64,000 bases of DNA from a bacterium 210917-DFI.7.65 (lineage in GTDB: Bacteria > Bacillota > Clostridia > Oscillospirales > Oscillospiraceae). The notes beneath the pieces were generated by a model. It did not search any database. It had not been told where the DNA came from and was given only the letters and a program-made list of their open reading frames with translations. The stretch covers positions 1 through 64,000 of the forward strand of contig JAJCJJ010000001.1 in assembly GCA_020555865.1 (NCBI GenBank), read 5' to 3'. This document shows positions 1 to 64,000 of this stretch, one piece after another (position 1 is the stretch's first letter; every line of letters starts with the position of its first letter). The position numbers and the translations under genes were made by a program.

Positions 1-2
1 GC

Positions 3-2339
3 ATCAGCGATGAGAAGACCGCTGATGGTTACTACACTGTTGAGTTTGCTGAAAAGTACTGCAAGGATCTGAAGGTTTCCACCAAGAGCGCAGATCAGGT
101 TGACAGCTTCGGCCGTCCCGCTACCACTTGGGTTTACGATGGTGATACCGTTGGAACCTATGGTGACGAGGCTGATGATTCCATCGTGCTGAACAAGAGC
201 ATTGATGCGCAGAAAGCTATTGTGACCGACAGCGACTACATGAACTACAGCGAGGATGACGTGGCTTCCAAGATCGCTGTTTACGTCAATGGCGACAAGC
301 AGTCTGCTACCAGCTACAAGGCATTGGCTGACCTGGATCTGCAGGCTGGCGATGAGATCGAAGTCTTCATGAACGATGACAACGAGATCGAGACGATCGC
401 CGTGCTGCGCTACAGCCTGGCTCAGATTGATGAGATTGAGACTGGCCTGTCCAGCACTTACACCAAGCAGGGCGCTACCTGCTCCATCACGCTGCAGGGT
501 CTGGATGAGACTGGCATCGGCAGCACCTACTATGACCGTTATGACAACGATTCCGATAAGGAACTGGCCGGTTATACTCCCGATTATGAGGAAGGCACCG
601 TTCTGGCCGTGGCCCTGAAGGGCGGCGACGGCAGCGTGGTTCTGGATTCCTATGTGGCAGAGTCTCACTCCGGCAAGATCACCAAATACAATAACGGTTC
701 CAAGGCGAAGGTCACCGTGGATGGCACGGAACTGCCCCTGCATGCTGTTATTGCTACCTCCACAACCAGCAATCAGGATGCCAGCAAGATTGACTTTAAT
801 CTGGATGACAGCACCTATGCTGTGTACACCGATAAGAACGGCTATGTCATCGGTATCGATGAGAGCGAGTCCGTGAAGATCGAAGATGTGTACTATGTTA
901 CCGGTATTGGCAAGGACGGCGGCGTTTACTCCGATTCCTACCTTGCCCAGGCTGTGTCTCTGGCGGACGGTTCTGTCACGGAGTTCAAGCTGAAGGATGA
1001 CAGCGACCATAAGACTACACAGGCTCTCTATGGCAATAATGATTCTCTGAAAACTAATGCAGATAAGACGATTCAGGGCACTGTGAAGATTGATACTACT
1101 GTGGCCGGCCTGTACACCTTTGACAAGGATGGCGGCAAGTACATCGCTGAGAAGTACGACGGTGATGGCAGTTACTACATCGTCTCCAAGGACAACAAGG
1201 CTACCGCTATTACCGACAAGCTGAACAAGGACGACAACAAGATGACCCTGGACGGCGCTAAGGTCACTCTGGATGGTAAGGATAAGGCCAATACCGGCAA
1301 GATCTACCTGAACGACAAGACCAACTACGTTAAGGTGGAAGCCAACGGCGATGATATCGATGTCAAGTTTGTCACCGGCGGCACTTCCGTTGCCAAGGAC
1401 GGCACCACGGCGATTGCGATTGCCACCAAGTCCGGCAGCAACTATGTGGCTTCTTATGTGGTCCTGATCAACAATGAATTCTCCAACGCTGGCAGCGAGG
1501 ACGTGGTATACGTTCCTGAGAAGTCTACCACCACGGTTTCCTACACCAACAGCGACGGCGACAAGAAGACCGGTTATGCAACTGAGCTGTACTTCCTGGA
1601 TGGCTCCGGCAAGACCGAGACTGTGACCGTTGTGGGCCAGAAGACCCCCGGCTTCTATACCTATGAGATCAACGACGACGAAGTGTATGAGCTGGATACC
1701 AAGGGCGTGGATGAGCTGAAGTTGACTGAGGCTTATGACGATGAAACCGGATATGTGGAAGATACGCATGTCACCGGCGTGTACAACAACTCCATGACCA
1801 TTGACAATGTGAACAGCCAGAAGGTCGAGGATGTTGATTTTGCGGACAATGTCATCATCGCTGACGACCGTGATCAGGATGATCGCGACAACGATCTGTA
1901 CACCAGCGAGATCACTTCCGCGAGCCAGCTGAAGAGCGCTGTGGAGAAGAAGACCAGCAAGGGTGCTGCCAACAGCGTTGAGGCTGACGTTTACTTCGAT
2001 GACGGCAAGGTCATCATGGTTTATGTCAAGAGCATGACCGATGCTGATGGTACGCAGGATCCTGGCAAGCCTGAGGTTGGTACGAACAGCCTGACCCTGG
2101 ATAACAATGGCACGATTACTGTTACGCTGAAAGAGGCTGCTAAGAGTGATACCAAGATTGATGTCACGGTCAAACAGCTGAACGGTAACTTCTCCATGGT
2201 GGAAGCAATTACCGTAAAGCAGGGCGATAGCAGCGCAACTGCTAATATTTCCAAGGTTCTGGAAGATGGCAAGACCTATGAGGTCAGTGCTACTGTGGGC
2301 GGCGAGTCCTGCAAGGACACCGCTGTTTACAGAAAGTAA
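3..2339 (+). CDS. Large acidic surface (possibly S-layer) protein, C-terminal part
   Basis: The frame is open from the first bases, so the true start lies left of the window and only the last ~778 codons are seen. The protein is very rich in Asp, Gly, Thr, Ser and Lys, has no transmembrane segment in the visible part, and consists of repeated short beta-strand-like stretches, including a final Ig-like module after a Gly-Pro-Glu linker near residue 690. Codon use is strongly biased (CTG, GGC, AAG, ACC), as in an abundantly made protein. A surface-layer or cell-wall protein is the best guess; anchoring domains such as SLH would lie upstream. Family assignment is not possible from this part alone. 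Confidence 0.6.
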   Translation: MSDEKTADGYYTVEFAEKYCKDLKVSTKSADQVDSFGRPATTWVYDGDTVGTYGDEADDSIVLNKSIDAQKAIVTDSDYMNYSEDDVASKIAVYVNGDKQSATSYKALADLDLQAGDEIEVFMNDDNEIETIAVLRYSLAQIDEIETGLSSTYTKQGATCSITLQGLDETGIGSTYYDRYDNDSDKELAGYTPDYEEGTVLAVALKGGDGSVVLDSYVAESHSGKITKYNNGSKAKVTVDGTELPLHAVIATSTTSNQDASKIDFNLDDSTYAVYTDKNGYVIGIDESESVKIEDVYYVTGIGKDGGVYSDSYLAQAVSLADGSVTEFKLKDDSDHKTTQALYGNNDSLKTNADKTIQGTVKIDTTVAGLYTFDKDGGKYIAEKYDGDGSYYIVSKDNKATAITDKLNKDDNKMTLDGAKVTLDGKDKANTGKIYLNDKTNYVKVEANGDDIDVKFVTGGTSVAKDGTTAIAIATKSGSNYVASYVVLINNEFSNAGSEDVVYVPEKSTTTVSYTNSDGDKKTGYATELYFLDGSGKTETVTVVGQKTPGFYTYEINDDEVYELDTKGVDELKLTEAYDDETGYVEDTHVTGVYNNSMTIDNVNSQKVEDVDFADNVIIADDRDQDDRDNDLYTSEITSASQLKSAVEKKTSKGAANSVEADVYFDDGKVIMVYVKSMTDADGTQDPGKPEVGTNSLTLDNNGTITVTLKEAAKSDTKIDVTVKQLNGNFSMVEAITVKQGDSSATANISKVLEDGKTYEVSATVGGESCKDTAVYRK

Positions 2340-2383
2340 TTTAGCTGTTTTCTGTATAGAAACTGGGTAATAACTTTCTGAAA

Positions 2384-2415
2384 AGCCCCCGCTCCAATTT
2401 TGGAGCGGGGGCTTT
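2384..2415. terminator. Bidirectional rho-independent terminator
   Basis: A 13-bp GC-rich stem (AGCCCCCGCTCCA and its complement) with a four-base loop lies between the convergent surface-protein gene and the leftward hypothetical gene. It is flanked by A and T runs that would serve both strands. Confidence 0.85.
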
Positions 2416-2423
2416 CGGTTTAT

Positions 2424-3008
2424 TCAGCGTCGTAGGCCGTACAAGGTAAAAGAACTCCCGGCTTTCAGTTGTGCGGGATCATTTCCGTTAAAGACCATGA
2501 TATTCAGGGTTGTCAGCGCTTCCGGAGAAAGCTGGAAAGCAATGGATTCGTCGCTTTGGCGGCTAAGATATTTTTGATTTTCCCAGTTTCCGCCGTTTCC
2601 TGTGGCATAGATAGCGCTTGGTGTGAGAATCAGGCTGGTGCGGCTGTATGCGCCGCCGGTATAGGAACAGGAAATATCCGCCAGACGTGTATATTCCGTG
2701 TCACCTATAAAATATCCGTTGGCCTGTCCGTTACAGCGCAGATAGGTGTAATCGTATCGTTTGTAAACGAAGGCTTCGCTGTATAAGATCAGCTCCTGAA
2801 AAGCGGCCAGATCCAGAGGGGAAACATCCAGATCAAAGCGCGGAGTATCAGAAGGGACAACTGCATGCAAAAGTCGGCTGTAGACGTGGTTGGAAACGCA
2901 TTTTGCCAGCGCTGCATCCACCGCCGCATTATCCCGGTTAAAGTCCTCCCGCAGCACGCGGTCAGCGGCGTCCCACTGGTTTAATTGATAGTGTTCTGTA
3001 TACTTCAA
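2424..3008 (-). CDS. Hypothetical protein, 194 aa
   Basis: This is a soluble protein with no signal peptide or membrane segment. The start is a TTG placed 8 bases after a good AAAGGAG site. The N-terminus (HYQLNQWDAADRVLREDF) with a following short helix resembles a recurring N-terminal module of hypothetical, sometimes phage-tail-like, proteins in Clostridia; this is from memory and weak. The rest is beta-rich. No catalytic motif is recognised. The gene stands alone between two terminators. Confidence 0.6.
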   Translation of the reverse strand: MKYTEHYQLNQWDAADRVLREDFNRDNAAVDAALAKCVSNHVYSRLLHAVVPSDTPRFDLDVSPLDLAAFQELILYSEAFVYKRYDYTYLRCNGQANGYFIGDTEYTRLADISCSYTGGAYSRTSLILTPSAIYATGNGGNWENQKYLSRQSDESIAFQLSPEALTTLNIMVFNGNDPAQLKAGSSFTLYGLRR

Positions 3009-3050
3009 GTCGATTTCTCCTTTATGTAGTCGGATTTTGGGGTTTTTCCG

Positions 3051-3080
3051 AAAAAAAGCCCTACACTTACCGTGTAGGGC
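3051..3080 (-). terminator. Terminator-like hairpin in the leader of the 194-aa gene
   Basis: A 9-bp stem (GCCCTACAC / GTGTAGGGC) is followed on the minus strand by seven T residues. It lies about 45 bases upstream of the TTG start of the leftward gene, not after a gene end, so it could be a premature (conditional) terminator. Confidence 0.6.
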
Positions 3081-3154
3081 AGGGCGAAAGTTGTACGGTT
3101 TTGGGCAACAAAACCGAAAAAAATACAGCGTTGTACCAAAAGCGTTCTGCCATG

Positions 3155-3186
3155 AAAAATGCCCCGCGCCGTAATCGGTGCGGGGC
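3155..3186 (-). terminator. Terminator of the DUF212 gene
   Basis: A GCCCCGC/GCGGGGC stem with a minus-strand ATTTTT tail begins six bases after the stop codon of the leftward DUF212 gene. Confidence 0.75.
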
Positions 3187-3191
3187 GGAAC

Positions 3192-3620
3192 TTATCCCAG
3201 AAGAAAGGCAATGGCCATGCCAAGCAAGCCGCCGAAAAGAACCTGAAGCGGCGTGTGACCCAGTACTTCTTTCATTTTACGGTCGGGGGCGGCGTCGCTG
3301 TTGACCAGTTCCCACAGTTCGTTGAGGGCCTGGGCGTGTTTGCCCGCTTCCAAACGGATCCCCATCGCATCGTGCATGACGACCACAGCAAGAATGACGG
3401 AAATAGCAAACACCGGAGAGTTAATACCGTATTCCAAGCCTGCCGTGACCGTCAGTGCCGTAACGGTGGCGGAATGGCCGCTGGGCATGCCCCCGTCTGC
3501 CAGAAATTGCCGGAGCGTGAGCGTGTGGGTCAGAATACAGCAAATGATACCTTTGAGGCATTGTGCCGTCACCCAGGCGATCAAAGCATTGATCAGAAGA
3601 TGGTTTTCCAGCAATTCCAT
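3192..3620 (-). CDS. Divergent PAP2 family protein (DUF212, YuiD-like)
   Basis: This 142-aa integral membrane protein belongs to the DUF212 family, related to acid phosphatase/vanadium haloperoxidase folds (B. subtilis YuiD). The characteristic DGGMPSGHSA motif is at about residues 43-52, and hydrophobic helices lie near the N-terminus, around residues 65-85 and at the C-terminus. The internal ATG at 3620 was chosen because a GGGGGGA ribosome site precedes it; an upstream in-frame start would add 33 residues that do not fit the family. The substrate is unknown. It is transcribed alone, divergently from the van-like operon. Confidence 0.85.
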   Translation of the reverse strand: MELLENHLLINALIAWVTAQCLKGIICCILTHTLTLRQFLADGGMPSGHSATVTALTVTAGLEYGINSPVFAISVILAVVVMHDAMGIRLEAGKHAQALNELWELVNSDAAPDRKMKEVLGHTPLQVLFGGLLGMAIAFLLG

Positions 3621-3937
3621 AAGGCGTCCCCCCAGACATATCGTTTGGGCCGCTGGTTCTCGCAGGTGCCGGCGGCTTTTTCCTTTTTTATGATAAAGCA
3701 TCGGCATGAGAAGTGTCAACTATAAATACTTCCGTCGGGCACAAAAGCTACTGAGGCAAAGGCTTTTTGCATTTTGCTCCAATTCTGCGATGCGGAAACG
3801 TAAATTGCTGGAATTTATGAGTAAATTTTGCGCGTTTGTACAAAAGGTTGTAGAAATGCAGAAAAGAGCCGGCGCATCTGATACCGGCCGTATAAGGCAG
3901 ACGGTTGGGGGGCGCCTGCCTTTTTGCGCGAAAACGG

Positions 3938-3966
3938 TTGACAGAAGTGGGGAGGGATGCTATATT
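3938..3966 (+). promoter_or_regulatory. Sigma-A promoter of the vanG-like operon
   Basis: TTGACA and TATATT are separated by exactly 17 bases, a near-consensus promoter, about 115 bases upstream of the ligase ATG. Just downstream (3971-4007) is an AT-rich stretch bounded by GTATTA and TAATAC inverted half-sites that may be an operator. Apart from this, the 459-base gap 3621-4079 shows no gene. Confidence 0.8.
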
Positions 3967-4079
3967 ATCTGTATTAATATAAATAACACAGTTAGTACAC
4001 ATAATACAAATCCTGCAATGAAAGTGGCAGAAGCAAGCAAATTGCCGCGCGTGCGGGATCGTTGAAAGGAGCGTTTTCT

Positions 4080-5126
4080 ATGGACAAGCGTACGGTTGCC
4101 GTTCTGTTCGGCGGCTGCTCTTCGGAGTACAGCGTATCTCTGGCCTCTGCTCAAGCGGTGGTGCAACATATGGATCGGGAGCGCTATACGCCTGTGCTGA
4201 TCGGTATTTCGCGCAGCGGGGCATGGCTGCATTACACTGGCCCTGTGGAACGTATAGCGGAAGATACTTGGAACGACCCGCGTTGGTGCGCCCCTGCGGT
4301 CGTATCGCTCGACCGCGGTGATCAGACGCTGCTGGTGCGCAGAGGAAAGCAGGTTGAGCGTGTTCATCTGGATGCAGCGTTCCCTGTGCTGCATGGCAAA
4401 AATGGGGAAGACGGCACGGTGCAGGGCGTGTTCGAACTGGCAGGCATTCCGCTGGTGGGCTGCGGTGTGCTTGCTTCCGCGCTGTGTATGGATAAGGACC
4501 GCGCTCATAAACTGGCTGCTGTGGCCGGAGTGAGCGTGCCGAACTCCTATGTGCTGGGGCGGGGCGAAGCGGGAGAAGCGGCGAGCCGGGCCGAGAGGCT
4601 GGGATACCCGATTTTTGTCAAACCTGTGAAAGCCGGCTCGTCCTATGGCGTAACGAAGGTAACGGAGCGCGGACAGCTCACTGCAGCGGTGGAACTGGCG
4701 TTTTCCCATGACGACGCTGTGCTTCTGGAAGAATGTATTTCCGGCTTTGAGGTGGGCTGTGCCGTGCTGGGCAACGACGTGCTGACCGTGGGCGCAGTTG
4801 ATGAGATCGAACTGCAGAGCGGCTTTTTTGATTATACCGAAAAGTATACGCTGAAAACGGCGCAGATTCATGTGCCGGCCCGTATCCGGCCGGAGCAGAG
4901 CGCCCAGATCCAGGAGACGGCTCGAACCGTATACCGCGCTTTGGGTTGCCGCGGCTTTGCACGGGTCGACCTGTTTTTGGATGCGCAGGGGCGGATCGTG
5001 TTCAACGAAGTGAACACCATTCCTGGCTTTACGGCCCACAGCCGGTATCCCAGCATGATGAAGGCGGCAGGGCTGTCGCTGCAGGAGATTCTTACTGCGG
5101 TGATTGAACTGGCGGTGGAACCATGA
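4080..5126 (+). CDS. VanG-type D-alanine--D-serine ligase (D-Ala-D-X ligase)
   Basis: This 348-aa cytoplasmic ATP-grasp ligase joins two D-amino acids for peptidoglycan precursors. The N-terminal GGCSSEYSVSL loop, KPVKAGSSYGV (181-191), RVDLF (295-299) and NEVNTIPGFT (309-318) are the family signatures. The omega-loop reads EKYTLK (254-259), the pattern I associate with D-Ala-D-Ser ligases of the VanC/E/G group; D-Ala-D-Lac ligases carry EKG there. The ATG at 4080 follows a GAAAGGAG site; a TTG at 4062 overlaps that site and is unlikely. The next gene overlaps by four bases and encodes a VanXY-like peptidase, which supports a VanG rather than a housekeeping Ddl role. Substrate choice needs assay. 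Confidence 0.8.
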   Translation: MDKRTVAVLFGGCSSEYSVSLASAQAVVQHMDRERYTPVLIGISRSGAWLHYTGPVERIAEDTWNDPRWCAPAVVSLDRGDQTLLVRRGKQVERVHLDAAFPVLHGKNGEDGTVQGVFELAGIPLVGCGVLASALCMDKDRAHKLAAVAGVSVPNSYVLGRGEAGEAASRAERLGYPIFVKPVKAGSSYGVTKVTERGQLTAAVELAFSHDDAVLLEECISGFEVGCAVLGNDVLTVGAVDEIELQSGFFDYTEKYTLKTAQIHVPARIRPEQSAQIQETARTVYRALGCRGFARVDLFLDAQGRIVFNEVNTIPGFTAHSRYPSMMKAAGLSLQEILTAVIELAVEP

Positions 5127-5869
5127 CGGAGCGAAGGCTGGAGCGCAGCGCCGTCCACCGGGGCGATCTGATTTTGGTCAATGCGCAGCTGCCTTTTGCC
5201 GGGCCGGAGGAGCAGGATAGGGTTTGCTTGGATGCAAATGTAATGCTGGCGCGCCGGGCGGCGGAGCCGCTGCGCCGCCTGGTGCGGGCGTTGGGCGGCT
5301 GGTCCGTGCTGGCGCCTGTCAGCGGATGGCGCTCGCAGCGGGAGCAGCAGGAGATTTACGAGAGTTCTCTGCGTCAGAACGGGCGGGCTTTTACCGAGCA
5401 GTTCGTGGCCCTCCCCGGACACAGTGAGCATCAGACGGGGCTGGCCATTGACCTGGGACAGGCAGGGCCGGATCTGGATTTTATTTGCCCGGACTTTCCC
5501 TATTGCGGTATTTGTCAGGAATTTCGCCGCCGGGCGGTGGATTATGGCTTTGTGGAACGGTATCGGGCCGGCAAGGAATCTGTGACCGGCATTGCCCATG
5601 AGCCATGGCATTTTCGCTATGTGGGGCGGCCCCATGCGGCGATTATGATGCAGCGGGATCTGGTGTTGGAGGAGTATCACAGTTTCCTCAAAAACTTCCC
5701 GCTGGGCGGTACTCCTCTGTGCTGGAAAGAGGGCAAAGGCGTTTGGGAAATCGTTTTTGTTCCGCTTCAGGGCGCGCAGACCTGCATCCCATGGGGCGAA
5801 AATGGTTCTTGGGCCGTGTCCGGAAACAACGAAGACGGGTTTATCCTTACGTCATGGAAGGAGCAATGA
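5123..5869 (+). CDS. VanXY-type D,D-dipeptidase/carboxypeptidase
   Basis: This 248-aa zinc peptidase of the VanY/VanXY (M15B) family removes D-Ala-D-Ala or terminal D-Ala from normal precursors. The zinc and catalytic motifs are SEHQTGLAID (101-110: His103, Asp110) and EPWHFRY (160-166: Glu160, His163). No signal peptide or membrane helix is seen, so it should be cytoplasmic, as VanXY is. The last ~70 residues form an extra C-terminal beta-rich tail. Its ATG overlaps the ligase stop (ATGA), showing translational coupling. Confidence 0.85.
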   Translation: MTERRLERSAVHRGDLILVNAQLPFAGPEEQDRVCLDANVMLARRAAEPLRRLVRALGGWSVLAPVSGWRSQREQQEIYESSLRQNGRAFTEQFVALPGHSEHQTGLAIDLGQAGPDLDFICPDFPYCGICQEFRRRAVDYGFVERYRAGKESVTGIAHEPWHFRYVGRPHAAIMMQRDLVLEEYHSFLKNFPLGGTPLCWKEGKGVWEIVFVPLQGAQTCIPWGENGSWAVSGNNEDGFILTSWKEQ

Positions 5870-5873
5870 AAGC

Positions 5874-6344
5874 ATGAGTGTGCGCCAGCAGATCATCGAC
5901 TATTCCAAAGGCGATCATCTGGGTCTGTTCTGGCGGCTGTTTGCCTGGCGGAGCCGCACCGCCAGCCGGCGGCTGCGGGCAGTGCAGACGTTTTTCCTCA
6001 ACCGCAGTGCCCGGCGGCACGGTGGTTACATCGGCAAAGACGCTGCCTTTGCCGGCAGGCCGATGCTGCCTCACGGCCTGCACGGGATTTATATTTCCCG
6101 GTATGCCCGTATTGGTGCGGATTGCTGCATCTATCAAAACGTTACCATTGGGGAGGTGGACCGCGCCGCGCCGCAGATCAGGGATCATTGCCTGATTGGC
6201 GCCGGAGCGGTGCTGGTAGGCGGTATTACTGTGGGTGACTACGCCAAAATCGGCGCCGGGGCAGTGGTGTGTTTTGATGTCCCCGCGCATGCTACCGTTG
6301 TGGCACAGCAGCCCCGGGTGATTGTGCGGGAGGAGGAGCCGTGA
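5874..6344 (+). CDS. CysE-like hexapeptide acyltransferase
   Basis: This 156-aa protein has a short helical N-terminus (1-40) and then a left-handed beta-helix of hexapeptide repeats, with ISRYARIGADCCIYQNVTIG near 75-95 and IGAGAVLVGGITVG near 105-120, as in serine O-acetyltransferases. It is shorter than full CysE (~260 aa) and resembles the small SAT-like proteins often found in polysaccharide or amino-acid loci. Start ATG is five bases after the peptidase stop, and its own stop overlaps the racemase start (GTGA), so it is an integral member of the van-like operon. Serine is a plausible acceptor given its neighbours, but this is inference. Confidence 0.75.
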   Translation: MSVRQQIIDYSKGDHLGLFWRLFAWRSRTASRRLRAVQTFFLNRSARRHGGYIGKDAAFAGRPMLPHGLHGIYISRYARIGADCCIYQNVTIGEVDRAAPQIRDHCLIGAGAVLVGGITVGDYAKIGAGAVVCFDVPAHATVVAQQPRVIVREEEP

Positions 6345-7549
6345 ACATGGGCGATTGCTTTGGGAAAGACCGGGCTTGGATCGAACTGGATATGGGAGCG
6401 CTGCGGCATAATGTGGCAGCACTGCGCGCCTTGCTGCCTCCAGGCTGTGCGCTGATGCCTGCGGTCAAAGCCGACGCCTATGGCCACGGCGCGGTGCTTA
6501 TTGCGCGGGAGCTAAACCGTCTTGGCGTAAGGGCCTTTTGCGTGGCCAGCGCCCGGGAGGGAGCACAGCTGCGCGGGAGCGGCGTGGAGGGTGAGATCCT
6601 TGTGCTGGGCTATACGCATCCGCGGCTGATACCGCTGCTGTACCGCTCTAGGCTGACCCAGACGGTACTGGATGCCTCTTATGCTGAATGCTTGAATCAG
6701 GCGGGCCTTCCGCTGGAGGTGCAGATCAAAATCGACACCGGTATGCACCGCCTGGGGGAGCGCTGGACGCAAATCGATGCGCTGGAGCGCATCTTTGCGT
6801 GCCGGAATCTTCATGTGGCCGGAGCTTTTACCCATCTGTGTGCCGATGAAACGACGGGGGAGGAGGACAGAGCTTACACGCTCGCTCAAGCCCGGGCGTT
6901 TCAGAATGCAGTCGCTGCCCTGCGCAAGCGCGGCTGCCGGGTGTCCAAAGTGCATGCGCTGGCCAGTTACGGCCTTTTGAATTATCCGGAAATCGGGGGT
7001 GATTATGCCCGTACCGGTATTGCGCTGTACGGTGTGCTGAGCTGTGCTTCCCACGCGGTGCCCCGCGCCGCTGCCCTGCAGCCGGTGCTTTCCCTTAAGA
7101 CCCGTGTCGCCCAGGTTCAGATGCTGCAGCCGGGAGAGCGGGCCGGTTATGATTTGCGCTTTACGGCCCGGCGGGAGACGCGGCTGGCGGTGCTGTCCAT
7201 TGGCTATGCCGACGGGCTGCCCCGGAGCCTGTCCTGCGGCGTGGGTGCAGTGCTGCTCCATGGCTGTCGTGCGCCCGTCGTGGGCCGCATCTGTATGGAT
7301 CAGACTCTGGTGGACGCCACGGAGATCCCTGAGACTGCACCTGGCGACGAGGCGGTGCTGATTGGGAATAGCGGCGCAGAAAAAATCACGGCCTGCGATG
7401 TTGCGGAAGCGGCGGGGACAATCTCCAATGAGATTTTGAGTCGGCTGGGCGCGCGGCTGGAGCGGATCGCCGTGGCGCCTGAGAGTGATCAAAACACTGC
7501 GGCGGTGAATAATAGTACGGCCCGAGCCATGAGACAGGCCTGCTTTTGA
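6341..7549 (+). CDS. Alanine/serine racemase, VanT-like catalytic domain
   Basis: This 402-aa PLP-dependent fold-III racemase makes D-Ala or D-Ser. VKADAYGHGA holds the PLP lysine (Lys43 from the GTG start); THLCADE, SYGLLNYPEIGGDYAR, SIGYADGLPRSLS and CMDQTLVD follow in order. The SYGLLNYP and GYADGLPRS segments resemble VanT catalytic domains. Full VanT proteins carry an N-terminal membrane domain, which is absent here. GTG 6341 overlaps the preceding stop; ATG 6347 is an alternative start behind the same GGAGGAG site. In this operon it would supply D-Ser to the ligase; a plain alanine racemase role cannot be excluded. Confidence 0.82.
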   Translation: MNMGDCFGKDRAWIELDMGALRHNVAALRALLPPGCALMPAVKADAYGHGAVLIARELNRLGVRAFCVASAREGAQLRGSGVEGEILVLGYTHPRLIPLLYRSRLTQTVLDASYAECLNQAGLPLEVQIKIDTGMHRLGERWTQIDALERIFACRNLHVAGAFTHLCADETTGEEDRAYTLAQARAFQNAVAALRKRGCRVSKVHALASYGLLNYPEIGGDYARTGIALYGVLSCASHAVPRAAALQPVLSLKTRVAQVQMLQPGERAGYDLRFTARRETRLAVLSIGYADGLPRSLSCGVGAVLLHGCRAPVVGRICMDQTLVDATEIPETAPGDEAVLIGNSGAEKITACDVAEAAGTISNEILSRLGARLERIAVAPESDQNTAAVNNSTARAMRQACF

Positions 7550-7573
7550 CTGCCCAATCGAGGGGGGCGGTGC

Positions 7574-7740
7574 TCAGGGGAAGATCTTGTTATAATCGCG
7601 GAATTCCCGGACGGTTATGCCGCTCTGGGTGGTATTATATCCCTTTCCGTCCCTTGCTTATCTGCTGCATCAGTTTGCAGGCGTAGGGTTTGGAGATGTC
7701 CAGCTCGCTGGCTGTTCCTTCCGCCTTTAGGAACAGTTTC
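7574..7740 (-). pseudogene. Decayed mobile-element DNA-binding protein fragment
   Basis: Read leftward, one frame gives KAEGTASELDISKPYACKL followed by MQQIS and an early stop. A second frame then gives ITVREFRDYNKIFP before TGA at 7574-7576. Together these resemble the small helix-turn-helix proteins (AELDVS.PYAYKL type) of conjugative and integrative elements, but with a frameshift and no start. The rest of the 466-base gap holds only the terminator at 7855-7888. Confidence 0.5.
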
Positions 7741-7849
7741 CTGCTCGTGCGTTTTACCTTTTATGGAAACGCAACTGGCCGAGTACCTGCGATGATGGCA
7801 GGGAAAGCCAATACTATATCCCGTGGCGGAAAAATAAATAAGACAAGCA

Positions 7850-7888
7850 AAAAAACGCCCTGCTGAATGTGTCGTTCAGCGGGGCGGT
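7850..7888 (-). terminator. Terminator downstream of purF-carA-guaA
   Basis: A stem of about 12 bp (CGCCC.GCTGAA / TTCAGCGGGGCG) is followed on the minus strand by seven T residues. It lies about 130 bases past guaA. Confidence 0.75.
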
Positions 7889-8015
7889 TTTGCTTGTTCT
7901 TTTGGAATTATTCTCTTGAGAGTACTGGGCGGACACGAATAGTATCAATCCAGTATCAGGAACTTTACGGATGGGCAAAAGCTTGTATTCATGCGGGTTT
8001 GCACCGTTTCAAACA

Positions 8016-9557
8016 TTATTCCCACTCTATTGTGGCAGGCGGTTTACTGGTGATATCGTAAACGATCCGGTTGATATGCGGCACTTCGTTGACGATACGT
8101 ACGCTGATACGGTCCAGTACGTCATACGGGATCCGCGCCCAGTCAGCGGTCATGAAGTCAGTGGTGGTGACGGCGCGCAAGGCCAGAGTATAGTCATAAG
8201 TGCGGCCGTCGCCCTGGACACCCACGGAACGCATATTCGTCAGGACAGCAAAATACTGGTTCAAGTTTTTGTCCTCGCCGGCTTTAGCGCATTCCTCGCG
8301 GAAAATGGCATCGGCGTCGCGCAGGGTGTCCAGTTTTTCCTTGGTGACGTCCCCGATGACGCGGATGGCAAGGCCGGGGCCGGGGAAGGGCTGGCGCATG
8401 ACCAGATAGTCCGGCAGACCCAACTCGCGGCCCAACTGGCGGGTCTCGTCTTTGAAGAGCATCCGCAGCGGCTCGATGATCTCTTTGAAATCCACGTAAT
8501 CCGGCAGGCCGCCCACATTGTGGTGGCTCTTGATGACGGCGCTGTCGCCCAAGCCGGATTCGATAACGTCCGGGTAAATGGTGCCCTGCACCAGGAAGTC
8601 CACCTTACCGATCTTTTGGGCTTCTTCCTCGAACACGCGGATAAATTCCTCGCCGATGATCTTGCGCTTGCGCTCGGGATCGGAAATGTCCTGCAATTTA
8701 TCCAGGAAGCGGCGTTCGGCGTCCACGCGAATGAAGTTGATGTCCCATTTGGCAAAAGCGGCTTCCACTTCGTCGCCTTCGTTTTTGCGCATCAGGCCAT
8801 GATCGACAAATACGCAGGTGAGCTGCTGCCCCACTGCCTGAGCCAGCAACGCAGCGGCTACAGAGGAATCCACGCCGCCGGACAGGGCTAATAGCACTTT
8901 TCCGTCACCGATCTTTTCCCGCAGAACGGCGATCTGTGTTTTGAGATAATCGCTCATAGTCCAGTCGCCCTTGGCATGGCACACTTCATACAGAAAATTG
9001 TGCAGCATTTTTGTGCCGTTTTCGGTGTGGTTCACTTCAGGGTGGAACTGGACGCCGTAAAAGCCGCGGCTTTCATCACAGATGGCTACATTAGGGCAGT
9101 TGGCACTGTGCGCCACCAGCGAAAAACCGTCGGGCACTTTTTCCATATAGTCGCCGTGACTCATCCAGGTGACGCTGTGTTCCGGCAAGCCCTGGAACAG
9201 CTTGCAGGAGGGGGTAAAATACGTTTCGGTTTTGCCATACTCGCGGGCAGTGGCGTCCGTGGCGGCAGTGACGGAACCGCCCAGAGACCAGGCCATGAGT
9301 TGGCAGCCGTAACAGATGCCCAGGACCGGCACGCCCAAATGGAACACCCCGGCGTCTACATGAGGCGAGGTTTCTTCATACACGCTGTTGGGGCCGCCGG
9401 TAAAAATAATACCGATAGGATTATATGCCTTGATTTTTTCCAAAGGCATGTTGTAGGGATGGACTTCGCAGTACACATTACACTCGCGGACACGGCGGGC
9501 GATCAGCTGGTTGTACTGGCCGCCGAAATCCAGGATTAAGACTTTTTCGTGATTCAT
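8016..9557 (-). CDS. guaA: GMP synthase (glutamine-hydrolysing)
   Basis: This 513-aa enzyme converts XMP, glutamine and ATP to GMP. The N-terminal class I glutamine amidotransferase domain shows GGPNSVYEE, the nucleophile motif GICYGCQLM (near residue 80) and the FHPEVNHTE triad segment (near 170). The ATP-pyrophosphatase P-loop [12 protein letters not shown] lies near 225, and the family-typical C-terminus ends PPATIEWE. Length is as expected. Its ATG overlaps the carA stop by four bases, so it is the last gene of a purF-carA-guaA operon of glutamine-using nucleotide enzymes. Confidence 0.97.
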
Positions 9558-10654
9558 GCGCCTTTGGCCTCCTTACTGCCCTTGTGGGCGTCGATCAGGT
9601 CGATAAATTTATCAAACAGGAACCGGGTGTCCAGCGGGCCGCCGCATGCCTCTGGATGGAACTGGACGGTGAAGATGGGACGACCGGTGTAGTTCACGCC
9701 CTCGCAGGTGCCGTCATTGGCATTGGCGTAACTGAGCACGGCGCCTTCGGGCAGGGAATCGGATACGACGGCATAGCCGTGGTTTTGGGTGGTGATGAAT
9801 ACACGGCCAGTGGCAATTTCCTTCACGGGCTGGTTGGCGCCGCGGTGGCCGTAGTGCAGTTTTTCGGTTTTGGCGCCCATGGCCAGAGCCATCAGCTGAT
9901 GGCCCAGACAAATGCCGAATACCGGAACGCCGCAGTCGGCAATTTTTTGCAGCTCGTTGATGATAGCGGTGTTTTCAGACGGATCGCCCGGGCCGTTGCT
10001 GAGCATAATACCGTTGGGGTTATAGGCGAGCACTTCTTCGGCGGTGGTGGAGCCGGGCACACGGATGACTTTACAACCGCGGCGGATCAGTTCGCGGGGA
10101 ATGTTTTCTTTGGCGCCGAAATCCCACAGCACCACGGTGCGCTCCCCGTTTTCCACGGTTTCGTATGCATCAAAATTGCTGACGGCATTAACGGCGCCGG
10201 TGATGACATAGGGGCGGCACAGCTCTGCGCCGGTGGGGACCTTGCTTTCATCCGTGGTGATAAATGCGTTCATCACGCCGCTCTCACGGATGATTTTTGT
10301 CAGGCGGCGGGTGTCGATGCCCCACAGGCCGGGAACACCCTGCTGCTTCAGGAGGGAATCAAGATCGCCCTCGCAGCGGAAGTTGGAGGGGGACTGGCAC
10401 CACTCCCGTACGATGTAAGCCTTCACCCAGGAGCGCGCGCTCTCATAGTCGGCGGGGATCACGCCGTAATTGCCGATCAGAGGGAAGGTCTGCACGACGA
10501 TCTGACCGTAATAACTGGGATCGGTCAATGTTTCCAGATACCCGGTCATGGCGGTGGTGAAAACGATCTCACCGATTACATCCGCCTCGGCGCCGAAAGA
10601 AAAGCCCTGAAATACCGTGCCGTTTTCCAATACCAGATATGCTTTTTTTGCCAT
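9554..10654 (-). CDS. carA: Carbamoyl-phosphate synthase small subunit
   Basis: This 366-aa glutaminase subunit delivers ammonia to CarB for carbamoyl phosphate, which feeds pyrimidines and arginine. The N-terminal CPSase_sm domain ([12 protein letters not shown]...[13 protein letters not shown]) precedes a class I glutamine amidotransferase domain with [12 protein letters not shown] and FHPEACGGP. The ATG at 10654 is preceded by AAAGGGG; the longer frame to 10759 would overlap purF. No carB is adjacent or anywhere in the window. Confidence 0.95.
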
Positions 10655-10686
10655 AGGAAGATACCCCTTTCCTGTTTTTTTGATGA

Positions 10687-12099
10687 TTAACACTCGAATT
10701 CGGATTTTTTGTGGTGTCCGATATCCATGGGATAGTTGCCGTCGAAGCAGCCGGTGCACAGATCCAGGCTGCAGCCGTCACAGGCTTGTTTGATGCCTTC
10801 AATACTGATATAGCCCAAACTGTCTGCACCAATAAATTTGGCAGTTTCTTCAATGCTCATCTTATTGGCGATCAGTTTGGATTCATCATCAATATCCGTA
10901 CCGAAATGACAGGTGTGGGTAAAAGGGGGGGCGGAGATGCGCATATGGACCTCGGCGGCGCCGGCGTCGCGCAGCATTTTTACGGTGCGGGCAGAGGTGG
11001 TGCCGCGGACGATGGAATCGTCTACTACCACCAAACGCTTGCCGCGGATATTAGCTTTGAGGGGATTGAGCTTCAGACGCACAGCGTTGTCGCGTTGAGT
11101 TTGGGTAGGGAAGATGAAGCTGCGGCCAATGTAGCGGTTTTTGGTAAAACCGGATCCCAAAGGAATGCCGCTTTCAAAAGCATAGCCTGCGGCGGCGTCC
11201 AGTCCGCTGTCGGGCACGCCGCAGACCATGTCCGCTTCCACGGGAAATTCCCGTGCCAGCTGGCGGCCCATGTTGAAGTGTGCCTGGTAGACGCTGAGAT
11301 GATCAATCTCAGAGTCGCTGCGGGCGAAATAAATATACTCAAAGAGGCAGAAAGCGGTGCGGTTCTCTTCCAGAACAATGGAGGATTTCATAGAGCCATC
11401 GGCTTCGATGACGATCATTTCGCCCGGTTTGACATCCCGCTCAAACTGAAAATTGGAGCTGTCCAGTGCGCAGGATTCGCTGGCTACGGCTATACCATGG
11501 TCGCTGCGGCCCAGGCACAGCGGGCGCATGCCAAAGCCGTCACGCACGGCAATGAGCTTGTTCTTGCTGGAAAGAATGACCAGGGAGAACGCGCCCCGCA
11601 GCTGGCGGACGGCGTTGATGACGGCCTGCTCAATGGAATCGGTGTGCAGGGCCTCGTAGGCAATGAGGGAGGAGATGACCTCGGTGTCGTTGGTGGCGGC
11701 AAAATCGCAGCCATAAGACTGCAGACGCTCTTTGATGGCGCCGGCGTTGACGATGTTGCCGTTGTGGGCGGTGGCCAGGCGGCCGCGGAGGTACTCCGTG
11801 ACCACGGGCTGAACGTTCTGCACGCAGTTGGCTCCGGTGGTGGAATAGCGTACATGGCCGATGGCCATGTTGGACTCAGGCAGGCGGCTCAGCACGCTTT
11901 TGCTGAACACTTCGCTGACCAGGCCAAGATCTTTGTGATAGAGGATCGCACTGCCGTTGAGAGAGGCGATGCCTGCGCCCTCCTGGCCGCGGTGCTGCAG
12001 GGCGGACAGGGCATTGTAGGTCAGGCCCGACGCTTCGCGGTTGTTGACCACGGCGCCGAATACGCCGCACTCTTCGTGCAGTTTGTCATCAAATATCAT
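10687..12099 (-). CDS. purF: Amidophosphoribosyltransferase
   Basis: This 470-aa enzyme catalyses the first committed step of purine synthesis (PRPP plus glutamine to phosphoribosylamine). The N-terminal nucleophile Cys11 in EECGVFG follows a 10-residue propeptide. The PRPP loop VVVDDSIVRGTTS is near residue 355, and C-terminal cysteines in CDGCSLDLCTGC fit the oxygen-sensitive Fe-S type of B. subtilis. It is the first gene of the leftward operon, 32 bases ahead of carA. Confidence 0.97.
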   Translation of the reverse strand: MIFDDKLHEECGVFGAVVNNREASGLTYNALSALQHRGQEGAGIASLNGSAILYHKDLGLVSEVFSKSVLSRLPESNMAIGHVRYSTTGANCVQNVQPVVTEYLRGRLATAHNGNIVNAGAIKERLQSYGCDFAATNDTEVISSLIAYEALHTDSIEQAVINAVRQLRGAFSLVILSSKNKLIAVRDGFGMRPLCLGRSDHGIAVASESCALDSSNFQFERDVKPGEMIVIEADGSMKSSIVLEENRTAFCLFEYIYFARSDSEIDHLSVYQAHFNMGRQLAREFPVEADMVCGVPDSGLDAAAGYAFESGIPLGSGFTKNRYIGRSFIFPTQTQRDNAVRLKLNPLKANIRGKRLVVVDDSIVRGTTSARTVKMLRDAGAAEVHMRISAPPFTHTCHFGTDIDDESKLIANKMSIEETAKFIGADSLGYISIEGIKQACDGCSLDLCTGCFDGNYPMDIGHHKKSEFEC

Positions 12100-12201
12100 C
12101 AGAAGATACCTCCGTTTTAAAGTGCCCGGCGGCAGGCTTGTCCGCCGGATATGGACGGGGACAGACCGAAAAAGTCCGCTTTGCCCCTGATTTTACTATT
12201 T

Positions 12202-12231
12202 ATTATACAACAAAGGCCCGCGGTAGGGCAA
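12202..12231 (-). promoter_or_regulatory. Probable purF operon promoter
   Basis: On the minus strand TTGCCC and a perfect TATAAT are 18 bases apart, about 100 bases upstream of purF. No riboswitch-like fold or PurR box is obvious in the 332-base divergent gap. Confidence 0.45.
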
Positions 12232-12357
12232 AGAGATTTCCCAAACAGAAACAGAGAATAATTGCAGATTCTTTCGTGGATTTTTTACATATTTTACAAT
12301 TGACATCCTGCGGCCGATTTATTCTGCAGCGGGATATGGCAAAACGGCGAAAATGAC

Positions 12358-12386
12358 TTGTAGAGGCAGGGGAAGTATGGTATAAT
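12358..12386 (+). promoter_or_regulatory. Promoter of the beta-CASP gene
   Basis: TTGTAG and a perfect TATAAT are 17 bases apart, 45 bases ahead of the ATG at 12432. Confidence 0.6.
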
Positions 12387-12431
12387 TTGAACAAAGAAGA
12401 CCCGAATTTTATCGGTTGAGGAGGTCCAGTG

Positions 12432-14027
12432 ATGAAACTGAGCTTTTATGGCGCCGACCGCTGTGTTACCGGAAGCTGCCACTGCCTGGAGGTCGCCGGA
12501 AAAAAGATCCTGATTGACTGCGGGCTGCAGCAGGGCCGTGATGAGATCGACAACGGGGCGCTGCCGTTTCAGCCCGGGATGATTGATTATGTGCTGGTGA
12601 CTCACGCGCATATCGATCATTCCGGACGCCTTCCGCTGCTGATCCGTCAGGGTTTCCGCGGCCGGATTCTGGCCACTCGGCTGACGGCGCAGCTGATGGA
12701 GATTATGCTGCTTGACAGCGCCCATATTCAGGAGAGCGACGCCATGTGGCTCAATCGCAAAGGCCAGCGTGCCGGCAAGCGCGAAGTGGAGCCGCTTTAT
12801 ACCGTAGCAGACGCCATGCAGGTGAAGGAATATCTGTACACCTGCGAGTACGGCGAGGAAGTGGCTTTGTGTGATGGTGTGAAAGCGGTGTTTACCGATG
12901 CAGGTCATTTGCTGGGCAGCGCCAGCATCACCCTGACGCTGACGGAGGGAGACGTTACCAAAACCATCGTCTTTTCCGGCGATATCGGCAATATGCGCCA
13001 GCCCATCATTCGGGATCCTGTGCTGCTGCACCGGGCCGACTATGTGGTGATGGAAAGCACCTACGGCGACCGGGAGCACAACGAGGTGCCCAGCTATACC
13101 GAAGGCCTGGCGGCGGTGATCGACGAAACGCTGGGCAAGGGCGGCAATGTGGTGATCCCTTCCTTTGCTGTGGGCCGCACCCAGGAGTTGTTGTATTTTA
13201 TCCGCGAAATCAAAGAAAAGGGCATGGTGCATTCTGTGCCGAATTTCCCTGTGTATATCGACAGTCCGCTGGCCCGGGAGGCTACGGAGGTCTTTTCCGG
13301 CGATCTGCGGGGATATCTTGATGAAGAAGCCATCGCGTTGGTGCAGAGCGGCGTGAATATGTTCACATTTCCGGGCCTGATGATGACTTCCACCAGCGAG
13401 GAATCCAAAGCGCTGAATATGGATATGACGCCGAAAGTAATCATTTCCGCATCGGGCATGTGTGATGCCGGCCGCATCCGGCACCACCTCAAGCACAACC
13501 TGTGGCGCAGCGAATGCACCATTTGCTTTGTGGGGTATCAAGCGCAGGGATCTCTAGGTGCGCGGCTGCTGGACGGGGTGGATAAGGTGCGCCTTTTCGG
13601 TGAAGAGATCGCAGTGCACGCCCGCATTGTAAAATTTGAAGGGATGTCCTCTCACGCGGATCTGTCGAACCTCGTGGAATGGATCGGCGCGTTTGCACCA
13701 AGACCGGAGCATGTGTTTGTAGTGCACGGCGACGCGGATGTGGCGCCGGTGTTTGCGCAGAATCTGAAAGATCGGGGCTATCCGGTTCATGCGCCGGAAT
13801 ATACCGAGGTGTACGATCTGGCGGAGAACCGCATGATTTCCGCCGGTTATACGCCGGAACGGAAAAAGACGGTGCCTGCGGATAAAGGTTCTGCTGCATA
13901 CCAGAGACTGGAGAACGTGGGCCTTCTGCTGCAGGAGGTTATCCGCCACAACAAAGGCGGCACGAACAAGGATCTGGGCAAATTTGCCGATCAGATCCGG
14001 GCGCTGATTGAAAAGTGGGACCGCTGA
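12432..14027 (+). CDS. Beta-CASP metallo-beta-lactamase-fold hydrolase (CPSF-like RNase family)
   Basis: This 531-aa protein is a member of the CPSF-like exonuclease group of MBL proteins, probably acting on RNA. Metal motifs in order are THAHIDHSG (near 57-65), DAGHLLGSA (near 156), FSGDIGN (near 180), the beta-CASP segment SFAVGRTQE and SGMCDAGRIRHH, then SSHADL and VHGD near the C-terminus. No KH domain is present, which separates it from archaeal CPSF. A short C-terminal extension of ~70 residues ends in a helix. The ATG at 12432 follows AGGAGG at 12419-12424; a GTG immediately before it is less well spaced. Confidence 0.88.
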   Translation: MKLSFYGADRCVTGSCHCLEVAGKKILIDCGLQQGRDEIDNGALPFQPGMIDYVLVTHAHIDHSGRLPLLIRQGFRGRILATRLTAQLMEIMLLDSAHIQESDAMWLNRKGQRAGKREVEPLYTVADAMQVKEYLYTCEYGEEVALCDGVKAVFTDAGHLLGSASITLTLTEGDVTKTIVFSGDIGNMRQPIIRDPVLLHRADYVVMESTYGDREHNEVPSYTEGLAAVIDETLGKGGNVVIPSFAVGRTQELLYFIREIKEKGMVHSVPNFPVYIDSPLAREATEVFSGDLRGYLDEEAIALVQSGVNMFTFPGLMMTSTSEESKALNMDMTPKVIISASGMCDAGRIRHHLKHNLWRSECTICFVGYQAQGSLGARLLDGVDKVRLFGEEIAVHARIVKFEGMSSHADLSNLVEWIGAFAPRPEHVFVVHGDADVAPVFAQNLKDRGYPVHAPEYTEVYDLAENRMISAGYTPERKKTVPADKGSAAYQRLENVGLLLQEVIRHNKGGTNKDLGKFADQIRALIEKWDR

Positions 14028-14103
14028 GACGGAAGCGTGGCGCATTACAGAGCAGAGAAGCTTCTGTGCTGCTTCAAACATTTCAGCGGGTAAGCCGGAT
14101 AAG

Positions 14104-14134
14104 CGGCGCCGGGGATTTTCCCCGGCGCCGTTTT
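14104..14134 (+). terminator. Rho-independent terminator
   Basis: A 12-bp near-perfect GC-rich stem (CGGCGCCGGGG and complement) with a TTTT tail follows the beta-CASP gene by 76 bases. Confidence 0.8.
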
Positions 14135-14235
14135 GGCACGGGGGAGAGGAAACCCTTGCGGGAAAGCGGTTCTTATTGTAAAATAAAAACTTAAAGAAGG
14201 GCGCTGTGCCGAAAAAGGAGTGCTGAAACGCTGCC

Positions 14236-15585
14236 ATGGATGTGATCAGAAAAAATGAGGTCTATACCGTCTCCATTACCGGCTATTCCAGCGAAGGGCT
14301 GGGTGTGGCCCGGGTGGATGGACAAGTGTTGTTTGTCCATGGCGGCATTGCCGGCGAGGAGTGCGACGTACTGGTGATGAAGGTACTGAAAAATACGGCC
14401 TTTGGAAAAGTGGTGGCAGTGCGCCGCGCCTCACCGCACCGTGCGGAACCGGCATGCCCTTACTTTGGGAAGTGCGGCGGCTGTGCATTCTGGCATATGG
14501 ACTATGAGGAAGAACTTTCCGCCAAGCGGCAGAAAGTTTGGGACGCGCTGGAGCGCCTGGGCGGCCAGACGCCGCCAGAACTTCCCATTCTCCCGAGTCC
14601 TTCCGTGCTCCATTATCGGAATAAGGTGCAGTATCCGGTGGCGCCGCCGCATCAAATCGGGTTTTACCGTGCGCGGAGCCATCAGATAATTGAAGTGGAG
14701 CACTGCCTGATTCAAAGTCAGGCGGCGGAGCGGGTCGCCGCGGCAGTGCGGAACTGGATGGCGGAGCATCAGGTGAATGCTTACGATGAGCAGACGGGAA
14801 AGGGCTGGCTGCGCCACCTCTATGTCCGCACAGCACAGAATGGAGCGGCTCTGGTGTGCCTGGTGGCGACGGGAAAAAACGTGCCTGCAGAGGATGCGCT
14901 GATCGGTGCGGTGCGGACAGCTTGGCCGGATACGGCTGGCATTGTGCTGAATGTAAACGCGCGGCCGGGCAACAGTATTTTGGGGCCGGATTACCGTGTG
15001 CTGTGGGGTGCGGCAGAATTGGAGGATACGCTGTGCGGCCATGTGTTTGCGCTGTCGGTGCCGTCGTTTTATCAGGTAAACCGCGACCAGGCTGAACAGC
15101 TGTATGCGCTGGCAGTGGAATTTGCGAATCTGAAAGGCGGGGAAACGGCGCTGGAGCTGTACTGCGGTGCGGGCACCATCACGCTGGCCCTGGCGGAAGT
15201 AGCCGGGCGGGTGATTGGTGCGGAGATCGTGCCGGAAGCAATCGAAAATGCCAAAGCAAATGCTGTGCACAACGGTATTTCCAACGTGGAGTTTTTCTGC
15301 GGCGACGCCGGAGAAATGGCGCAAAAATGCGCCGCCGAGGGGCTGCGGCCCGATGTGGTGGTTGTGGACCCACCCCGCAAAGGGCTGGCACCGGAGGTAA
15401 TTGATGCTGTTGCGGCTATGGATCCGGCGCGGGTGGTGTATATATCCTGCGATCCGGCCACACTGGGGCGGGATGTAAAGCGCTTTGCTGCATCTGGTTA
15501 TCGTCTGCACCGCGCTGCGGCGGTGGATATGTTTCCGCGAACGCACCATGTGGAGACGGTAACACTGATGATAAAGGAGGGATAA
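14236..15585 (+). CDS. 23S rRNA (uracil-5-)-methyltransferase, RlmD/RlmCD family
   Basis: This 449-aa SAM-dependent RNA m5U methyltransferase has an N-terminal TRAM domain (about 1-60), then the iron-sulphur cysteines in CPYFGKCGGC (about 75-84) and HCLI. The Rossmann methyltransferase domain shows ELYCGAGTITL, VVDPPRKG and the catalytic-cysteine motif YISCDPATLGRD near 410-422. Length is typical of RumA-type enzymes. The exact uridine (747, 1939 or both) cannot be read from sequence. The GIY-YIG gene starts three bases after its stop. Confidence 0.92.
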   Translation: MDVIRKNEVYTVSITGYSSEGLGVARVDGQVLFVHGGIAGEECDVLVMKVLKNTAFGKVVAVRRASPHRAEPACPYFGKCGGCAFWHMDYEEELSAKRQKVWDALERLGGQTPPELPILPSPSVLHYRNKVQYPVAPPHQIGFYRARSHQIIEVEHCLIQSQAAERVAAAVRNWMAEHQVNAYDEQTGKGWLRHLYVRTAQNGAALVCLVATGKNVPAEDALIGAVRTAWPDTAGIVLNVNARPGNSILGPDYRVLWGAAELEDTLCGHVFALSVPSFYQVNRDQAEQLYALAVEFANLKGGETALELYCGAGTITLALAEVAGRVIGAEIVPEAIENAKANAVHNGISNVEFFCGDAGEMAQKCAAEGLRPDVVVVDPPRKGLAPEVIDAVAAMDPARVVYISCDPATLGRDVKRFAASGYRLHRAAAVDMFPRTHHVETVTLMIKEG

Positions 15586-15588
15586 GCG

Positions 15589-16428
15589 ATGCGGGGCAAA
15601 ACTATCCGACAATTTTTAATTGATGGGATTCCGGACGGCAGATGGGTAAGCGAGCTGTCCAATTGGACAGGAAAAGCATATAAAATACCACGCACTTATA
15701 TCAATCAATGTGCAGATAGAATCGATTTGGAGTATACAGGAGTTTATTTCCTGTTTGGACAGAATGAAAACAGCGAACGGCCTCAAGTTTATATCGGAGA
15801 AACAGAAAACATCTTGGTTCGGCTTAAGCAGCATTTGCAGGACAAAGATTTTTGGACGGAATGCGTTGCCTTTATCAGCAAAGACAACAATTTGAACAAA
15901 GCGCATATCAAATATTTGGAAAATCATTTATACTGCATCGCAAAGGCGACAAAGCGGTATGAAATCATTAATGCGAATACGCCGACAGAGTCTTCGATTT
16001 CTGAGATGGATCGGGCGGAGATGGATGAATTTATTGATAATATGCGTCTCATTCTCGGTGTGTTGGGGCATAAGGTTCTTGAAACGCAGGTGGGGAATGT
16101 GCCTGGCAAACATGCGCCGATTTTCTGTTTAAAAGATCGAACCGGGGCAGAGGCCCGGGGAAGACAGACATCGGATGGATTTGCGATTCTGGCAGGATCC
16201 AGAATTGCGCAAAACACGGCGTCTTCCCTGGCGCGATCCATTTTTCATAAACGTCAGCAGCTTATGGATATGGGAATTATTGACGCAAACTATACCTTTA
16301 CGCAGGATTGGCCTTTTAGCAGCCCATCGTATGCTGCGGGTATGGTGGTTGGCTACAGTATCAATGGACGCGTTGCGTGGAAAGACAAGGCGGGCGTGTC
16401 ATTGGGAGAAGCTGAAATAAAAGATTGA
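15589..16428 (+). CDS. GIY-YIG nuclease family protein with C-terminal DUF4357
   Basis: This 279-aa protein has GVYFLFG (near 51-57) and VYIGETE (near 68-74), which are the two halves of the GIY-YIG signature, followed by a conserved Arg/His region. The C-terminal 90 residues carry the DUF4357 pattern ([14 protein letters not shown] ... FSSPSYAAGMVVG ... WKD). Such proteins are predicted nucleases of unknown role, common in accessory DNA. The gene is clearly AT-richer than both neighbours, which suggests horizontal gain. Its ATG follows AAAGGAGGG inside the end of the preceding gene. Confidence 0.85.
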   Translation: MRGKTIRQFLIDGIPDGRWVSELSNWTGKAYKIPRTYINQCADRIDLEYTGVYFLFGQNENSERPQVYIGETENILVRLKQHLQDKDFWTECVAFISKDNNLNKAHIKYLENHLYCIAKATKRYEIINANTPTESSISEMDRAEMDEFIDNMRLILGVLGHKVLETQVGNVPGKHAPIFCLKDRTGAEARGRQTSDGFAILAGSRIAQNTASSLARSIFHKRQQLMDMGIIDANYTFTQDWPFSSPSYAAGMVVGYSINGRVAWKDKAGVSLGEAEIKD

Positions 16429-16546
16429 ATTGGACTTCGCGGTTGGATTTTGCGGTAATATACATTATAACTTGATCTTCTGTGACGGATCTTGCCCTAT
16501 TCAGGCAGATATGGAAGATGCACGGGATACTGGGAGGAGAATATCT

Positions 16547-17086
16547 TTGATACGAAAAGCAACCATGCAGGATATTGACGCGGTCGCACAGATTTATGAA
16601 GCGGTCCATGACGCTGAAGAAGCCGGTGCGCTGTGCATCGGATGGGACCGCTCTGTTTATCCGGTGCGCCAGACGGCACTTGCCGCGCTGGCGCGGGAGG
16701 ATCTCTTTGTGGAAGAGGAAGAGGGGGCTGTAGTGGCTGCGGCTATCATCAATCAGACTCAGGTGCCGGAGTACGCGCTGTGCCCATGGGAATACCCGGC
16801 GCAGGAGAATGAGGTCATGGTGCTCCACACCCTGGTGGTGGACCCGCGCTGCAGCGGCCGGGGCTACGGAACGGCCTTTGTAGCCTTTTACGAAGAGTAT
16901 GCTGGCGCCCACGGCTGTGCGTACCTGCGCATGGATACGCAGGAGATGAACCGGGGCGCGCGGCGGCTGTATGCCGGCTTGGGTTATCGGGAGCCTGGCA
17001 TTGTGCCCTGCGTGTTCAACGGGATTCCCGATGTACGGCTGGTATGCCTGGAAAAGAAACTGGACCTGGCAACGCAGGCGCAGTAA
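16547..17086 (+). CDS. GNAT family N-acetyltransferase
   Basis: This 179-aa acyl-CoA-dependent N-acyltransferase carries the acetyl-CoA loop as VVDPRCSGRGYGTAF and an NRGARRLYAGLGY motif at the C-terminal end. The chosen start is TTG at 16547, seven bases after GGGAGGAG, giving the typical L/MIRKAT N-terminus; upstream starts lack a ribosome site and add a non-family extension. The substrate is unknown. Confidence 0.85.
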   Translation: MIRKATMQDIDAVAQIYEAVHDAEEAGALCIGWDRSVYPVRQTALAALAREDLFVEEEEGAVVAAAIINQTQVPEYALCPWEYPAQENEVMVLHTLVVDPRCSGRGYGTAFVAFYEEYAGAHGCAYLRMDTQEMNRGARRLYAGLGYREPGIVPCVFNGIPDVRLVCLEKKLDLATQAQ

Positions 17087-17114
17087 AACGAAGCTGGGGC
17101 AGGAAGGAGAAAAC

Positions 17115-18338
17115 GTGAAAGAGATCCTTGTGGTTGGCGGCGGTGCCGCCGGCATTGCCGCCGCGCTCAGCGCTGCCGAGGCAGGCGGCCGTGTGACGAT
17201 CCTCGAAGGATTGAACCGGCCCGGGAAAAAACTGCTCGTTACTGGGAACGGGCGGTGCAATTTGGGCAATACCCGGATTGCGCCGGAATGCTATCACACG
17301 GCGCGGCCCGATCGGTTGAAAGTGCTGCTGAAGCAGATGCCGGCGACGCTGACGACAGACTTTTTTGAACGCTGGGGCCTGATGACAATGGCCGACGAGG
17401 CGGGGCGGCTGTATCCATACTGCCGTCAGGCCTCCATGGTGGTGGATGTGCTGCTGCTGGCGCTGCAGCGCCGCGGCGTCGCGGTGGAAACGGACTGCAC
17501 AGTGACCGAGGCTTTTTGGGATCGCGGTGGTTTTACGGTAAAAAGTAGTCAGGGCAGCCGTTGGCGGAGTGATGCACTCATTCTGGCTGCCGGCGGAAAA
17601 GCTGCGCCCAAACAGGGCTTGAACGGCGGGGGTTATGCGCTGGCCAAAGGATTTGGCCACAGCTGCACGCCGCTGTATCCCTGCCTGACGGCGCTGCGCT
17701 GCACCCACTCGGCGCTGCGGGGACTCAAGGGAATCCGCGTGTTGTGTACGGTGGCTCTGTGCGCCGGCGGGCGGGAGATTGCCAGGGAATCGGGAGAACT
17801 GCAGCTGACAGAGTATGGCGTATCGGGTATTCCTGCCATGCAGCTCTCCTGTCGCCTCGGTGCGCAGAAAGGAGCCAATGTATCCGTGGACTTTTTTCCG
17901 GACTGCAGTATGCGTGCGCTGCACACGCTGCTGCGCCGGCGGGCGGAGGAGTGTCCTGACAGTACGCTGGAGGATGCATTTTTGGGCCTGCTGCACAAGC
18001 GCATTATGTATGCGCTGATGAAAGAAGCGGGGCTTTCCCCCTTGTCCCGCACGGTTCGGACGCTGCGTCCAGAAGAGCTGGCCCGCTTGGCAGAGCTGCT
18101 GAAAAACTGGCGTCTGCCGGTGGAAGGCCCCATGGGGTGGGAGCAGGCTCAGGTGACCGGCGGCGGGATAGCGTTGCAGGAGATTGGAGACGATTTTCAG
18201 TCCCGCTGCCGTCCCGGGCTGTACCTGGCGGGAGAAGTGTTGGACGTAGCCGGGGAGTGCGGAGGATACAACCTGCACTGGGCTTGGTGCTCCGGTATTC
18301 TGGCAGGCCGCCGGGCGGTTGGGGAGGCGGAATTGTGA
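17115..18338 (+). CDS. NAD(P)/FAD-dependent oxidoreductase, BaiN/HI0933 family
   Basis: This 407-aa flavoprotein has the N-terminal dinucleotide motif VVGGGAAGIAAALSA (residues 5-19), then GKKLLVTGNGRCNL, typical of the HI0933/YhiN/BaiN family, and ends with GEVLDVAGECGGYNLHWA, which contacts FAD. The family includes reductases proposed for bile-acid 7-dehydroxylation, but most members, probably including this one, have no proven substrate. GTG 17115 is five bases after AGGAAGGAG. Its stop overlaps the trmO GTG. Confidence 0.9.
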   Translation: MKEILVVGGGAAGIAAALSAAEAGGRVTILEGLNRPGKKLLVTGNGRCNLGNTRIAPECYHTARPDRLKVLLKQMPATLTTDFFERWGLMTMADEAGRLYPYCRQASMVVDVLLLALQRRGVAVETDCTVTEAFWDRGGFTVKSSQGSRWRSDALILAAGGKAAPKQGLNGGGYALAKGFGHSCTPLYPCLTALRCTHSALRGLKGIRVLCTVALCAGGREIARESGELQLTEYGVSGIPAMQLSCRLGAQKGANVSVDFFPDCSMRALHTLLRRRAEECPDSTLEDAFLGLLHKRIMYALMKEAGLSPLSRTVRTLRPEELARLAELLKNWRLPVEGPMGWEQAQVTGGGIALQEIGDDFQSRCRPGLYLAGEVLDVAGECGGYNLHWAWCSGILAGRRAVGEAEL

Positions 18339-19057
18339 ACAAGGAAGCGAAAAACGGCACGGCGGGACAGTATGCGCTCACAGTCATTGCCCGCATCCAC
18401 AGCGACTTTAAGACGAAATTCGGCATTCCCCGCCAGAGCGGCCTGATTGATGCGCTGACGGCAGAGGTGGTATTTGAGCCGGAATTTCGGAACGCTGACG
18501 CCCTGCGCGGCATCGAGGGCTTTTCCCATCTGTGGCTCATCTGGCAGTTTTCTGCCGCCGCTGGGCGGCCCTGGTCGCCCACGGTGCGGCCGCCCCGGCT
18601 GGGCGGAAATACGCGCATGGGCGTGTTTGCCACACGCTCGCCGTTTCGGCCCAATGCTCTGGGACTTTCCTGTGTGCAGCTGCTGGACGTTTGCCGGGAA
18701 CAGGAGCGGGGGTGTGTGCTGCATGTGGCGGGAGCTGATCTGATGGACGGTACGCCGATTTACGACATTAAACCTTACATTCCCTATGCCGACTGCCGCC
18801 CGGAAGCTTCCGGCGGCTTTACGGATCAGACGCCCCGGCGCCTTCTGCAGGTGGACTTTCCGCGCGAGTGGCTTGAACGGGTGCCGGAGAACAAACGCGC
18901 GGCGCTGTGCGCCGTGCTGGAAAACGACCCGCGCCCATCGTATCAGCATGACGCCGGCCGAGTATACGGCTTTGTTTTTGCCGGCTGCGAGGTGCGTTTC
19001 ACGGTGGATGGAGAGGTTCTTACTGTGCGCAGCGTTGGGCCGGAGAACGGAGCGTGA
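18335..19057 (+). CDS. trmO: tRNA (N6-threonylcarbamoyladenosine37-N6)-methyltransferase TrmO
   Basis: This 240-aa SAM-dependent enzyme of the TsaA/YaeB beta-barrel class methylates t6A37 in threonine tRNAs. HSDFKTKFGIPRQSGL near the N-terminus, GFSHLWLIW and the hallmark TRSPFRPNALGLS near 105 are family signatures; the C-terminal domain has DVKPY-like IYDIKPYIPYAD. The GTG start overlaps the upstream stop and lies behind GGGGAGG. Confidence 0.92.
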   Translation: MNKEAKNGTAGQYALTVIARIHSDFKTKFGIPRQSGLIDALTAEVVFEPEFRNADALRGIEGFSHLWLIWQFSAAAGRPWSPTVRPPRLGGNTRMGVFATRSPFRPNALGLSCVQLLDVCREQERGCVLHVAGADLMDGTPIYDIKPYIPYADCRPEASGGFTDQTPRRLLQVDFPREWLERVPENKRAALCAVLENDPRPSYQHDAGRVYGFVFAGCEVRFTVDGEVLTVRSVGPENGA

Positions 19058-19099
19058 GCGGCGTCGGGCCGGTCAAAAAACAGGAGAGGAGCGGCGGCC

Positions 19100-20023
19100 A
19101 TGGCAAAAGAAGGACTGTATTCTATTGGAAAGGTGAGCAAAATCTGCGACGTGTCGCCGCGGACGCTGCGCTATTATGAGGAAGTGGGCCTGCTGCAGCC
19201 CGATCGCATCAACGAGCGCAGCGGTTACCGCTATTACAGTGCCGAGAGCATGTACCAGGTGCAGGTGATTCGCTATTTGAGCGACGAGGGCTTTTCGCTG
19301 GAGGAAATCGGCCAGATCCTGCATGAGGAAGATCTGGTGAAGCTGCGGGAGATCTTTGCAGGGAAAATCGCTTCTACCCGCCGCACCATCGACTACTATC
19401 ACCGCCGGGAGGAGAGCCTGAAGGCGTGGTACGAGCTGTTTGTAGAAGGAGAATGGGTGCTGCGGCACGGGGGACTTTCCCCGGCGGCCCGTTACATTCC
19501 CCGGGAACGTTACCTCTGCTACCGCTGCCGCTACGACGGCGCGGAGAAGTCGGCCGCCTACATTGAGGCTAATTATAAAACATTTTCCAAACTGGGCGGA
19601 CGGGCTATGGTGGACGTGGGCGGTGCGGTGTATGTGCGCTTTGATTCCTTCCAGGCGCGGATGGAAGGGCAGCCAACGCAGATGGCATTTTTGGAGCACA
19701 TGCAGCCTGGCAGCCGCCAGCGGGAGGAAACGATTCTTCTGGGCGGCTTCACAGCGGTGACAGGCTATCATTTGGGTGCGCTCGAACAGGTGCGTGAGAC
19801 GTATGCGGCGCTGCTGGAGTGGGCGGCGCGGCATGGTTTTACCCTGCGGGGCGACGTGTTTGAGCGCCGCGTGATCGATTCGTATTCCACTTCGCTGCAG
19901 GAGCACTTTGTCACGGAATTGCTGCTGCCGGTGGAAGAAGATGTGTCGGGATTTTTGGGGGAGCTGATGGAAGAAGCGGCGGAGGAAGCCGGCGGGAAAC
20001 CGCGAGAGTTTGATGCAACGTAA
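19100..20023 (+). CDS. MerR family transcriptional regulator with effector-binding domain
   Basis: This 307-aa BmrR-like protein has an N-terminal winged helix-turn-helix with IGKVSKICDVSPRTLRYYEEVGLL (about 8-31) and SGYRYY, a coiled-coil dimerisation helix (about 85-115), then a ~150-residue GyrI-like ligand pocket. The ligand is unknown. BmrR-type regulators often control drug efflux, but no pump is adjacent. The ATG follows AGGAGAGGAG. Confidence 0.9.
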   Translation: MAKEGLYSIGKVSKICDVSPRTLRYYEEVGLLQPDRINERSGYRYYSAESMYQVQVIRYLSDEGFSLEEIGQILHEEDLVKLREIFAGKIASTRRTIDYYHRREESLKAWYELFVEGEWVLRHGGLSPAARYIPRERYLCYRCRYDGAEKSAAYIEANYKTFSKLGGRAMVDVGGAVYVRFDSFQARMEGQPTQMAFLEHMQPGSRQREETILLGGFTAVTGYHLGALEQVRETYAALLEWAARHGFTLRGDVFERRVIDSYSTSLQEHFVTELLLPVEEDVSGFLGELMEEAAEEAGGKPREFDAT

Positions 20024-20122
20024 AACTCCTGTCTCTGTTTATGGACGGTTCTGAGCCGCAGGGCAATCCGGGAAAAACATGATATTACAAGGAGACAAGA
20101 CAGTTTTTCGGATGGTTTCTTT

Positions 20123-20260
20123 GTGTTTGAACTGATTGGCACGGCATGCCTGGAATACTGCAACGCATTTGCGAAGCTCCTGCCCGCGCTGGGGGTGATT
20201 GTGAGCTATGCCCTGGCGCTCATTATTGCCGGCATTGCTGTGCTGAATTGGCACGGCTGA
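20123..20260 (+). CDS. Possible small membrane peptide, 45 aa
   Basis: From GTG 20123 the frame encodes 45 residues whose last half is one strong hydrophobic helix (VIVSYALALIIAGIAVL) ending NWHG. The open frame extends further left without a proper start, and no good ribosome site is seen, so this may be a remnant rather than a gene. It is the only coding-like signal in the 364-base gap 20024-20387. Confidence 0.3.
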   Translation: MFELIGTACLEYCNAFAKLLPALGVIVSYALALIIAGIAVLNWHG

Positions 20261-20309
20261 GCAGGCACTCTGTTTTTTGTTTTGACTCCTGTTGTAACTG
20301 TTCATAAAA

Positions 20310-20343
20310 GGGCGCCGGAGCGAATTTGCTCCGGCGCCCTTTG
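20310..20343. terminator. Bidirectional rho-independent terminator
   Basis: A perfect 12-bp stem GGGCGCCGGAGC with a GAATTT loop and T/A runs on both sides lies between convergent genes. Confidence 0.85.
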
Positions 20344-20387
20344 CGTTTATGCGGCAAAGCGGTGCTCTGCCAGGGTGGGGTTCAGGA

Positions 20388-21230
20388 TCAGAACAGATAG
20401 AGGATCGAAAGCACCAGTGCGGCAAAAGCCGCGGCCAGTACCAGGAGTATTTTGTCCCGGCAGATCACTTCCACCGGATCGCCGTCGGAATCGCCCTCTA
20501 CGGTCAAACTGTATTTCATGCATAAACAGATTACCAGCGGAACAGTCCACACCATGCCGTTTGCAGCGCCCATGCTCCAGAGAGCATAGAAGGTGATCGA
20601 AAGGCCCAGGCTGATCTGCATGTATTTGTCGAGATAGTCATAGGTATAGTATTTGAGCACCTTGCGGGTATCTCCCTTTTGGCGCGCCAGTTCGCCCCGG
20701 CGTTTGCCCAGTCCCAGATAGAAAGATATGGCGATGACGGTGAGATAAAGCCAATCGGAGATAGCGATACCTGTGACCGCAGCACCGAAAAGTACCCGCA
20801 GCAGAAAACCGGACACCAACAGGGCAATATCGAGAATAGGGACATTTTTCAATCCCAGACTATAACCGATATTGACGGCAAAATAAATGGCAAGGCAAAG
20901 GTAACTTTCCAGTGGGAAATTGCACCAGAAGCTCAACAGAAGCATCACGGCCAGCAGCACGGCAGCTTCGGCGGCGGCCTGCATTGGGGAAATGGCACCG
21001 CTGGCGATGGGGCGGCTTTTTTTGGTGGGATGCAGCCGGTCCCGCGGCGCGTCGCAGATGTCGTTGATAATATAGACCACTGAAGCCAGACAGCAGAACG
21101 CCACAAAGCCGCACACAGCGCTTTGCAGTACCGGCGCATCAAACAGTGCGCCGCCAAAAACGAGCGGCAGGAAGATTAAAAGGTTTTTCAAAGCGTGTTT
21201 TGGCCGCAGTAAACGGATATAGGGTTTCAA
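20388..21230 (-). CDS. UbiA-family polyprenyl-phosphate phosphoribosyltransferase (DPPR-synthase-like)
   Basis: This 280-aa protein with about 8-9 membrane helices transfers phosphoribose from PRPP to a polyprenyl phosphate, as Rv3806c does for decaprenyl-phosphoryl-arabinose. The first metal motif is NDICDAPRD near residue 60 and the second aspartate-rich loop includes YDYLDKYMQ near 195. The overall N-terminus (YIRLLRPKHALKNLLIF) matches the decaprenyl-phosphate phosphoribosyltransferase group rather than quinone enzymes. I prefer the TTG at 21230, behind GGGGGG and just after the upstream stop; an in-frame TTG at 21245 overlaps it. Confidence 0.78.
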   Translation of the reverse strand: MKPYIRLLRPKHALKNLLIFLPLVFGGALFDAPVLQSAVCGFVAFCCLASVVYIINDICDAPRDRLHPTKKSRPIASGAISPMQAAAEAAVLLAVMLLLSFWCNFPLESYLCLAIYFAVNIGYSLGLKNVPILDIALLVSGFLLRVLFGAAVTGIAISDWLYLTVIAISFYLGLGKRRGELARQKGDTRKVLKYYTYDYLDKYMQISLGLSITFYALWSMGAANGMVWTVPLVICLCMKYSLTVEGDSDGDPVEVICRDKILLVLAAAFAALVLSILYLF

Positions 21231-21234
21231 GTGC

Positions 21235-22476
21235 TCACCCCCCAATATAATGTACGAGCTGGAAATAGCCCGGGAGATTCAATAGGATTTCGCACAGCAG
21301 AAATACGGACAGGGCAATCGGTGGGATCTTGTCCCATGTTCCTGCGGGCTGTTCTTTCGGGCGCAGCAGAAGCGCTGCGATCAGAAGCTGTGCGGAAAGA
21401 TGGTGCAGAGAATAGAGAAAACCTTCTTTCAGGCCGTACTGCAGCGCACCGTGCAGTAGAAGGTTGAAAATGAGCACGCCCAGGGGAGCCAGCAGAAGCG
21501 GATCGCGGCGCCCTTTGATGACGGCGGCAATCAGCACGGCGCACCAAAACGCCATGGCGGCCACGATCAGCGGCGGGGCGGAAGGCAGAAACGAAAGCGC
21601 GTCGCCGGGATAATCTCCAAAGGGGGTAGCGTTTTGCGTATCCAAAAAGAAAAACGTGGAGCCGAAGAAAATGAAAAAGGCATAGCGCAGCATGGTGAGG
21701 AGGGGGAAGTGGTCGCTGTAATTTTCTGCGCTGCCGAAGCAGACAGACAGCGTGTCCTGAAAAAAGATGCGGCCTGCCGGAGACAGCGCTACGGCCAGAC
21801 AAAAGCACACGCCTCCCAGTACAAGCAGCGCCAGACGCTTTTTCAGGCTCTGTGTGGATGTGGCGAATACGATAATGGCCCAGAGAAAGGCGTTGGTGAT
21901 GGTCACGCCTGCGGCCAGAACGCCCAAGAATACTACAGCGGCGGAGTTTTTCCGGCGTGCGTAGTAATAGCTCATCAGAAGAATGCAGCTGGAGTTGATA
22001 TAGCTCTCGGCAATGAAAGTGTAGAAGAGGGTAGAAAAGGACAGCGCATAGATGGCGCACAGCAGCACGGTGTGGCGCGGACGCAGATGGTAAAATTCAT
22101 CGAGAATTTTATACAGGTAAAGCACGGATACCAGAGAAACACATAACTGCAGCAGGACGATCAGCTCGTAGTGATGACGCAGGCTGATGGGGCCGAGGAT
22201 GGTGGACTCAAGGCAGGTGAACAGCCATCCGAACACGATCAGAAGCGGGTGTTTGACAATGCGTGGGGATTCGTCCATCGTGGTGGAGAAGAAATAATTG
22301 GTGTAATAGATGTCGTCTGCGGAAAACAGACGGTCGTTGTGCGCCCCTTCGATGGAATACAGAGGCGTCTGGCACAACAGAACGAACAGGAGGATATAGA
22401 GCGCGCACAAAAAGGCGAAGCCGATCCATTTCGGAGAAAGCTGCGGGCGCTGTGAGTCTGCCAAATAGTGTTCCAA
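21235..22476 (-). CDS. Polytopic membrane protein, GT-C glycosyltransferase-like
   Basis: This 413-aa protein has about 10-11 predicted transmembrane helices. After the first helix a ~45-residue outer loop contains SADDIYYTNYFF, an acidic DD motif placed as in GT-C fold glycosyltransferases that use polyprenyl-linked donors. No close family is recognised. The TTG at 22476 is eight bases after AAGGAG and gives a sensible cytoplasmic N-terminus; starts further left add 53 residues without a ribosome site. It forms a leftward pair with the UbiA gene, four bases apart. Confidence 0.65.
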   Translation of the reverse strand: MEHYLADSQRPQLSPKWIGFAFLCALYILLFVLLCQTPLYSIEGAHNDRLFSADDIYYTNYFFSTTMDESPRIVKHPLLIVFGWLFTCLESTILGPISLRHHYELIVLLQLCVSLVSVLYLYKILDEFYHLRPRHTVLLCAIYALSFSTLFYTFIAESYINSSCILLMSYYYARRKNSAAVVFLGVLAAGVTITNAFLWAIIVFATSTQSLKKRLALLVLGGVCFCLAVALSPAGRIFFQDTLSVCFGSAENYSDHFPLLTMLRYAFFIFFGSTFFFLDTQNATPFGDYPGDALSFLPSAPPLIVAAMAFWCAVLIAAVIKGRRDPLLLAPLGVLIFNLLLHGALQYGLKEGFLYSLHHLSAQLLIAALLLRPKEQPAGTWDKIPPIALSVFLLCEILLNLPGYFQLVHYIGG

Positions 22477-22606
22477 AGTGATAATCTCCTTGCTGTATTG
22501 CGTGCGGCGCTCCTGTTCCGGGGCCGCATTCGGTTGAATTTTGCATGGGTATCTGCTAAGATAAAGAGCATATGTGAAACAACAGAAATGAATGTGGGAC
22601 AATGCT

Positions 22607-23191
22607 ATGAATGTATATGATTTTGACAAAACCATCTATCGGGGCGACAGCACCGTGGATTTTTGGCGCCATTGCCTAAGGCGGTATCCCGGGGCTGCCC
22701 GGGCGCTGCCGGGCACGTTGGCCAAGGCGCTGGCCTTTCGGCAGGGCAACTGTAGCCGGGAGCAGTTTAAAGAGCGCTTTTATCAATTTCTGCGCTTTGT
22801 GCCGGAGGCGGCGCAGGAAGCGGAACGCTTCTGGGACCGCCATCTTATTGGTATCGAGCCGTGGTACCGGGCACAGCAATCGAATACGGACGTGATTATT
22901 TCCGCTTCGCCGGATTTTTTGATCGGCGCGGCCTGCCGCCGCCTGGGCGTGCGCTTTCTCGCTTCGCCGGTGGACGCGCGTAGCGGACAGCTGTTGGGAC
23001 CGAACTGCCGGGGAGAAGAAAAGGTGCGGCGCTTCCGGAGCGCTTACGGCGCGGCGGAGGTGGAACGGTTCTATTCCGACTCCTGTTCTGACGCGCCTCT
23101 GGCTGCTTTGGCGCAGGAGGCATTTCTCGTGCGTCGGGGACAGGTTTTGCCTTGGCTTTGGCAAGGGAAAGAAAAGGAGCGGAAAGCATGA
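22607..23191 (+). CDS. HAD-IB family phosphatase
   Basis: This 194-aa soluble phosphatase has the nucleophile motif YDFDKT at residues 4-9, ISAS (motif II) near 95 and a lysine/acidic region (EEKV ... YSDSCSDAPL, motifs III/IV) near 135-160. HAD phosphatases often accompany, or are fused to, UbiA-type phosphoribosyltransferases, where they would remove the 5-phosphate from polyprenyl-phosphoribose. That role is inferred from context. The next gene overlaps its stop by four bases. Confidence 0.85.
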   Translation: MNVYDFDKTIYRGDSTVDFWRHCLRRYPGAARALPGTLAKALAFRQGNCSREQFKERFYQFLRFVPEAAQEAERFWDRHLIGIEPWYRAQQSNTDVIISASPDFLIGAACRRLGVRFLASPVDARSGQLLGPNCRGEEKVRRFRSAYGAAEVERFYSDSCSDAPLAALAQEAFLVRRGQVLPWLWQGKEKERKA

Positions 23192-23544
23192 AGAAAAATA
23201 AACAAAATCTGCCGCTGGGCATTATCCTGATGCTGACGGCGTCGCTGCTCACCTGCGTGGGCCAGTTGTGCTGGAAGCTGTCGGCCTCCGGCGCCCTGTG
23301 GCTGGTGCTGGTGGGATTTGTGCTCTATGGCTGCGGCGCGCTGTTAATGGTGGTGGCCCTGCGGTTTGGGGAACTTTCCATTCTGCATCCCATGCTGAGC
23401 GCGGGATATGTGCTTTCCATTGTTCTGGGCGGCGTGGTGCTGGGCGAAAGCGTTACGGCGTACAAAGCTGCGGGGGTGGCGGTCATCCTTCTGGGATTGG
23501 TGCTGCTCAGCGCGCCGGAGAAAAAGGAGGATCGGCCATGCTGA
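23188..23544 (+). CDS. Small EamA/SMR-type transporter subunit (ArnE-like)
   Basis: This 118-aa protein has four transmembrane helices and the pattern of ArnE/EmrE half-transporters (GQLCWKLSASG in the first helix region, then VALRFGELSILHPMLS, and a last helix LGLVLLSA). It starts at an ATG behind AAAGGAG and overlaps the HAD gene. Together with the next gene it probably forms a heterodimeric flippase for a polyprenyl-phosphate sugar. Confidence 0.75.
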   Translation: MKKNKQNLPLGIILMLTASLLTCVGQLCWKLSASGALWLVLVGFVLYGCGALLMVVALRFGELSILHPMLSAGYVLSIVLGGVVLGESVTAYKAAGVAVILLGLVLLSAPEKKEDRPC

Positions 23545-23867
23545 TCGGGATCGCCCTTTTGATGACGTTTTTGGGATCTCTGGGCGCGTTCTTCCTGAAA
23601 AAGAGTACCGGCGGCTCTCTGGGCCTGCGTGCATTGTTGTGCAATCGCTTTTTGTACCTTGGGGGTGTGTTTTATGTAGCGGGCGCATTGCTGAACATTG
23701 CGCTGCTGCACCGGATGGAATATTCCGTGATTTATCCCATGACGGCGATCACATATATCTGGACGCTGGTTCTTTCGGCGCTGTTTTTACAGGAGAAGAT
23801 CACGCTGCGCAAATTGCTGGGCGTGGCGTTTATTGTGTTTGGTGTGTTTCTGCTGACGCGCGGATAG
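23538..23867 (+). CDS. Small EamA/SMR-type transporter subunit (ArnF-like)
   Basis: This 109-aa protein with four transmembrane helices is the second half of the pair (FFLKKSTGGSLG in helix one, HRMEYSVIYPMTAITYIWT, QEKITLRKLLG). It overlaps the preceding gene by seven bases and has its own AAAGGAGG site. Paired subunits in opposite membrane orientation are typical for this class. Confidence 0.75.
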   Translation: MLIGIALLMTFLGSLGAFFLKKSTGGSLGLRALLCNRFLYLGGVFYVAGALLNIALLHRMEYSVIYPMTAITYIWTLVLSALFLQEKITLRKLLGVAFIVFGVFLLTRG

Positions 23868-23875
23868 GGAACGCT

Positions 23876-25351
23876 TCAACTTTCGGCATTGACCAGGACA
23901 AACGTGATGTCGTGGGGCGTTTCGTAAAAATACTGCTCCCCCATCTTTTGGGATTCCGGTTCCCACAGCCATGCGCTGTTGGGATAGCGCACAACGGTAA
24001 TTTCCGTTTCGCCCCGGGCCATGGCCTGGGCAATGGAATGCTCCCGGGCCATTTCAGCCTGGTGGATGGGGAAATAGATCTGCAGGTAAAAGACCCAGAC
24101 GCCGGCGGCGAGCACGGCGGCTGCGGCCGTTGCGGCGCGTGCCGGCCGTTGGACATCCGCCAGCGCTGCCTGCAAAAGATTTCCGGCGGTCAGGAGCAAC
24201 AGTACATAGGATAAAAACAGACACCGCGGCCCGATAGGAGACACGACAGCCAGCGGTGCTGCCGCGGCGGCTGCACTGAGCAGGAAAAAGACTGCCCGCC
24301 GCCGCTGCAGTCCTTCCGGCACCCAGAGCAGGCAGGAAAGCAGCAGTGTGAATCCCCAAATCAGCGCGATGAGCAGTCGAAGCTTCAGCGTGGGAACAGG
24401 CCCGCCCAGCAGCTGTCCGGCGAGATACCACAGTGCTGCCGCGGTGATCACGGCAGCGAGTAAGACGTCGCTCCAGCGTTTTTTGCGCAGGGAGAAGAAA
24501 AAGAACAGGCATAGCGCTGCCAGCGAGAGATAGAGCACGGGGGATGTTTCAATCAGGCTTTGGAGCATATCGGGAAGGTTTTCCCGCGCTGTGTTCAAAA
24601 AACCCTGCAATCCGCGTTCCATGGTGTAGGCGTTGTCCTCGTTCCCGATGGCGCGGTAAGCTGGGGAAAGAAACAGCAGAGCGGTTCCGAGAACGCAGCC
24701 GGCGGTGTGGAAGAAAAGCACGAGGGAGAAACGGCGCTGTTCGAGGATATACCAAGCCAGAAGAACGAGAGAGGCCAGAAGAGCGTACAGTGTATTGTGC
24801 TCAATAAACAGTTGGCCTGAGAAGCCCAGCAGAAAAGCGCCCAGAGCCGCACTTGGGGCGTCACGCATCGGCTCTTTTTCAAAAACCGGCCGGGCCAGGA
24901 CAAAAAAGAGCAGGGTAGTGGCCACTGGGGGAACATAATTGAAAAAGCCGGCGGCCCAGGGATAGACTTGGGCAAACATCGCTTGAGGCAGAACCAGCAG
25001 TGCGGTGAACGTCAGCAGTACAGGAATTGGTGTCAGGCGGTTGATGTTTTTGGCGGCTGCAAGAATCAGAATAAATAAAATGCCGCCGCGCAGCACGGCC
25101 CGCAGCGCAGCGTGGCTACCGGCGCAATAGGCGAGCAGGTTGCCCAGCAGGCGCGGATTGGTGGTTTGGTACTTTTCTATGAGAAGCTCTGCAAGCTCGG
25201 AGAGCGTATGCAGGTTCTGCCCTACGGTTTCCCGGTACCAGTCGTCTCCGGTGACGGGGAACAGGGCGCTCAGGGCCAGCAGGGCGGCCAGCAGCGCTGC
25301 CAGCGTGAGCAAGAGCGGCATCCGGATGCCGGGGGTGTGAGACTTTGCCAT
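23876..25351 (-). CDS. Polytopic membrane protein, DUF6056-like
   Basis: This 491-aa protein has about 11-13 hydrophobic helices. After the first helix comes GDDWYRETV, an acidic loop motif seen in DUF6056 and GT-C-like membrane proteins, followed by a ...NPRLLGNLLAY segment. A ~60-residue soluble C-terminal tail follows the last helix. It converges with the flippase genes and likely belongs to the same surface-glycan theme. The ATG at 25351 has GGAAG upstream. Confidence 0.65.
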   Translation of the reverse strand: MAKSHTPGIRMPLLLTLAALLAALLALSALFPVTGDDWYRETVGQNLHTLSELAELLIEKYQTTNPRLLGNLLAYCAGSHAALRAVLRGGILFILILAAAKNINRLTPIPVLLTFTALLVLPQAMFAQVYPWAAGFFNYVPPVATTLLFFVLARPVFEKEPMRDAPSAALGAFLLGFSGQLFIEHNTLYALLASLVLLAWYILEQRRFSLVLFFHTAGCVLGTALLFLSPAYRAIGNEDNAYTMERGLQGFLNTARENLPDMLQSLIETSPVLYLSLAALCLFFFFSLRKKRWSDVLLAAVITAAALWYLAGQLLGGPVPTLKLRLLIALIWGFTLLLSCLLWVPEGLQRRRAVFFLLSAAAAAAPLAVVSPIGPRCLFLSYVLLLLTAGNLLQAALADVQRPARAATAAAAVLAAGVWVFYLQIYFPIHQAEMAREHSIAQAMARGETEITVVRYPNSAWLWEPESQKMGEQYFYETPHDITFVLVNAES

Positions 25352-25406
25352 GGCTGGCACTTCCTTTCGTAAACCACAGTTTGGCCGCTGCTGCGGCACC
25401 ACATAA

Positions 25407-25439
25407 CCGGCCCCGCCGCAGAACGTGCGGCGGGGCCGG
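25407..25439 (-). terminator. Hairpin between the TPR and DUF6056 genes
   Basis: A perfect 13-bp stem (CCGGCCCCGCCGC) with a seven-base loop is present, but the minus-strand T-tail is poor. It may act as a weak terminator or processing barrier. Confidence 0.5.
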
Positions 25440-25493
25440 AAACGGCGCGGAACAGATCCTGCGGCCACGCGTCAGAGAGGTGTTTTTAGCCGG

Positions 25494-26165
25494 TCAGCCG
25501 GCGTATTTGGAAAACATCTCCTGCATGGCCTGGAACTGAGCCAGCTTATCGGCGGCCTGGGGCTGATCTTTCAAGAAGCTGCAGGCGGATGCGATGTGAG
25601 CTTTGGCATTGGCCCAGTTTTGCTGCTTGGCATACAGCGCTGCCAGATTGGCGTGGGTGACGGCGGATTCGACGGCATGAGCGGGCAGCCCATCCATAAT
25701 GACAGCGGCATGCATCAGACAGGCGGCGGCCTGATCCAGCTGGCCCAGGTCGGAATAGGCTGCGCTCATATTGTTGTACAGGCCCGCGTAGTGCTCATCC
25801 ATGGGAGAGAGTTTCTCCTCGTAGATGGCCTGGCACTGCTGGAACAGTTCCAGCGCCTTCTGGCTCTGGCCCGCGAAGCGGTAGGCTGTGGCGGCATTGA
25901 GCAGTGTGGTGGCGTGGGACAGGGAACCAAGACGGTATTCCTTGCTGCACAAATCCAAAGCCTGCTCTGCTACGCGGATGGCCTCTTCAAAACGCTGCTG
26001 GGAGCGATAGAAACCAGTCAGTTCGTTAATAATGGCAAGTGATGCGTCGGCGTCGTGCTCCTGATTGGCCATTACCATTTGCGTGAGGAGATACGGCTCC
26101 ACTTGTTCGATCTGGCCTGCGGCGAACAGTCCGTCCAAATGCTGATAAAATGCGGTAATATTCAT
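25494..26165 (-). CDS. Tetratricopeptide-repeat protein
   Basis: This 223-aa soluble protein is made almost wholly of helical pairs. At least four TPR-like units are visible (FEEAIRVAEQAL, ATTLLNAATAYRFAGQSQKALEL, YAGLYNNMSAAYSDLGQLDQAAACL, THANLAALYAKQQNWANA). Such proteins are scaffolds; the partner is unknown. The ATG at 26165 is used because a GTG 12 bases earlier overlaps the AAGGAG site. The gap 26166-26386 shows only AT-rich sequence that may hold its promoter. Confidence 0.85.
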   Translation of the reverse strand: MNITAFYQHLDGLFAAGQIEQVEPYLLTQMVMANQEHDADASLAIINELTGFYRSQQRFEEAIRVAEQALDLCSKEYRLGSLSHATTLLNAATAYRFAGQSQKALELFQQCQAIYEEKLSPMDEHYAGLYNNMSAAYSDLGQLDQAAACLMHAAVIMDGLPAHAVESAVTHANLAALYAKQQNWANAKAHIASACSFLKDQPQAADKLAQFQAMQEMFSKYAG

Positions 26166-26386
26166 AGAGGGAAACACTCCTTCCGGGCGCTTGGCCCATA
26201 TTTTGTCTGTCAGAACCTATGGATTAAAAAACAACTTATTCCCAATATATATTGTATTTAGTGTAACGTATTTGCTGCGGAAATGCAAGCCCCAGAGCTC
26301 TTGTGTCCCCGAAAAAAGGGACAGCACGGTTCTGCGGTGCCGCCCCTTTTCTGCGGAATCCTGCACAGTGGGCTGCTGCGGTGCGT

Positions 26387-27094
26387 TTACAGAAAAAGCT
26401 GCAGCAAAAAGATAGCCAGCAGATGCGCGGGGTAGTATAGATAAAAAAACCACTTGGAAAGGCGGATATCTGTGCCGATGGGGAGAAAAATGAACGGCAG
26501 CGCAAGCAAAGAAAAAATCTCAAAACCCACCGCATAATTTCCGAGTTTCCAAGAGAGCGGATCGGCCATGGAGCCGTTGAGCGCGGGCAGGTAGCTGAGC
26601 GTGTACAGAAGAAAGCCCAGCCAGGGTTTATTCCGGCATAGATAGAAAATCAGCATCAGGATCAGTCCGGTTTGTGCGTAATCAAAATTGACTGCGCACA
26701 GCAGGATGAGCCCAACGAGAAACAGCCACCATTTCCGTTCCTTAAAGCCCCAGGTCGCCAGGAGGCTAACCAGCAAGGTAAAGAAGATGTTTAGATTAAA
26801 TAGATTCCCGGGGATGTTATCGGCGTGAAAAGCCAGGATCCAGAATGGTTGGGAGATCAAGGCAAAAGCGCCCAGACGCAGGGCGTATTTTCGGATGTCG
26901 TGGGTATAGAGCATCCCGACGGTCAGGCAATAGCAAAAGAGTGGAAAGGCGATTCGTCCGATCCATCGAAAGGCGGGGTATTCCGGGAAAAAGACGGTTC
27001 CGACGTGGTCGATCGTCATAGCCGCAATGGCGATGATTTTGATAAAGTTGGTATTCAGATTGGTTTTGAGTTTGACTGGGACGCTGGTTTCCAT
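26387..27094 (-). CDS. TraX family membrane protein
   Basis: This 235-aa protein with about eight membrane helices has the TraX-family N-terminal signature IKIIAIAAMTIDHVG and then FRWIGRIAFPLFCY. F-plasmid TraX acetylates pilin, but the many chromosomal Firmicute homologues have no known role. The ATG at 27094 lies eight bases after AAAGGAG; the open frame runs on through the tRNA gene, which is not coding. Confidence 0.88.
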   Translation of the reverse strand: METSVPVKLKTNLNTNFIKIIAIAAMTIDHVGTVFFPEYPAFRWIGRIAFPLFCYCLTVGMLYTHDIRKYALRLGAFALISQPFWILAFHADNIPGNLFNLNIFFTLLVSLLATWGFKERKWWLFLVGLILLCAVNFDYAQTGLILMLIFYLCRNKPWLGFLLYTLSYLPALNGSMADPLSWKLGNYAVGFEIFSLLALPFIFLPIGTDIRLSKWFFYLYYPAHLLAIFLLQLFL

Positions 27095-27135
27095 GGCGGT
27101 GTTCTCCTTTGCGCTGGAGTTATTGATGTACTGCA

Positions 27136-27172
27136 AGAAAAAATCCGCTTTCCTAAAAAGGAAAGCGGATTT
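27136..27172 (-). terminator. Terminator of tRNA-Ser
   Basis: A 13-bp perfect stem (AAATCCGCTTTCC) with a six-base loop and a minus-strand run of seven T residues begins directly at the tRNA 3' end. Confidence 0.85.
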
Positions 27173-27263
27173 GGCGGAGAGAAAGGGATTCGAACCCTTG
27201 ATACCTTTATAGGGTATACACGATTTCCAATCGTGCGCCTTCGACCAGCTCAGCCATCTCTCC
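27172..27263 (-). tRNA. tRNA-Ser (anticodon GGA)
   Basis: The acceptor stem GGAGAGA pairs with TCTCTCC. The anticodon arm CACGA-TTGGAAA-TCGTG gives anticodon GGA. A long variable arm (TACCCTATAAAGGTA) and the GGTTCGAATCC T-arm are present, and CCA is encoded (TGG at 27172-27174). These are class II serine tRNA features. Confidence 0.96.
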
Positions 27264-27438
27264 AGGCTTCGTGCTCGTAACAGCACGATTTATTTTACCA
27301 GATTTTTTTGGTTTGTCAAGGGACTTTTTCAAAGAAAGTTTAGAAAAATGCAATTTCGGAGAAAATGAGGCAGGGGGCGGAAACGCCGTGCAGTTTTTGC
27401 CCGGAATTTCCGCCCCGCCTTCTGCCTTTTGTGCTTGC

Positions 27439-27612
27439 TCAGTGGAATTTGTGCGAAATGTTGTCTACGACGTCATCCACGGCGTTACCCATGGCGCGCA
27501 TGGTGTTGCCGGCGCGCGTTTTCGCGGAAGAGTCGCCAACGAGCATCAGTGCCTCCACTGCTGCGCCGGCCAGTGCGCCGACACAGATACCGCGCAGAAA
27601 ATCGGTATGCAT
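27439..27612 (-). CDS. Small YtxH-like protein, 57 aa
   Basis: The peptide has one glycine/alanine-rich hydrophobic helix (FLRGICVGALAGAAVEAL) followed by an amphipathic tail (MRAMGNAVDDVVDNI), the plan of small YtxH/glycine-zipper proteins. The ATG at 27612 lies about 11 bases after a full AAAGGAGTGA site; the ATG at 27621 would be too close. Function is unknown. Confidence 0.65.
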   Translation of the reverse strand: MHTDFLRGICVGALAGAAVEALMLVGDSSAKTRAGNTMRAMGNAVDDVVDNISHKFH

Positions 27613-27693
27613 GTTTTTCATCACTCCTTTTTCGGTCTGGCTATAGTATGACCGGTAGAAAGAAAAAAAGACGGGGCGGAAGAAGCTTTTTTG

Positions 27694-27722
27694 TTGCTAA
27701 AAACAGGTAGAAATAGTATAAT
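27694..27722 (+). promoter_or_regulatory. Promoter of the pyr operon
   Basis: TTGCTA and a perfect TATAAT are 17 bases apart, about 75 bases upstream of pyrC. The short leader shows no terminator, so PyrR-type attenuation is not evident here. Confidence 0.7.
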
Positions 27723-27796
27723 ATTTATATTTGTAACGATCCGTTGGACCGCGCGTGCAAAGAACGCGGCGGCAGAAAAGAATCGGAGGGAATCGG

Positions 27797-29086
27797 ATGG
27801 GCAAAAAACTGATCCGCGGCGCGCGGGTAATCGACCCCGCCTGTGGGCGGGACGAGCCGTGCGAGCTGTTGCTCGAAGGGGGCCTGATTGCTGCGGTGGG
27901 GCATGATTTGCCGGCGGAAGGCGCGCAGATCATCAACGCTGCAGGCCTTGTGGCTGCGCCGGGTCTTGTGGACATGCATACCCATATGCGCGAGCCGGGC
28001 TTTGAGGACAAAGAAACCATCGCTACCGGTACAGCGGCGGCGGCACGCGGCGGCGTGACCAGCATTCTGGCCATGGCCAACACCTGCCCTGTTATTGACA
28101 GACCGGAGCGCGTGGCGGATTTTTACAATCGCGCCATGCGCAGCGCCAAGGTGCGGGCCTACACGGTGGGTGCGGTGTCGCTGGGCATGCAGGGCAAGGA
28201 GATTACTGATGTGGAGGATCTGCTCTCTGCTGGGGCAGCAGCGCTGAGCGATGACGGCGTGCCGTTGATGAGCGCGGAAATCATGCGTGAAGCGCTGATC
28301 CGTATGAAGCCGTCGGGGCTGCCGATCCTGTCCCATAGTGAAGATGGCGACCTGGTGCGCGCGGGCGTGATGAATGAAGGCGCTCTGTCCCGAAAGCTGG
28401 GCTATAAAGGACGCCCGGCGGTAGCCGAGGAGTTGTTGCTGGTGCGCGACGGAATGCTGGCAGCTGATGTGGGGGGCTATGTGCATGTCTGCCATGTGAG
28501 TACCAAAGGCTCGGTGGATTATATCCGCCGGATGAAAGCTGCGGGCATCCATGTCACTGCAGAGACCTGCCCACAGTATTTCACCCTGACAGAAGAAGAG
28601 ATTGAAAAGCAGGGGGCGATGGCGAAAGTGAACCCGCCGCTGCGCACCCGGGCGGACGTGGAAGCGATCCTCGAAGGGTTGGAGGACGGCACGCTGGACT
28701 GTATTATCACCGACCATGCGCCTCACACTGTGGAGGAGAAGGCGAGGGAGCTGCCTAAAGCGCCCAGCGGCATGGTGGGCCTGGAAACGTCGCTGGCTCT
28801 GTCGCTGACGGTGCTGCACCACCAGTTGGGCTGGCCGCTGATGAAAGTGTTGCGGGCCATGAGCACGGCGCCGGCGGGCATTCTGCAGTTGGACGCGGGG
28901 TCGCTGCGCGTCGGCGCACCGGCGGATATTGTGCTGTTTGACCCGGAGGAAACGTGGACGGTGCGTCCTGAGGCGTTTGCTTCCAAAGGCCGCAACACGC
29001 CCTTTGCCGGCTGGGAACTGAAAGGGCGCGTGCGCTGCACCGTCGTCGGCGGCGAAACGGTCTACGATGCCGAAGCGGCACGCTGA
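27797..29086 (+). CDS. pyrC: Dihydroorotase
   Basis: This 429-aa class I zinc amidohydrolase closes carbamoyl-aspartate to dihydroorotate in UMP synthesis. The metal motif DMHTHMREPG is near residue 58, MANTCPV near 93, HVCHVST near 233 and the TDHAPH motif near 306. The ATG follows GGAGGG. It leads an operon continuing with pyrF, pyrK and pyrD; pyrB and carB are not in the window. Confidence 0.96.
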   Translation: MGKKLIRGARVIDPACGRDEPCELLLEGGLIAAVGHDLPAEGAQIINAAGLVAAPGLVDMHTHMREPGFEDKETIATGTAAAARGGVTSILAMANTCPVIDRPERVADFYNRAMRSAKVRAYTVGAVSLGMQGKEITDVEDLLSAGAAALSDDGVPLMSAEIMREALIRMKPSGLPILSHSEDGDLVRAGVMNEGALSRKLGYKGRPAVAEELLLVRDGMLAADVGGYVHVCHVSTKGSVDYIRRMKAAGIHVTAETCPQYFTLTEEEIEKQGAMAKVNPPLRTRADVEAILEGLEDGTLDCIITDHAPHTVEEKARELPKAPSGMVGLETSLALSLTVLHHQLGWPLMKVLRAMSTAPAGILQLDAGSLRVGAPADIVLFDPEETWTVRPEAFASKGRNTPFAGWELKGRVRCTVVGGETVYDAEAAR

Positions 29087-29169
29087 TCCGGTGGCCGCAA
29101 TATATGCGATACGAACAAGACAAATGAGTTTCAAAATAAAAAAGAGAATGATAAAGGAGTTGCCGCACG

Positions 29170-30093
29170 ATGTCTTTTGAACGCTTGCAGGATAAAATCC
29201 GCGAAATGAAGAACCCCACGGTGGCTGGACTGGATCCGAAGCTGGAGTATGTGCCGTCTTTCATCGTAGAGGAAAAAATGAAGCAATACGGCCAGACGCT
29301 GCGCTGCGCAGCCGAAGCCATTTACGAGTACAATGTGGGGCTGATCGACGCGCTGTGCGATGTAGTACCCGCAGTGAAGCCCCAGAGCGCCTTTTATGAG
29401 CGCTTTGGCTTTGAAGGCGTGGAAGTGCTGAAGCGCACCGTGGATTATGCCAAAAGCAAAGGGCTTTATGTCATCATGGACGCCAAACGCGGCGACATCG
29501 GTTCCACCGCCGAGGGCTACAGCGAGGCATACCTCGGCAGCGTAACAATCGGCGAAACGGAAGTGGAGCCGTTTGGCTGTGATTGCCTGACCATCAATGC
29601 CTACCTTGGCAGCGATGGCATCAATCCTTTCATTAAAGACTGTGTGGCCCGGGATCGGGCGGTGTTTGCTCTGGTCAAGACCTCCAACCCCTCCTCCGGC
29701 GAGCTGCAGAATATTGTGGCCGGGGACCGCAAGGTTTACAATGTGGTGGGCGATCTGCTGGAGCGCTTGAGCAAAGATACGGTGGACAAATACGGCTACA
29801 CTTGTGTAGGCGCGGTCACCGGCGCCACGTACCCCATGGATATCCGCGATCTGCGCCGCCGTCTGGAAAAGACGTTTTTCCTGGTGCCCGGCTATGGCGC
29901 GCAGGGCGGCAAAGCAGAAGATGTGCAGTATGCTTTCGATGAATATGGTCACGGAGCCATCGTCAATTCTTCCAGAGGCATCATCTGCGCCTGGCAGAAA
30001 ACCGGAAAAGAGGGAAAGGATTTTGGCGAAGCAGCCCGGGATGCGGCAATCGCCATGCGGGAAGATTTGAAGAAGTATATCACGGTTGTGTAA
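29170..30093 (+). CDS. pyrF: Orotidine 5'-phosphate decarboxylase (type 2)
   Basis: This 307-aa TIM-barrel enzyme makes UMP from OMP. The catalytic motif is VIMDAKRGDIGST near residue 97, and VAGLDPKLEY opens the barrel. The length and the DAKRGDIGSTAEGY form are those of the longer type 2 enzymes. The 83-base gap before it has an AAAGGAG site. Confidence 0.95.
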   Translation: MSFERLQDKIREMKNPTVAGLDPKLEYVPSFIVEEKMKQYGQTLRCAAEAIYEYNVGLIDALCDVVPAVKPQSAFYERFGFEGVEVLKRTVDYAKSKGLYVIMDAKRGDIGSTAEGYSEAYLGSVTIGETEVEPFGCDCLTINAYLGSDGINPFIKDCVARDRAVFALVKTSNPSSGELQNIVAGDRKVYNVVGDLLERLSKDTVDKYGYTCVGAVTGATYPMDIRDLRRRLEKTFFLVPGYGAQGGKAEDVQYAFDEYGHGAIVNSSRGIICAWQKTGKEGKDFGEAARDAAIAMREDLKKYITVV

Positions 30094-30180
30094 CAATAGC
30101 AGATCTTTTCAAAACTCGGAAAAGGGAGACTCCCCCTGGGATCCCCCGCAAGAAAACAAAAGTTTGGGAGTGAAGTGGAT

Positions 30181-30945
30181 ATGCCGTATCAGCAGGATTG
30201 TAGTGTGTTGTCCCTGCGGGCATTGAATGAAAAAGCATATGAACTGATTTTGGAAGCGCCGGACATTGTTGCGGCAGCGCAGCCAGGACAGTTTGTGCAT
30301 GTGAGCTGCGGTGAGGGGCACCTTCTGCGCCGCCCCATCAGCATCTGTGAGGCCAGCGGCATGCAGCTTCGGCTGGTGTTTGAGGTGCGCGGCGAGGGGA
30401 CGGAGTGGCTCAGCCGGCGCACGAAAGGGGAGCGCGTCAGCGTGCTTGGTCCCCTGGGGCACGGATTCGATGTAGCGGGGAAACGGGTTCTCTTTATCGG
30501 CGGCGGCATCGGGGTACCGCCCCTGTTGTGGGCGGCCAAGCGCGCTGGAAGCGCCGATGCAGCGCTGGGCTTTGCTGCGGAAAACCGGGCCATTTTGATG
30601 GTGGATTTTGCCAAAGTGTGCGGCGAGGCCGCCCTGGCTACCGACGATGGGAGCCTGGGCCGTAAGGGAACGGCGCTGGATGCAGCCCGTGAGCTGCTGG
30701 AAAAGAATGAATACGACCTGATCTGTGCCTGCGGGCCGGAAGTGCTGCTGAAATACGCGGCACAGGCTGCTGAAGAGGCGGGGATCCCCTGCCAGGTGTC
30801 CATGGAAGAACGCATGGGCTGCGGTGTGGGCGCATGCCTGGTATGCGCTGTGAAACTGCGGGATGCCCATGGGGAAATTTATATGGGCCATGTCTGCAAA
30901 AACGGGCCGGTCTTTTCTGCTGAGGAGGTGGTTTTTGATGCCTGA
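30181..30945 (+). CDS. pyrK: Dihydroorotate dehydrogenase electron-transfer subunit
   Basis: This 254-aa FAD/2Fe-2S subunit passes electrons from PyrD to NAD. It has a ferredoxin-reductase-like FAD domain (RRPISICEA near 45), an NAD domain (FIGGGIGVPPLLW near 105), and the C-terminal cysteine set MGCGVGACLVC...VC near 220-240 for the 2Fe-2S cluster. The ATG at 30181 was chosen over GTG 30175 for its spacing from GGGAGTG. It overlaps pyrD by eight bases. Confidence 0.95.
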   Translation: MPYQQDCSVLSLRALNEKAYELILEAPDIVAAAQPGQFVHVSCGEGHLLRRPISICEASGMQLRLVFEVRGEGTEWLSRRTKGERVSVLGPLGHGFDVAGKRVLFIGGGIGVPPLLWAAKRAGSADAALGFAAENRAILMVDFAKVCGEAALATDDGSLGRKGTALDAARELLEKNEYDLICACGPEVLLKYAAQAAEEAGIPCQVSMEERMGCGVGACLVCAVKLRDAHGEIYMGHVCKNGPVFSAEEVVFDA

Positions 30946-31846
30946 TCTGCGTGTGTCTCTGGCTGGGGTGGAGCTGAAAAACCCTATTGTGGTGGCTTCC
31001 GGTACATATGGGTTCGGCCATGAATACGGCGAATTTTATGATCTGTCCGAGCTGGGCGCCATCTGCGTCAAAGGATTGACGCCGGTGCGGCGGGACGGGA
31101 ATCCGCCTCCGCGCATTGCTGAGACGCCTGCGGGCATCCTCAACAGCGTGGGTTTGCAGAATCCCGGTGTGGATGCTTTTATCGCTGAAGAAATGCCCTT
31201 TCTGCGGCAGTATGATGTAAAGATCATTGCCAATATCTCCGGAAATACGCCGGAAGAATACGGAGTGATGTGCGAAAAGCTGTCCGCTGCGGGGGTGGAC
31301 ATGATCGAAGTGAATATTTCCTGCCCCAATGTGAAAGCCGGCGGTCTGGCCTATGGCACCCGGCCGGAACTGGCGGCGGAAGTGACGGAGATTGCCAAAA
31401 AGCATTCCACAGTTCCTGTTATGGTCAAGCTTTCGCCCAATGTGACGGATATCGTTCAAATTGCCAAAGCGGTGGAGGACGCGGGCGCGGATGCCCTGTC
31501 GTTGATCAATACGCTGCTGGGCATGCGTATCGACATCCACAGCCGCCGCCCCATATTAAAGAACAATATGGGCGGGCTGTCCGGCCCTGCGGTGTTCCCT
31601 GTGGCAGTGCGCATGGTCTATCAGGTGCGCCAGGCCACGAAACTGCCCATCCTGGGCATGGGCGGCGTGGCCAAGGGCAGTGATGCGGCCGAGTTGATGA
31701 TGGCCGGCGCCGATGCAGTGGCCGTGGGCACCGCCTGTTTTGCCGATGTCTTTGCGCCGCTGCGTGTGCGCGATGGCCTGCGGGACTATCTGGAACAGGA
31801 AGGCCTGAGCGCCCGGGCGCTGACCAATACAGTACAGCCTTGGTGA
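30938..31846 (+). CDS. pyrD: Dihydroorotate dehydrogenase, class 1B catalytic subunit
   Basis: This 302-aa FMN TIM-barrel oxidises dihydroorotate to orotate together with PyrK. Family motifs are VVASGTYGFG, NSVGLQNPGVD, VNISCPNVKAGG with the catalytic cysteine near 133, and GMGGVAKGSDAAELMMAGA for FMN phosphate binding. The ATG follows GAGGAGG inside the end of pyrK. Confidence 0.96.
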   Translation: MPDLRVSLAGVELKNPIVVASGTYGFGHEYGEFYDLSELGAICVKGLTPVRRDGNPPPRIAETPAGILNSVGLQNPGVDAFIAEEMPFLRQYDVKIIANISGNTPEEYGVMCEKLSAAGVDMIEVNISCPNVKAGGLAYGTRPELAAEVTEIAKKHSTVPVMVKLSPNVTDIVQIAKAVEDAGADALSLINTLLGMRIDIHSRRPILKNNMGGLSGPAVFPVAVRMVYQVRQATKLPILGMGGVAKGSDAAELMMAGADAVAVGTACFADVFAPLRVRDGLRDYLEQEGLSARALTNTVQPW

Positions 31847-31850
31847 ACGT

Positions 31851-32228
31851 ATGAAGCAGGTGAAACTAATTTACCCAAAAGAGCCGGAGCCGACGCTTCG
31901 GGTCTCCCTCGGCGCAGAAGAGTGCCGCGCCCGGATTCACCATGAGCTGACCTATGATGGGAAGCTGCTGGACTGCCACCGCCTGCAGGCAGGGGAGAAA
32001 CAGATCATCGTCAGCGTGTATGAGCGCTATTATTTCCGCGCGGGTAATGTTTTGACAGCCACGGTGACCATCGACGATCTGGAGGACGCCACCCGCGTGC
32101 ACTGGGCCTGCGGCGGCGGGAGTGATTCGGCCCTGGTGCATTTTGACTGGGGCGCTGCGGATTCTTTTGGGACGCAGATTCGCAAAGTGCTGCAGGAATA
32201 TGAATTGAAGAAAACAGAAGAAGGATAA
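31851..32228 (+). CDS. Small conserved protein, DUF6054-like
   Basis: This 125-aa soluble alpha/beta protein has no catalytic motif that I recognise. It has a central IIVSVYERYYFRAGNVLTATVT strand-rich region and a CGGGSDSALVHFDWGAADSF segment. It resembles DUF6054 proteins of Clostridia by memory only. It starts four bases after pyrD and precedes the phosphatase-GNAT gene by seven, so it belongs to the pyr transcript. Confidence 0.6.
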   Translation: MKQVKLIYPKEPEPTLRVSLGAEECRARIHHELTYDGKLLDCHRLQAGEKQIIVSVYERYYFRAGNVLTATVTIDDLEDATRVHWACGGGSDSALVHFDWGAADSFGTQIRKVLQEYELKKTEEG

Positions 32229-32235
32229 GCGATTT

Positions 32236-33384
32236 ATGACCAAAATTTATCTGGTGCGTCACGCCCAGGCCGAGGGGAACCTCTACCGCCGTGCCCACGG
32301 CATGTATGACAGCTGCGTTACCCCGCAGGGGTACGCGCAGATTGCGGCGCTGCGGCGCCGCTTTGCCGACATCCCGGTGGATGCCGTGTATTCCAGTCCG
32401 CTGCTGCGCACCCGGATCACGGCGGCGGCCATTTATGAACCGAAGCATATCCCGCTGCGCGTTCTGAACGATCTGCACGAGGTGAACTGCGGCCCCTGGG
32501 AAGACCGCACCTGGGGCGATATCCGCTATACTGACCCGGAGCAGCTGGAAAATTTCAACTATCATTTTGACCGCTGGCATGTGAACGGGGCCGAGAGCGC
32601 TAAAGACGTACGCGAGCGGATGCTGGGGGCGCTGCGCACCATTGTGTGTGAGCAGGAGGGCAAAACCGTGGCGGCTGTAAGCCACGGCATGGCCTCCCGT
32701 ATTCTGCTGGGTACTCTGCGGGGCATGAGCCTGAAGGAAATCAGCGAACGCTTTCCCCATGGCGATAATACGGCCGTTTCCCTGATTGAATACGATCAGG
32801 GGAACTTCCGTGTGGTCTTTGCCAACGACACTGCCCACTTGAACGACGACCTTTCCACTTTTGCCCACCAAAGCTGGTGGAAAGGCAAAGACTGGCGGGA
32901 CATCGGCTTGCGCTTTGTCCCGCTGGATATCGAGAGCAACGCCGGTGCGGCGCTCTACCAGCTCTGCCGGGCGGAAGGGTGGCTCAGCAGTCACGGTGCT
33001 ATGGACCGCTATGACGGCGCGGCGTTTTATGCACAGGCCAGGGCAAACCAGGCTGTATATTCTGAAGCGGTGATGGCGGCGTACTGTGAAGATACTTTTG
33101 CGGGGCTCCTGCAGCTGGACACAGAGCAGGACAAAGCCGAGGGCGTGGGGCGCGTGCCCTTTGTGTACATGGCGCCGGATTACCGTAAGCAGGGTGCCGG
33201 CGTACAGCTGATCGGCGAAGCCGTGAGCCGCTACCGCCGCTTGGGGCGCAAGAAGCTGCGCCTGCGCTGTGCAGCAGAAAATGAAATCGCCCAGAATTTT
33301 TACCGGCGCATCGGTTTTCGTAAAATCGGAACGGACAGCACTGCCCCGGTGCATCTGGATCTTTTGGAACTGAATCTTGTTTGA
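32236..33384 (+). CDS. Histidine phosphatase fused to a GNAT acetyltransferase
   Basis: This 382-aa two-domain protein has a phosphoglycerate-mutase-like N-terminal half (about 1-195) with YLVRHAQAEGN (catalytic His9), SSPLLRTR, the conserved acidic region and SHGMASR with the second histidine near 152. A linker is followed by a C-terminal GNAT domain (about 280-382) with VYMAPDYRKQGAGVQLI and NFYRRIGFRKIG. Substrates are unknown. Confidence 0.88.
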   Translation: MTKIYLVRHAQAEGNLYRRAHGMYDSCVTPQGYAQIAALRRRFADIPVDAVYSSPLLRTRITAAAIYEPKHIPLRVLNDLHEVNCGPWEDRTWGDIRYTDPEQLENFNYHFDRWHVNGAESAKDVRERMLGALRTIVCEQEGKTVAAVSHGMASRILLGTLRGMSLKEISERFPHGDNTAVSLIEYDQGNFRVVFANDTAHLNDDLSTFAHQSWWKGKDWRDIGLRFVPLDIESNAGAALYQLCRAEGWLSSHGAMDRYDGAAFYAQARANQAVYSEAVMAAYCEDTFAGLLQLDTEQDKAEGVGRVPFVYMAPDYRKQGAGVQLIGEAVSRYRRLGRKKLRLRCAAENEIAQNFYRRIGFRKIGTDSTAPVHLDLLELNLV

Positions 33385-33398
33385 AGGAGGAAACGAAC

Positions 33399-33848
33399 GT
33401 GTCGGAGCATCTTGTGCGGCTGATTCCGCGGCTGCATACCTATCGCACCAATGAAGCATCCGCCCGGGCGGCGGTGTTGGCGCTGCAGAAATGTGTGAAA
33501 GCGGAAGAGATCTCGTTCTTCCAGAGCGGCCAGGTGGAATTTTTTGACTGCGGCAGCGCGCTGAACCATATTTCCTGCCCCCGCTGCGGCGCAGCGGTTC
33601 CACTGGACTGGTGGCAGCAGAAAATGGATGAGCATTATAAAAGCGACCATTTTTTTGTTTTGGAAGAAGACATGCCCTGCTGTAGCAAAACGGTCAGTCT
33701 GAACGATCTGCGCTATGAAGCGCCCTGTGGTTTTGCCAGCCTGTGTTTTACCGTTCGGGATCCGGAGGAAGCGGTGGGGCAGGAAGCGGTGGAATGCTTG
33801 AGCGAGCGTTTCGGCATTTTGTTCCGAACTGTGGAAGCGGTATATTGA
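33399..33848 (+). CDS. Hypothetical cysteine-containing protein, 149 aa
   Basis: This soluble protein has SCPRCGAAVPLDWW near residue 55, half of a zinc ribbon, and CCSKTVSLNDL about 35 residues later, which could complete the metal site. A Trp-rich middle and acidic C-terminus follow. GTG 33399 lies eight bases after AAGGAGGA. It is the last gene of the pyr-led transcript. No family is recognised. Confidence 0.7.
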   Translation: MSEHLVRLIPRLHTYRTNEASARAAVLALQKCVKAEEISFFQSGQVEFFDCGSALNHISCPRCGAAVPLDWWQQKMDEHYKSDHFFVLEEDMPCCSKTVSLNDLRYEAPCGFASLCFTVRDPEEAVGQEAVECLSERFGILFRTVEAVY

Positions 33849-33858
33849 CGCGCGCGAC

Positions 33859-33893
33859 AAGGGCGGCGAAACGGAATGCGTTTCGCCGCCCTT
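33859..33893. terminator. Terminator between convergent genes
   Basis: A perfect 15-bp stem AAGGGCGGCGAAACG with a five-base loop lies at the end of the pyr-led operon. It also faces the leftward lipoprotein gene. Confidence 0.8.
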
Positions 33894-33920
33894 GATGGCA
33901 GGAGGCTTTTAAGCGCGCAG

Positions 33921-34361
33921 TCAGCGCAGGCCGGTGGTCAGGCTGACGCCTGCATTGTTCGGCATCTGGGCCGCTGCAGTGTTGGTGTTTGCGTTGGGGT
34001 GCGTGTTCCGCTTTGCCGCGCTGTCTGTCCGGGTGTTGGGGTTGCCGGTCAGAACGCGGCCTGCGGCGTTGGCGGTGTCTTTGGCGGCATCGCCGATGGC
34101 GCGGGTGGTATCCCGGGCAGCATTGCCCAGATCCTTTCCGGCATTGCGCAGATCGCGTCCGGCGTTGTTTGTCACGTTCTGGCGCACATTGCCCTTGTTG
34201 TCGGCGGCAGGGCTGTAGCGGTACAACTGACCATTTTCATAGGTGTAGGTGCCGGCGGCGTTTTTGGGCGCGGTGTGTGTGGACGCTGCGCCGCAGGCGG
34301 TCATGGACAGGGCCATAAGGCCCGCCAGAACGCCGGCGCTGAGTTTTGTGGTAGCTTTCAT
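33921..34361 (-). CDS. Lipoprotein with Asn/Ala/Asp-rich amphipathic repeats
   Basis: This 146-aa precursor has a signal peptide and lipobox LSMTAC (Cys23). A middle segment (about 62-103) repeats an 11-residue-like pattern, [RK]D..NA[GA][KR]D, as in late-embryogenesis-like or YtxH-like helices. The C-terminal 40 residues are Asn/Thr/Ala-rich and low complexity. It is probably anchored on the outer face of the membrane; function is unknown. Confidence 0.75.
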   Translation of the reverse strand: MKATTKLSAGVLAGLMALSMTACGAASTHTAPKNAAGTYTYENGQLYRYSPAADNKGNVRQNVTNNAGRDLRNAGKDLGNAARDTTRAIGDAAKDTANAAGRVLTGNPNTRTDSAAKRNTHPNANTNTAAAQMPNNAGVSLTTGLR

Positions 34362-34565
34362 TCGTTTCCTCTCCCTCTTGTGCAGATCAAAAAAATTGAA
34401 GCGCTTCGTGCATTAGTATCTGCTGCAGCGCGGCAAAATACAAAAAGCAAGTTTTGTCTGCGCTGCCTGCGGCGGCGCAGGAGACTTTTTCCATCTATGC
34501 AGCTGCGCATTTTTGCATTATAATAATGTAAATTAAAATTTTAAGAGGATCGGAGGAGAAGTCCT

Positions 34566-35231
34566 GTGGAAGAAAGAGCCTGCTGGATCTGCGGCGCGGG
34601 AGACTTTACGCCGCGTCTGCTGGTGCCTGCTGCGGGGGATGTGGTCGTGGCGGCGGACGGCGGTCTTGCCTATCTGGACGGGGCAGGCATCGTCCCGAAT
34701 CAGATTCTTGGGGATTTTGATTCCCTGGGACGGCAGCCCAAGGGCGCAAACGTGACGGCCTATCCGCCGGAAAAAGATGATACCGATATGCTTTTGGCGG
34801 TGAAATACGGCCTTGCGTGCGGCTGCCGGCGCTTTTATCTGTACGGCGGCCTGGGCGGCCGGCTGTCGCACACCCTGGCGAATTTGCAGGTGCTCCGCTT
34901 TTTGGCGGATCAGGGCGCCTGGGGCGCGCTGGTGGACGGCGGGAGCATCATCACAGTGTTTGCCCGGGGACGGCTGTCCTTTGCACCGGGATGTGCCGGG
35001 ATGCTTTCGCTATTTGCCTGCGGCGGCGCGGCGGAGGGCGTTTCTATCCGCGGGATGAAATACAATGCAGAATGCATTTCCCTGTTGCCGGACTATCCTC
35101 TGGGCACAAGTAATGCGTTCACGGCAGAAGCGGGAGAAATCGTTGTGGAAACGGGAGCGCTGGCTGTTGTTTGGGAGCACGAGGCGTCGGACTTCCGCCA
35201 GATGACCTTTATGCCTGCAGATGGGATATGA
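34566..35231 (+). CDS. thiN: Thiamine pyrophosphokinase
   Basis: This 221-aa enzyme transfers pyrophosphate from ATP to thiamine. Family motifs are VVAADGGL near residue 30, ILGDFDSLG near 52, EKDDTDMLLA near 71 and GGLGGRLSHTLAN near 96. The start is a GTG after AGGATCGGAGGAG. A perfect TATAAT (34519-34524) lies 42 bases upstream; no TPP riboswitch is visible in the 204-base gap. Confidence 0.93.
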   Translation: MEERACWICGAGDFTPRLLVPAAGDVVVAADGGLAYLDGAGIVPNQILGDFDSLGRQPKGANVTAYPPEKDDTDMLLAVKYGLACGCRRFYLYGGLGGRLSHTLANLQVLRFLADQGAWGALVDGGSIITVFARGRLSFAPGCAGMLSLFACGGAAEGVSIRGMKYNAECISLLPDYPLGTSNAFTAEAGEIVVETGALAVVWEHEASDFRQMTFMPADGI

Positions 35232-35246
35232 AAGGAAGGAATCGGT

Positions 35247-36140
35247 ATGCGGATCGGAGCGCTGGAGGCCGGCGGCACCAAAATGGTGTGCGCTGTGGGC
35301 GATGAAACGGGAATGATTTTTGAACGTACACGAATCCCTACCACCATGCCTGAGGAAACCCTGAACGCGCTGGTGGAGTGGTTTCAGGATAAGGAGATTG
35401 AGGCGCTGGGCATCGGCTGCTTTGGGCCGGTGGATCTGCGCCGCAGCTCGAAAACTTATGGATGTATCACGACCACGCCCAAGCCCGGCTGGGCCTGGTG
35501 CGATATGGTGGGGACGTTTCGCCGGGCGCTGGGTGTCAGCGTGGGGTTTGATACCGATGTGAATGCCTCCGTGCTTGGCGAGGTGCGTTTCGGGCAGGGG
35601 AGAGGCCTCTCCACGGTGCTTTATCTGACCGTGGGGACCGGTATCGGACTGGGAGTGTATTTGAATGGGGCGCTGCATCATGGAATTGTGCATCCGGAAG
35701 CGGGGCATGTTCTGCTTTCCCTCCATCCTGAGGAGCATTGGACATGCCGCTGTCCTTATCATCCCAACTGTCTGGAAGGGTTAGCCTGCGGGCCGGCCAT
35801 CGAAGAGCGGTGGGGCGCGCGCGCGGAAGCGCTGGCGCAGCGCCGGAAGGTCTGGGAGATGGAAGCTTATTACATCGCTCAGGCGCTGGTGGATTACATC
35901 TGCATTCTCGCGCCGGAAAAGATCATTCTGGGCGGCGGCGTGATGCGGCAGCGGCAGCTTTTTCCGCTGATCCGCAGCGAAGTGCGCCGCATGATGGGCG
36001 GTTATCTGGCGGCGGAGGAACTGAACGACCTGGATACTTATATTGTGCCCGAATCTCTGAACGGGGATCAGGGCATCTTGGGCAGCCTGTGCCTGGGCGC
36101 TGCGGAATGGGCGCGGGAACATGGAGGCCGGGAAGCGTGA
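35247..36140 (+). CDS. ROK family fructokinase
   Basis: This 297-aa sugar kinase has the ATP phosphate loop EAGGTKMVCAVG, GIGCFGPVD, the central GTGIGLGVY, and the ROK zinc-binding signature HPEAGH...CRCPYHPNCLEGLACGPA near 150-185. The DTDVNAS segment supplies the catalytic Asp. This combination is that of bacterial fructokinases (GmuE/ScrK ROK type). It may be co-transcribed with thiN, 15 bases upstream. Confidence 0.88.
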   Translation: MRIGALEAGGTKMVCAVGDETGMIFERTRIPTTMPEETLNALVEWFQDKEIEALGIGCFGPVDLRRSSKTYGCITTTPKPGWAWCDMVGTFRRALGVSVGFDTDVNASVLGEVRFGQGRGLSTVLYLTVGTGIGLGVYLNGALHHGIVHPEAGHVLLSLHPEEHWTCRCPYHPNCLEGLACGPAIEERWGARAEALAQRRKVWEMEAYYIAQALVDYICILAPEKIILGGGVMRQRQLFPLIRSEVRRMMGGYLAAEELNDLDTYIVPESLNGDQGILGSLCLGAAEWAREHGGREA

Positions 36141-36175
36141 GAACTTGGGCAAAGCAAACAGAAAAGGAGAAGCAT

Positions 36176-36466
36176 ATGGACGAAAAAGAGAAAGAACTGC
36201 TGGAGACGATGGAGCAGGAACAGGCAGACGTGGAATTGCCTAAGGCCCGTATTGCCTATGTGATGGCGATCGTTGCCATTTTGTGCGGCGGAAACGGGAT
36301 TGGCATTGTGGCGGCGGGGCTGCTGTGGAAAAAAACGCAGAATCTGGCCGGTGCTGTCGCCCTGGTTGCGGGATTTACCGCGGCGGCATTGCTCATCGTG
36401 ACAGTGGTGGTGCTGGTGCACAAGCGCCATGTGAAAAAAAATCTGGAACAGGAGGATGAAGGATGA
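36176..36466 (+). CDS. Small two-helix membrane protein, 96 aa
   Basis: A 23-residue acidic N-terminus (EKEKELLETMEQEQ) is followed by two transmembrane helices (about 27-48 and 57-80) and a basic/acidic tail. There is a good AAAAGGAG site. It overlaps the cysteine synthase start by four bases. No family is recognised. Confidence 0.65.
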   Translation: MDEKEKELLETMEQEQADVELPKARIAYVMAIVAILCGGNGIGIVAAGLLWKKTQNLAGAVALVAGFTAAALLIVTVVVLVHKRHVKKNLEQEDEG

Positions 36467-37392
36467 TCTTCCGCAGTATGACGGAGCTGATCGGCGCAAC
36501 GCCGTTGGTGGAGTTGTGTCGCTACCGGGAACAGGAGCAGCTTGGCGCGCGCATTTTGGCAAAGCTGGAATCCTTCAATCCGGCGGGCAGCGCCAAAGAC
36601 CGCATTGCCCTGCGTATGATTGAGGACGCTGAGCAGACTGGGCGCCTGCAGCCCGGCGCCACGATCATTGAACCAACATCTGGCAACACCGGCATCGGGC
36701 TGGCCGCCGTGGCGGCGGCACGGGGGTATAAGGCGATTTTTATCATGCCGGAGACGATGAGCGTGGAGCGGCGCAAGCTGCTGGCGGTATACGGCGCGCA
36801 AATCGTGCTGACGCCAGGCAAAGAGGGAATGCAGGGGGCGGTGGACAAAGCTGCTGCCCTGGCACAGGAGATCCCGGGCGCGCTGGTGCTGGGCCAGTTT
36901 GTGAACCCGGCAAACCCGGAAGCGCATTACCGCACCACCGGTCCGGAGATCTGGCGGGATAGTAACGGAACAGTGGATATTCTGGTGGCTGGCATTGGAA
37001 CCGGGGGAACGCTTTCCGGTGCGGGGCGGTATTTGAAGGAGCAAAACGCGGACGTACGCGTGGTGGGCGTGGAGCCAGCTGCATCCCCGCTGCTGACGGA
37101 GGGCCGTGCCGGTCCCCATGCGCTGCAGGGTATTGGGGCAAATTTTATTCCCGACACACTGGATCGCAGCATTTATGACGAAGTGCTCCCAGTGCCGGAC
37201 GAGGCGGCCTTTTCCACGGCCAAGGCATTGGCCCGGTGTGAGGGCTTGCTGGCGGGCATTTCTTCCGGCGCGGCGCTATGGGCGGCTGCGGCGCTGGCCC
37301 GGCGGCCGGAAAACGAGGGAAAAACCGTTGTGGCGGTGCTGACAGATACCGGCGAGCGCTACCTCTCCACCAGGCTTTTTGAGGAGGGCTGA
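36463..37392 (+). CDS. cysK: Cysteine synthase (O-acetylserine sulfhydrylase)
   Basis: This 309-aa PLP enzyme makes cysteine from O-acetylserine and sulfide. Motifs are GATPLVEL (near 11), ESFNPAGSAKDR with the PLP lysine near 46, EPTSGNTGIGLA near 70, GTGGTLSGAGRYLKE near 180 and GISSGAAL near 265. Length is typical. A CysE-like enzyme is encoded 30 kb away in the van-like operon, but no link is implied. Confidence 0.93.
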   Translation: MIFRSMTELIGATPLVELCRYREQEQLGARILAKLESFNPAGSAKDRIALRMIEDAEQTGRLQPGATIIEPTSGNTGIGLAAVAAARGYKAIFIMPETMSVERRKLLAVYGAQIVLTPGKEGMQGAVDKAAALAQEIPGALVLGQFVNPANPEAHYRTTGPEIWRDSNGTVDILVAGIGTGGTLSGAGRYLKEQNADVRVVGVEPAASPLLTEGRAGPHALQGIGANFIPDTLDRSIYDEVLPVPDEAAFSTAKALARCEGLLAGISSGAALWAAAALARRPENEGKTVVAVLTDTGERYLSTRLFEEG

Positions 37393-37395
37393 GCG

Positions 37396-37827
37396 ATGCG
37401 TGTGATTGTCGTGGACGGCCAGGGCGGCGGCATTGGAAAAGCAGTAGTGACACAGCTGCGCCGTGTTTTGCCGGAATTAACCATTCTGGCTCTCGGTTCC
37501 AACTCCATCGCCACTGCTGCCATGATGAAGGCGGGGGCTTCCGCCGGAGCCACCGGAGAACATGCCGTGGTCTACAATTGTACTTGGGCGGAGCGGAATG
37601 ATGTGATCGTAGGTGCTCAGGGCATTTGCCTGGCCGGTGGTATGCTGGGCGAGATTTCGGCGGAAATGGCGGCGGCTGTGGCCGAAAGCCGGGCCAAAAA
37701 GCTGCTGGTGCCTACTTCGGCCTGCGGTGTGTGCGTGTTGGGCGTGCGGGAAGCGCCGCTGGGCGAGTATCTTGCGGAACTGACGGAGCGGCTGCGGGCG
37801 GAAGTGGAAAACCAGAGCGAAATATAA
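37396..37827 (+). CDS. DUF3842 family protein
   Basis: This 143-aa protein has the strongly conserved N-terminus VIVVDGQGGGIGKAVV, a nucleotide-binding-like glycine loop, and C-terminal LLVPTSACGVCVLGV with paired cysteines. It is a widespread Firmicute family with no known function. It starts three bases after cysK. Confidence 0.85.
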   Translation: MRVIVVDGQGGGIGKAVVTQLRRVLPELTILALGSNSIATAAMMKAGASAGATGEHAVVYNCTWAERNDVIVGAQGICLAGGMLGEISAEMAAAVAESRAKKLLVPTSACGVCVLGVREAPLGEYLAELTERLRAEVENQSEI

Positions 37828-37845
37828 GTGCCGAAAGACAAAAGA

Positions 37846-37877
37846 CGAGGGTGAAAGCAACGCTGCTTTCACCCTCG
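37846..37877. terminator. Terminator after DUF3842
   Basis: A 14-bp stem CGAGGGTGAAAGCA with a four-base loop is flanked by moderate T/A runs. Confidence 0.65.
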
Positions 37878-37879
37878 CT

Positions 37880-38280
37880 GTGTGTTTGGAGCACGTTTGG
37901 AGAATGATCTGTCCGAATACTGTGTGCGCTCAAAAGCGATGCCGGGTTGCTTCCAGTCAAGACACTGCCGCCATTTCAGGCTATCCCGTTTGTGTTCCAC
38001 AGCGATGGCCGCCGGCTTTTTTGAACGGCGCGGTATCAGAGCCCCTGCCGCGGTATTCAGGCAGCACGAACAGGGGCTCAAGATCCAGACCCGCCCGGCC
38101 GGAGACGGTGGAAAAATTGTGAAAAACAGGGCAAATCCGATTTTCTGGCCGTCCACCAGTGCCGGCAGTGTTTTGGCTTTGTGCTGGCCGAAGCTCCGGG
38201 TTCCCAGTGTCTCCTCATCGGAGAGCGCTTCCCCCGGCGGCTGTTCAGAAGCGGTGAGGGAAGATGATGAATTCCAGGAT
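37880..38280 (-). pseudogene. Broken GNAT (diamine/thialysine-type) acetyltransferase
   Basis: Leftward translation gives, in shifting frames, EALSDEETLGTRSFG, then LVDGQKIGFALFFTIF, then LDLEPLFVLPEYRGRGSDTA, then AVEHKRDSLKWRQCLDWKQP and GIAFE. This is the order of SSAT-like GNAT proteins. At least two frameshifts break it and no intact start remains. It fills much of the 923-base gap 37828-38750; the rest is the ABC-F promoter and leader. Confidence 0.65.
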
Positions 38281-38409
38281 TAGGGAAACGTCGTTTCGCC
38301 CTGTGCAGCGGAATGTCACGTCGCTGCACATGGGATCAAGGTTCCCTTCCCACCGGTTGTTTTGTCGGGATTATAGGACAGCAAACTTTTGTAAGGCGCG
38401 GGCAAAAGC

Positions 38410-38438
38410 TTGCATTCAACGGCGGGGTGTGGTATAGT
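38410..38438 (+). promoter_or_regulatory. Promoter of the ABC-F gene
   Basis: TTGCAT and TATAGT are 17 bases apart. The predicted transcript start near 38445 leaves a ~300-base leader before the coding region. Confidence 0.65.
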
Positions 38439-38472
38439 AATCCCTGCATCAAAGAATGAAAGGGATGGAAGC

Positions 38473-38484
38473 ATGCGCAAATGA
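38473..38484 (+). CDS. Leader peptide MRK (uORF)
   Basis: ATG CGC AAA TGA lies seven bases after AAAGGGA in the leader of the ABC-F gene. Very short stall peptides of this kind precede known antibiotic-inducible ABC-F genes. Its translation is inferred. Confidence 0.45.
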   Translation: MRK

Positions 38485-38686
38485 TCTTACGGATGATGGA
38501 CGGAGAAGAGAACACGAGCGGCCCAGCTATCTGGAGCGCTGCAGTTTTCTTTGCCGCCGCCGGGAAGATCGATTGCGCTTTTCGCCCTGCATTGCCTCCT
38601 TGGCATATCCACGGCCCTTTTGTGGCTTGTGGGTGCGCCGCGCTGCGCTGAAAGCACCTCTGCAGCGCTCATTCAAAAGGAGCAGA

Positions 38687-38718
38687 CGCCGCGGGAAGAT
38701 ATCTTCCCGCGGCGTTTT
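38687..38718 (+). terminator. Leader terminator ahead of the ABC-F gene
   Basis: A perfect palindrome of 14 bp per arm (38687-38714) is followed by TTTT. It lies 33 bases before the ABC-F start codon, inside the leader. Confidence 0.8.
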
Positions 38719-38750
38719 CATGTGTTTGGATGTCGAAAGGAGGATGCACT

Positions 38751-40238
38751 ATGTCACTGATCGACGTGCGGAATTTGTCTTTTTCCTACGAGGGCAGCGC
38801 CGAAACAGTGTTCGAAAACGTATCTTTTCAGTTGGATACGAATTGGCGGCTGGGCCTCGTGGGCCGCAACGGCCGCGGAAAGACCACATTGCTGCGCCTG
38901 CTGCAGGGTGCGCTGCCCTGCGGCGGCCAGATTCATGCGGATGTGGAATTTGAGTATTTTCCCTATGCGGTGGAGGATGCGGAAGCTTTTACCGTGGAGG
39001 TGATTCGCGCTGCTGCGCCGGGAGCGGAGGATTGGCAGATCGCGCGGGAATGTTCCCTGTTGGATCTGCCCGAAGAGCTGTTGTGGCAGACCTTTGAAAG
39101 TCTCTCTTTTGGAGAGCGCACGAAAGCGCTTTTGGCGGCATTGTTTCTGCGGGACAATGCCTTTTTGCTCATCGATGAGCCGACCAATCATCTCGACGCT
39201 GCGGGACGGCAAAAACTGGCGGACTATCTGCGCAGAAAGCGGGGCTTTCTGATGGTGTCCCATGACCGGGCCTTTTTGGACGGCTGCATTGATCATGTGC
39301 TGGCCCTGGACCGGGCACAAATTACGATTCAGAGAGGGAATTTTTCCGCTTGGTGGCAGGAGAAGTTACAACAGGATCAGGCGCAGCTGGAGCGCAATGA
39401 GCATCTGAAAAAAGATGCCGCCCGGCTGCGTGCTGCAGCGCAGCGGGCTGCCGCATGGAGCGGGCGCACCGAAAAGGGCAAGTTCGGCGCCAACGGGCGC
39501 GACGGGGCGGCGGTAGACCGCGGCTTTGTGGGGCATCGCTCGGCTAAAATGATGCAGCGGGCCAAATCCATCCAGCGCCGCCGGGACGCGGCGCTGGCGG
39601 AAAAGGAGGGGCTGCTGAGCAATGTGGAGCGGACAGAAGGACTTTCGCTTTGGAGTGCCGAATACCACAGCCCGTGTCTGGCAGAGCTGCGGGAGGTGTC
39701 CGTATCCTACGGGGGCAGAACCATTTGCGAGCCGGTTTCGTTTGTGCTGAAACAGGGCGAGCGGATTGCCTTGCAGGGAGTAAACGGCTGTGGAAAATCG
39801 AGCCTGCTGCGCCTGCTGATGGGGCAGGCCGTACCCCACAGCGGTACAGTCGTGCTCTCTTCAGGAGTGCGGGTATCCTATGTGGGCCAGGAGACGGATG
39901 TGCCTGTGGGTACGTTGGCGGACTATGCCCGTGCGCAGGGAGTGGAGGAGCACCGCTTCAAGGCGATTTTGCGCAAGATGGGATTTTCCCGGGCGCAGCT
40001 GGAAAGAGATGCATCATGCTTCAGCACCGGGGAACGGCGAAAAGTGCTTCTGGCTGCCAGTTTATGCCAACAGGCGCATCTCTATCTTTGGGATGAACCG
40101 CTGAACTATATTGACGTCTTTTCCCGCATGCAGATCGAGGAGCTGCTGCTGGAAGCTGCGCCGTCGCTTTTGTTTGTGGAGCATGACACGGCGTTTGTGA
40201 ATCGGGTTGCTACCGGCGTTTTGCTGGTGCGCAGATAA
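38751..40238 (+). CDS. ABC-F ribosomal protection protein, Lsa/CplR-like
   Basis: This 495-aa protein has two ATP-binding cassettes and no membrane domain. The first Walker A is GRNGRGKTTL (near 39-48), with signature LSFGERTK and LIDEPTNHLD. A charged linker (about 200-290) with a GANGRDG-like tip forms the ribosome-probing arm. The second Walker A is GVNGCGKSSL, with signature FSTGERRK and LWDEPLNYID. The N-terminus (SLIDVRNLSFSYEG, then DTNWRLGLVGRNGRGKTTLL) is that of the Lsa group, which displaces lincosamides, streptogramin A and pleuromutilins. The ATG follows AAAGGAGG. Confidence 0.87.
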   Translation: MSLIDVRNLSFSYEGSAETVFENVSFQLDTNWRLGLVGRNGRGKTTLLRLLQGALPCGGQIHADVEFEYFPYAVEDAEAFTVEVIRAAAPGAEDWQIARECSLLDLPEELLWQTFESLSFGERTKALLAALFLRDNAFLLIDEPTNHLDAAGRQKLADYLRRKRGFLMVSHDRAFLDGCIDHVLALDRAQITIQRGNFSAWWQEKLQQDQAQLERNEHLKKDAARLRAAAQRAAAWSGRTEKGKFGANGRDGAAVDRGFVGHRSAKMMQRAKSIQRRRDAALAEKEGLLSNVERTEGLSLWSAEYHSPCLAELREVSVSYGGRTICEPVSFVLKQGERIALQGVNGCGKSSLLRLLMGQAVPHSGTVVLSSGVRVSYVGQETDVPVGTLADYARAQGVEEHRFKAILRKMGFSRAQLERDASCFSTGERRKVLLAASLCQQAHLYLWDEPLNYIDVFSRMQIEELLLEAAPSLLFVEHDTAFVNRVATGVLLVRR

Positions 40239-40244
40239 GAAAAG

Positions 40245-40287
40245 CCCCGCGGCGGCGCAGGAGAAGAACTCCGGCGCCGCCGCGGGG
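40245..40287. terminator. Terminator between convergent genes
   Basis: A 13-bp GC stem CCCCGCGGCGGCG with a 17-base loop has a minus-strand TTTTCTT tail and could serve both neighbours. Confidence 0.7.
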
Positions 40288-40399
40288 TATAGAGAATGAA
40301 AAAAGATGAAAAAGAGCATTCCTGCTGACACGTTCAGCATACTATCCAATCGTGACAAAATCTTCAAAAAAGTATTACAAATTTATGAATTTTTTGGCT

Positions 40400-40948
40400 T
40401 CAGCGGCCTCTGGGCATGGTCGGCGCGCAGGAGAGAAGATCTTCGGCATGGACGTTCAGCGCTTTGGCCAGCGCTGCAGCGGTAGACAAGGGGAGGGAGC
40501 CGATGTCGTAGTCCGGTTTTTCGTAGGAAAGAATACGTTCCGGATCGATGCCGGAGAGGGCGGAAACCGATTTGAGGGTTTTGCCCGACTTGTGGCGAAT
40601 CAGTGCGATGGGATTGAGGGCGCGGCCGCCCGTAGACGATTCTTCTTCGGGCGTTTCCGCTGGGCCGAGGAAGCGCAGAACCGGGCGGTACAGATCATAA
40701 CCCTGGTCCAGATCTTCCACGGGGATTTCTTTGCCGTCTTCGCGGATAAAGTAGCGGTTGTCCACCGTGTAAGCGATATGGGCCGGCGCTCCGGAAACGG
40801 TTTCCTCAGCCGACAGCGTAAAGCGGAGGGCGCCGGTTTCGCCCCAGTGGATGATGAGACGTTCGAGATAGGCGTCCTCGTCAAAATCGGGTGTACTCAG
40901 ATTTTCTTTTAGAAAAGCGGTGAAGCGTTCGAGTTGTTCAAATTCCAA
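40400..40948 (-). CDS. Hypothetical protein with C-terminal helix-turn-helix
   Basis: This 182-aa protein has an N-terminal ~100 residues of unknown fold. Residues ~122-175 (SGKTLKSVSALSGIDPERIL, then LPLSTAAALAKALNVHAEDLL) read as an XRE/Cro-type helix-turn-helix, so DNA binding is likely. The ATG follows AAAGGAGGACC-like bases read leftward. Targets are unknown. Confidence 0.7.
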   Translation of the reverse strand: MEFEQLERFTAFLKENLSTPDFDEDAYLERLIIHWGETGALRFTLSAEETVSGAPAHIAYTVDNRYFIREDGKEIPVEDLDQGYDLYRPVLRFLGPAETPEEESSTGGRALNPIALIRHKSGKTLKSVSALSGIDPERILSYEKPDYDIGSLPLSTAAALAKALNVHAEDLLSCAPTMPRGR

Positions 40949-41135
40949 GGAAAGGTCCTCCTTCTGTATCTGTTTTCTCTTGCTATAGTTTGCGCTGGGG
41001 GCGGCGTAAAGTCAAGAAACATTTGGATTTCTGCCGATGGATTCTGCAAAATGCTCCCCATGTGGGGGAATGTCTTACGGCCCATGGATGCGTATGCTAT
41101 GATTGGGATAAAACACGATGTTTGGAGAAGAAGCG

Positions 41136-41663
41136 ATGATTTTTTTGATTGCGGGGGCTTCGCATACGGGGAAAACCCTTCTGGCCCAAAAGCTGCTTGA
41201 AAAATACAAGTATCCTTATCTTTCGCTGGATCTGCTGAAAATGGGATTGATCCGAAGCGGAAACACTGCCCTGACGCCGGAGGACGATGAGGCGCTGGAA
41301 GCGTATTTATGGCCAATTGCGCGGGAGATGATACGGACAGCTATGGAAAACCAGCAAAATCTGATTGTGGAGGGCAGTTATATTCCATTTCGGTGGAAGG
41401 AGGATTTTGCAGATGCTGCCGAGAATGAAATACGTTATTGCTGCCTTGTGATGAGCCGGCGCTATATTGAGCGCCATTTTGCAGAAATTAAAAAGCATGC
41501 CAGCGTCATTGAGCGCCGTGTGAACGACGCATGGTGCACCCTGGACTCTGTATTGGAGGACAATGCGCGCACGCTGGAACTGTGCCGGAAATACGGCTGC
41601 CCCTTTCATTTAATTGACGAAGAATACCGGGTGGAGCCTGATCTCTGGCAGTTGCTTCCCTGA
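41136..41663 (+). CDS. P-loop kinase-like ATPase, 175 aa
   Basis: Walker A is AGASHTGKTLLA near residue 6, followed by a YLSLDLLKMGLI segment with an acidic residue placed as in nucleotide or small-molecule kinases, LIVEGSYIP (strand with Glu) near 80, and a lid-like SRRYIERH region. It resembles zeta-toxin/2-phosphoglycerate-kinase-like small kinases without clear assignment. The ATG at 41136 lies 10 bases after GGAG. Confidence 0.75.
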   Translation: MIFLIAGASHTGKTLLAQKLLEKYKYPYLSLDLLKMGLIRSGNTALTPEDDEALEAYLWPIAREMIRTAMENQQNLIVEGSYIPFRWKEDFADAAENEIRYCCLVMSRRYIERHFAEIKKHASVIERRVNDAWCTLDSVLEDNARTLELCRKYGCPFHLIDEEYRVEPDLWQLLP

Positions 41664-41759
41664 TGCCCATACGGGGGCAAAAGATCCTGTCGCTCTGCGT
41701 TGTGCGCCCATTGAAGAATGAAACGGAGCGCCCCGAAAAGGAGAACGGTGCTTTTTCGG

Positions 41760-41788
41760 TTGATTGAAGCGGAAGTTTGGGGTACACT
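41760..41788 (+). promoter_or_regulatory. Promoter of pfkA
   Basis: TTGATT and TACACT are 17 bases apart, ending 57 bases before the pfkA ATG. Confidence 0.6.
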
Positions 41789-41845
41789 GAATGCATAAAG
41801 CAGGACAAAAGTTTTCATCAGAGCGTTGAGAGAGGAGTTTTTGCA

Positions 41846-42826
41846 ATGGCTGAAAAGGATATTCACAGGATCGCGGTGCTGACCTCTGGAGGCGATGCGC
41901 CGGGTATGAACGCCGTGGTGCGGGCTGTAGTGCGCATGGCTTGTGCCAATGGGATTGAAGTGCTGGGTATCAACCGGGGCTACAGCGGACTGATCAACAA
42001 CGATTTCCGCAAGCTGACCGCCCGCAGTGTGGATGGACTGCTCCAGCGGGGCGGAACCGTTTTGTATACAGCCCGCTGTGCGGAAATGATGACCACTGAG
42101 GGTCAGCAGCGCGCTGCTGACAACTGCCGGTATCTTGGCATTGATGGGCTGGTATGCTGCGGCGGCGATGGGACCTATCGCGGCGCGTTGTCCCTGGCGC
42201 GTCTGGGTGTGCCCTGCATCGGCATTCCGGGCACCATCGACAATGATATCGGCTGCACGGAATACACCATCGGGTTTGACAGTGCCAGCAATACTGCGAT
42301 TCAGTGCATTGACAAACTGCGCGACACCATGCAGTCCCACGAGCGCATTTCCGTGGTGGAAGTCATGGGACGCCGGGCGGGGCACCTGGCGCTGAATGTG
42401 GGCTGTGCCGTGGGTGCAGCGGCGGTGCTGGTGCCGGAGCACGAAGGGAATTTTGAGCACGATGTGATTGAAAAGATCCGCCGCAGCCGCATCAACGGCC
42501 GGCATCACCATATCATCATTGTCTCGGAAGGCTATTCCATGACCACCCAGGAAGTGGCCGACCGCGTGCAGGAGGAGACTGGTATGGATACCCGCGTAAC
42601 GATCCTTGGCCATATTCAGCGGGGCGGATCCCCCACAGCCCGGGACCGTATTATAGCAACTCAAATGGGCAGCTATGCGGTGCATGCTCTGATGGAAGGC
42701 AAAGAAAAGCGCATCGTCGCTGTGCAGCACGGTCAAATCGTGGATATTGAAATAGAGGAAGCATTGGAAATGAAAAAGACGCTGGACGAGGCGCTGTACA
42801 ACGCCGAGCAGTCGATCTCCATTTAA
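41846..42826 (+). CDS. pfkA: ATP-dependent 6-phosphofructokinase
   Basis: This 326-aa glycolytic enzyme phosphorylates fructose 6-phosphate. Motifs are LTSGGDAPGMNAVVR (13-27), GGDGTYRG (ATP-type glycine after GGD), PGTIDNDI with the catalytic aspartate near 132, MGRRAGHLA near 175 and GHIQRGGSPTARDR near 255. It aligns in length with bacterial PfkA (320 aa). The ATG follows AGAGAGGAG. Confidence 0.96.
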   Translation: MAEKDIHRIAVLTSGGDAPGMNAVVRAVVRMACANGIEVLGINRGYSGLINNDFRKLTARSVDGLLQRGGTVLYTARCAEMMTTEGQQRAADNCRYLGIDGLVCCGGDGTYRGALSLARLGVPCIGIPGTIDNDIGCTEYTIGFDSASNTAIQCIDKLRDTMQSHERISVVEVMGRRAGHLALNVGCAVGAAAVLVPEHEGNFEHDVIEKIRRSRINGRHHHIIIVSEGYSMTTQEVADRVQEETGMDTRVTILGHIQRGGSPTARDRIIATQMGSYAVHALMEGKEKRIVAVQHGQIVDIEIEEALEMKKTLDEALYNAEQSISI

Positions 42827-42845
42827 GTGCCGGAGAAGGATTCCA

Positions 42846-42887
42846 GTATGCGCACCCCCGCTGCAGCGGGGGTGCGCATACTTTTTT
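42846..42887 (+). terminator. Strong terminator after pfkA
   Basis: A perfect 36-base palindrome (42846-42881) is followed by six T residues. Confidence 0.92.
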
Positions 42888-42932
42888 GGGGTGCTTTCAG
42901 CCGCAGCGGGAAAAAGAGTTTGCAAAAAAGGG

Positions 42933-42961
42933 TTGACAAAATGCTATTGATGTATTATTGT
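42933..42961 (+). promoter_or_regulatory. Promoter of the YtrA-like ABC operon
   Basis: TTGACA and TATTGT are 17 bases apart. GTATTAATTGCTTAGTGC follows, partly resembling the region after the vanG promoter, and is a candidate autoregulatory operator for the GntR protein of this operon. Confidence 0.6.
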
Positions 42962-43012
42962 ATTAATTGCTTAGTGCAAAAGTACAATTTGAAGAAAGCG
43001 AACGTGATTGAA

Positions 43013-43120
43013 ATGCGGCAGAAAGAGGAATTAACCGCCGTGCTGGGTGCGCTTCTCGCCCTGGCGCTGGTGTTGAGCGTGGGCTTGCTGGCTTTTGGCT
43101 ATGCAATGCCCTGGATGTGA
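43013..43120 (+). CDS. Small single-helix membrane peptide, 35 aa
   Basis: MRQKEELTAV leads into one hydrophobic helix (LGALLALALVLSVGLLAFGYA) ending MPWM. It is the first open frame after the promoter. GTG 43004 behind GAAGAAAG is an alternative start. It is short, so confidence is modest. Confidence 0.45.
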   Translation: MRQKEELTAVLGALLALALVLSVGLLAFGYAMPWM

Positions 43121-43147
43121 AAAGCGGAGAGAGGGGATGAGACTGTT

Positions 43148-43702
43148 GTGACAAGAACCGGGAAAATCGTTGTGACCGGAGTAAGCGCTGCGCTGCTGCT
43201 GGGCGTTTTGGCCGGCTGCAGCGCTCCGAAGGAAGCGCCTTCGGCGCAGGAGACGGAAAAAGCGGTGCAGGTGGAAAAGCAAACGGCTGGCGGCGAGAGC
43301 CTTTTTGTGATCGAGGACAATGCCGCCGCCCGGGCGTTTGTGGAGGATTTTCTGAACGAGGATACCTACCTCGGCGACGGGGCGTATTCCGTCGGGACGG
43401 AGGCTGTGGCCAATCTGACGCCGGAATGTGTGTATGTGGTGTATCAGCAGGATACGGTTCTGGCCGGGCAGACAGCGCGCGCAGGCTATACTGAAATGCT
43501 GCGCTATACGCTCTATCAGGATTCCAATGTCCTCACGCTGTCCGTGACGGCGAGCGGCGAAATCCGGAACGTGCAGGAGAGCACGGGGCTGGAAGAGCTG
43601 CTGGGCGAGAACTGGCTCGAAGATCTGGTGACTGGGAGCTATGAGATACCGGCGCAGCGTGCGGATTTTTTGAAAACATATATACCGGAGGCTGCGCAAT
43701 GA
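43148..43702 (+). CDS. Lipoprotein, 184 aa
   Basis: A GTG start is followed by a signal peptide and lipobox GVLAGC (Cys24). The mature part has a low-complexity EAPSAQETEK linker and a ~130-residue globular domain of unknown family. It lies in the YtrA-like operon and may be an extracytoplasmic partner of the ABC system. Confidence 0.75.
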   Translation: MTRTGKIVVTGVSAALLLGVLAGCSAPKEAPSAQETEKAVQVEKQTAGGESLFVIEDNAAARAFVEDFLNEDTYLGDGAYSVGTEAVANLTPECVYVVYQQDTVLAGQTARAGYTEMLRYTLYQDSNVLTLSVTASGEIRNVQESTGLEELLGENWLEDLVTGSYEIPAQRADFLKTYIPEAAQ

Positions 43703-43718
43703 AACAGGAGGCGACATT

Positions 43719-44087
43719 ATGGGATGGATATTAGACAAAAACAGGCCGATTTATCTGCAGCTGGTGGAAACGCTGCAGAGCCGCATTGTGTCCGGGGCCT
43801 ATCCACCTGGTGCGAAGATTGATTCCGTGCGGGATCTGGCGGCGGAAGCCGCAGTAAACCCCAACACCATGCAGCGTGCGTTGGCTGAACTGGAGCAGAG
43901 CGGCCTGTTGCGTGCCGAACGCACCGCCGGCCGCTTTGTGACCGAGGACAAGGAGCTGATCGCCGCCGTCCGCCGTCAGCTGGCCCGGGATCGGGTGGAA
44001 GCTTTTGTGCAGAGCATGGCGGTGCTGGGCTACCACCGCAGCGAGCTGCCGGTGCTGCTGCAGGAAAGCGGGGCGCAGGCGCAGTGA
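43719..44087 (+). CDS. GntR family regulator, YtrA subfamily
   Basis: This 122-aa protein has an N-terminal winged helix (RPIYLQLVETLQSRIVSGAY, then SVRDLAAEAAVNPNTMQRAL) and only a short ~45-residue helical C-terminal dimerisation segment, which defines the YtrA subfamily. These repress the ABC operons they sit in, often responding to cell-wall-active compounds. It is followed by an ABC ATPase and permease, as expected. Confidence 0.92.
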   Translation: MGWILDKNRPIYLQLVETLQSRIVSGAYPPGAKIDSVRDLAAEAAVNPNTMQRALAELEQSGLLRAERTAGRFVTEDKELIAAVRRQLARDRVEAFVQSMAVLGYHRSELPVLLQESGAQAQ

Positions 44088-44215
44088 GTGCGAAAGCGAT
44101 GACCGGCGGTTCGGTGCGGGCGTTTGTGCAGGCCCTGTGCAGCGTGGCGGACGGCCTGGCCGATCTGGCGCTGTGGATCAAATTGTGGAGCAAAGGAGAA
44201 GAATACAATGGCTGA
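44084..44215 (+). CDS. Small ORF between the regulator and ABC ATPase, 43 aa
   Basis: GTG 44084 overlaps the regulator stop (GTGA), and the frame ends eight bases inside the ATPase gene. The peptide has an amphipathic or weakly hydrophobic middle (ALCSVADGLADLALWIKLW). The tight overlaps at both ends suggest a real coupled gene, though it could be a spacer that carries the GGAGAA site of the ATPase. Confidence 0.4.
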   Translation: MSAKAMTGGSVRAFVQALCSVADGLADLALWIKLWSKGEEYNG

Positions 44216-44906
44216 ATTGTTGCTATGCGAAAACGTATACAAGAGCTTCGGCGGAAAACGGGTGCTGCAGGGATTGAACCTGCAGGTGTCTGGCGGCCGC
44301 ATCGTGGGTCTGCTTGGCCCCAACGGCAGCGGCAAGACTACGCTGATGAAGCTGATCAACGGGCTGCTGGTGCCCAATCAGGGCAAAATCCTGGTGAATG
44401 GTTTTGCGCCGGGGCCGGAGAGCAAAAAGCGGGTGTCCTACCTGCCGGATGCCAGTTACCTGCCCGACTGGATGCAGGTACAGGATCTGGTGAAAATGTT
44501 TGCGGACTTTTATGCAGATTTTGATGCCGCCAAGGCCGCTGAAATGCTGCAGACCCTGAAAATTTCCGGTACGGAGCGGCTCAAGACCCTGTCCAAAGGC
44601 ACTAAGGAAAAGGTGCAGCTGATCCTGGCCATGAGCCGTCGGGCGGAACTGTATCTGCTGGACGAACCCATCGGCGGTGTGGACCCTGCGGCACGGGATT
44701 ACATTTTGAACACGATTATCGGAAATTACAGCGAAAATGCGACGGTGATCCTTTCCACCCACCTGATTGCAGACATTGAACAGGTGCTCGACGAAGCTGT
44801 GTTTTTGCGCGACGGCCGGATCATGCTGCACAAAAGCGTGGATGAAATTCGTGCCGAGGATGGAAAGAGTGTGGATGATTTGTTCCGGGAGGTATTCAGA
44901 TGCTGA
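44208..44906 (+). CDS. ABC transporter ATP-binding protein (YtrB-like)
   Basis: This 232-aa cassette has Walker A GPNGSGKTTL (near 38-47), Walker B LYLLDEPIGGVD and switch histidine STHL. The signature motif is LSKGTKEKV instead of LSGGQ, a form common in YtrB-type exporters of this regulator-linked class. It pairs with the permease that overlaps its end by seven bases. Confidence 0.92.
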   Translation: MAELLLCENVYKSFGGKRVLQGLNLQVSGGRIVGLLGPNGSGKTTLMKLINGLLVPNQGKILVNGFAPGPESKKRVSYLPDASYLPDWMQVQDLVKMFADFYADFDAAKAAEMLQTLKISGTERLKTLSKGTKEKVQLILAMSRRAELYLLDEPIGGVDPAARDYILNTIIGNYSENATVILSTHLIADIEQVLDEAVFLRDGRIMLHKSVDEIRAEDGKSVDDLFREVFRC

Positions 44907-45745
44907 GTAAACTGCTGAAATATGAATTCAAGTCCACGGGCCGCACCTTTGGCCTGTGTTATGCGGGCGTGGTTGCCGCTGCACTGTTGCTGCGCATTTT
45001 GGGCCTGCTTTCCGATTCGATCGGCTTCAGCGATACGCTGCCCAGAAGCGTGGTTCTGTTCACCGAGTTTCTGACGGGGCTGTCCGGCGTGGCGTATGCG
45101 GTCATGATCGTGGCGGTGTGCGTGATTACATTTTTACTGATTCTGCAGCGGTTTTATAAGAACCTGCTCTCCGGTGAGGGCTATCTGATGCATACGCTAC
45201 CGGTGCGTCCCTGGCAGCATATCGCCAGCAAATTGATTGCTGCGGTGGTATGGACGGTTCTGAGCTTTTTTGTGGTGTGCGTCTCCGTTCTGGTGCTCTG
45301 CGCCGACCACACTCTGCTTCCCGGGTTTGTGCAGGAGATGGCCGAGCTGCAGCGGGCGTTTGCTGCAGAATACCAGATACCGCTGTGGCTTTTGTGCGGT
45401 GAGTTCATCCTGATGATGCTGGTCTCGCTGGCGGTCAGCATCCTGCAGATCTATGCGGCCATTATGCTGGGACACCAGGCGGATAAGCACCGCATTGCCA
45501 TGGCTGTAGTGGCGTATTTTGTCATTCAGTTTGCGCTGAGCATCCTGATGTATGCCCTGATTCTGATGGGCCTGTTCGTGCCGGAAGGGATCTGGTTTGC
45601 AGTAGGCAGTATGCTGGACAGCATGGGTGTTGCAGGACTTACCAGCACGATGCTGCTGGGTGTCACTGCGGCCAATGTAGTGCTGGGTGCGATCTTCTTC
45701 GTTGTGACGGAGTTTTTGATGCGCCGCCGGCTGAATCTCGAATAA
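44900..45745 (+). CDS. ABC transporter permease
   Basis: This 281-aa protein has six predicted membrane helices (about 20-40, 60-82, 112-134, 158-182, 195-225, 245-268) and no signal peptide. The pattern fits ABC-2-like permeases of YtrA-regulated operons. The substrate is unknown. Confidence 0.85.
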   Translation: MLSKLLKYEFKSTGRTFGLCYAGVVAAALLLRILGLLSDSIGFSDTLPRSVVLFTEFLTGLSGVAYAVMIVAVCVITFLLILQRFYKNLLSGEGYLMHTLPVRPWQHIASKLIAAVVWTVLSFFVVCVSVLVLCADHTLLPGFVQEMAELQRAFAAEYQIPLWLLCGEFILMMLVSLAVSILQIYAAIMLGHQADKHRIAMAVVAYFVIQFALSILMYALILMGLFVPEGIWFAVGSMLDSMGVAGLTSTMLLGVTAANVVLGAIFFVVTEFLMRRRLNLE

Positions 45746-45838
45746 GGGGAAGACTGGGAAACGGCCATGGGCCGCCCATACGAAACATGGTTTGTTCCGT
45801 GGCAGAAACTATTGGAAAGGGCTAGAAGGAGGCTGCCG

Positions 45839-46120
45839 ATGAAACAGATATTGATTGCTTTTGTGGCTGCCACAGTGCTTCTAGCACTGGAAGACGCCTT
45901 GGCCCGTCAATGCAGGAACCTGCTGTGGAGCGGCATCCTGCCGCTGGCAGCGCTGCTGAGCAGCGTGGGGCTGCTCGCAGCGGGCGCCCTGCCGCTGCAG
46001 GCGCCGTATGTACTGTTGTGCGCGGTGCTCAACGGCGCGCTCTGGAGTCTTTGGATTGCCGGCCGAAGAAAGCACAGCCGGGCTGTGGCGGCAGAAAAGC
46101 GCGCGGAAAGTGAAAAATAA
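45839..46120 (+). CDS. Small membrane protein, 93 aa
   Basis: Three short hydrophobic helices (about 4-18, 30-50 and 55-73) are followed by a basic tail (RRKHSRAVAAEKRAE). A strong AGAAGGAGG site precedes the ATG. It lies 93 bases after the permease and may be the last operon member. No family is recognised. Confidence 0.6.
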   Translation: MKQILIAFVAATVLLALEDALARQCRNLLWSGILPLAALLSSVGLLAAGALPLQAPYVLLCAVLNGALWSLWIAGRRKHSRAVAAEKRAESEK

Positions 46121-46123
46121 ATA

Positions 46124-46152
46124 TTTCCAATCCCTCCGTTGTGTGCTATGAT
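46124..46152 (+). promoter_or_regulatory. Promoter of the CbiT-like gene, with an inverted repeat over the ribosome site
   Basis: TTTCCA and TATGAT are 17 bases apart. AATCCCTCC (46129-46137) is the exact complement of GGAGGGATT (46172-46180), which contains the ribosome site of the next gene. Read-through transcripts could therefore fold to hide that site. Confidence 0.5.
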
Positions 46153-46185
46153 ACTCTTATCAAGCTGCAATGGAGGGATTTTCCG

Positions 46186-47097
46186 ATGGGCGACAAGGTA
46201 TCCTTATTCGATAATGAACGGAAGATGGCGTGGATGCGCTATTTTTCCGAAAAGACAGCGCTGGACGTGGAGGCGCTCAAGCTGATCGATGTCAGCGTCA
46301 AAAACAAGAATCTGATCCCTGCGGTGGAAGCCAACCGTGTTGTGCTGGCCTTTGCCGGCGAAACGCGCCCCACGTTGTTTTACGATATGTGGAACGCGGG
46401 GCTCGGCGCGTGCGACGTGTGGCTCAAGGAAGGGCTTGACCCCGAGGGCGAAGTGTCGAGCTGCAAAGTCAGCAGCTGTATCGACCGTGGCATTGCCGGA
46501 CCCACGGTGCTGCTGATCGTAAACGAGCAGGCTGACAGCGCCTACAAAATCGGACTGCAGAACAAGCGTTTTTCCAAAGGATCGGTTCGGTATGTTGCCC
46601 ATGAGATCCGTGCGGTCATTATGAGTATGCTGGAGGTGCGCTCTCACGATACCATCTGCATCATCAGCGGCGAAAGCATTGCCGTGGAGGCCGCCATGAG
46701 TGCCAGCGAGGGCGCAGTGATTGCTGTGGAATATGATGAGAGCGACCGCGACTCTATGGAAGAAAACGTCAGCAAATTCGGGTTGAACAATGTGCTGATT
46801 GTGCCGGATACGAACCCGGAGACCCTTGAAATGCTGCCCGTGCCCACCACGGCTTTTATAGTGGCCACGGAAAAGCTGGAAGGGGAGCTGCGCGCGCTTT
46901 TGGCCCGCAATCCTAAGATGCGGATCATCATTTACACGCTGGAGTTGAATATCCTGGCTCAGATCCCGGCCCTGTTTGAAAAATACCGGATCGGAAACAT
47001 GGAGGCGCTGCAGATCTCGGTATCCAAACTGCGCGCCAACGGCATGTTTGAAACGAAACCCGTGCCGTGGATCATTTCCGGTGTGGCTGGCGAGTAA
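46186..47097 (+). CDS. Orphan CobL/CbiET-like methyltransferase-fold protein
   Basis: In this 303-aa protein, residues ~140-303 follow the CbiT (precorrin-8W decarboxylating methyltransferase) order: a VRYVAHEIRAVIMSML helix, strand HDTICIISGESIAVEAAM, then GAVIAVEYDESDRDSMEENVSKFG, LNNVLIVPD, and a C-terminal strand pair with LQISVSKLRANG. The SAM loop reads ISGES instead of GxGxG, so binding may be altered. The N-terminal half is only loosely CbiE-like. No cobalamin gene is nearby. The ATG follows GGAGGG. Confidence 0.6.
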   Translation: MGDKVSLFDNERKMAWMRYFSEKTALDVEALKLIDVSVKNKNLIPAVEANRVVLAFAGETRPTLFYDMWNAGLGACDVWLKEGLDPEGEVSSCKVSSCIDRGIAGPTVLLIVNEQADSAYKIGLQNKRFSKGSVRYVAHEIRAVIMSMLEVRSHDTICIISGESIAVEAAMSASEGAVIAVEYDESDRDSMEENVSKFGLNNVLIVPDTNPETLEMLPVPTTAFIVATEKLEGELRALLARNPKMRIIIYTLELNILAQIPALFEKYRIGNMEALQISVSKLRANGMFETKPVPWIISGVAGE

Positions 47098-47140
47098 AGC
47101 GGCGCTTTGCGCCCGGCAAACAAAACCCATATGAAACAAA

Positions 47141-47173
47141 CAGGCCCCGGCGGCGCTATGCGCTGCCGGGGCC
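47141..47173. terminator. Terminator between convergent genes
   Basis: A 10-bp stem AGGCCCCGGC, extended by an inner GCGC pair, lies between the CbiT-like and SseB genes. Confidence 0.65.
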
Positions 47174-47192
47174 TATTTGCAGTTGATCCGCC

Positions 47193-47996
47193 TTACACGG
47201 TTTTGCTCTCGCGGACATAGATGGGCATAGCCTGCTCGGTCAGCCCGTTCATGCCGGCGTTGTTTTCAATAAAAATTACGTTGCGCTTGGGCAGAAACGG
47301 GGAAAGGGACTGGCCGATGGCGCGGAAGATCTCCTCCCGGCCCTTCAAAGGCTTTCCGGCCTGCAGGATCACCATCCAATCCCGCTCCTCAGGCTTATCG
47401 TCCGGGGCTTTCTGCACCATACACATCCAGGCCTTTTCAATGTCTTCCTGCGCTTTGAGCCCTGCGCTCAGAGTGAAGGTTACGCCGTCCGGGTATTCTT
47501 TGGGCACCAGGAGCTTTACCTGCTGGCCCGTGCTCTGGGGACGCGGGGCGGCTTCGGGAGTTTCGTTGTTCAGCTCGGCGGTTTTGATACGGCTCCACAG
47601 TTTGGCCAGATTTTCCACCATGGGGCGCACGCAGACCAGGTTGGGCTTGGAAAACGGATTTACGATCAGGCCCCGCAGCTCGGGTTTGTCCACAAGATAG
47701 GCGTAGGCGTCGGAGATGTCGATGGGGAGCAGGACGTCGCCCAGCCCTGCGATGGCTTTTCCCACGCGCCCGGCGTCGGTAAACAAGGGAAGAAACATCT
47801 GACCCTGCTCGTTTTTCAGTACCTTGGGCGGGAAATCCTCGGGGAGCTTGCCTTTCACCGGCGTCACAGGCAACAGAAATACAGCGTGCACCATCTGCCG
47901 CGTAACAGCAGCCTGGCGCTCCTTGCTGTTGTCTGTGTGCAGAGCCTCGTAGGCCTTCACCAGTTCGTCGTTTCGGATATTTTTCACAGATTCCAT
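47193..47996 (-). CDS. SseB family protein (enhanced serine sensitivity)
   Basis: This 267-aa protein has an N-terminal SseB domain (VHAVFLLPVTPV ... PLFTDAGRVGK ... LVDKPELRGLIVNPFSKPNLV, about 35-125) and an SseB C-terminal domain (KLLVPKEYPDGVTFTLS ... EKAWMCMV ... IENNAG ... MPIYVRE). E. coli SseB alters serine sensitivity; the molecular role is unresolved. The ATG follows GGGGAGAAA. Confidence 0.85.
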   Translation of the reverse strand: MESVKNIRNDELVKAYEALHTDNSKERQAAVTRQMVHAVFLLPVTPVKGKLPEDFPPKVLKNEQGQMFLPLFTDAGRVGKAIAGLGDVLLPIDISDAYAYLVDKPELRGLIVNPFSKPNLVCVRPMVENLAKLWSRIKTAELNNETPEAAPRPQSTGQQVKLLVPKEYPDGVTFTLSAGLKAQEDIEKAWMCMVQKAPDDKPEERDWMVILQAGKPLKGREEIFRAIGQSLSPFLPKRNVIFIENNAGMNGLTEQAMPIYVRESKTV

Positions 47997-48207
47997 AGTG
48001 TTTCTCCCCTGGCGGAAGAACCCGCCTTTCTGATTTTGCGTCCAGCCGGCGCAGCGCGCCGCACCGCTTTATTCTGTAAGGCATTATACAACATTCTCAG
48101 GATCAGTGCAAGAAAAGCCGTGCATTTGCCATAGAAAAGGCTGCGTCAATATGGTATCCTATAAAACAAGGCAGAAAGGGCATCCGTCGTTTTGCGGAGG
48201 AATGCCT

Positions 48208-48246
48208 ATGAAAAATCCGCACATGCTGATGCAGAATGTCAGTTGA
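48208..48246 (+). CDS. Possible 12-aa peptide MKNPHMLMQNVS
   Basis: ATG 48208 is eight bases after GCGGAGG, an ideal ribosome site, and the frame stops after 12 codons. It overlaps the -35 box of the next promoter. It may be a leader peptide or chance. The remainder of the 355-base gap 47997-48351 shows no other gene. Confidence 0.3.
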   Translation: MKNPHMLMQNVS

Positions 48247-48271
48247 TATTATGGCGGCGGAATGTTAGAAT
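48243..48271 (+). promoter_or_regulatory. Promoter of the dehydratase-activase operon
   Basis: TTGATA and TAGAAT are 17 bases apart, about 80 bases ahead of the activase start. Confidence 0.65.
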
Positions 48272-48351
48272 AAAGAGAATCTTGTAATGCAGACTTTCAA
48301 ACGCAGGCGGAAGAGAAGCAAATCGTCGCAGAAAGAAAGGGGAACCTGACC

Positions 48352-51267
48352 TTGGTGATCGGCTTGGACGTCGGCTCCACCACGATCAAATGCGTGGTAC
48401 TGTCCGACGCGGATCAAATTGTATATCAAACCTATGAGCGCCATTTTTCACAGATCACGGCCAAAACGGTGGAAATGCTGCGCGCTGTGGCGGAGCGCTT
48501 TCCCGCCGAGCGGGAGTGGCGGCTGGCCATTGCCGGCAGCGCCGGCATGGGCATGGCCGAATTTGCAAAAGTGCCTTTTGTGCAGGAAGTGTATGCGGCC
48601 AAACTTGCCGCAGAGCGCAACGCGCCAGGAACAGACTGCATCATCGAGCTGGGCGGAGAGGATGCGAAGATCCTTTTTGTGAGCAACGGCGGCATGGAGG
48701 CCCGCATGAACGGCACCTGTGCCGGGGGTACCGGCGCTTTTATCGACCAGATGGCCACCCTTCTCGATGTGGATGCCGCTGATATGGACGCCCTGGCCGG
48801 GCAGCATGAGCGGGTGTACACGATCGCCTCCCGTTGCGGCGTATTTGCCAAAAGCGACATTCAGCCCCTGCTGAACCAGGGGGCGAAAAAGAGCGATATT
48901 GCCGCCAGTATTTTCTATGCGGTAGTGAATCAGACCATCGGCGGCCTGGCTCAGGGGCGGCCGGTGAAGGGGAATATTCTTTACCTTGGCGGCCCGCTTA
49001 CGTTTATGCCCATGCTGCGCCGGTGCTTTGACGAGGTGCTGGGTGTTACCGGAACGTGCCCGGAGAATTCGCTTTATTATGTTTCTCTGGGGGCGGCCTA
49101 TGCAGCCAAAGAACGCTGCGATCTGCCGGCGGTCATCGAAACGCTGAAACAATATGTTTCCCACAGCGAGTGGGAAACGCTGCCGCCGCTGTTTGAAACA
49201 GAGGCGGAATATGAGGCATTCCGTGCGCGTCACGCTGCGGCGGACGTGCCCCGGGGCACGCTGGAAACGCTGGCAGGGCCAGCGTATCTGGGCATTGACG
49301 CCGGATCCACTACCCTCAAGGCTGTGGTGACCGATGAGAGCGGTGCGCTGCTGCACTCTGCATATCTCTCCAATTCCGGCAATCCCGTGCCGGTGATCCG
49401 GGACTTTCTGCTGGACCTGTATCGGAGAAAGCCCGACCTTCACATTGCTGCCGCCTGTGTGACGGGGTACGGTGAAGATATCATCAAAAATGCATTCCAT
49501 GTGGATTACGGGCTGGTGGAAACGATGGCCCATTTTACGGCCGCCCGGCGCTTTATGCCGGAAGTGGAGTTTATTGTGGACATCGGCGGGCAGGATATGA
49601 AGTGCTTCCATGTACAAGGCGGCGTGGTGGATAATATTTATCTGAATGAGGCATGTTCTTCGGGCTGCGGCTCTTTTTTGCAGACTTTCGCCAACGCGCT
49701 GCACTATGATGTGGAAACGTTTTCCAAGCTGGGTCTCTATGCTGCCGGTGCGGTGGATCTCGGCTCCCGCTGCACGGTATTTATGAATTCTTCGGTCAAG
49801 CAGGCGCAGAAGGATGGTGCTACCACCGGCGACATCTCTGCGGGCTTGTCTGTCAGTATTGTGAAAAATGCCATTTACAAGGTAATCCGGCCATCAAGCC
49901 TGGAGGATCTGGGGCAGCACATTGTGGTGCAGGGCGGCACCTTTTTGAACGATGCGGTTCTGCGGGCCTTTGAGCGAGAACTTGGCACCCACGTGGTGCG
50001 GCCGGCCATTGCCGGGCTGATGGGGGCGTACGGCTGTGCGCTGCACGCCCAGTCCATGGCTGCGCCGGGGCAGAGGAGTACGCTTTTGGGCCGGGAGGCA
50101 CTGGAGGGCTTTACCCACCAGGTGCGCTCCGTTACCTGCGGCCTGTGTGAGAACCACTGCCGTTTGACGGTGAATACTTTTGCCGACGGGACAAAATATA
50201 TTGGCGGGAACCGCTGCGAACGGCCGGTGACCAAAAAAGCGGTCAGCGATGAGCTGAATATTTACCGCTTTAAGCAGGAATACATGAAGCGCCTTGCCCC
50301 GGTGCCGGGGATGCGGGAAAAGCGCATCGGCATCCCTCTGGGGCTGAACATGTGGGAGATGGCGCCCTTCTGGCATGCCTTTTTCACCGAGCTGGGCTTT
50401 GAGACGATCGTGTCGCCCCAGTCCAGCCGGACGACCTTCCTCAAAGGGCAGGCCAGCATCCCCAGCGACACGGTGTGTTTCCCGGCCAAGCTGCTCCATG
50501 GTCATGTGGAGGAGTTGCTGGATATGGGGGTGGACGCCATCTACTACCCCTGCATGAGCTTCAACTTTGACGAGCATTTAGGCGACAACCACTACAACTG
50601 TCCCGTAGTGGCTTATTACCCGGAAACGATTGCGGCCAACATGACCATGCGCGGCGGCACGGTGCTTATCAACGACTATGTCGGTCCCCATGTGCGTCAC
50701 GACTTTCCGGAAAAGATGACCGAAACGCTGCAGAAGTATTTCGGCGGCATCCGGCTCAAGGACGTTCGGCGCGCGGCGGATCAGGCTTATGCTGCCCGGG
50801 ATGCCTATCTGGCTGCTGTGCGGCAGAAGGGCGCAGAGATCATTGACAGGGCTCGCGCTGAGGGGAAGCGAATCCTCTGCCTGGCGGGCCGTCCCTATCA
50901 CGCCGATCCCGAAATCAACCACGGTATTGACCTGTTGCTGACAAGCTTGGGCCTGGCGGTGATTTCGGAGGATTGCCTGAGCGATCGGGAAAAGAAATTC
51001 CCCGTTCATGTGCTCAACCAGTGGACGTATCATGCGCGGCTCTATGCCGCGGCCAAATACATCGGCACCCAGAAGGACATGGAGCTGGTGCAGCTGATTT
51101 CTTTCGGCTGCGGGCTGGACGCCATTACGTCCGACGAATGCCGCGCCATTGTGGAGCGCGCCGGGAAAATTTATACGCAGATCAAAATTGACGAAATCAC
51201 GAACCTTGGCACCGTGAAGGTGCGTCTGCGGAGTCTTTTGGCGGCATTGGAGCAGAAGGAGAGATAA
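48352..51267 (+). CDS. 2-hydroxyacyl-CoA dehydratase activase-related protein (tandem BadF/HgdC ATPase plus DUF2229)
   Basis: This 971-aa protein has two ASKHA ATPase domains. The first opens with IGLDVGSTTIKCVVL (3-17) with IELGGEDAK and GTCAGGTGAFIDQM; the second with LGIDAGSTTLKAVV (near 317) with VDIGGQDMK and EACSSGCGSFLQ, where cysteines would hold the bridging 4Fe-4S cluster. C-terminal to these, GLCENHCRL and GNRCERP precede a DUF2229 dehydratase-like region. The family couples ATP hydrolysis to low-potential electron transfer. Many relatives are ~1400 aa and include the partner encoded next. The TTG start is nine bases after AAAGGGG; GTG 48355 is equally possible. Confidence 0.85.
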   Translation: MVIGLDVGSTTIKCVVLSDADQIVYQTYERHFSQITAKTVEMLRAVAERFPAEREWRLAIAGSAGMGMAEFAKVPFVQEVYAAKLAAERNAPGTDCIIELGGEDAKILFVSNGGMEARMNGTCAGGTGAFIDQMATLLDVDAADMDALAGQHERVYTIASRCGVFAKSDIQPLLNQGAKKSDIAASIFYAVVNQTIGGLAQGRPVKGNILYLGGPLTFMPMLRRCFDEVLGVTGTCPENSLYYVSLGAAYAAKERCDLPAVIETLKQYVSHSEWETLPPLFETEAEYEAFRARHAAADVPRGTLETLAGPAYLGIDAGSTTLKAVVTDESGALLHSAYLSNSGNPVPVIRDFLLDLYRRKPDLHIAAACVTGYGEDIIKNAFHVDYGLVETMAHFTAARRFMPEVEFIVDIGGQDMKCFHVQGGVVDNIYLNEACSSGCGSFLQTFANALHYDVETFSKLGLYAAGAVDLGSRCTVFMNSSVKQAQKDGATTGDISAGLSVSIVKNAIYKVIRPSSLEDLGQHIVVQGGTFLNDAVLRAFERELGTHVVRPAIAGLMGAYGCALHAQSMAAPGQRSTLLGREALEGFTHQVRSVTCGLCENHCRLTVNTFADGTKYIGGNRCERPVTKKAVSDELNIYRFKQEYMKRLAPVPGMREKRIGIPLGLNMWEMAPFWHAFFTELGFETIVSPQSSRTTFLKGQASIPSDTVCFPAKLLHGHVEELLDMGVDAIYYPCMSFNFDEHLGDNHYNCPVVAYYPETIAANMTMRGGTVLINDYVGPHVRHDFPEKMTETLQKYFGGIRLKDVRRAADQAYAARDAYLAAVRQKGAEIIDRARAEGKRILCLAGRPYHADPEINHGIDLLLTSLGLAVISEDCLSDREKKFPVHVLNQWTYHARLYAAAKYIGTQKDMELVQLISFGCGLDAITSDECRAIVERAGKIYTQIKIDEITNLGTVKVRLRSLLAALEQKER

Positions 51268-51274
51268 ACAAGTT

Positions 51275-52546
51275 ATGGCAGAATTGAAATACGACAAGAA
51301 CGGCAGATTGCTCTTCACCAAAGAGATGAAGAAGGAGTACACCGTCCTGGTGCCGGATATGCTGCCCATCCACTTCAACATCATGCGCAATATCTTCCTG
51401 AACGAGGGCTACAAGGTGGCGCTGCTGGATAATTCCGGCGAGCGGGTCAAGCAGCTGGGTCTGAAATACACCCACAACGATATTTGCTACCCCGCGCTGC
51501 TGGTCACGGGCCAGTTCCTTGATGCGCTGACCAGTGGGGAATACGATCCCCACAAAGTGGCGCTGATCATTATGCAGACTGGCGGCGGCTGTCGGGCCTC
51601 CAACTATATCCACATCATCCGCAAGGCTCTGGCGCGTTCAGGCTTCGATTATGTGCCTGTGATTTCTTTCAACCTCTCTCTGACGGAGACGAATCCCGGC
51701 TTTTCCCTGACGCTGCCCATCATCCGCCGGATGCTGGCCGGTGTGATCTACGGCGATATGATTATGCTTTTGAGCAATCAGACCCGGCCTTATGAAATTG
51801 AGGCGGGCAAAACTGACCAGCTGGTGGGGCTGTGGGTGGACAATATTTCCAAACAGTTCCGCGCTTCCCGGGGATACACGCTGCGGGAGATGCGGGAGAA
51901 TTTCAAAAACATCATCCGCAGCTTTGCTGCCATCCCGCGCCGCAAGGAGAAAAAGGTGCGCGTGGGCGTGGTGGGCGAAATCTATGTGAAATACGCATCC
52001 TTTGCCAACAACGGGCTGGAGAAGTTCCTGGCCGAGCAGGGGTGCGAAGTGATGGTTCCGGGGCTTTTGGGCTTCCTGATGTTCAAAGTGGACGCCCGCA
52101 TCCAGGACTTTTTGATTTACGGCGGCAGCCGGGTAAAATATTTGGTGGCGACAAAGCTGCTTAATTATCTGGAAAAAATAGAACAGGTGTTTATGGAGTC
52201 AGTGGAAAAGTTTTCCGACTTTATGCAGCTTTCTGCCTATCAGGATACCAAGGAGCCGATGAAGGGGTTGATCGGTCTGGGAAACCGCATGGGCGAGGGC
52301 TGGTTCTTGCCCGCGGAAATGGTGGAGCTGATTGTGCATGGCTATGAGAACATCATCTGCACCCAGCCTTTTGGGTGCCTGCCTACCCATGTGTGCGGCA
52401 AGGGTATGATCCATAAGATCAAAGACCGCTATCCCGGTGCGAACATCGTGCCGGTGGATTACGATCCCGGCGCCACCCGGGTGAATCAGGAAAACCGCAT
52501 TAAACTGATGCTGGCAGTGGCGAAGGAAAAGCTATGTGAAGCATAA
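51275..52546 (+). CDS. 2-hydroxyacyl-CoA dehydratase-like (HgdB/D-type) protein
   Basis: This 423-aa protein corresponds to the C-terminal part of the long activase-related family: KYTHNDICYPALLVTGQFLDAL, GGGCRASNY and CTQPFGCLPTHVCGKG carry cysteines suited to a 4Fe-4S cluster. It begins seven bases after the activase stop and is probably translated from the same mRNA. A specific acyl-CoA substrate cannot be named; no CoA-transferase or acyl-CoA dehydrogenase is adjacent. Confidence 0.82.
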   Translation: MAELKYDKNGRLLFTKEMKKEYTVLVPDMLPIHFNIMRNIFLNEGYKVALLDNSGERVKQLGLKYTHNDICYPALLVTGQFLDALTSGEYDPHKVALIIMQTGGGCRASNYIHIIRKALARSGFDYVPVISFNLSLTETNPGFSLTLPIIRRMLAGVIYGDMIMLLSNQTRPYEIEAGKTDQLVGLWVDNISKQFRASRGYTLREMRENFKNIIRSFAAIPRRKEKKVRVGVVGEIYVKYASFANNGLEKFLAEQGCEVMVPGLLGFLMFKVDARIQDFLIYGGSRVKYLVATKLLNYLEKIEQVFMESVEKFSDFMQLSAYQDTKEPMKGLIGLGNRMGEGWFLPAEMVELIVHGYENIICTQPFGCLPTHVCGKGMIHKIKDRYPGANIVPVDYDPGATRVNQENRIKLMLAVAKEKLCEA

Positions 52547-52549
52547 AAA

Positions 52550-52572
52550 AAGGGGGACATAGTCCCCCTTTT
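52550..52572 (+). terminator. Terminator of the dehydratase operon
   Basis: Stem AAGGGGGAC / GTCCCCCTT with a three-base loop and a TTTT tail lies four bases after the stop. Confidence 0.85.
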
Positions 52573-52705
52573 GCCTGTTGTGCGCTGAGTGTACTGCAGA
52601 GGGCGAGGGTTTTTGCAAAGCGAAGAATGATTACTATATGAAATAAAATGACAAAATATTACAAAATACCATGAGGTTCGAGCCGAAAAGTGAGGCGGAT
52701 TTTGA

Positions 52706-53881
52706 ATGGAAACGGAAAAACTGTATTACAATGATGGCAAGTTAAGCGCCTTTACAGCGGCTGTGCTGGAATGCCGTGAGGCAAAGGATGGCTGGGATGT
52801 TGTGTTGGACCGCACGGCGTTCTATCCTGAGGGCGGCGGACAGCCCTGTGACCGGGGGACGCTGGAGCGGTTGGAGGTGCTCGATGTGCAGGAGCAGAAG
52901 GGCTGCATTCTGCACCGGTTGGAGCAGCCGTTGCTGCCGGGCACGGAGGTGCGGGGGCAGGTGGATGTGGCCCGCCGATTTGATTATGCCCAGCAGCATA
53001 CCGCCGACCATATTCTCACTGGTGTGATTCACCGGCGCTATGGCCTGGACAACGTGGGTTTCCACATGGGAAAAGAGAGCACGTTTATTGACCTGAACGG
53101 CATTTTGGACGAATCGGCTTTGTTTGAAATGGAGCGGGTGGCCAATGAGGCGGTGTGGATGGATCTGCCGGTGGAAGCCTCCTGGCCGGATGACAGCACC
53201 TTGGCCCGGCTGGATTACCGCAGCAAAAAGGCCCTAACGGGGCCGGTGCGCATTGTTACCATTCCGGGGATTGACGTATGCGCCTGCTGCGGCATCCATG
53301 TGGAGCATACCGGCGCAGTGGGGCTGATCAAAATTTTGTCTGTGACGCGGCTGCGCGGCGGTGTGCGGGTGGAGTATGCGGCAGGCCGGCGGGCCTATCA
53401 TTATCTGGATACAGTGCAGCAGCAGAACCGTATGATTTCTGCGGTCCTGTCCGCGCGGCCGCTGCATACAGCTGAGGCGGTGCGCCGGCTGCTGGAAGAG
53501 CGGGACGCTGCCCGGAAGCGGTGTGTTGCGCTGGAGCAGAAGCGCTTTGAAGTTTTAGCACAGCAGCAGAGCGGCCAGGGCGATACACTCCTGTTTGAGG
53601 AGGAGCTGAATGCAGACGGTGTGCGCCGTTTGGCAGACGCCGTGAAGGAAACCTGCGGCGGCACAGTGTTGGTGTTCTCCGGTGCTGAGGACACGGGATA
53701 TCAGTATGCTCTGGCGGCGCAGGAAGGAAATCTGCGCCCTTTGGGCAAAGCGCTGAACGAGGCGCTGAACGGCCGCGGCGGCGGCCGGGAGGATACGTTC
53801 CTGCAGGGAAGCGTGCGGGCGGATCGCACGCAGATCGAGGCATTCTGGCGTTCCTGCCAGTCCGGCTCTGGAATCGAATAA
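52706..53881 (+). CDS. Alanyl-tRNA editing protein AlaX (long form)
   Basis: This 391-aa trans-editing hydrolase removes serine or glycine mischarged on tRNA-Ala. The N-terminal barrel has FYPEGGGQPCDRG. The zinc site is HTADH (near 98-102) and CACCGIHV (near 190-197). A coiled-coil linker (about 255-290) and a DHHA1-like C-terminal domain (GGGREDTFLQGSV near 355) follow, as in AlaX-L. A mid-size gap with no gene precedes it. Confidence 0.92.
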   Translation: METEKLYYNDGKLSAFTAAVLECREAKDGWDVVLDRTAFYPEGGGQPCDRGTLERLEVLDVQEQKGCILHRLEQPLLPGTEVRGQVDVARRFDYAQQHTADHILTGVIHRRYGLDNVGFHMGKESTFIDLNGILDESALFEMERVANEAVWMDLPVEASWPDDSTLARLDYRSKKALTGPVRIVTIPGIDVCACCGIHVEHTGAVGLIKILSVTRLRGGVRVEYAAGRRAYHYLDTVQQQNRMISAVLSARPLHTAEAVRRLLEERDAARKRCVALEQKRFEVLAQQQSGQGDTLLFEEELNADGVRRLADAVKETCGGTVLVFSGAEDTGYQYALAAQEGNLRPLGKALNEALNGRGGGREDTFLQGSVRADRTQIEAFWRSCQSGSGIE

Positions 53882-54015
53882 GCATCAAAGGGTGAGGCGG
53901 CATTTCCGCTGCCGGCCCTTTCTGCCGTCCGCTGGAAAGGCATTTGCTGTGTTTCCGGCGGGCGGTTCGTGCGTTTCAGCATTTTGCCGAATTTTTGAAA
54001 GACCACAGGGAACGC

Positions 54016-54044
54016 TTGACGGGAAGGGAAAATATATGTATTAT
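54016..54044 (+). promoter_or_regulatory. Promoter of the marR-oxidoreductase operon
   Basis: TTGACG and TATTAT are exactly 17 bases apart, 35 bases upstream of the MarR start. Confidence 0.75.
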
Positions 54045-54046
54045 TC

Positions 54047-54058
54047 GTGTATATACAC
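54047..54058. promoter_or_regulatory. Palindromic operator, probable MarR autoregulation site
   Basis: GTGTATATACAC is a perfect 12-bp palindrome two bases after the -10 box, at the predicted transcript start. A bound MarR dimer here would block transcription of itself and the downstream enzyme. Confidence 0.6.
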
Positions 54059-54078
54059 AATGTGGAGGTAAAGCAGTT

Positions 54079-54501
54079 GTGGCAGAGAAAAGACGTAGAA
54101 GCGGCACGTGTTATTGCATTCAGCTGCGCCGGGCGGCCAGTCGGGTTACGGAGCAGTACGACGCGGCGCTGGCGCCTGTGGGGCTGACGGTGGGGCAGTA
54201 TTCTCTGTTGGCGCATCTGGAACGGCTGGAGCCGGTCAGTGTCAGTGTGCTGGCCGAAGAGATGGAGTTGGAGCGAACGACCCTGGTGCGCACGCTCAAG
54301 CCTGTGCTGGCTCGGCATTGGGTGACGGATGCGGCAGAACCAGGGCGGCGCAGCCGGGCATTGACACTGACCGGGGCGGGGCGGAGCCTTTTGGAGCAGG
54401 CCCGTCCGCTTTGGCGCGCGGCGCAGGCGGATGTGGAACACCGGCTGGGCGAAGACGGCGTCGCGGCGCTGGAAGCGCTTCTGGATCAGCTGGAATTTTG
54501 A
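54079..54501 (+). CDS. MarR family transcriptional regulator
   Basis: This 140-aa winged-helix protein has a YCIQLRRAASRVTEQYDAAL dimerisation helix, then LTVGQYSLLAHL, SVSVLAEEMELERTTLVRTL (recognition helix) and the wing DAAEPGRRSRALTLT. GTG 54079 lies 10 bases after GGAGG. It sits 20 bases upstream of the molybdopterin enzyme and is preceded by a palindromic operator, so it probably controls that gene in response to its substrate. Confidence 0.9.
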   Translation: MAEKRRRSGTCYCIQLRRAASRVTEQYDAALAPVGLTVGQYSLLAHLERLEPVSVSVLAEEMELERTTLVRTLKPVLARHWVTDAAEPGRRSRALTLTGAGRSLLEQARPLWRAAQADVEHRLGEDGVAALEALLDQLEF

Positions 54502-54521
54502 ACGAATAGGGAGGAGAAACT

Positions 54522-56738
54522 ATGGTGCAACGGGGAAAAAATGCAGAGACGAAACATGTGATCTGTACGGTGTGTGACAATTATTGTCCGCTGAAAGCCA
54601 ATGTTGTGGGTGGCGTATTGCAGGGGCTGGAGCCCTATGAAGACCCGAAAGCCATCTGTTTTAAGGCCCACAGCTGGAAAGAACATATCAATCATCCCGA
54701 CCGTATTCTGCACCCGATGAAAAACGTGGGGACGCGGGGGGCGCAGCGGTGGGTGCCTATTTCCTGGGATCAGGCGCTGGACGAGATTGCTGCGCGGCTG
54801 CGGCAGATCATTGGAACATACGGCCCAGAGAGCGTTGCTGTTTCATCACTGATGGGTAATGTCAGCGGCGACCAGGGTATGATCCGGCGCTTTATGAACC
54901 TGATCGGCTCGCCCAACTTTATTTCGGGTCTGCATATGTGCGAGGGAAATACGCTGCAGGTGCACCGTGCCACTTTCGGCACTTCGATTGCCGAGGATCT
55001 GTCGTCAGCCAACTGCATCCTTCTGGTGGGCCACAATCCCCATCGGGGGAACTGGGCGGGCCAGGCGGCGCAGCTGGATGCAGCTCTGGCGCGGGGCGCA
55101 AAACTGATTGTTCTGGATCCACGCAAGTCGGAAAACGCCTGGCGGGCGGACATTCATCTGCCGCTGCGCTATGGCACCGATACGGCCATGCTGCTGGGTT
55201 TTTTGCGCGTGATTGTGGAGGAAGAACTATACGACAAAGAGTTTGTGGCCCGTTATACCTATGGTTTTCCACAGCTGAGAGAGAGGCTGCAGGAGTATTC
55301 GCTGGAAAAGGTGGCTGCTATCACCGGATGTGATGCGCAGCAGATCGCGGCCGCTGCGCGGCTGTTTGCTACAGCGGGACCGTCCGTGATTCCCTGGGGG
55401 CCAATTCTGGATATGCAGGTGAACAGTACATCCGGCATCCGCTGTGAGGATTTGCTGGTCAGCATCTGTGGCTTTGTGGGGAAGTGTGAACAGCTGCAGA
55501 GCCCCGAACCTGCGTTGGTCAATGTGTCACAGCTGGAACTGCATGAAATGCTTTCCCAGGAACAAAAGGAAAAACAGTTAGGAGCGGATCGCTATCCGCT
55601 GCTCTCTTACCGGGGCTATGAGCCTTTGCGCGCTGCTGTGAAACGGGTATACGGCATCGAATGGCTGGATCTTGAGGCCAGTTTTATGGCTAATCCCGCG
55701 GCGGTATTCCGCGCTATGCGCACGGATCAGCCTTATCCCGTGCGCGCGCTGCTGAACTTGGGCAGCAATGCGCTGATGGGTTATGTGAATCAGCAGGGCA
55801 TTTTGGAAGGCCTGATGCGTCAGGAGCTGATTGTGGTGTTTGATCACTGGCTGACACCCACGGCGCAGCTGGCGGATTATGTTCTGCCGGCGGACTATTT
55901 CCTGGAGCGCCCGGCGCTGATGAATCAGGACGGCGCTGGCGGCGCCATGGTGCAGCAGCAGGTGCTTCAGCCACGGGGCGAATGCCGCAGCCTGTATGCA
56001 CTGCTCAAAGGGCTGGCGGATCGGATGGGCCTGCAGTCTTATTTTCCTTGGCCGGATGACGAGGCGCTGCTGGATTACCGGGTTTCCCGCGGGGGGAAAC
56101 GTTGGAAAGACGTGGAAGGCGCCATGTTCCTGGGCGATGCGGCGCAGGTTAATCCGCTGGAAACCGGTTTTGCCACGCCCACGGGGAAAATTGAGCTGTA
56201 CAGCACGGTGCTTGAACAGCTGGGCTGCGATCCGCTGCCTTACTATAAGGAAGCGGCTCAGACACCGCGCAACGCACCGGCGTTGGCAGAGCAGTATCCG
56301 CTGACGGTGTTCGTTGGGCTGCGGGATAAGGCAAATTATCTGACAAATCTGCGCCAGATCAAAAGCCTGCGCCGCATAGATCCATGCCCGGAAGCCTATT
56401 TGCATCCAAACGATGCGGCGCGATCCGGAGTGGAGGATGGCCGGTGGGTCTGGCTGGAAACCACCCACGGTCGTATGATTTTGCGGGTGAAGTGTGACGC
56501 CGTGCAGCCGGAAGGCACCGTGCGCGTGCCTCATGGCTGGTGGATTCCCGAGTGGAAGCCGGGATGGGAGAACGGACTTTCCGGAGCCATGTATTTCAAT
56601 GATGCCCTGATCCTGCCCGATGAGGACTGGAACGCGGACGCTGAACAGGGTGTGCCGAATCTGCGGGGCGGGCTTCTGGCCAAAGTCTATCCAGTGACGC
56701 CGGAGGAACCGCTGTGGGAAAAGCTGCAGAATTTGTGA
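54522..56738 (+). CDS. Acetylene-hydratase-like molybdopterin (W/Mo-bisPGD) enzyme
   Basis: This 738-aa cytoplasmic protein (no Tat signal) belongs to the DMSO-reductase family. The 4Fe-4S site is CTVCDNYC (Cys15, Cys18, Cys22) plus Cys46 in AICFKA. Asp19 directly follows the second cysteine and Lys48 follows the fourth, both as in Pelobacter acetylene hydratase. The metal ligand is Cys140 in HMCEGNT. Long stretches (RRFMNLIGSPN, LPLRYGTDTAMLLG, QLADYVLPADY, PNLRGGLLAKVY) also follow that enzyme as I recall it. Residue 141 is Glu where acetylene hydratase has Ile, so the substrate may differ. No partner electron-transfer subunit is encoded, which fits a non-redox hydratase. Confidence 0.75.
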   Translation: MVQRGKNAETKHVICTVCDNYCPLKANVVGGVLQGLEPYEDPKAICFKAHSWKEHINHPDRILHPMKNVGTRGAQRWVPISWDQALDEIAARLRQIIGTYGPESVAVSSLMGNVSGDQGMIRRFMNLIGSPNFISGLHMCEGNTLQVHRATFGTSIAEDLSSANCILLVGHNPHRGNWAGQAAQLDAALARGAKLIVLDPRKSENAWRADIHLPLRYGTDTAMLLGFLRVIVEEELYDKEFVARYTYGFPQLRERLQEYSLEKVAAITGCDAQQIAAAARLFATAGPSVIPWGPILDMQVNSTSGIRCEDLLVSICGFVGKCEQLQSPEPALVNVSQLELHEMLSQEQKEKQLGADRYPLLSYRGYEPLRAAVKRVYGIEWLDLEASFMANPAAVFRAMRTDQPYPVRALLNLGSNALMGYVNQQGILEGLMRQELIVVFDHWLTPTAQLADYVLPADYFLERPALMNQDGAGGAMVQQQVLQPRGECRSLYALLKGLADRMGLQSYFPWPDDEALLDYRVSRGGKRWKDVEGAMFLGDAAQVNPLETGFATPTGKIELYSTVLEQLGCDPLPYYKEAAQTPRNAPALAEQYPLTVFVGLRDKANYLTNLRQIKSLRRIDPCPEAYLHPNDAARSGVEDGRWVWLETTHGRMILRVKCDAVQPEGTVRVPHGWWIPEWKPGWENGLSGAMYFNDALILPDEDWNADAEQGVPNLRGGLLAKVYPVTPEEPLWEKLQNL

Positions 56739-56998
56739 AGGGTACAAATCCCTGTCGGCGATTGCTTTGCATGTGAACTGAAAAAACTTGTATGATACGT
56801 CTTTGTGAACTGGGGGAGCACTGTAGAAAAAATGACGAAAATACTATTTATCTGCCACGGCAGGATTTACCGGACGTGAAAAAATGCCTGTAAATCAAGC
56901 ACTTCCTGTGTTTCAACCTCAGTTTTACCAATGATTTACCAATATTTCTGGAGAGCCAGGCTTGCCAATTATCACACCAGAATGAGGAGATCAACAAC

Positions 56999-57382
56999 AT
57001 GGAAGAACTCAAAAAACATATTTACGATGAACACAATGGCCTGCATTATACGTTGGTTGGCGACTACTACATCCCCGACTTGGAATTGCCGGAAGAAACC
57101 CGGCCTATTGGGATTTGGGGACGGATGCACAAAGACTATTTGGAGCAGTACCATCCAGCCCAGTATAATGACCTGATTTTGAGTGGCAGACTCTGGACAT
57201 ATCTGGCTGACCTGAATGAGCAGGCACAGAAGCGGATGAACCGCCTCATCAATCAGATGAAAGCGGCAGAAAACATTACCGAAGAATTGAAAGTCCATGA
57301 TCCAATGGCGTGGGTGGGCACCATGAACAACATCCGCAACCGGGCAGAAGAAATTGTTCGAAGCGAGATAATTTATCACTAA
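56999..57382 (+). CDS. TnpV-like transposon-encoded protein
   Basis: This 127-aa acidic soluble protein has the N-terminus of TnpV proteins of Clostridial Tn4451-type and related elements (HYTLVGDYYIPDLELPEE, then RPIGIWGRMHKDYL). The ATG follows GAGGAGA. The role of TnpV is unknown; its presence marks mobile DNA at the border of the restriction locus. No transposase or resolvase is present. The 260-base gap before it shows no gene. Confidence 0.8.
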   Translation: MEELKKHIYDEHNGLHYTLVGDYYIPDLELPEETRPIGIWGRMHKDYLEQYHPAQYNDLILSGRLWTYLADLNEQAQKRMNRLINQMKAAENITEELKVHDPMAWVGTMNNIRNRAEEIVRSEIIYH

Positions 57383-57402
57383 ATCGTTATTTGGAATAAC
57401 CG

Positions 57403-57444
57403 ATAAGCAGGGATTGCTCTTTTGGGAGCAGTCCCTGCTTATTT
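57403..57444 (+). terminator. Terminator after tnpV
   Basis: A 17-bp stem ATAAGCAGGGATTGCTC, with a near-perfect partner and a TTTTATT tail, begins 20 bases after the stop. Confidence 0.85.
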
Positions 57445-57600
57445 TATTACATAAAATCTTTTCGTTCACGGTGAATAGATGCACGAAGTTGAAGTTATTG
57501 TGTAATAAATTGCAAATGAATGTTGCAAGCTGGTGATTTTTCGATTAAAATTAGAATAGTTAACTTGCTATGTACACTATGAATAGGAGCAGATTTGAAT

Positions 57601-57813
57601 ATGAAGATCAGTTATAAAAAATTATGGATGCTGCTATTAGAGCGTGATATAAGCAAAATGAAGTTCCGGACGGACCTGAAACTGGCTACCGGGACCATGG
57701 CGAAACTAAACAAAGGCGATGAAGTTGCCCTTTCTGTATTATTGCGAATCTGTGAGTATCTCGACTGTGATATTGGAGATATTTGCGAAGCGGTACATGA
57801 TAGCCAGAAATAG
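57601..57813 (+). CDS. Small XRE/Cro-type regulator of the restriction locus
   Basis: This 70-aa single-domain helix-turn-helix protein (YKKLWMLLLERDISKMKFRT, then TGTMAKLNKGDEVALSVLL and ICEYLDCDIGDICE) is of the compact YozG/Cro type. ATG 57601 follows TAGGAG by 11 bases; TTG 57595 is an alternative start. It lies 52 bases before hsdM and is a candidate controller protein. Confidence 0.85.
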   Translation: MKISYKKLWMLLLERDISKMKFRTDLKLATGTMAKLNKGDEVALSVLLRICEYLDCDIGDICEAVHDSQK

Positions 57814-57865
57814 AGTGCTGCTTTATACGATAATATAAAATTACCGAAAATCGGAGGAAAATAAA

Positions 57866-59440
57866 ATGGCCAGAGGTGCGGCAAAGCCTAAAAAAGAAGT
57901 TTCTATGGAGGAAGCGCTGTGGAAATCGGCAGACAAACTGCGCGGTTCCGTGGAACCGGCAGAGTATAAACACGTCGTTTTGAGCCTTTTCTTCTTGAAA
58001 TTTGCAAGCGACAAATTCGAGGCCCAACGCAAGTTGATTGCGGAAAAATACAGCGAGAAGTTTTTGGACAATGTTGCTTTCTATACGAAGGACAATGTAT
58101 TCTTTCTGCCGGAGATCAGTCGGTGGAGCTACATTATGGAGAACGCCAAGCAGGATGATATTGCCCTGAAAATTGACACTGCGCTGTATACGATTGAAAA
58201 GGCCAATCCCTCATTGAAGGGCGCTTTGCCGGATAACTACTATTCACGTCTCCACATCGACACGGCAAAGTTGGCGTCTCTGCTGGATGAAATCGACAAA
58301 ATCAATACCGGTGACGCAGAAAATGATATTATCGGCCGGATTTACGAATACTTTCTGAGCAAATTTGCGCTGGCGGAAGGCAAGGGTAAGGGCGAATTTT
58401 ATACTCCAAAGTGTATTGTTAATCTGATTGCTGAGATGATTGAACCTTATGACGGTATCCTGTATGACCCTTGCTGTGGCTCCGGCGGTATGTTTGTGCA
58501 GTCCATGAAGTTCGTGGAGGCACACCATGGCAACAAGAAGAAGGTGTCCATCTACGGGCAGGAATACACTAACACCACCTACAAGCTGTGCAAGATGAAT
58601 CTGGCCATCCGGGGCATCTCCGCCAACCTGGGCGAAATGGCGGCGAACACCTTCACCAATGACCAGCATAAGGATCTGAAAGCGGACTATATCATGGCGA
58701 ATCCGCCCTTCAACCAGAAGGAGTGGAGAGCCACCGATGAACTGGTAGACGATCCTCGTTGGGATGGCTATGAAGTACCACCCACCAGCAATGCAAACTA
58801 TGGTTGGATTCTGAACATCGTCTCCAAGCTGTCCCAGAACGGTGTAGCCGGTTTCCTGCTGGCTAATGGTGCTTTGTCCGATGATGGCACCGAGCTGAAA
58901 ATCCGCCGGCAGCTGATCGAAAACAATCTGGTAGAAGCCATCATCATCCTGCCTCGCAACCTGTTCTATACCACCGACATCAGTGTGACACTCTGGATTT
59001 TGAACAAGAACAAAAAGGCCCGTGTGGTGGAGGAAAACGGCGAGGTAAAGCGCTACCGCAACCGGGAGCGGGAAATCCTGTTCATGGATCTGCGGCAGAT
59101 GGGCAGCCCTTATGAAAAGAAGTATATCGAGCTGACCGAGGAAGACCGGACCAAGGTGACCTGCGTCTATCACGCATGGCAGCAGGAAGGCTATGAAGAA
59201 ACCTATCAGAATGTTCCGGAGTTCTGTTACAGTGCCAGCTTTGAGGAAGTGGCGGAAAAGGGGTTCACTCTGGTACCCAGCCGGTATATTGAGTTTGTCA
59301 ACCGGGATGAAACCATTGACTTTGACACCAAAATGAAAACCTTGCAGGCCGAGCTGAAAGAGCTGCTGGCAGAGGAAGAGAAGTCAAAGGCAGATTTGCT
59401 GGCCGTGTTTAAGGAGCTGGGTTATGAGATCAAATTATGA
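57866..59440 (+). CDS. hsdM: Type I restriction-modification DNA methyltransferase subunit
   Basis: This 524-aa N6-adenine methyltransferase has an HsdM N-terminal helical domain (EEALWKSADKLRGSVEPAEY), the SAM motif DPCCGSGGM near residue 200 and the catalytic NPPF motif in MANPPFNQKEW near 280. A C-terminal coiled coil (about 490-520) contacts HsdS. Length is typical. It overlaps hsdS by 17 bases. Confidence 0.95.
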   Translation: MARGAAKPKKEVSMEEALWKSADKLRGSVEPAEYKHVVLSLFFLKFASDKFEAQRKLIAEKYSEKFLDNVAFYTKDNVFFLPEISRWSYIMENAKQDDIALKIDTALYTIEKANPSLKGALPDNYYSRLHIDTAKLASLLDEIDKINTGDAENDIIGRIYEYFLSKFALAEGKGKGEFYTPKCIVNLIAEMIEPYDGILYDPCCGSGGMFVQSMKFVEAHHGNKKKVSIYGQEYTNTTYKLCKMNLAIRGISANLGEMAANTFTNDQHKDLKADYIMANPPFNQKEWRATDELVDDPRWDGYEVPPTSNANYGWILNIVSKLSQNGVAGFLLANGALSDDGTELKIRRQLIENNLVEAIIILPRNLFYTTDISVTLWILNKNKKARVVEENGEVKRYRNREREILFMDLRQMGSPYEKKYIELTEEDRTKVTCVYHAWQQEGYEETYQNVPEFCYSASFEEVAEKGFTLVPSRYIEFVNRDETIDFDTKMKTLQAELKELLAEEEKSKADLLAVFKELGYEIKL

Positions 59441-60581
59441 TGTTTTAGGGAAACATATCAGACTGGTGGATTTCCGCAATAAAGATAAAGTAACCAGTAC
59501 TGTGTTGGGCATCAGCATCAACAAAGAATTTATGCCTTCTGTTGCAAATGTAATTGGAACAGATTTAAGCCGATACAAGTTGATTCAAAAAGGGATGTTT
59601 GCCTGTAATCCTATGCACGTTGGGCGAGATGAAAGGCTCCCGATTGCGCTTTACAAAAATGACATTCCTGCAATTGTTTCGCCTGCCTATTTCATGTTTG
59701 AAATCATCGACCCGACTATTCTGGATATGGACTACTTGATGATGTGGTTCCAAAGACCGGAATTTGACCGTGAGTGCTGGTTTATGACGGATGGCAGTGT
59801 TCGTGGAGGCATTGCCTGGGATGATTTGTGTCGTATTAGAATCCCAGTTCCCCACATTGAAAAGCAGCTCAGTATTGTAAAAGCATATCAGAGCATCACC
59901 GACCGGATTGCTTTGAAACAGCAGATAAATGTTAATTTGGAAAACACTGCACAAGCTATTTTGGTTGAGACGGTGGGTAAAAATCAAACTGTAGCAATAG
60001 CTCTTGGAGACCTTGTAGATTTCATTGACGGAGACAGAGGAAAAAACTATCCCACATTTGATGAATTTAGCTCCACAGGCTATTGCTTGTTCTTAAATGC
60101 TTCTAATGTCACATCTACAGGTTTCAACTTCGATACCTGTATGTTTATTACGGAGGAAAAGGACAAGTTGATGAACAAAGGGCACTTATCTCCTTATGAT
60201 ATTGTTCTTACCTCACGTGGAACACTCGGTAATGTAGCATTATATGACAGGCATATTAAGTATGAAAATGTTCGAATAAATTCCGGTATGCTTATTATTC
60301 GTCCTAAAACCAAGCAATTTTCCCCATATTTCATATATACTCTTTTGAAAAGTTCGTATATGAAAGCTGCCATTGAGCGTTATAAGTCTGGTTCGGCTCA
60401 GCCGCAGTTGCCAATTAAAGATTTACAGAAAATCACTTTTGAGATACCGGAATTTAATACTGTCATTGCCGCTTTAGACCGTCAATTTCTTTCAATCGAG
60501 GAGAACATATCAATCAACAATAAGGAAATTGATAATCTAAAAGAACTAAGTGATGTTTTGCTCACAAAGTTAAGCCGCTAA
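59424..60581 (+). CDS. hsdS: Type I restriction-modification specificity subunit
   Basis: This 385-aa protein has two target-recognition halves, each ending in a conserved helix: the first spans about 1-150 followed by SIVKAYQSITDRIALKQQIN; the second begins near VDFIDGDRGKNYPT and ends IAALDRQFLSIEENISINN. TRDs define the bipartite DNA target, which cannot be read from sequence. It is notably AT-rich, as is usual for exchanged specificity genes. The ATG follows AAGGAG inside hsdM. Confidence 0.93.
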   Translation: MRSNYDVLGKHIRLVDFRNKDKVTSTVLGISINKEFMPSVANVIGTDLSRYKLIQKGMFACNPMHVGRDERLPIALYKNDIPAIVSPAYFMFEIIDPTILDMDYLMMWFQRPEFDRECWFMTDGSVRGGIAWDDLCRIRIPVPHIEKQLSIVKAYQSITDRIALKQQINVNLENTAQAILVETVGKNQTVAIALGDLVDFIDGDRGKNYPTFDEFSSTGYCLFLNASNVTSTGFNFDTCMFITEEKDKLMNKGHLSPYDIVLTSRGTLGNVALYDRHIKYENVRINSGMLIIRPKTKQFSPYFIYTLLKSSYMKAAIERYKSGSAQPQLPIKDLQKITFEIPEFNTVIAALDRQFLSIEENISINNKEIDNLKELSDVLLTKLSR

Positions 60582-60608
60582 ATTATCATTTTTAAGAAAG
60601 GACAAAGT

Positions 60609-61364
60609 ATGCCTGACTATACAGCATATCAAAAATCCATTTCGGATGAACTGATCTCCATTAAAGATCGGGTTAGAAACTTTATCGATGGGCATCACTG
60701 GGGCGAAGATGGGAGATATAAAGAAATTATTCTTTCTCATACTTTGAGACAGCACCTGCCAGAAAGAGTTTCTGTTGGAACCGGATTTGTTGTCAGCGAT
60801 AACGGACTGACGAAACAAATTGATATTATTGTTTATCGAGATGATTTCCCGCTGATGTTTAAGCAAGATGATTTTATTATTGCTCCTTCCGAAAGCGTAC
60901 TGGGAATCATTGAAGTTAAATCACAAATAACTACTCAGATTGGAAAAGATGCAATTTATAAGGCAACTGAAAATGGGCGGATTATCGGCAAAGAAATATT
61001 CAATGGGATTTTTGCATTTGAGAGTAACAATGAATGTTTTCGTCGACCGGCTCTGCAAAATGCACTTGCTGAGAGCAGAGGGGTGGTAAATCATCTTTGT
61101 TTTGGAGCAGATATTTTCTTGAAATATTGGGAGACCGGCCATCCTAATACTAACCCTTGCGCCCAAGACAGCTATGCTGTATATAGAATTCAAAATCTTG
61201 CATTCGGCTATTTTATTTCAAACCTTATTGAAGATATACATATTGCACTGCATGGCCAACAGCTTCCAAACGTTCTTAATAGGATGTTTTATCCGATTGA
61301 AGGGACAAAAGAAGCTCATAAGATAGATGAAATAGCAGTTATGGAGGGGGTAGATCTATGCTAA
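60609..61364 (+). CDS. DUF6602-like protein with a nuclease-type core
   Basis: This 251-aa soluble protein lies between hsdS and hsdR. QIDIIVYRDDFP (near 77-88) and SVLGIIEVKSQI (near 98-109) give the spaced D ... ExK residues of a PD-(D/E)XK fold, preceded by a conserved RYKEIILSHTLRQHLPE helix. It resembles the DUF6602 group of defence-associated proteins by memory. Its stop overlaps the hsdR ATG by seven bases, so it is made with the restriction complex. Confidence 0.68.
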   Translation: MPDYTAYQKSISDELISIKDRVRNFIDGHHWGEDGRYKEIILSHTLRQHLPERVSVGTGFVVSDNGLTKQIDIIVYRDDFPLMFKQDDFIIAPSESVLGIIEVKSQITTQIGKDAIYKATENGRIIGKEIFNGIFAFESNNECFRRPALQNALAESRGVVNHLCFGADIFLKYWETGHPNTNPCAQDSYAVYRIQNLAFGYFISNLIEDIHIALHGQQLPNVLNRMFYPIEGTKEAHKIDEIAVMEGVDLC

Positions 61365-64000
61365 CCTTCAATGAACATTCTCTGGAAATGTCCATTATGG
61401 AACTGTTTCAGGATGAGAAATATATCTACCTGAACGGCGAACAGATTCACCGGGAGCGTTCGGAAGTTCTGCTCACAGATGATCTGCGGCAGTACCTTTT
61501 CAATCGTTATGTCAAAGATGGGCTTACCACCACGGAAGTAGACGGTATCCTGTTGCGATTAAAATCCATTTCCGGCACTATCTACGAAGCTAACAAGGCA
61601 TTCTGCAAGCTGTTCTGCGACGGCTTCATTCTCAACCGAGAAGACCGTACCCAAAAGGATTTGTACATCCAGCTGGTGGATTACGACCATCCGGAAAACA
61701 ATGTCTTCAAAATCGTTAACCAGTTTGAGATTGAGGGTGTGGGCGGTCAGCTTCGTATCCCGGACGGTATTGTCTTTCTCAACGGCATTCCGGTGGTGGT
61801 GCTGGAGTTCAAGAGTGCCGTCAAGGAAAACACTACTATCATGGACGCCTACACCCAGCTCACTGTGCGCTATCGCCGGGACATCCCCGAACTGTTCAAG
61901 TACAATGCCTTCTTGGTCATCAGCGACGGTGCGAACAACAAGTATGGCTCCTTCTTTGCCCCTTACGACTTCTTTTACGCCTGGCGCAAAATCGAGTCCG
62001 ATGACAAGGAGCTGGATGGCATTAGCTCTCTCGTAACCATGGTGAGCGGTCTTTTCCGTAAAGACCGGCTGCTGGCTGTCATCAAGAATTTTATCTATTT
62101 TCCGGACAGCTCCGACAAGGACACAAAAATTGTGTGCCGGTATCCGCAGTATTTTGCGGCAACCAAGCTGTTTGAAAACATCAAGAAGCACTTGAAGCCG
62201 GAGGGAGACGGCAAAGGCGGCACTTACTTTGGTGCTACCGGCTGCGGCAAAAGCTATACCATGCTGTTCCTTACCCGAATGCTGATGAAAAGCCCTTATT
62301 TTCACAGTCCCACTATTCTGCTCATCACTGACCGCACCGATCTGGACGACCAGCTTTCCAAACAGTTCATTGCCTCCAAAAAGTATATAGGCGATGAAAC
62401 GGTGGTAAGCATTGATTCCCGCGAGGCCCTCCGGCAGGAGCTGCAAGGAAGAACCAGCGGCGGCGTGTACCTGACTACCATCCAGAAATTCACCGAGGAT
62501 CTGGAACTGCTGACCGACCGAACAAATGTGATCTGCATTTCCGACGAGGCGCACCGCAGCCAGATCAACCTTGATCAAAAGGTAAAGGTGACGGAAGACG
62601 GCGTAGAACGCAAATACGGCTTTGCCAAATATCTCCACGATTCCCTGCCCAATGCTACTTATGTCGGTTTCACAGGTACGCCGGTGGATGGTACCATTGA
62701 GGTATTTGGCCCCGTGCTAGATTCCTACACCATGACTGAATCCGTCAAGGACGGGATCACTGTCAATCTGGTGTACGACGGACGGGCAGCCAAGGTTACT
62801 TTGGACCAAGCCAAGGTAAAGGAAATCGAGGATTACTATGCCCAGTGTGCGGTAGAAGGTGCAAACGAGCATCAGATTGAGGAAAGCCAGAAAGCGGTGG
62901 CCCATATCGATGCCATCATCGGCGACCCGGACAGGCTCCGCGCAGTAGCCGAAGATTTCATCCGCCACTATGAGACCCGTGTTTCCGAGGGGGCTACCGT
63001 TGCCGGGAAAGCGATGTTTGTCTGCTCAAACCGTACAATTGCCTATGATTTTTACCAGATCGTGGTTGGGCTACGGCCGGAATGGGCGGAGAAAAAGATC
63101 TGTCCGGATGGTGTGGAACTGAGCGACAAAGAGAAAAAAGAGCTGAAGCCTATCGAAAAAATTAAGCTCATCATGACCCGAAACAAGGATGATGAGCCAA
63201 CTCTTTATGAAATGCTGGGGACCAAGGATGACCGCAAGGAATATGACCGGCAATTTAAGAATGTAAAATCCAACTTTAAGATTGCCATTGTGGTGGATAT
63301 GTGGCTGACGGGATTTGATGTACCGGCGCTGGATACCATTTACATCGACAAGCCCATCCAGCAGCATACCCTTATCCAGACGATCTCCCGTGTGAATCGT
63401 GTGTACACTGGTAAGGAAAAGGGACTGATCGTTGACTATATCGGCATCAAGAAAAACATGAACCTCGCCCTGAAAAAGTACACGAATTTTGAGAGTGAAG
63501 AGTTTGAGGGCGTGGAACAGTCTGTCACAATTGTCAAGGACCAGCTGGAAGTACTGGGGCAGATGTTCCATAATTTCAACAGCAGTGACTTTTTCCATGG
63601 TACGCCGAAAGAACAGCTGGCTTGTCTGAACCGTGCGGTGGAATATGTCCAGCTGACCGAAGAACTGGAACGGCGTTTTATGGCTGCTGTGAAACGCATG
63701 AAGCAGGCATTTAATCTGTGTGGGTCCAGCGATGCCATCTCGGATACAGAGAAGGACTATATCCATTTTTACTGTGCAGTGCGATCTATCCTGTTCAAGC
63801 TCACTAAAGGCGATGCGCCAGACATTTCCCAAATGAATGCCCGTGTGCGTGAACTTCTGGAAGGAGCTATTCAATCTGACGGTATTGAGGAACTGTTTGA
63901 AACCGGAAAGCACATTTCTGTAGACATATTCAGCGACGAGTACATCGACAAAATTAACGCCATCCAGCTGCCCAATACCAAAATTAAGGTCTTACAGCGG
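61358..64000 (+). CDS. hsdR: Type I restriction-modification endonuclease/translocase subunit (3' end outside window)
   Basis: The frame is open for 881 codons to the window edge. The N-terminal nuclease domain has RIPDGIVF and VVLEFKSA (D ... ExK near 135-150). The SF2 translocase follows with Walker A GATGCGKSY near 292, ITDRTDLDDQL, the DEAH box ISDEAHRSQ near 394, GFTGTPVDG and the motif VI-like TISRVNRVYTGKEKG near 675. The ATG at 61358 follows GGAGGGGG inside the preceding gene. The last ~100-150 residues, including the HsdM/S-docking region, are probably missing. Confidence 0.95.
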   Translation, partial: MLTFNEHSLEMSIMELFQDEKYIYLNGEQIHRERSEVLLTDDLRQYLFNRYVKDGLTTTEVDGILLRLKSISGTIYEANKAFCKLFCDGFILNREDRTQKDLYIQLVDYDHPENNVFKIVNQFEIEGVGGQLRIPDGIVFLNGIPVVVLEFKSAVKENTTIMDAYTQLTVRYRRDIPELFKYNAFLVISDGANNKYGSFFAPYDFFYAWRKIESDDKELDGISSLVTMVSGLFRKDRLLAVIKNFIYFPDSSDKDTKIVCRYPQYFAATKLFENIKKHLKPEGDGKGGTYFGATGCGKSYTMLFLTRMLMKSPYFHSPTILLITDRTDLDDQLSKQFIASKKYIGDETVVSIDSREALRQELQGRTSGGVYLTTIQKFTEDLELLTDRTNVICISDEAHRSQINLDQKVKVTEDGVERKYGFAKYLHDSLPNATYVGFTGTPVDGTIEVFGPVLDSYTMTESVKDGITVNLVYDGRAAKVTLDQAKVKEIEDYYAQCAVEGANEHQIEESQKAVAHIDAIIGDPDRLRAVAEDFIRHYETRVSEGATVAGKAMFVCSNRTIAYDFYQIVVGLRPEWAEKKICPDGVELSDKEKKELKPIEKIKLIMTRNKDDEPTLYEMLGTKDDRKEYDRQFKNVKSNFKIAIVVDMWLTGFDVPALDTIYIDKPIQQHTLIQTISRVNRVYTGKEKGLIVDYIGIKKNMNLALKKYTNFESEEFEGVEQSVTIVKDQLEVLGQMFHNFNSSDFFHGTPKEQLACLNRAVEYVQLTEELERRFMAAVKRMKQAFNLCGSSDAISDTEKDYIHFYCAVRSILFKLTKGDAPDISQMNARVRELLEGAIQSDGIEELFETGKHISVDIFSDEYIDKINAIQLPNTKIKVLQR

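What the first reader, a model, noticed from the sequence alone, without database searches (positions are those of the whole stretch)
3938..7549. Compact VanG-type ligase / VanXY / acyltransferase / racemase operon without a VanRS system
Seen: four overlapping genes behind one strong promoter. The ligase carries the EKYTLK loop expected of D-Ala-D-Ser enzymes, the peptidase has both VanXY zinc motifs and no membrane anchor, and the racemase resembles the VanT catalytic domain. Known: vanG clusters of enterococci and C. difficile carry vanG, vanXY and a membrane-fused vanT with vanRS. Inferred: this is a chromosomal, perhaps constitutive, D-Ala-D-Ser precursor system in which the VanT membrane domain is missing and a CysE-like protein is wedged in between. 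The acyltransferase is the novel element.
Basis: partly seen in the sequence, partly recalled or inferred. Interest (0 to 1): 0.72.

Follow-up and report, generated by a model that had tools for sequence, protein, structure and literature searches.

The report
VanG operon with swapped acyltransferase
This is a bacterial gene set for building a vancomycin-evading cell wall in which the puzzling membrane part of one enzyme has been replaced by an unrelated soluble acyl-transferring enzyme, which hints at what that puzzling part does.

Summary
Window 4080-7549 encodes a VanG-type D-Ala:D-Ser ligase, a VanXY-G-like peptidase, a small CysE-fold acyltransferase (AT) and a VanT-G serine racemase without membrane domain; no VanR/VanS relative was found in the 64 kb. 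Ligase, peptidase and racemase are of known kind. AT is no one-off: of 300 sampled genomes of the Oscillibacter valericigenes family, 32 have an orthologue, 30 of them VanG-positive. It excludes the AT3 (Acyl_transf_3) membrane domain usually fused to VanT: of 80 VanG-positive genomes 30 have AT, 35 AT3, none both, 15 neither (not corrected for kinship). Between O. valericigenes and a close relative the operon DNA is about 85% identical up to the end of vanXY and again from the racemase on; between stands AT in one and the AT3 domain in the other. AT keeps the catalytic histidine of serine acetyltransferases but has lost three of their active-site residues. Best reading: two unrelated acyltransferases fill one slot in the D-Ala-D-Ser pathway, so the AT3 domain of VanT, labelled an L-serine transporter, is more likely an acyltransferase. 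The acceptor is unknown; shared function is inferred from genomes, not shown.

The parts
3938..3966 (+). promoter-like site TTGACA-17-TATATT with TG before the second hexamer
   Evidence: 11 of 12 matches; function inferred
4080..5126 (+). VanG-type D-Ala:D-Ser ligase (348 aa)
   Evidence: NCBIfam NF000091 537 bits over cut-off 495; best solved relative VanG 4fu0, E 3.7e-129, EKYTLK loop identical
5123..5869 (+). VanXY-G-like D,D-dipeptidase/carboxypeptidase (248 aa; the match to soluble 4f78 starts at residue 5)
   Evidence: best NCBIfam vanXY_G 227 bits, under its cut-off of 500; best solved relative 4f78 over 5-247, both zinc motifs kept
5874..6344 (+). small left-handed beta-helix (hexapeptide, CysE-fold) acyltransferase (156 aa), in the place of the AT3 domain of VanT
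6341..7549 (+). VanT-G-type serine racemase catalytic domain without membrane domain (402 aa)
   Evidence: NCBIfam NF033131 520 bits over cut-off 460; best solved relative VanT-G 4ecl E 2e-105
7856..7886 (+). terminator-like hairpin between the operon and the convergent gene 8016-9557 (-)
   Evidence: 14-pair stem with T-rich tail; function inferred

Best explanation
The locus is a VanG-type D-Ala-D-Ser operon: the racemase makes D-Ser, the ligase joins D-Ala to D-Ser, and VanXY removes precursors ending in D-Ala (well supported by family membership; not assayed). Such pathways also include an acyl-transfer step. In most VanG clusters seen here it would be done by the AT3 membrane domain of VanT, and in many Oscillospiraceae-type genomes, this window included, by an unrelated soluble CysE-fold acyltransferase that took the same slot (inferred from exclusion and in-place exchange). 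AT probably uses acetyl-CoA with His67 as general base (inferred from fold and conserved residues). Its acceptor is probably not free L-serine but something tied to the ligase product, most plausibly a D-Ala-D-Ser-bearing peptidoglycan precursor: the D-Ser hydroxyl or a sugar hydroxyl (speculative).
For: Family calls. Of the 80 loci kept for the closest ligases (the best 80 of 582 confirmed), 23 have AT, 49 have AT3, 8 neither, 0 both. In 300 family genomes: VanG in 80, AT in 32 (30 VanG-positive), AT3-VanT in 35 (all VanG-positive), both in 0; Fisher p 7.7e-11 for exclusion among VanG-positive genomes and 1.7e-17 for AT with VanG, neither corrected for kinship. In-place swap: O. valericigenes L016 against L029 is 85% identical in DNA to the end of vanXY and 86% from the racemase on, with AT against AT3 between; L016 against L019 proteins: ligase 89%, a peptidase piece 90%, racemase 88%. 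AT is one side of a branch in the AT/CysE tree (49 rows, support 90), while on the ligase tree AT and AT3 alternate (12 changes on the best quick tree; starred branches force at least 5 changes of the AT label). In G165 a short racemase stands with the ligase and AT lies on another contig. VanT AT3 domains keep the R/K-X10-H signature: 46 of 48 by script, the other 2 on reading their printed sequence (the short AT3 remnant of L057 was below the script's score limit; signature from PMC9833829). Acyltransferase is present with VanG where no VanT racemase was found: G311 and G130 with AT, G080 with AT3.
Against: 15 of 80 VanG-positive genomes have neither (several on short contigs; one of them, G214, has a truncated AT3), so the step is not universal. 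Two genomes (G040, G241) have AT without VanG, and one (G119) a VanT-type racemase without VanG. Pairs independent of kinship do not reach significance: 4 pairs on starred branches, AT3 going the other way in about 3, median p 0.25; 13 pairs on all branches. The ligase tree is a quick one with 42 of 116 inner branches open. Completeness of the sampled genomes is not told, so absences may be assembly gaps. AT3 proteins deliver acyl groups outside the cytoplasm and AT looks cytoplasmic, so a shared acceptor would have to be reachable from both sides. Neither enzyme has been assayed here.
Confidence: 0.58

Rival explanations
1. AT is a passenger. The AT3 domain of VanT is an L-serine importer as labelled in the enterococcal literature; these bacteria make enough serine, lost the importer, and a CysE-like gene was inserted for an unrelated reason.
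For: The AT3 domain is called a serine transporter in PMC6182600 and said to be 'proposed' as such in PMC9558356; 15 of 80 VanG-positive genomes do without either module.
Against: One AT family recurs in the AT3 slot across the ligase tree, in three gene orders, and was not found with AT3 in any genome or locus examined; AT3 keeps the acyltransferase signature; acyltransferase is present where no VanT racemase was found.
Confidence: 0.22
2. AT is a true serine O-acetyltransferase that supplies or drains serine (O-acetylserine), or acetylates surplus D-serine as detoxification beside the racemase.
Against: Equivalents of Asp157, His193 and Asp143 of CysE are Pro, Ala and Tyr in 46 of 46; 10 of 12 AT genomes have their own CysE over the cut-off and an eleventh a weaker one; AT occurs without a VanT racemase in G311 and G130.
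Confidence: 0.15
3. Nothing new: a split vanT as in vanL (vanTm/vanTr).
For: Separate racemase subunits are known (NCBIfam vanT-L-cat; vanTm/vanTr in PMC11597547); at least three loci here have AT3 as a separate gene (L031, L054, L065; Pfam for L031 and L065).
Against: AT is not a membrane domain and has no AT3 match; it replaces rather than splits.
Confidence: 0.05

Closest known systems
vanG operons (E. faecalis BM4518, C. difficile; layout recalled, partly seen in passages of PMC11326576 and the abstract start of PMC4405338)
   Same: VanG ligase, VanXY-G-type peptidase and VanT-G-type racemase, in that order
   Different: no VanRS found in the window; VanT lacks its AT3 domain; a CysE-fold acyltransferase stands in its place
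vanL operon with split vanTm/vanTr
   Same: racemase as a separate polypeptide
   Different: vanTm is a membrane domain; here a soluble hexapeptide acyltransferase
CysE / EpsC serine O-acetyltransferases
   Same: fold; catalytic His (His158 equivalent) and Gln (Gln178 equivalent)
   Different: 156 aa; lacks the N-terminal part of CysE; Asp157, His193 and Asp143 equivalents replaced in 46 of 46; below curated cut-offs (82 vs 150 EpsC; 74 vs 211 CysE)
AT3/TmAT domain of VanT (PMC12423673)
   Same: same place in the operon; presumed acyl-CoA donor
   Different: unrelated fold; membrane-bound against soluble

Membership tests
VanG-type D-Ala-D-Ser operon | ligase over the curated VanG cut-off | tested here: met
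   537.1 vs 495 bits
VanG-type D-Ala-D-Ser operon | VanT-G serine racemase catalytic domain over cut-off | tested here: met
   520.5 vs 460 bits
VanG-type D-Ala-D-Ser operon | VanXY-G peptidase with zinc motifs | tested here: inconclusive
   motifs identical to 4f78 over almost full length but 227 bits vs cut-off 500
VanG-type D-Ala-D-Ser operon | membrane (AT3) domain fused to VanT | tested here: not met
   racemase starts at the catalytic domain; no AT3 relative found in the window
VanG-type D-Ala-D-Ser operon | VanRS upstream | tested here: not met
   no relative found in the 64 kb window; elsewhere in the genome not testable
VanG-type D-Ala-D-Ser operon | precursors ending in D-Ser | not testable with these tools
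   needs mass spectrometry
CysE serine O-acetyltransferase | score over TIGR01172 cut-off | tested here: not met
   73.7 vs 210.65 bits
CysE serine O-acetyltransferase | active-site residues for serine | tested here: not met
   His158 and Gln178 equivalents kept; Asp157, His193, Asp143 equivalents replaced in 46 of 46; Arg192 position K/R in 41 of 46, Ala in the window (residues from PMC9547175; mapping by my alignment)
CysE serine O-acetyltransferase | fold | tested here: met
AT3 (PF01757) | PF01757 match in AT | tested here: not met
   only Hexapep families

The most novel reading that the evidence does not exclude
VanG-type glycopeptide resistance includes a previously unrecognised O-acylation of the D-Ala-D-Ser precursor or wall, carried out either by the AT3 domain of VanT or by a soluble CysE-fold enzyme that evolved to act on a seryl or muramyl acceptor instead of free serine.
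Probability: 0.35. Interest if true: 0.88.

Novelty: new variant of a known kind. Interest (0 to 1): 0.66.

Why it matters
[quoted passage not shown] one evolution study could not reproduce the effect of its vanT mutations. A natural exchange of that domain for a soluble enzyme argues for acyl transfer, and offers an enzyme of 156 residues that can be assayed directly. It would also mean that mass-spectrometry searches for D-Ala-D-Ser precursors should include +42 Da species.

Tried and rejected
Own-genome tests: not possible, no genome held. Rfam over the window: only a tRNA reached a gathering score. Plasmid and phage collections: no AT match at E 1e-20. A third acyltransferase beside the racemase or ligase in 'neither' clusters: 8 neighbouring proteins from 8 such loci were scanned, none clearly an acyltransferase (one weak 2-oxoacid_dh match below cut-off); the same call showed a truncated AT3 in the racemase gene of G214. 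AT as ordinary CysE: rejected on residues and on separate CysE genes. Ligase as housekeeping Ddl: rejected. Kinship-independent test of exclusion: too few well-supported pairs. The VanT structure paper PMC4542195 is not held, so the Tyr-to-Asn change said to mark serine racemases is recalled; all 88 racemases whose sequence reaches that point have Asn there (a further one, L061, stops short).

Full report
What is there. Four genes lie at 4080-7549 on the + strand behind a TTGACA-17-TATATT site at 3938-3966. The ligase passes NCBIfam's VanG cut-off and its best solved relative is VanG 4fu0, with the same EKYTLK loop. The peptidase's best relatives are VanXY-G and 4f78, with both zinc motifs, though under the curated cut-off. 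The racemase passes the VanT-G catalytic cut-off; its best solved relative is 4ecl. The 156-residue protein between them has only hexapeptide-repeat matches in Pfam and scores below the cut-offs of all 25 NCBIfam families that it matches. No VanR/VanS relative was found in the window. Upstream lies a divergently transcribed DUF212 gene, downstream a convergent gene whose product reads as GMP synthase (name from reading, not from a scan).

The acyltransferase is a family. Among the 80 loci kept for the closest ligases (the best 80 of 582), 23 carry an AT orthologue. In 22 of these a racemase is visible and its domain begins right behind, without an AT3 match; L013 has none. 49 of the 80 carry an AT3 domain, mostly in one frame with the racemase, some as a separate gene or cut by the contig end; one (L057) is a short remnant. 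Eight carry neither, and none carries both. Pfam confirms Acyl_transf_3 in the five proteins scanned. In a sample of 300 genomes of the family of O. valericigenes, 32 have an AT orthologue (E about 1e-51 or better, 56-70% identity), with a gap to the next match at 8.5e-29. 28 of the 32 lie beside a VanG ligase; of the other four (L155-L158), two have VanG elsewhere in the genome (G165, G130) and two have none (G040, G241). In an order-level sample 9 of 345 genomes have AT, six of them genomes already counted. Gene orders seen are ligase-peptidase-AT-racemase, ligase-AT-racemase and AT-ligase-peptidase-racemase.

Mutual exclusion. In the 300 genomes, VanG ligases (50% identity or more) are in 80, an AT3-VanT domain (E 1e-40 or better) in 35, all VanG-positive, and AT in 30 of the 80. 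No genome has both and 15 have neither; Fisher p is 7.7e-11, uncorrected for kinship. One of the 15, G214, has a truncated AT3 under that limit. On a quick ligase tree of 120 rows AT and AT3 alternate: 12 changes on the best tree, with at least 5 changes of the AT label forced by starred branches; 42 of 116 inner branches are open. AT itself lies on one side of a branch (49 rows, support 90, not starred), apart from five CysE controls and 13 paralogues. Kinship-independent pairs are too few for significance.

In-place exchange. L016 (O. valericigenes) and L029 are 85% identical in DNA over 2230 bases through ligase and peptidase, up to L016 10794, and 86% over 1030 bases from L016 11414 / L029 11900, just inside the racemase. 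Between these, L016 has AT (start 10845) and L029 the AT3 domain in frame with the racemase. Against L019 the proteins are 89% (ligase), 90% (a piece of the interrupted peptidase) and 88% (racemase) identical. L016 AT is 85% identical to that of L026 although their racemases are only 69% identical, as if the modules recombine. This group (L016, L026 against L019, L029, L033) is the one recent swap found; the other AT/AT3 pairs compared have ligases only 64-69% identical.

Against known work. The AT3 domain of VanT is described as a serine transporter in PMC6182600 (passages), as of unknown role and 'proposed' transporter in PMC9558356, and as an unrecognised TmAT acyltransferase domain hit by resistance mutations in PMC12423673. 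PMC11326576 reports vanT mutations in evolved C. difficile whose effect could not be recapitulated, one such clone also bearing mutations affecting a putative maltose O-acetyltransferase gene. I found no description of a hexapeptide acyltransferase in its place in the listings of the searches made. Split VanT is known (vanTm/vanTr).

Verdict. A VanG operon, known in kind, with a new and recurrent module exchange. The exchange is shown in sequence; the shared acyl-transfer function is inferred; the acceptor is speculative.

Noticed in passing
L001 4095-5513 and 14228-15559; L004 4256-5671 and 14398-17687: Some AT-bearing VanG clusters with VanRS lie between a relaxase gene (Pfam in L004; L001 by similarity) and recombinase genes (resolvase type in L004, phage-integrase type in L001), and AT of L001-L004 is identical: they look mobile.
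   Followed up: partly
L013 (G311), L197 (G130), L194/L195 (G080): VanG ligase with AT or AT3 but no VanT-type racemase found in the genome; the D-Ser source is unknown.
   Followed up: partly
L155 6278-6781 (G040), L157 6889-7362 (G241): AT orthologues in genomes without a VanG match; in G040 AT sits, on the other strand, between genes that read like glycine-cleavage genes, in G241 behind a cutC-like gene (names read from sequence, not scanned). The two are sisters within the AT family.
   Followed up: partly
L178-L182, L184-L187, also L027, L052, L064, L074: VanG clusters with a short racemase and neither acyltransferase in the stretch seen; several form their own branch on the ligase tree.
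   Followed up: partly
L019 10008-12875: vanXY is interrupted by a large insertion; left as it is.
   Followed up: no
L063 5416-8592: Three VanXY/VanY-related frames in one VanG cluster.
   Followed up: no
window 5874-6344: A 99% identical protein stands for 93 member sequences (P0001), so close kin of this lineage have been sequenced often although no genome is held for the window.
   Followed up: no
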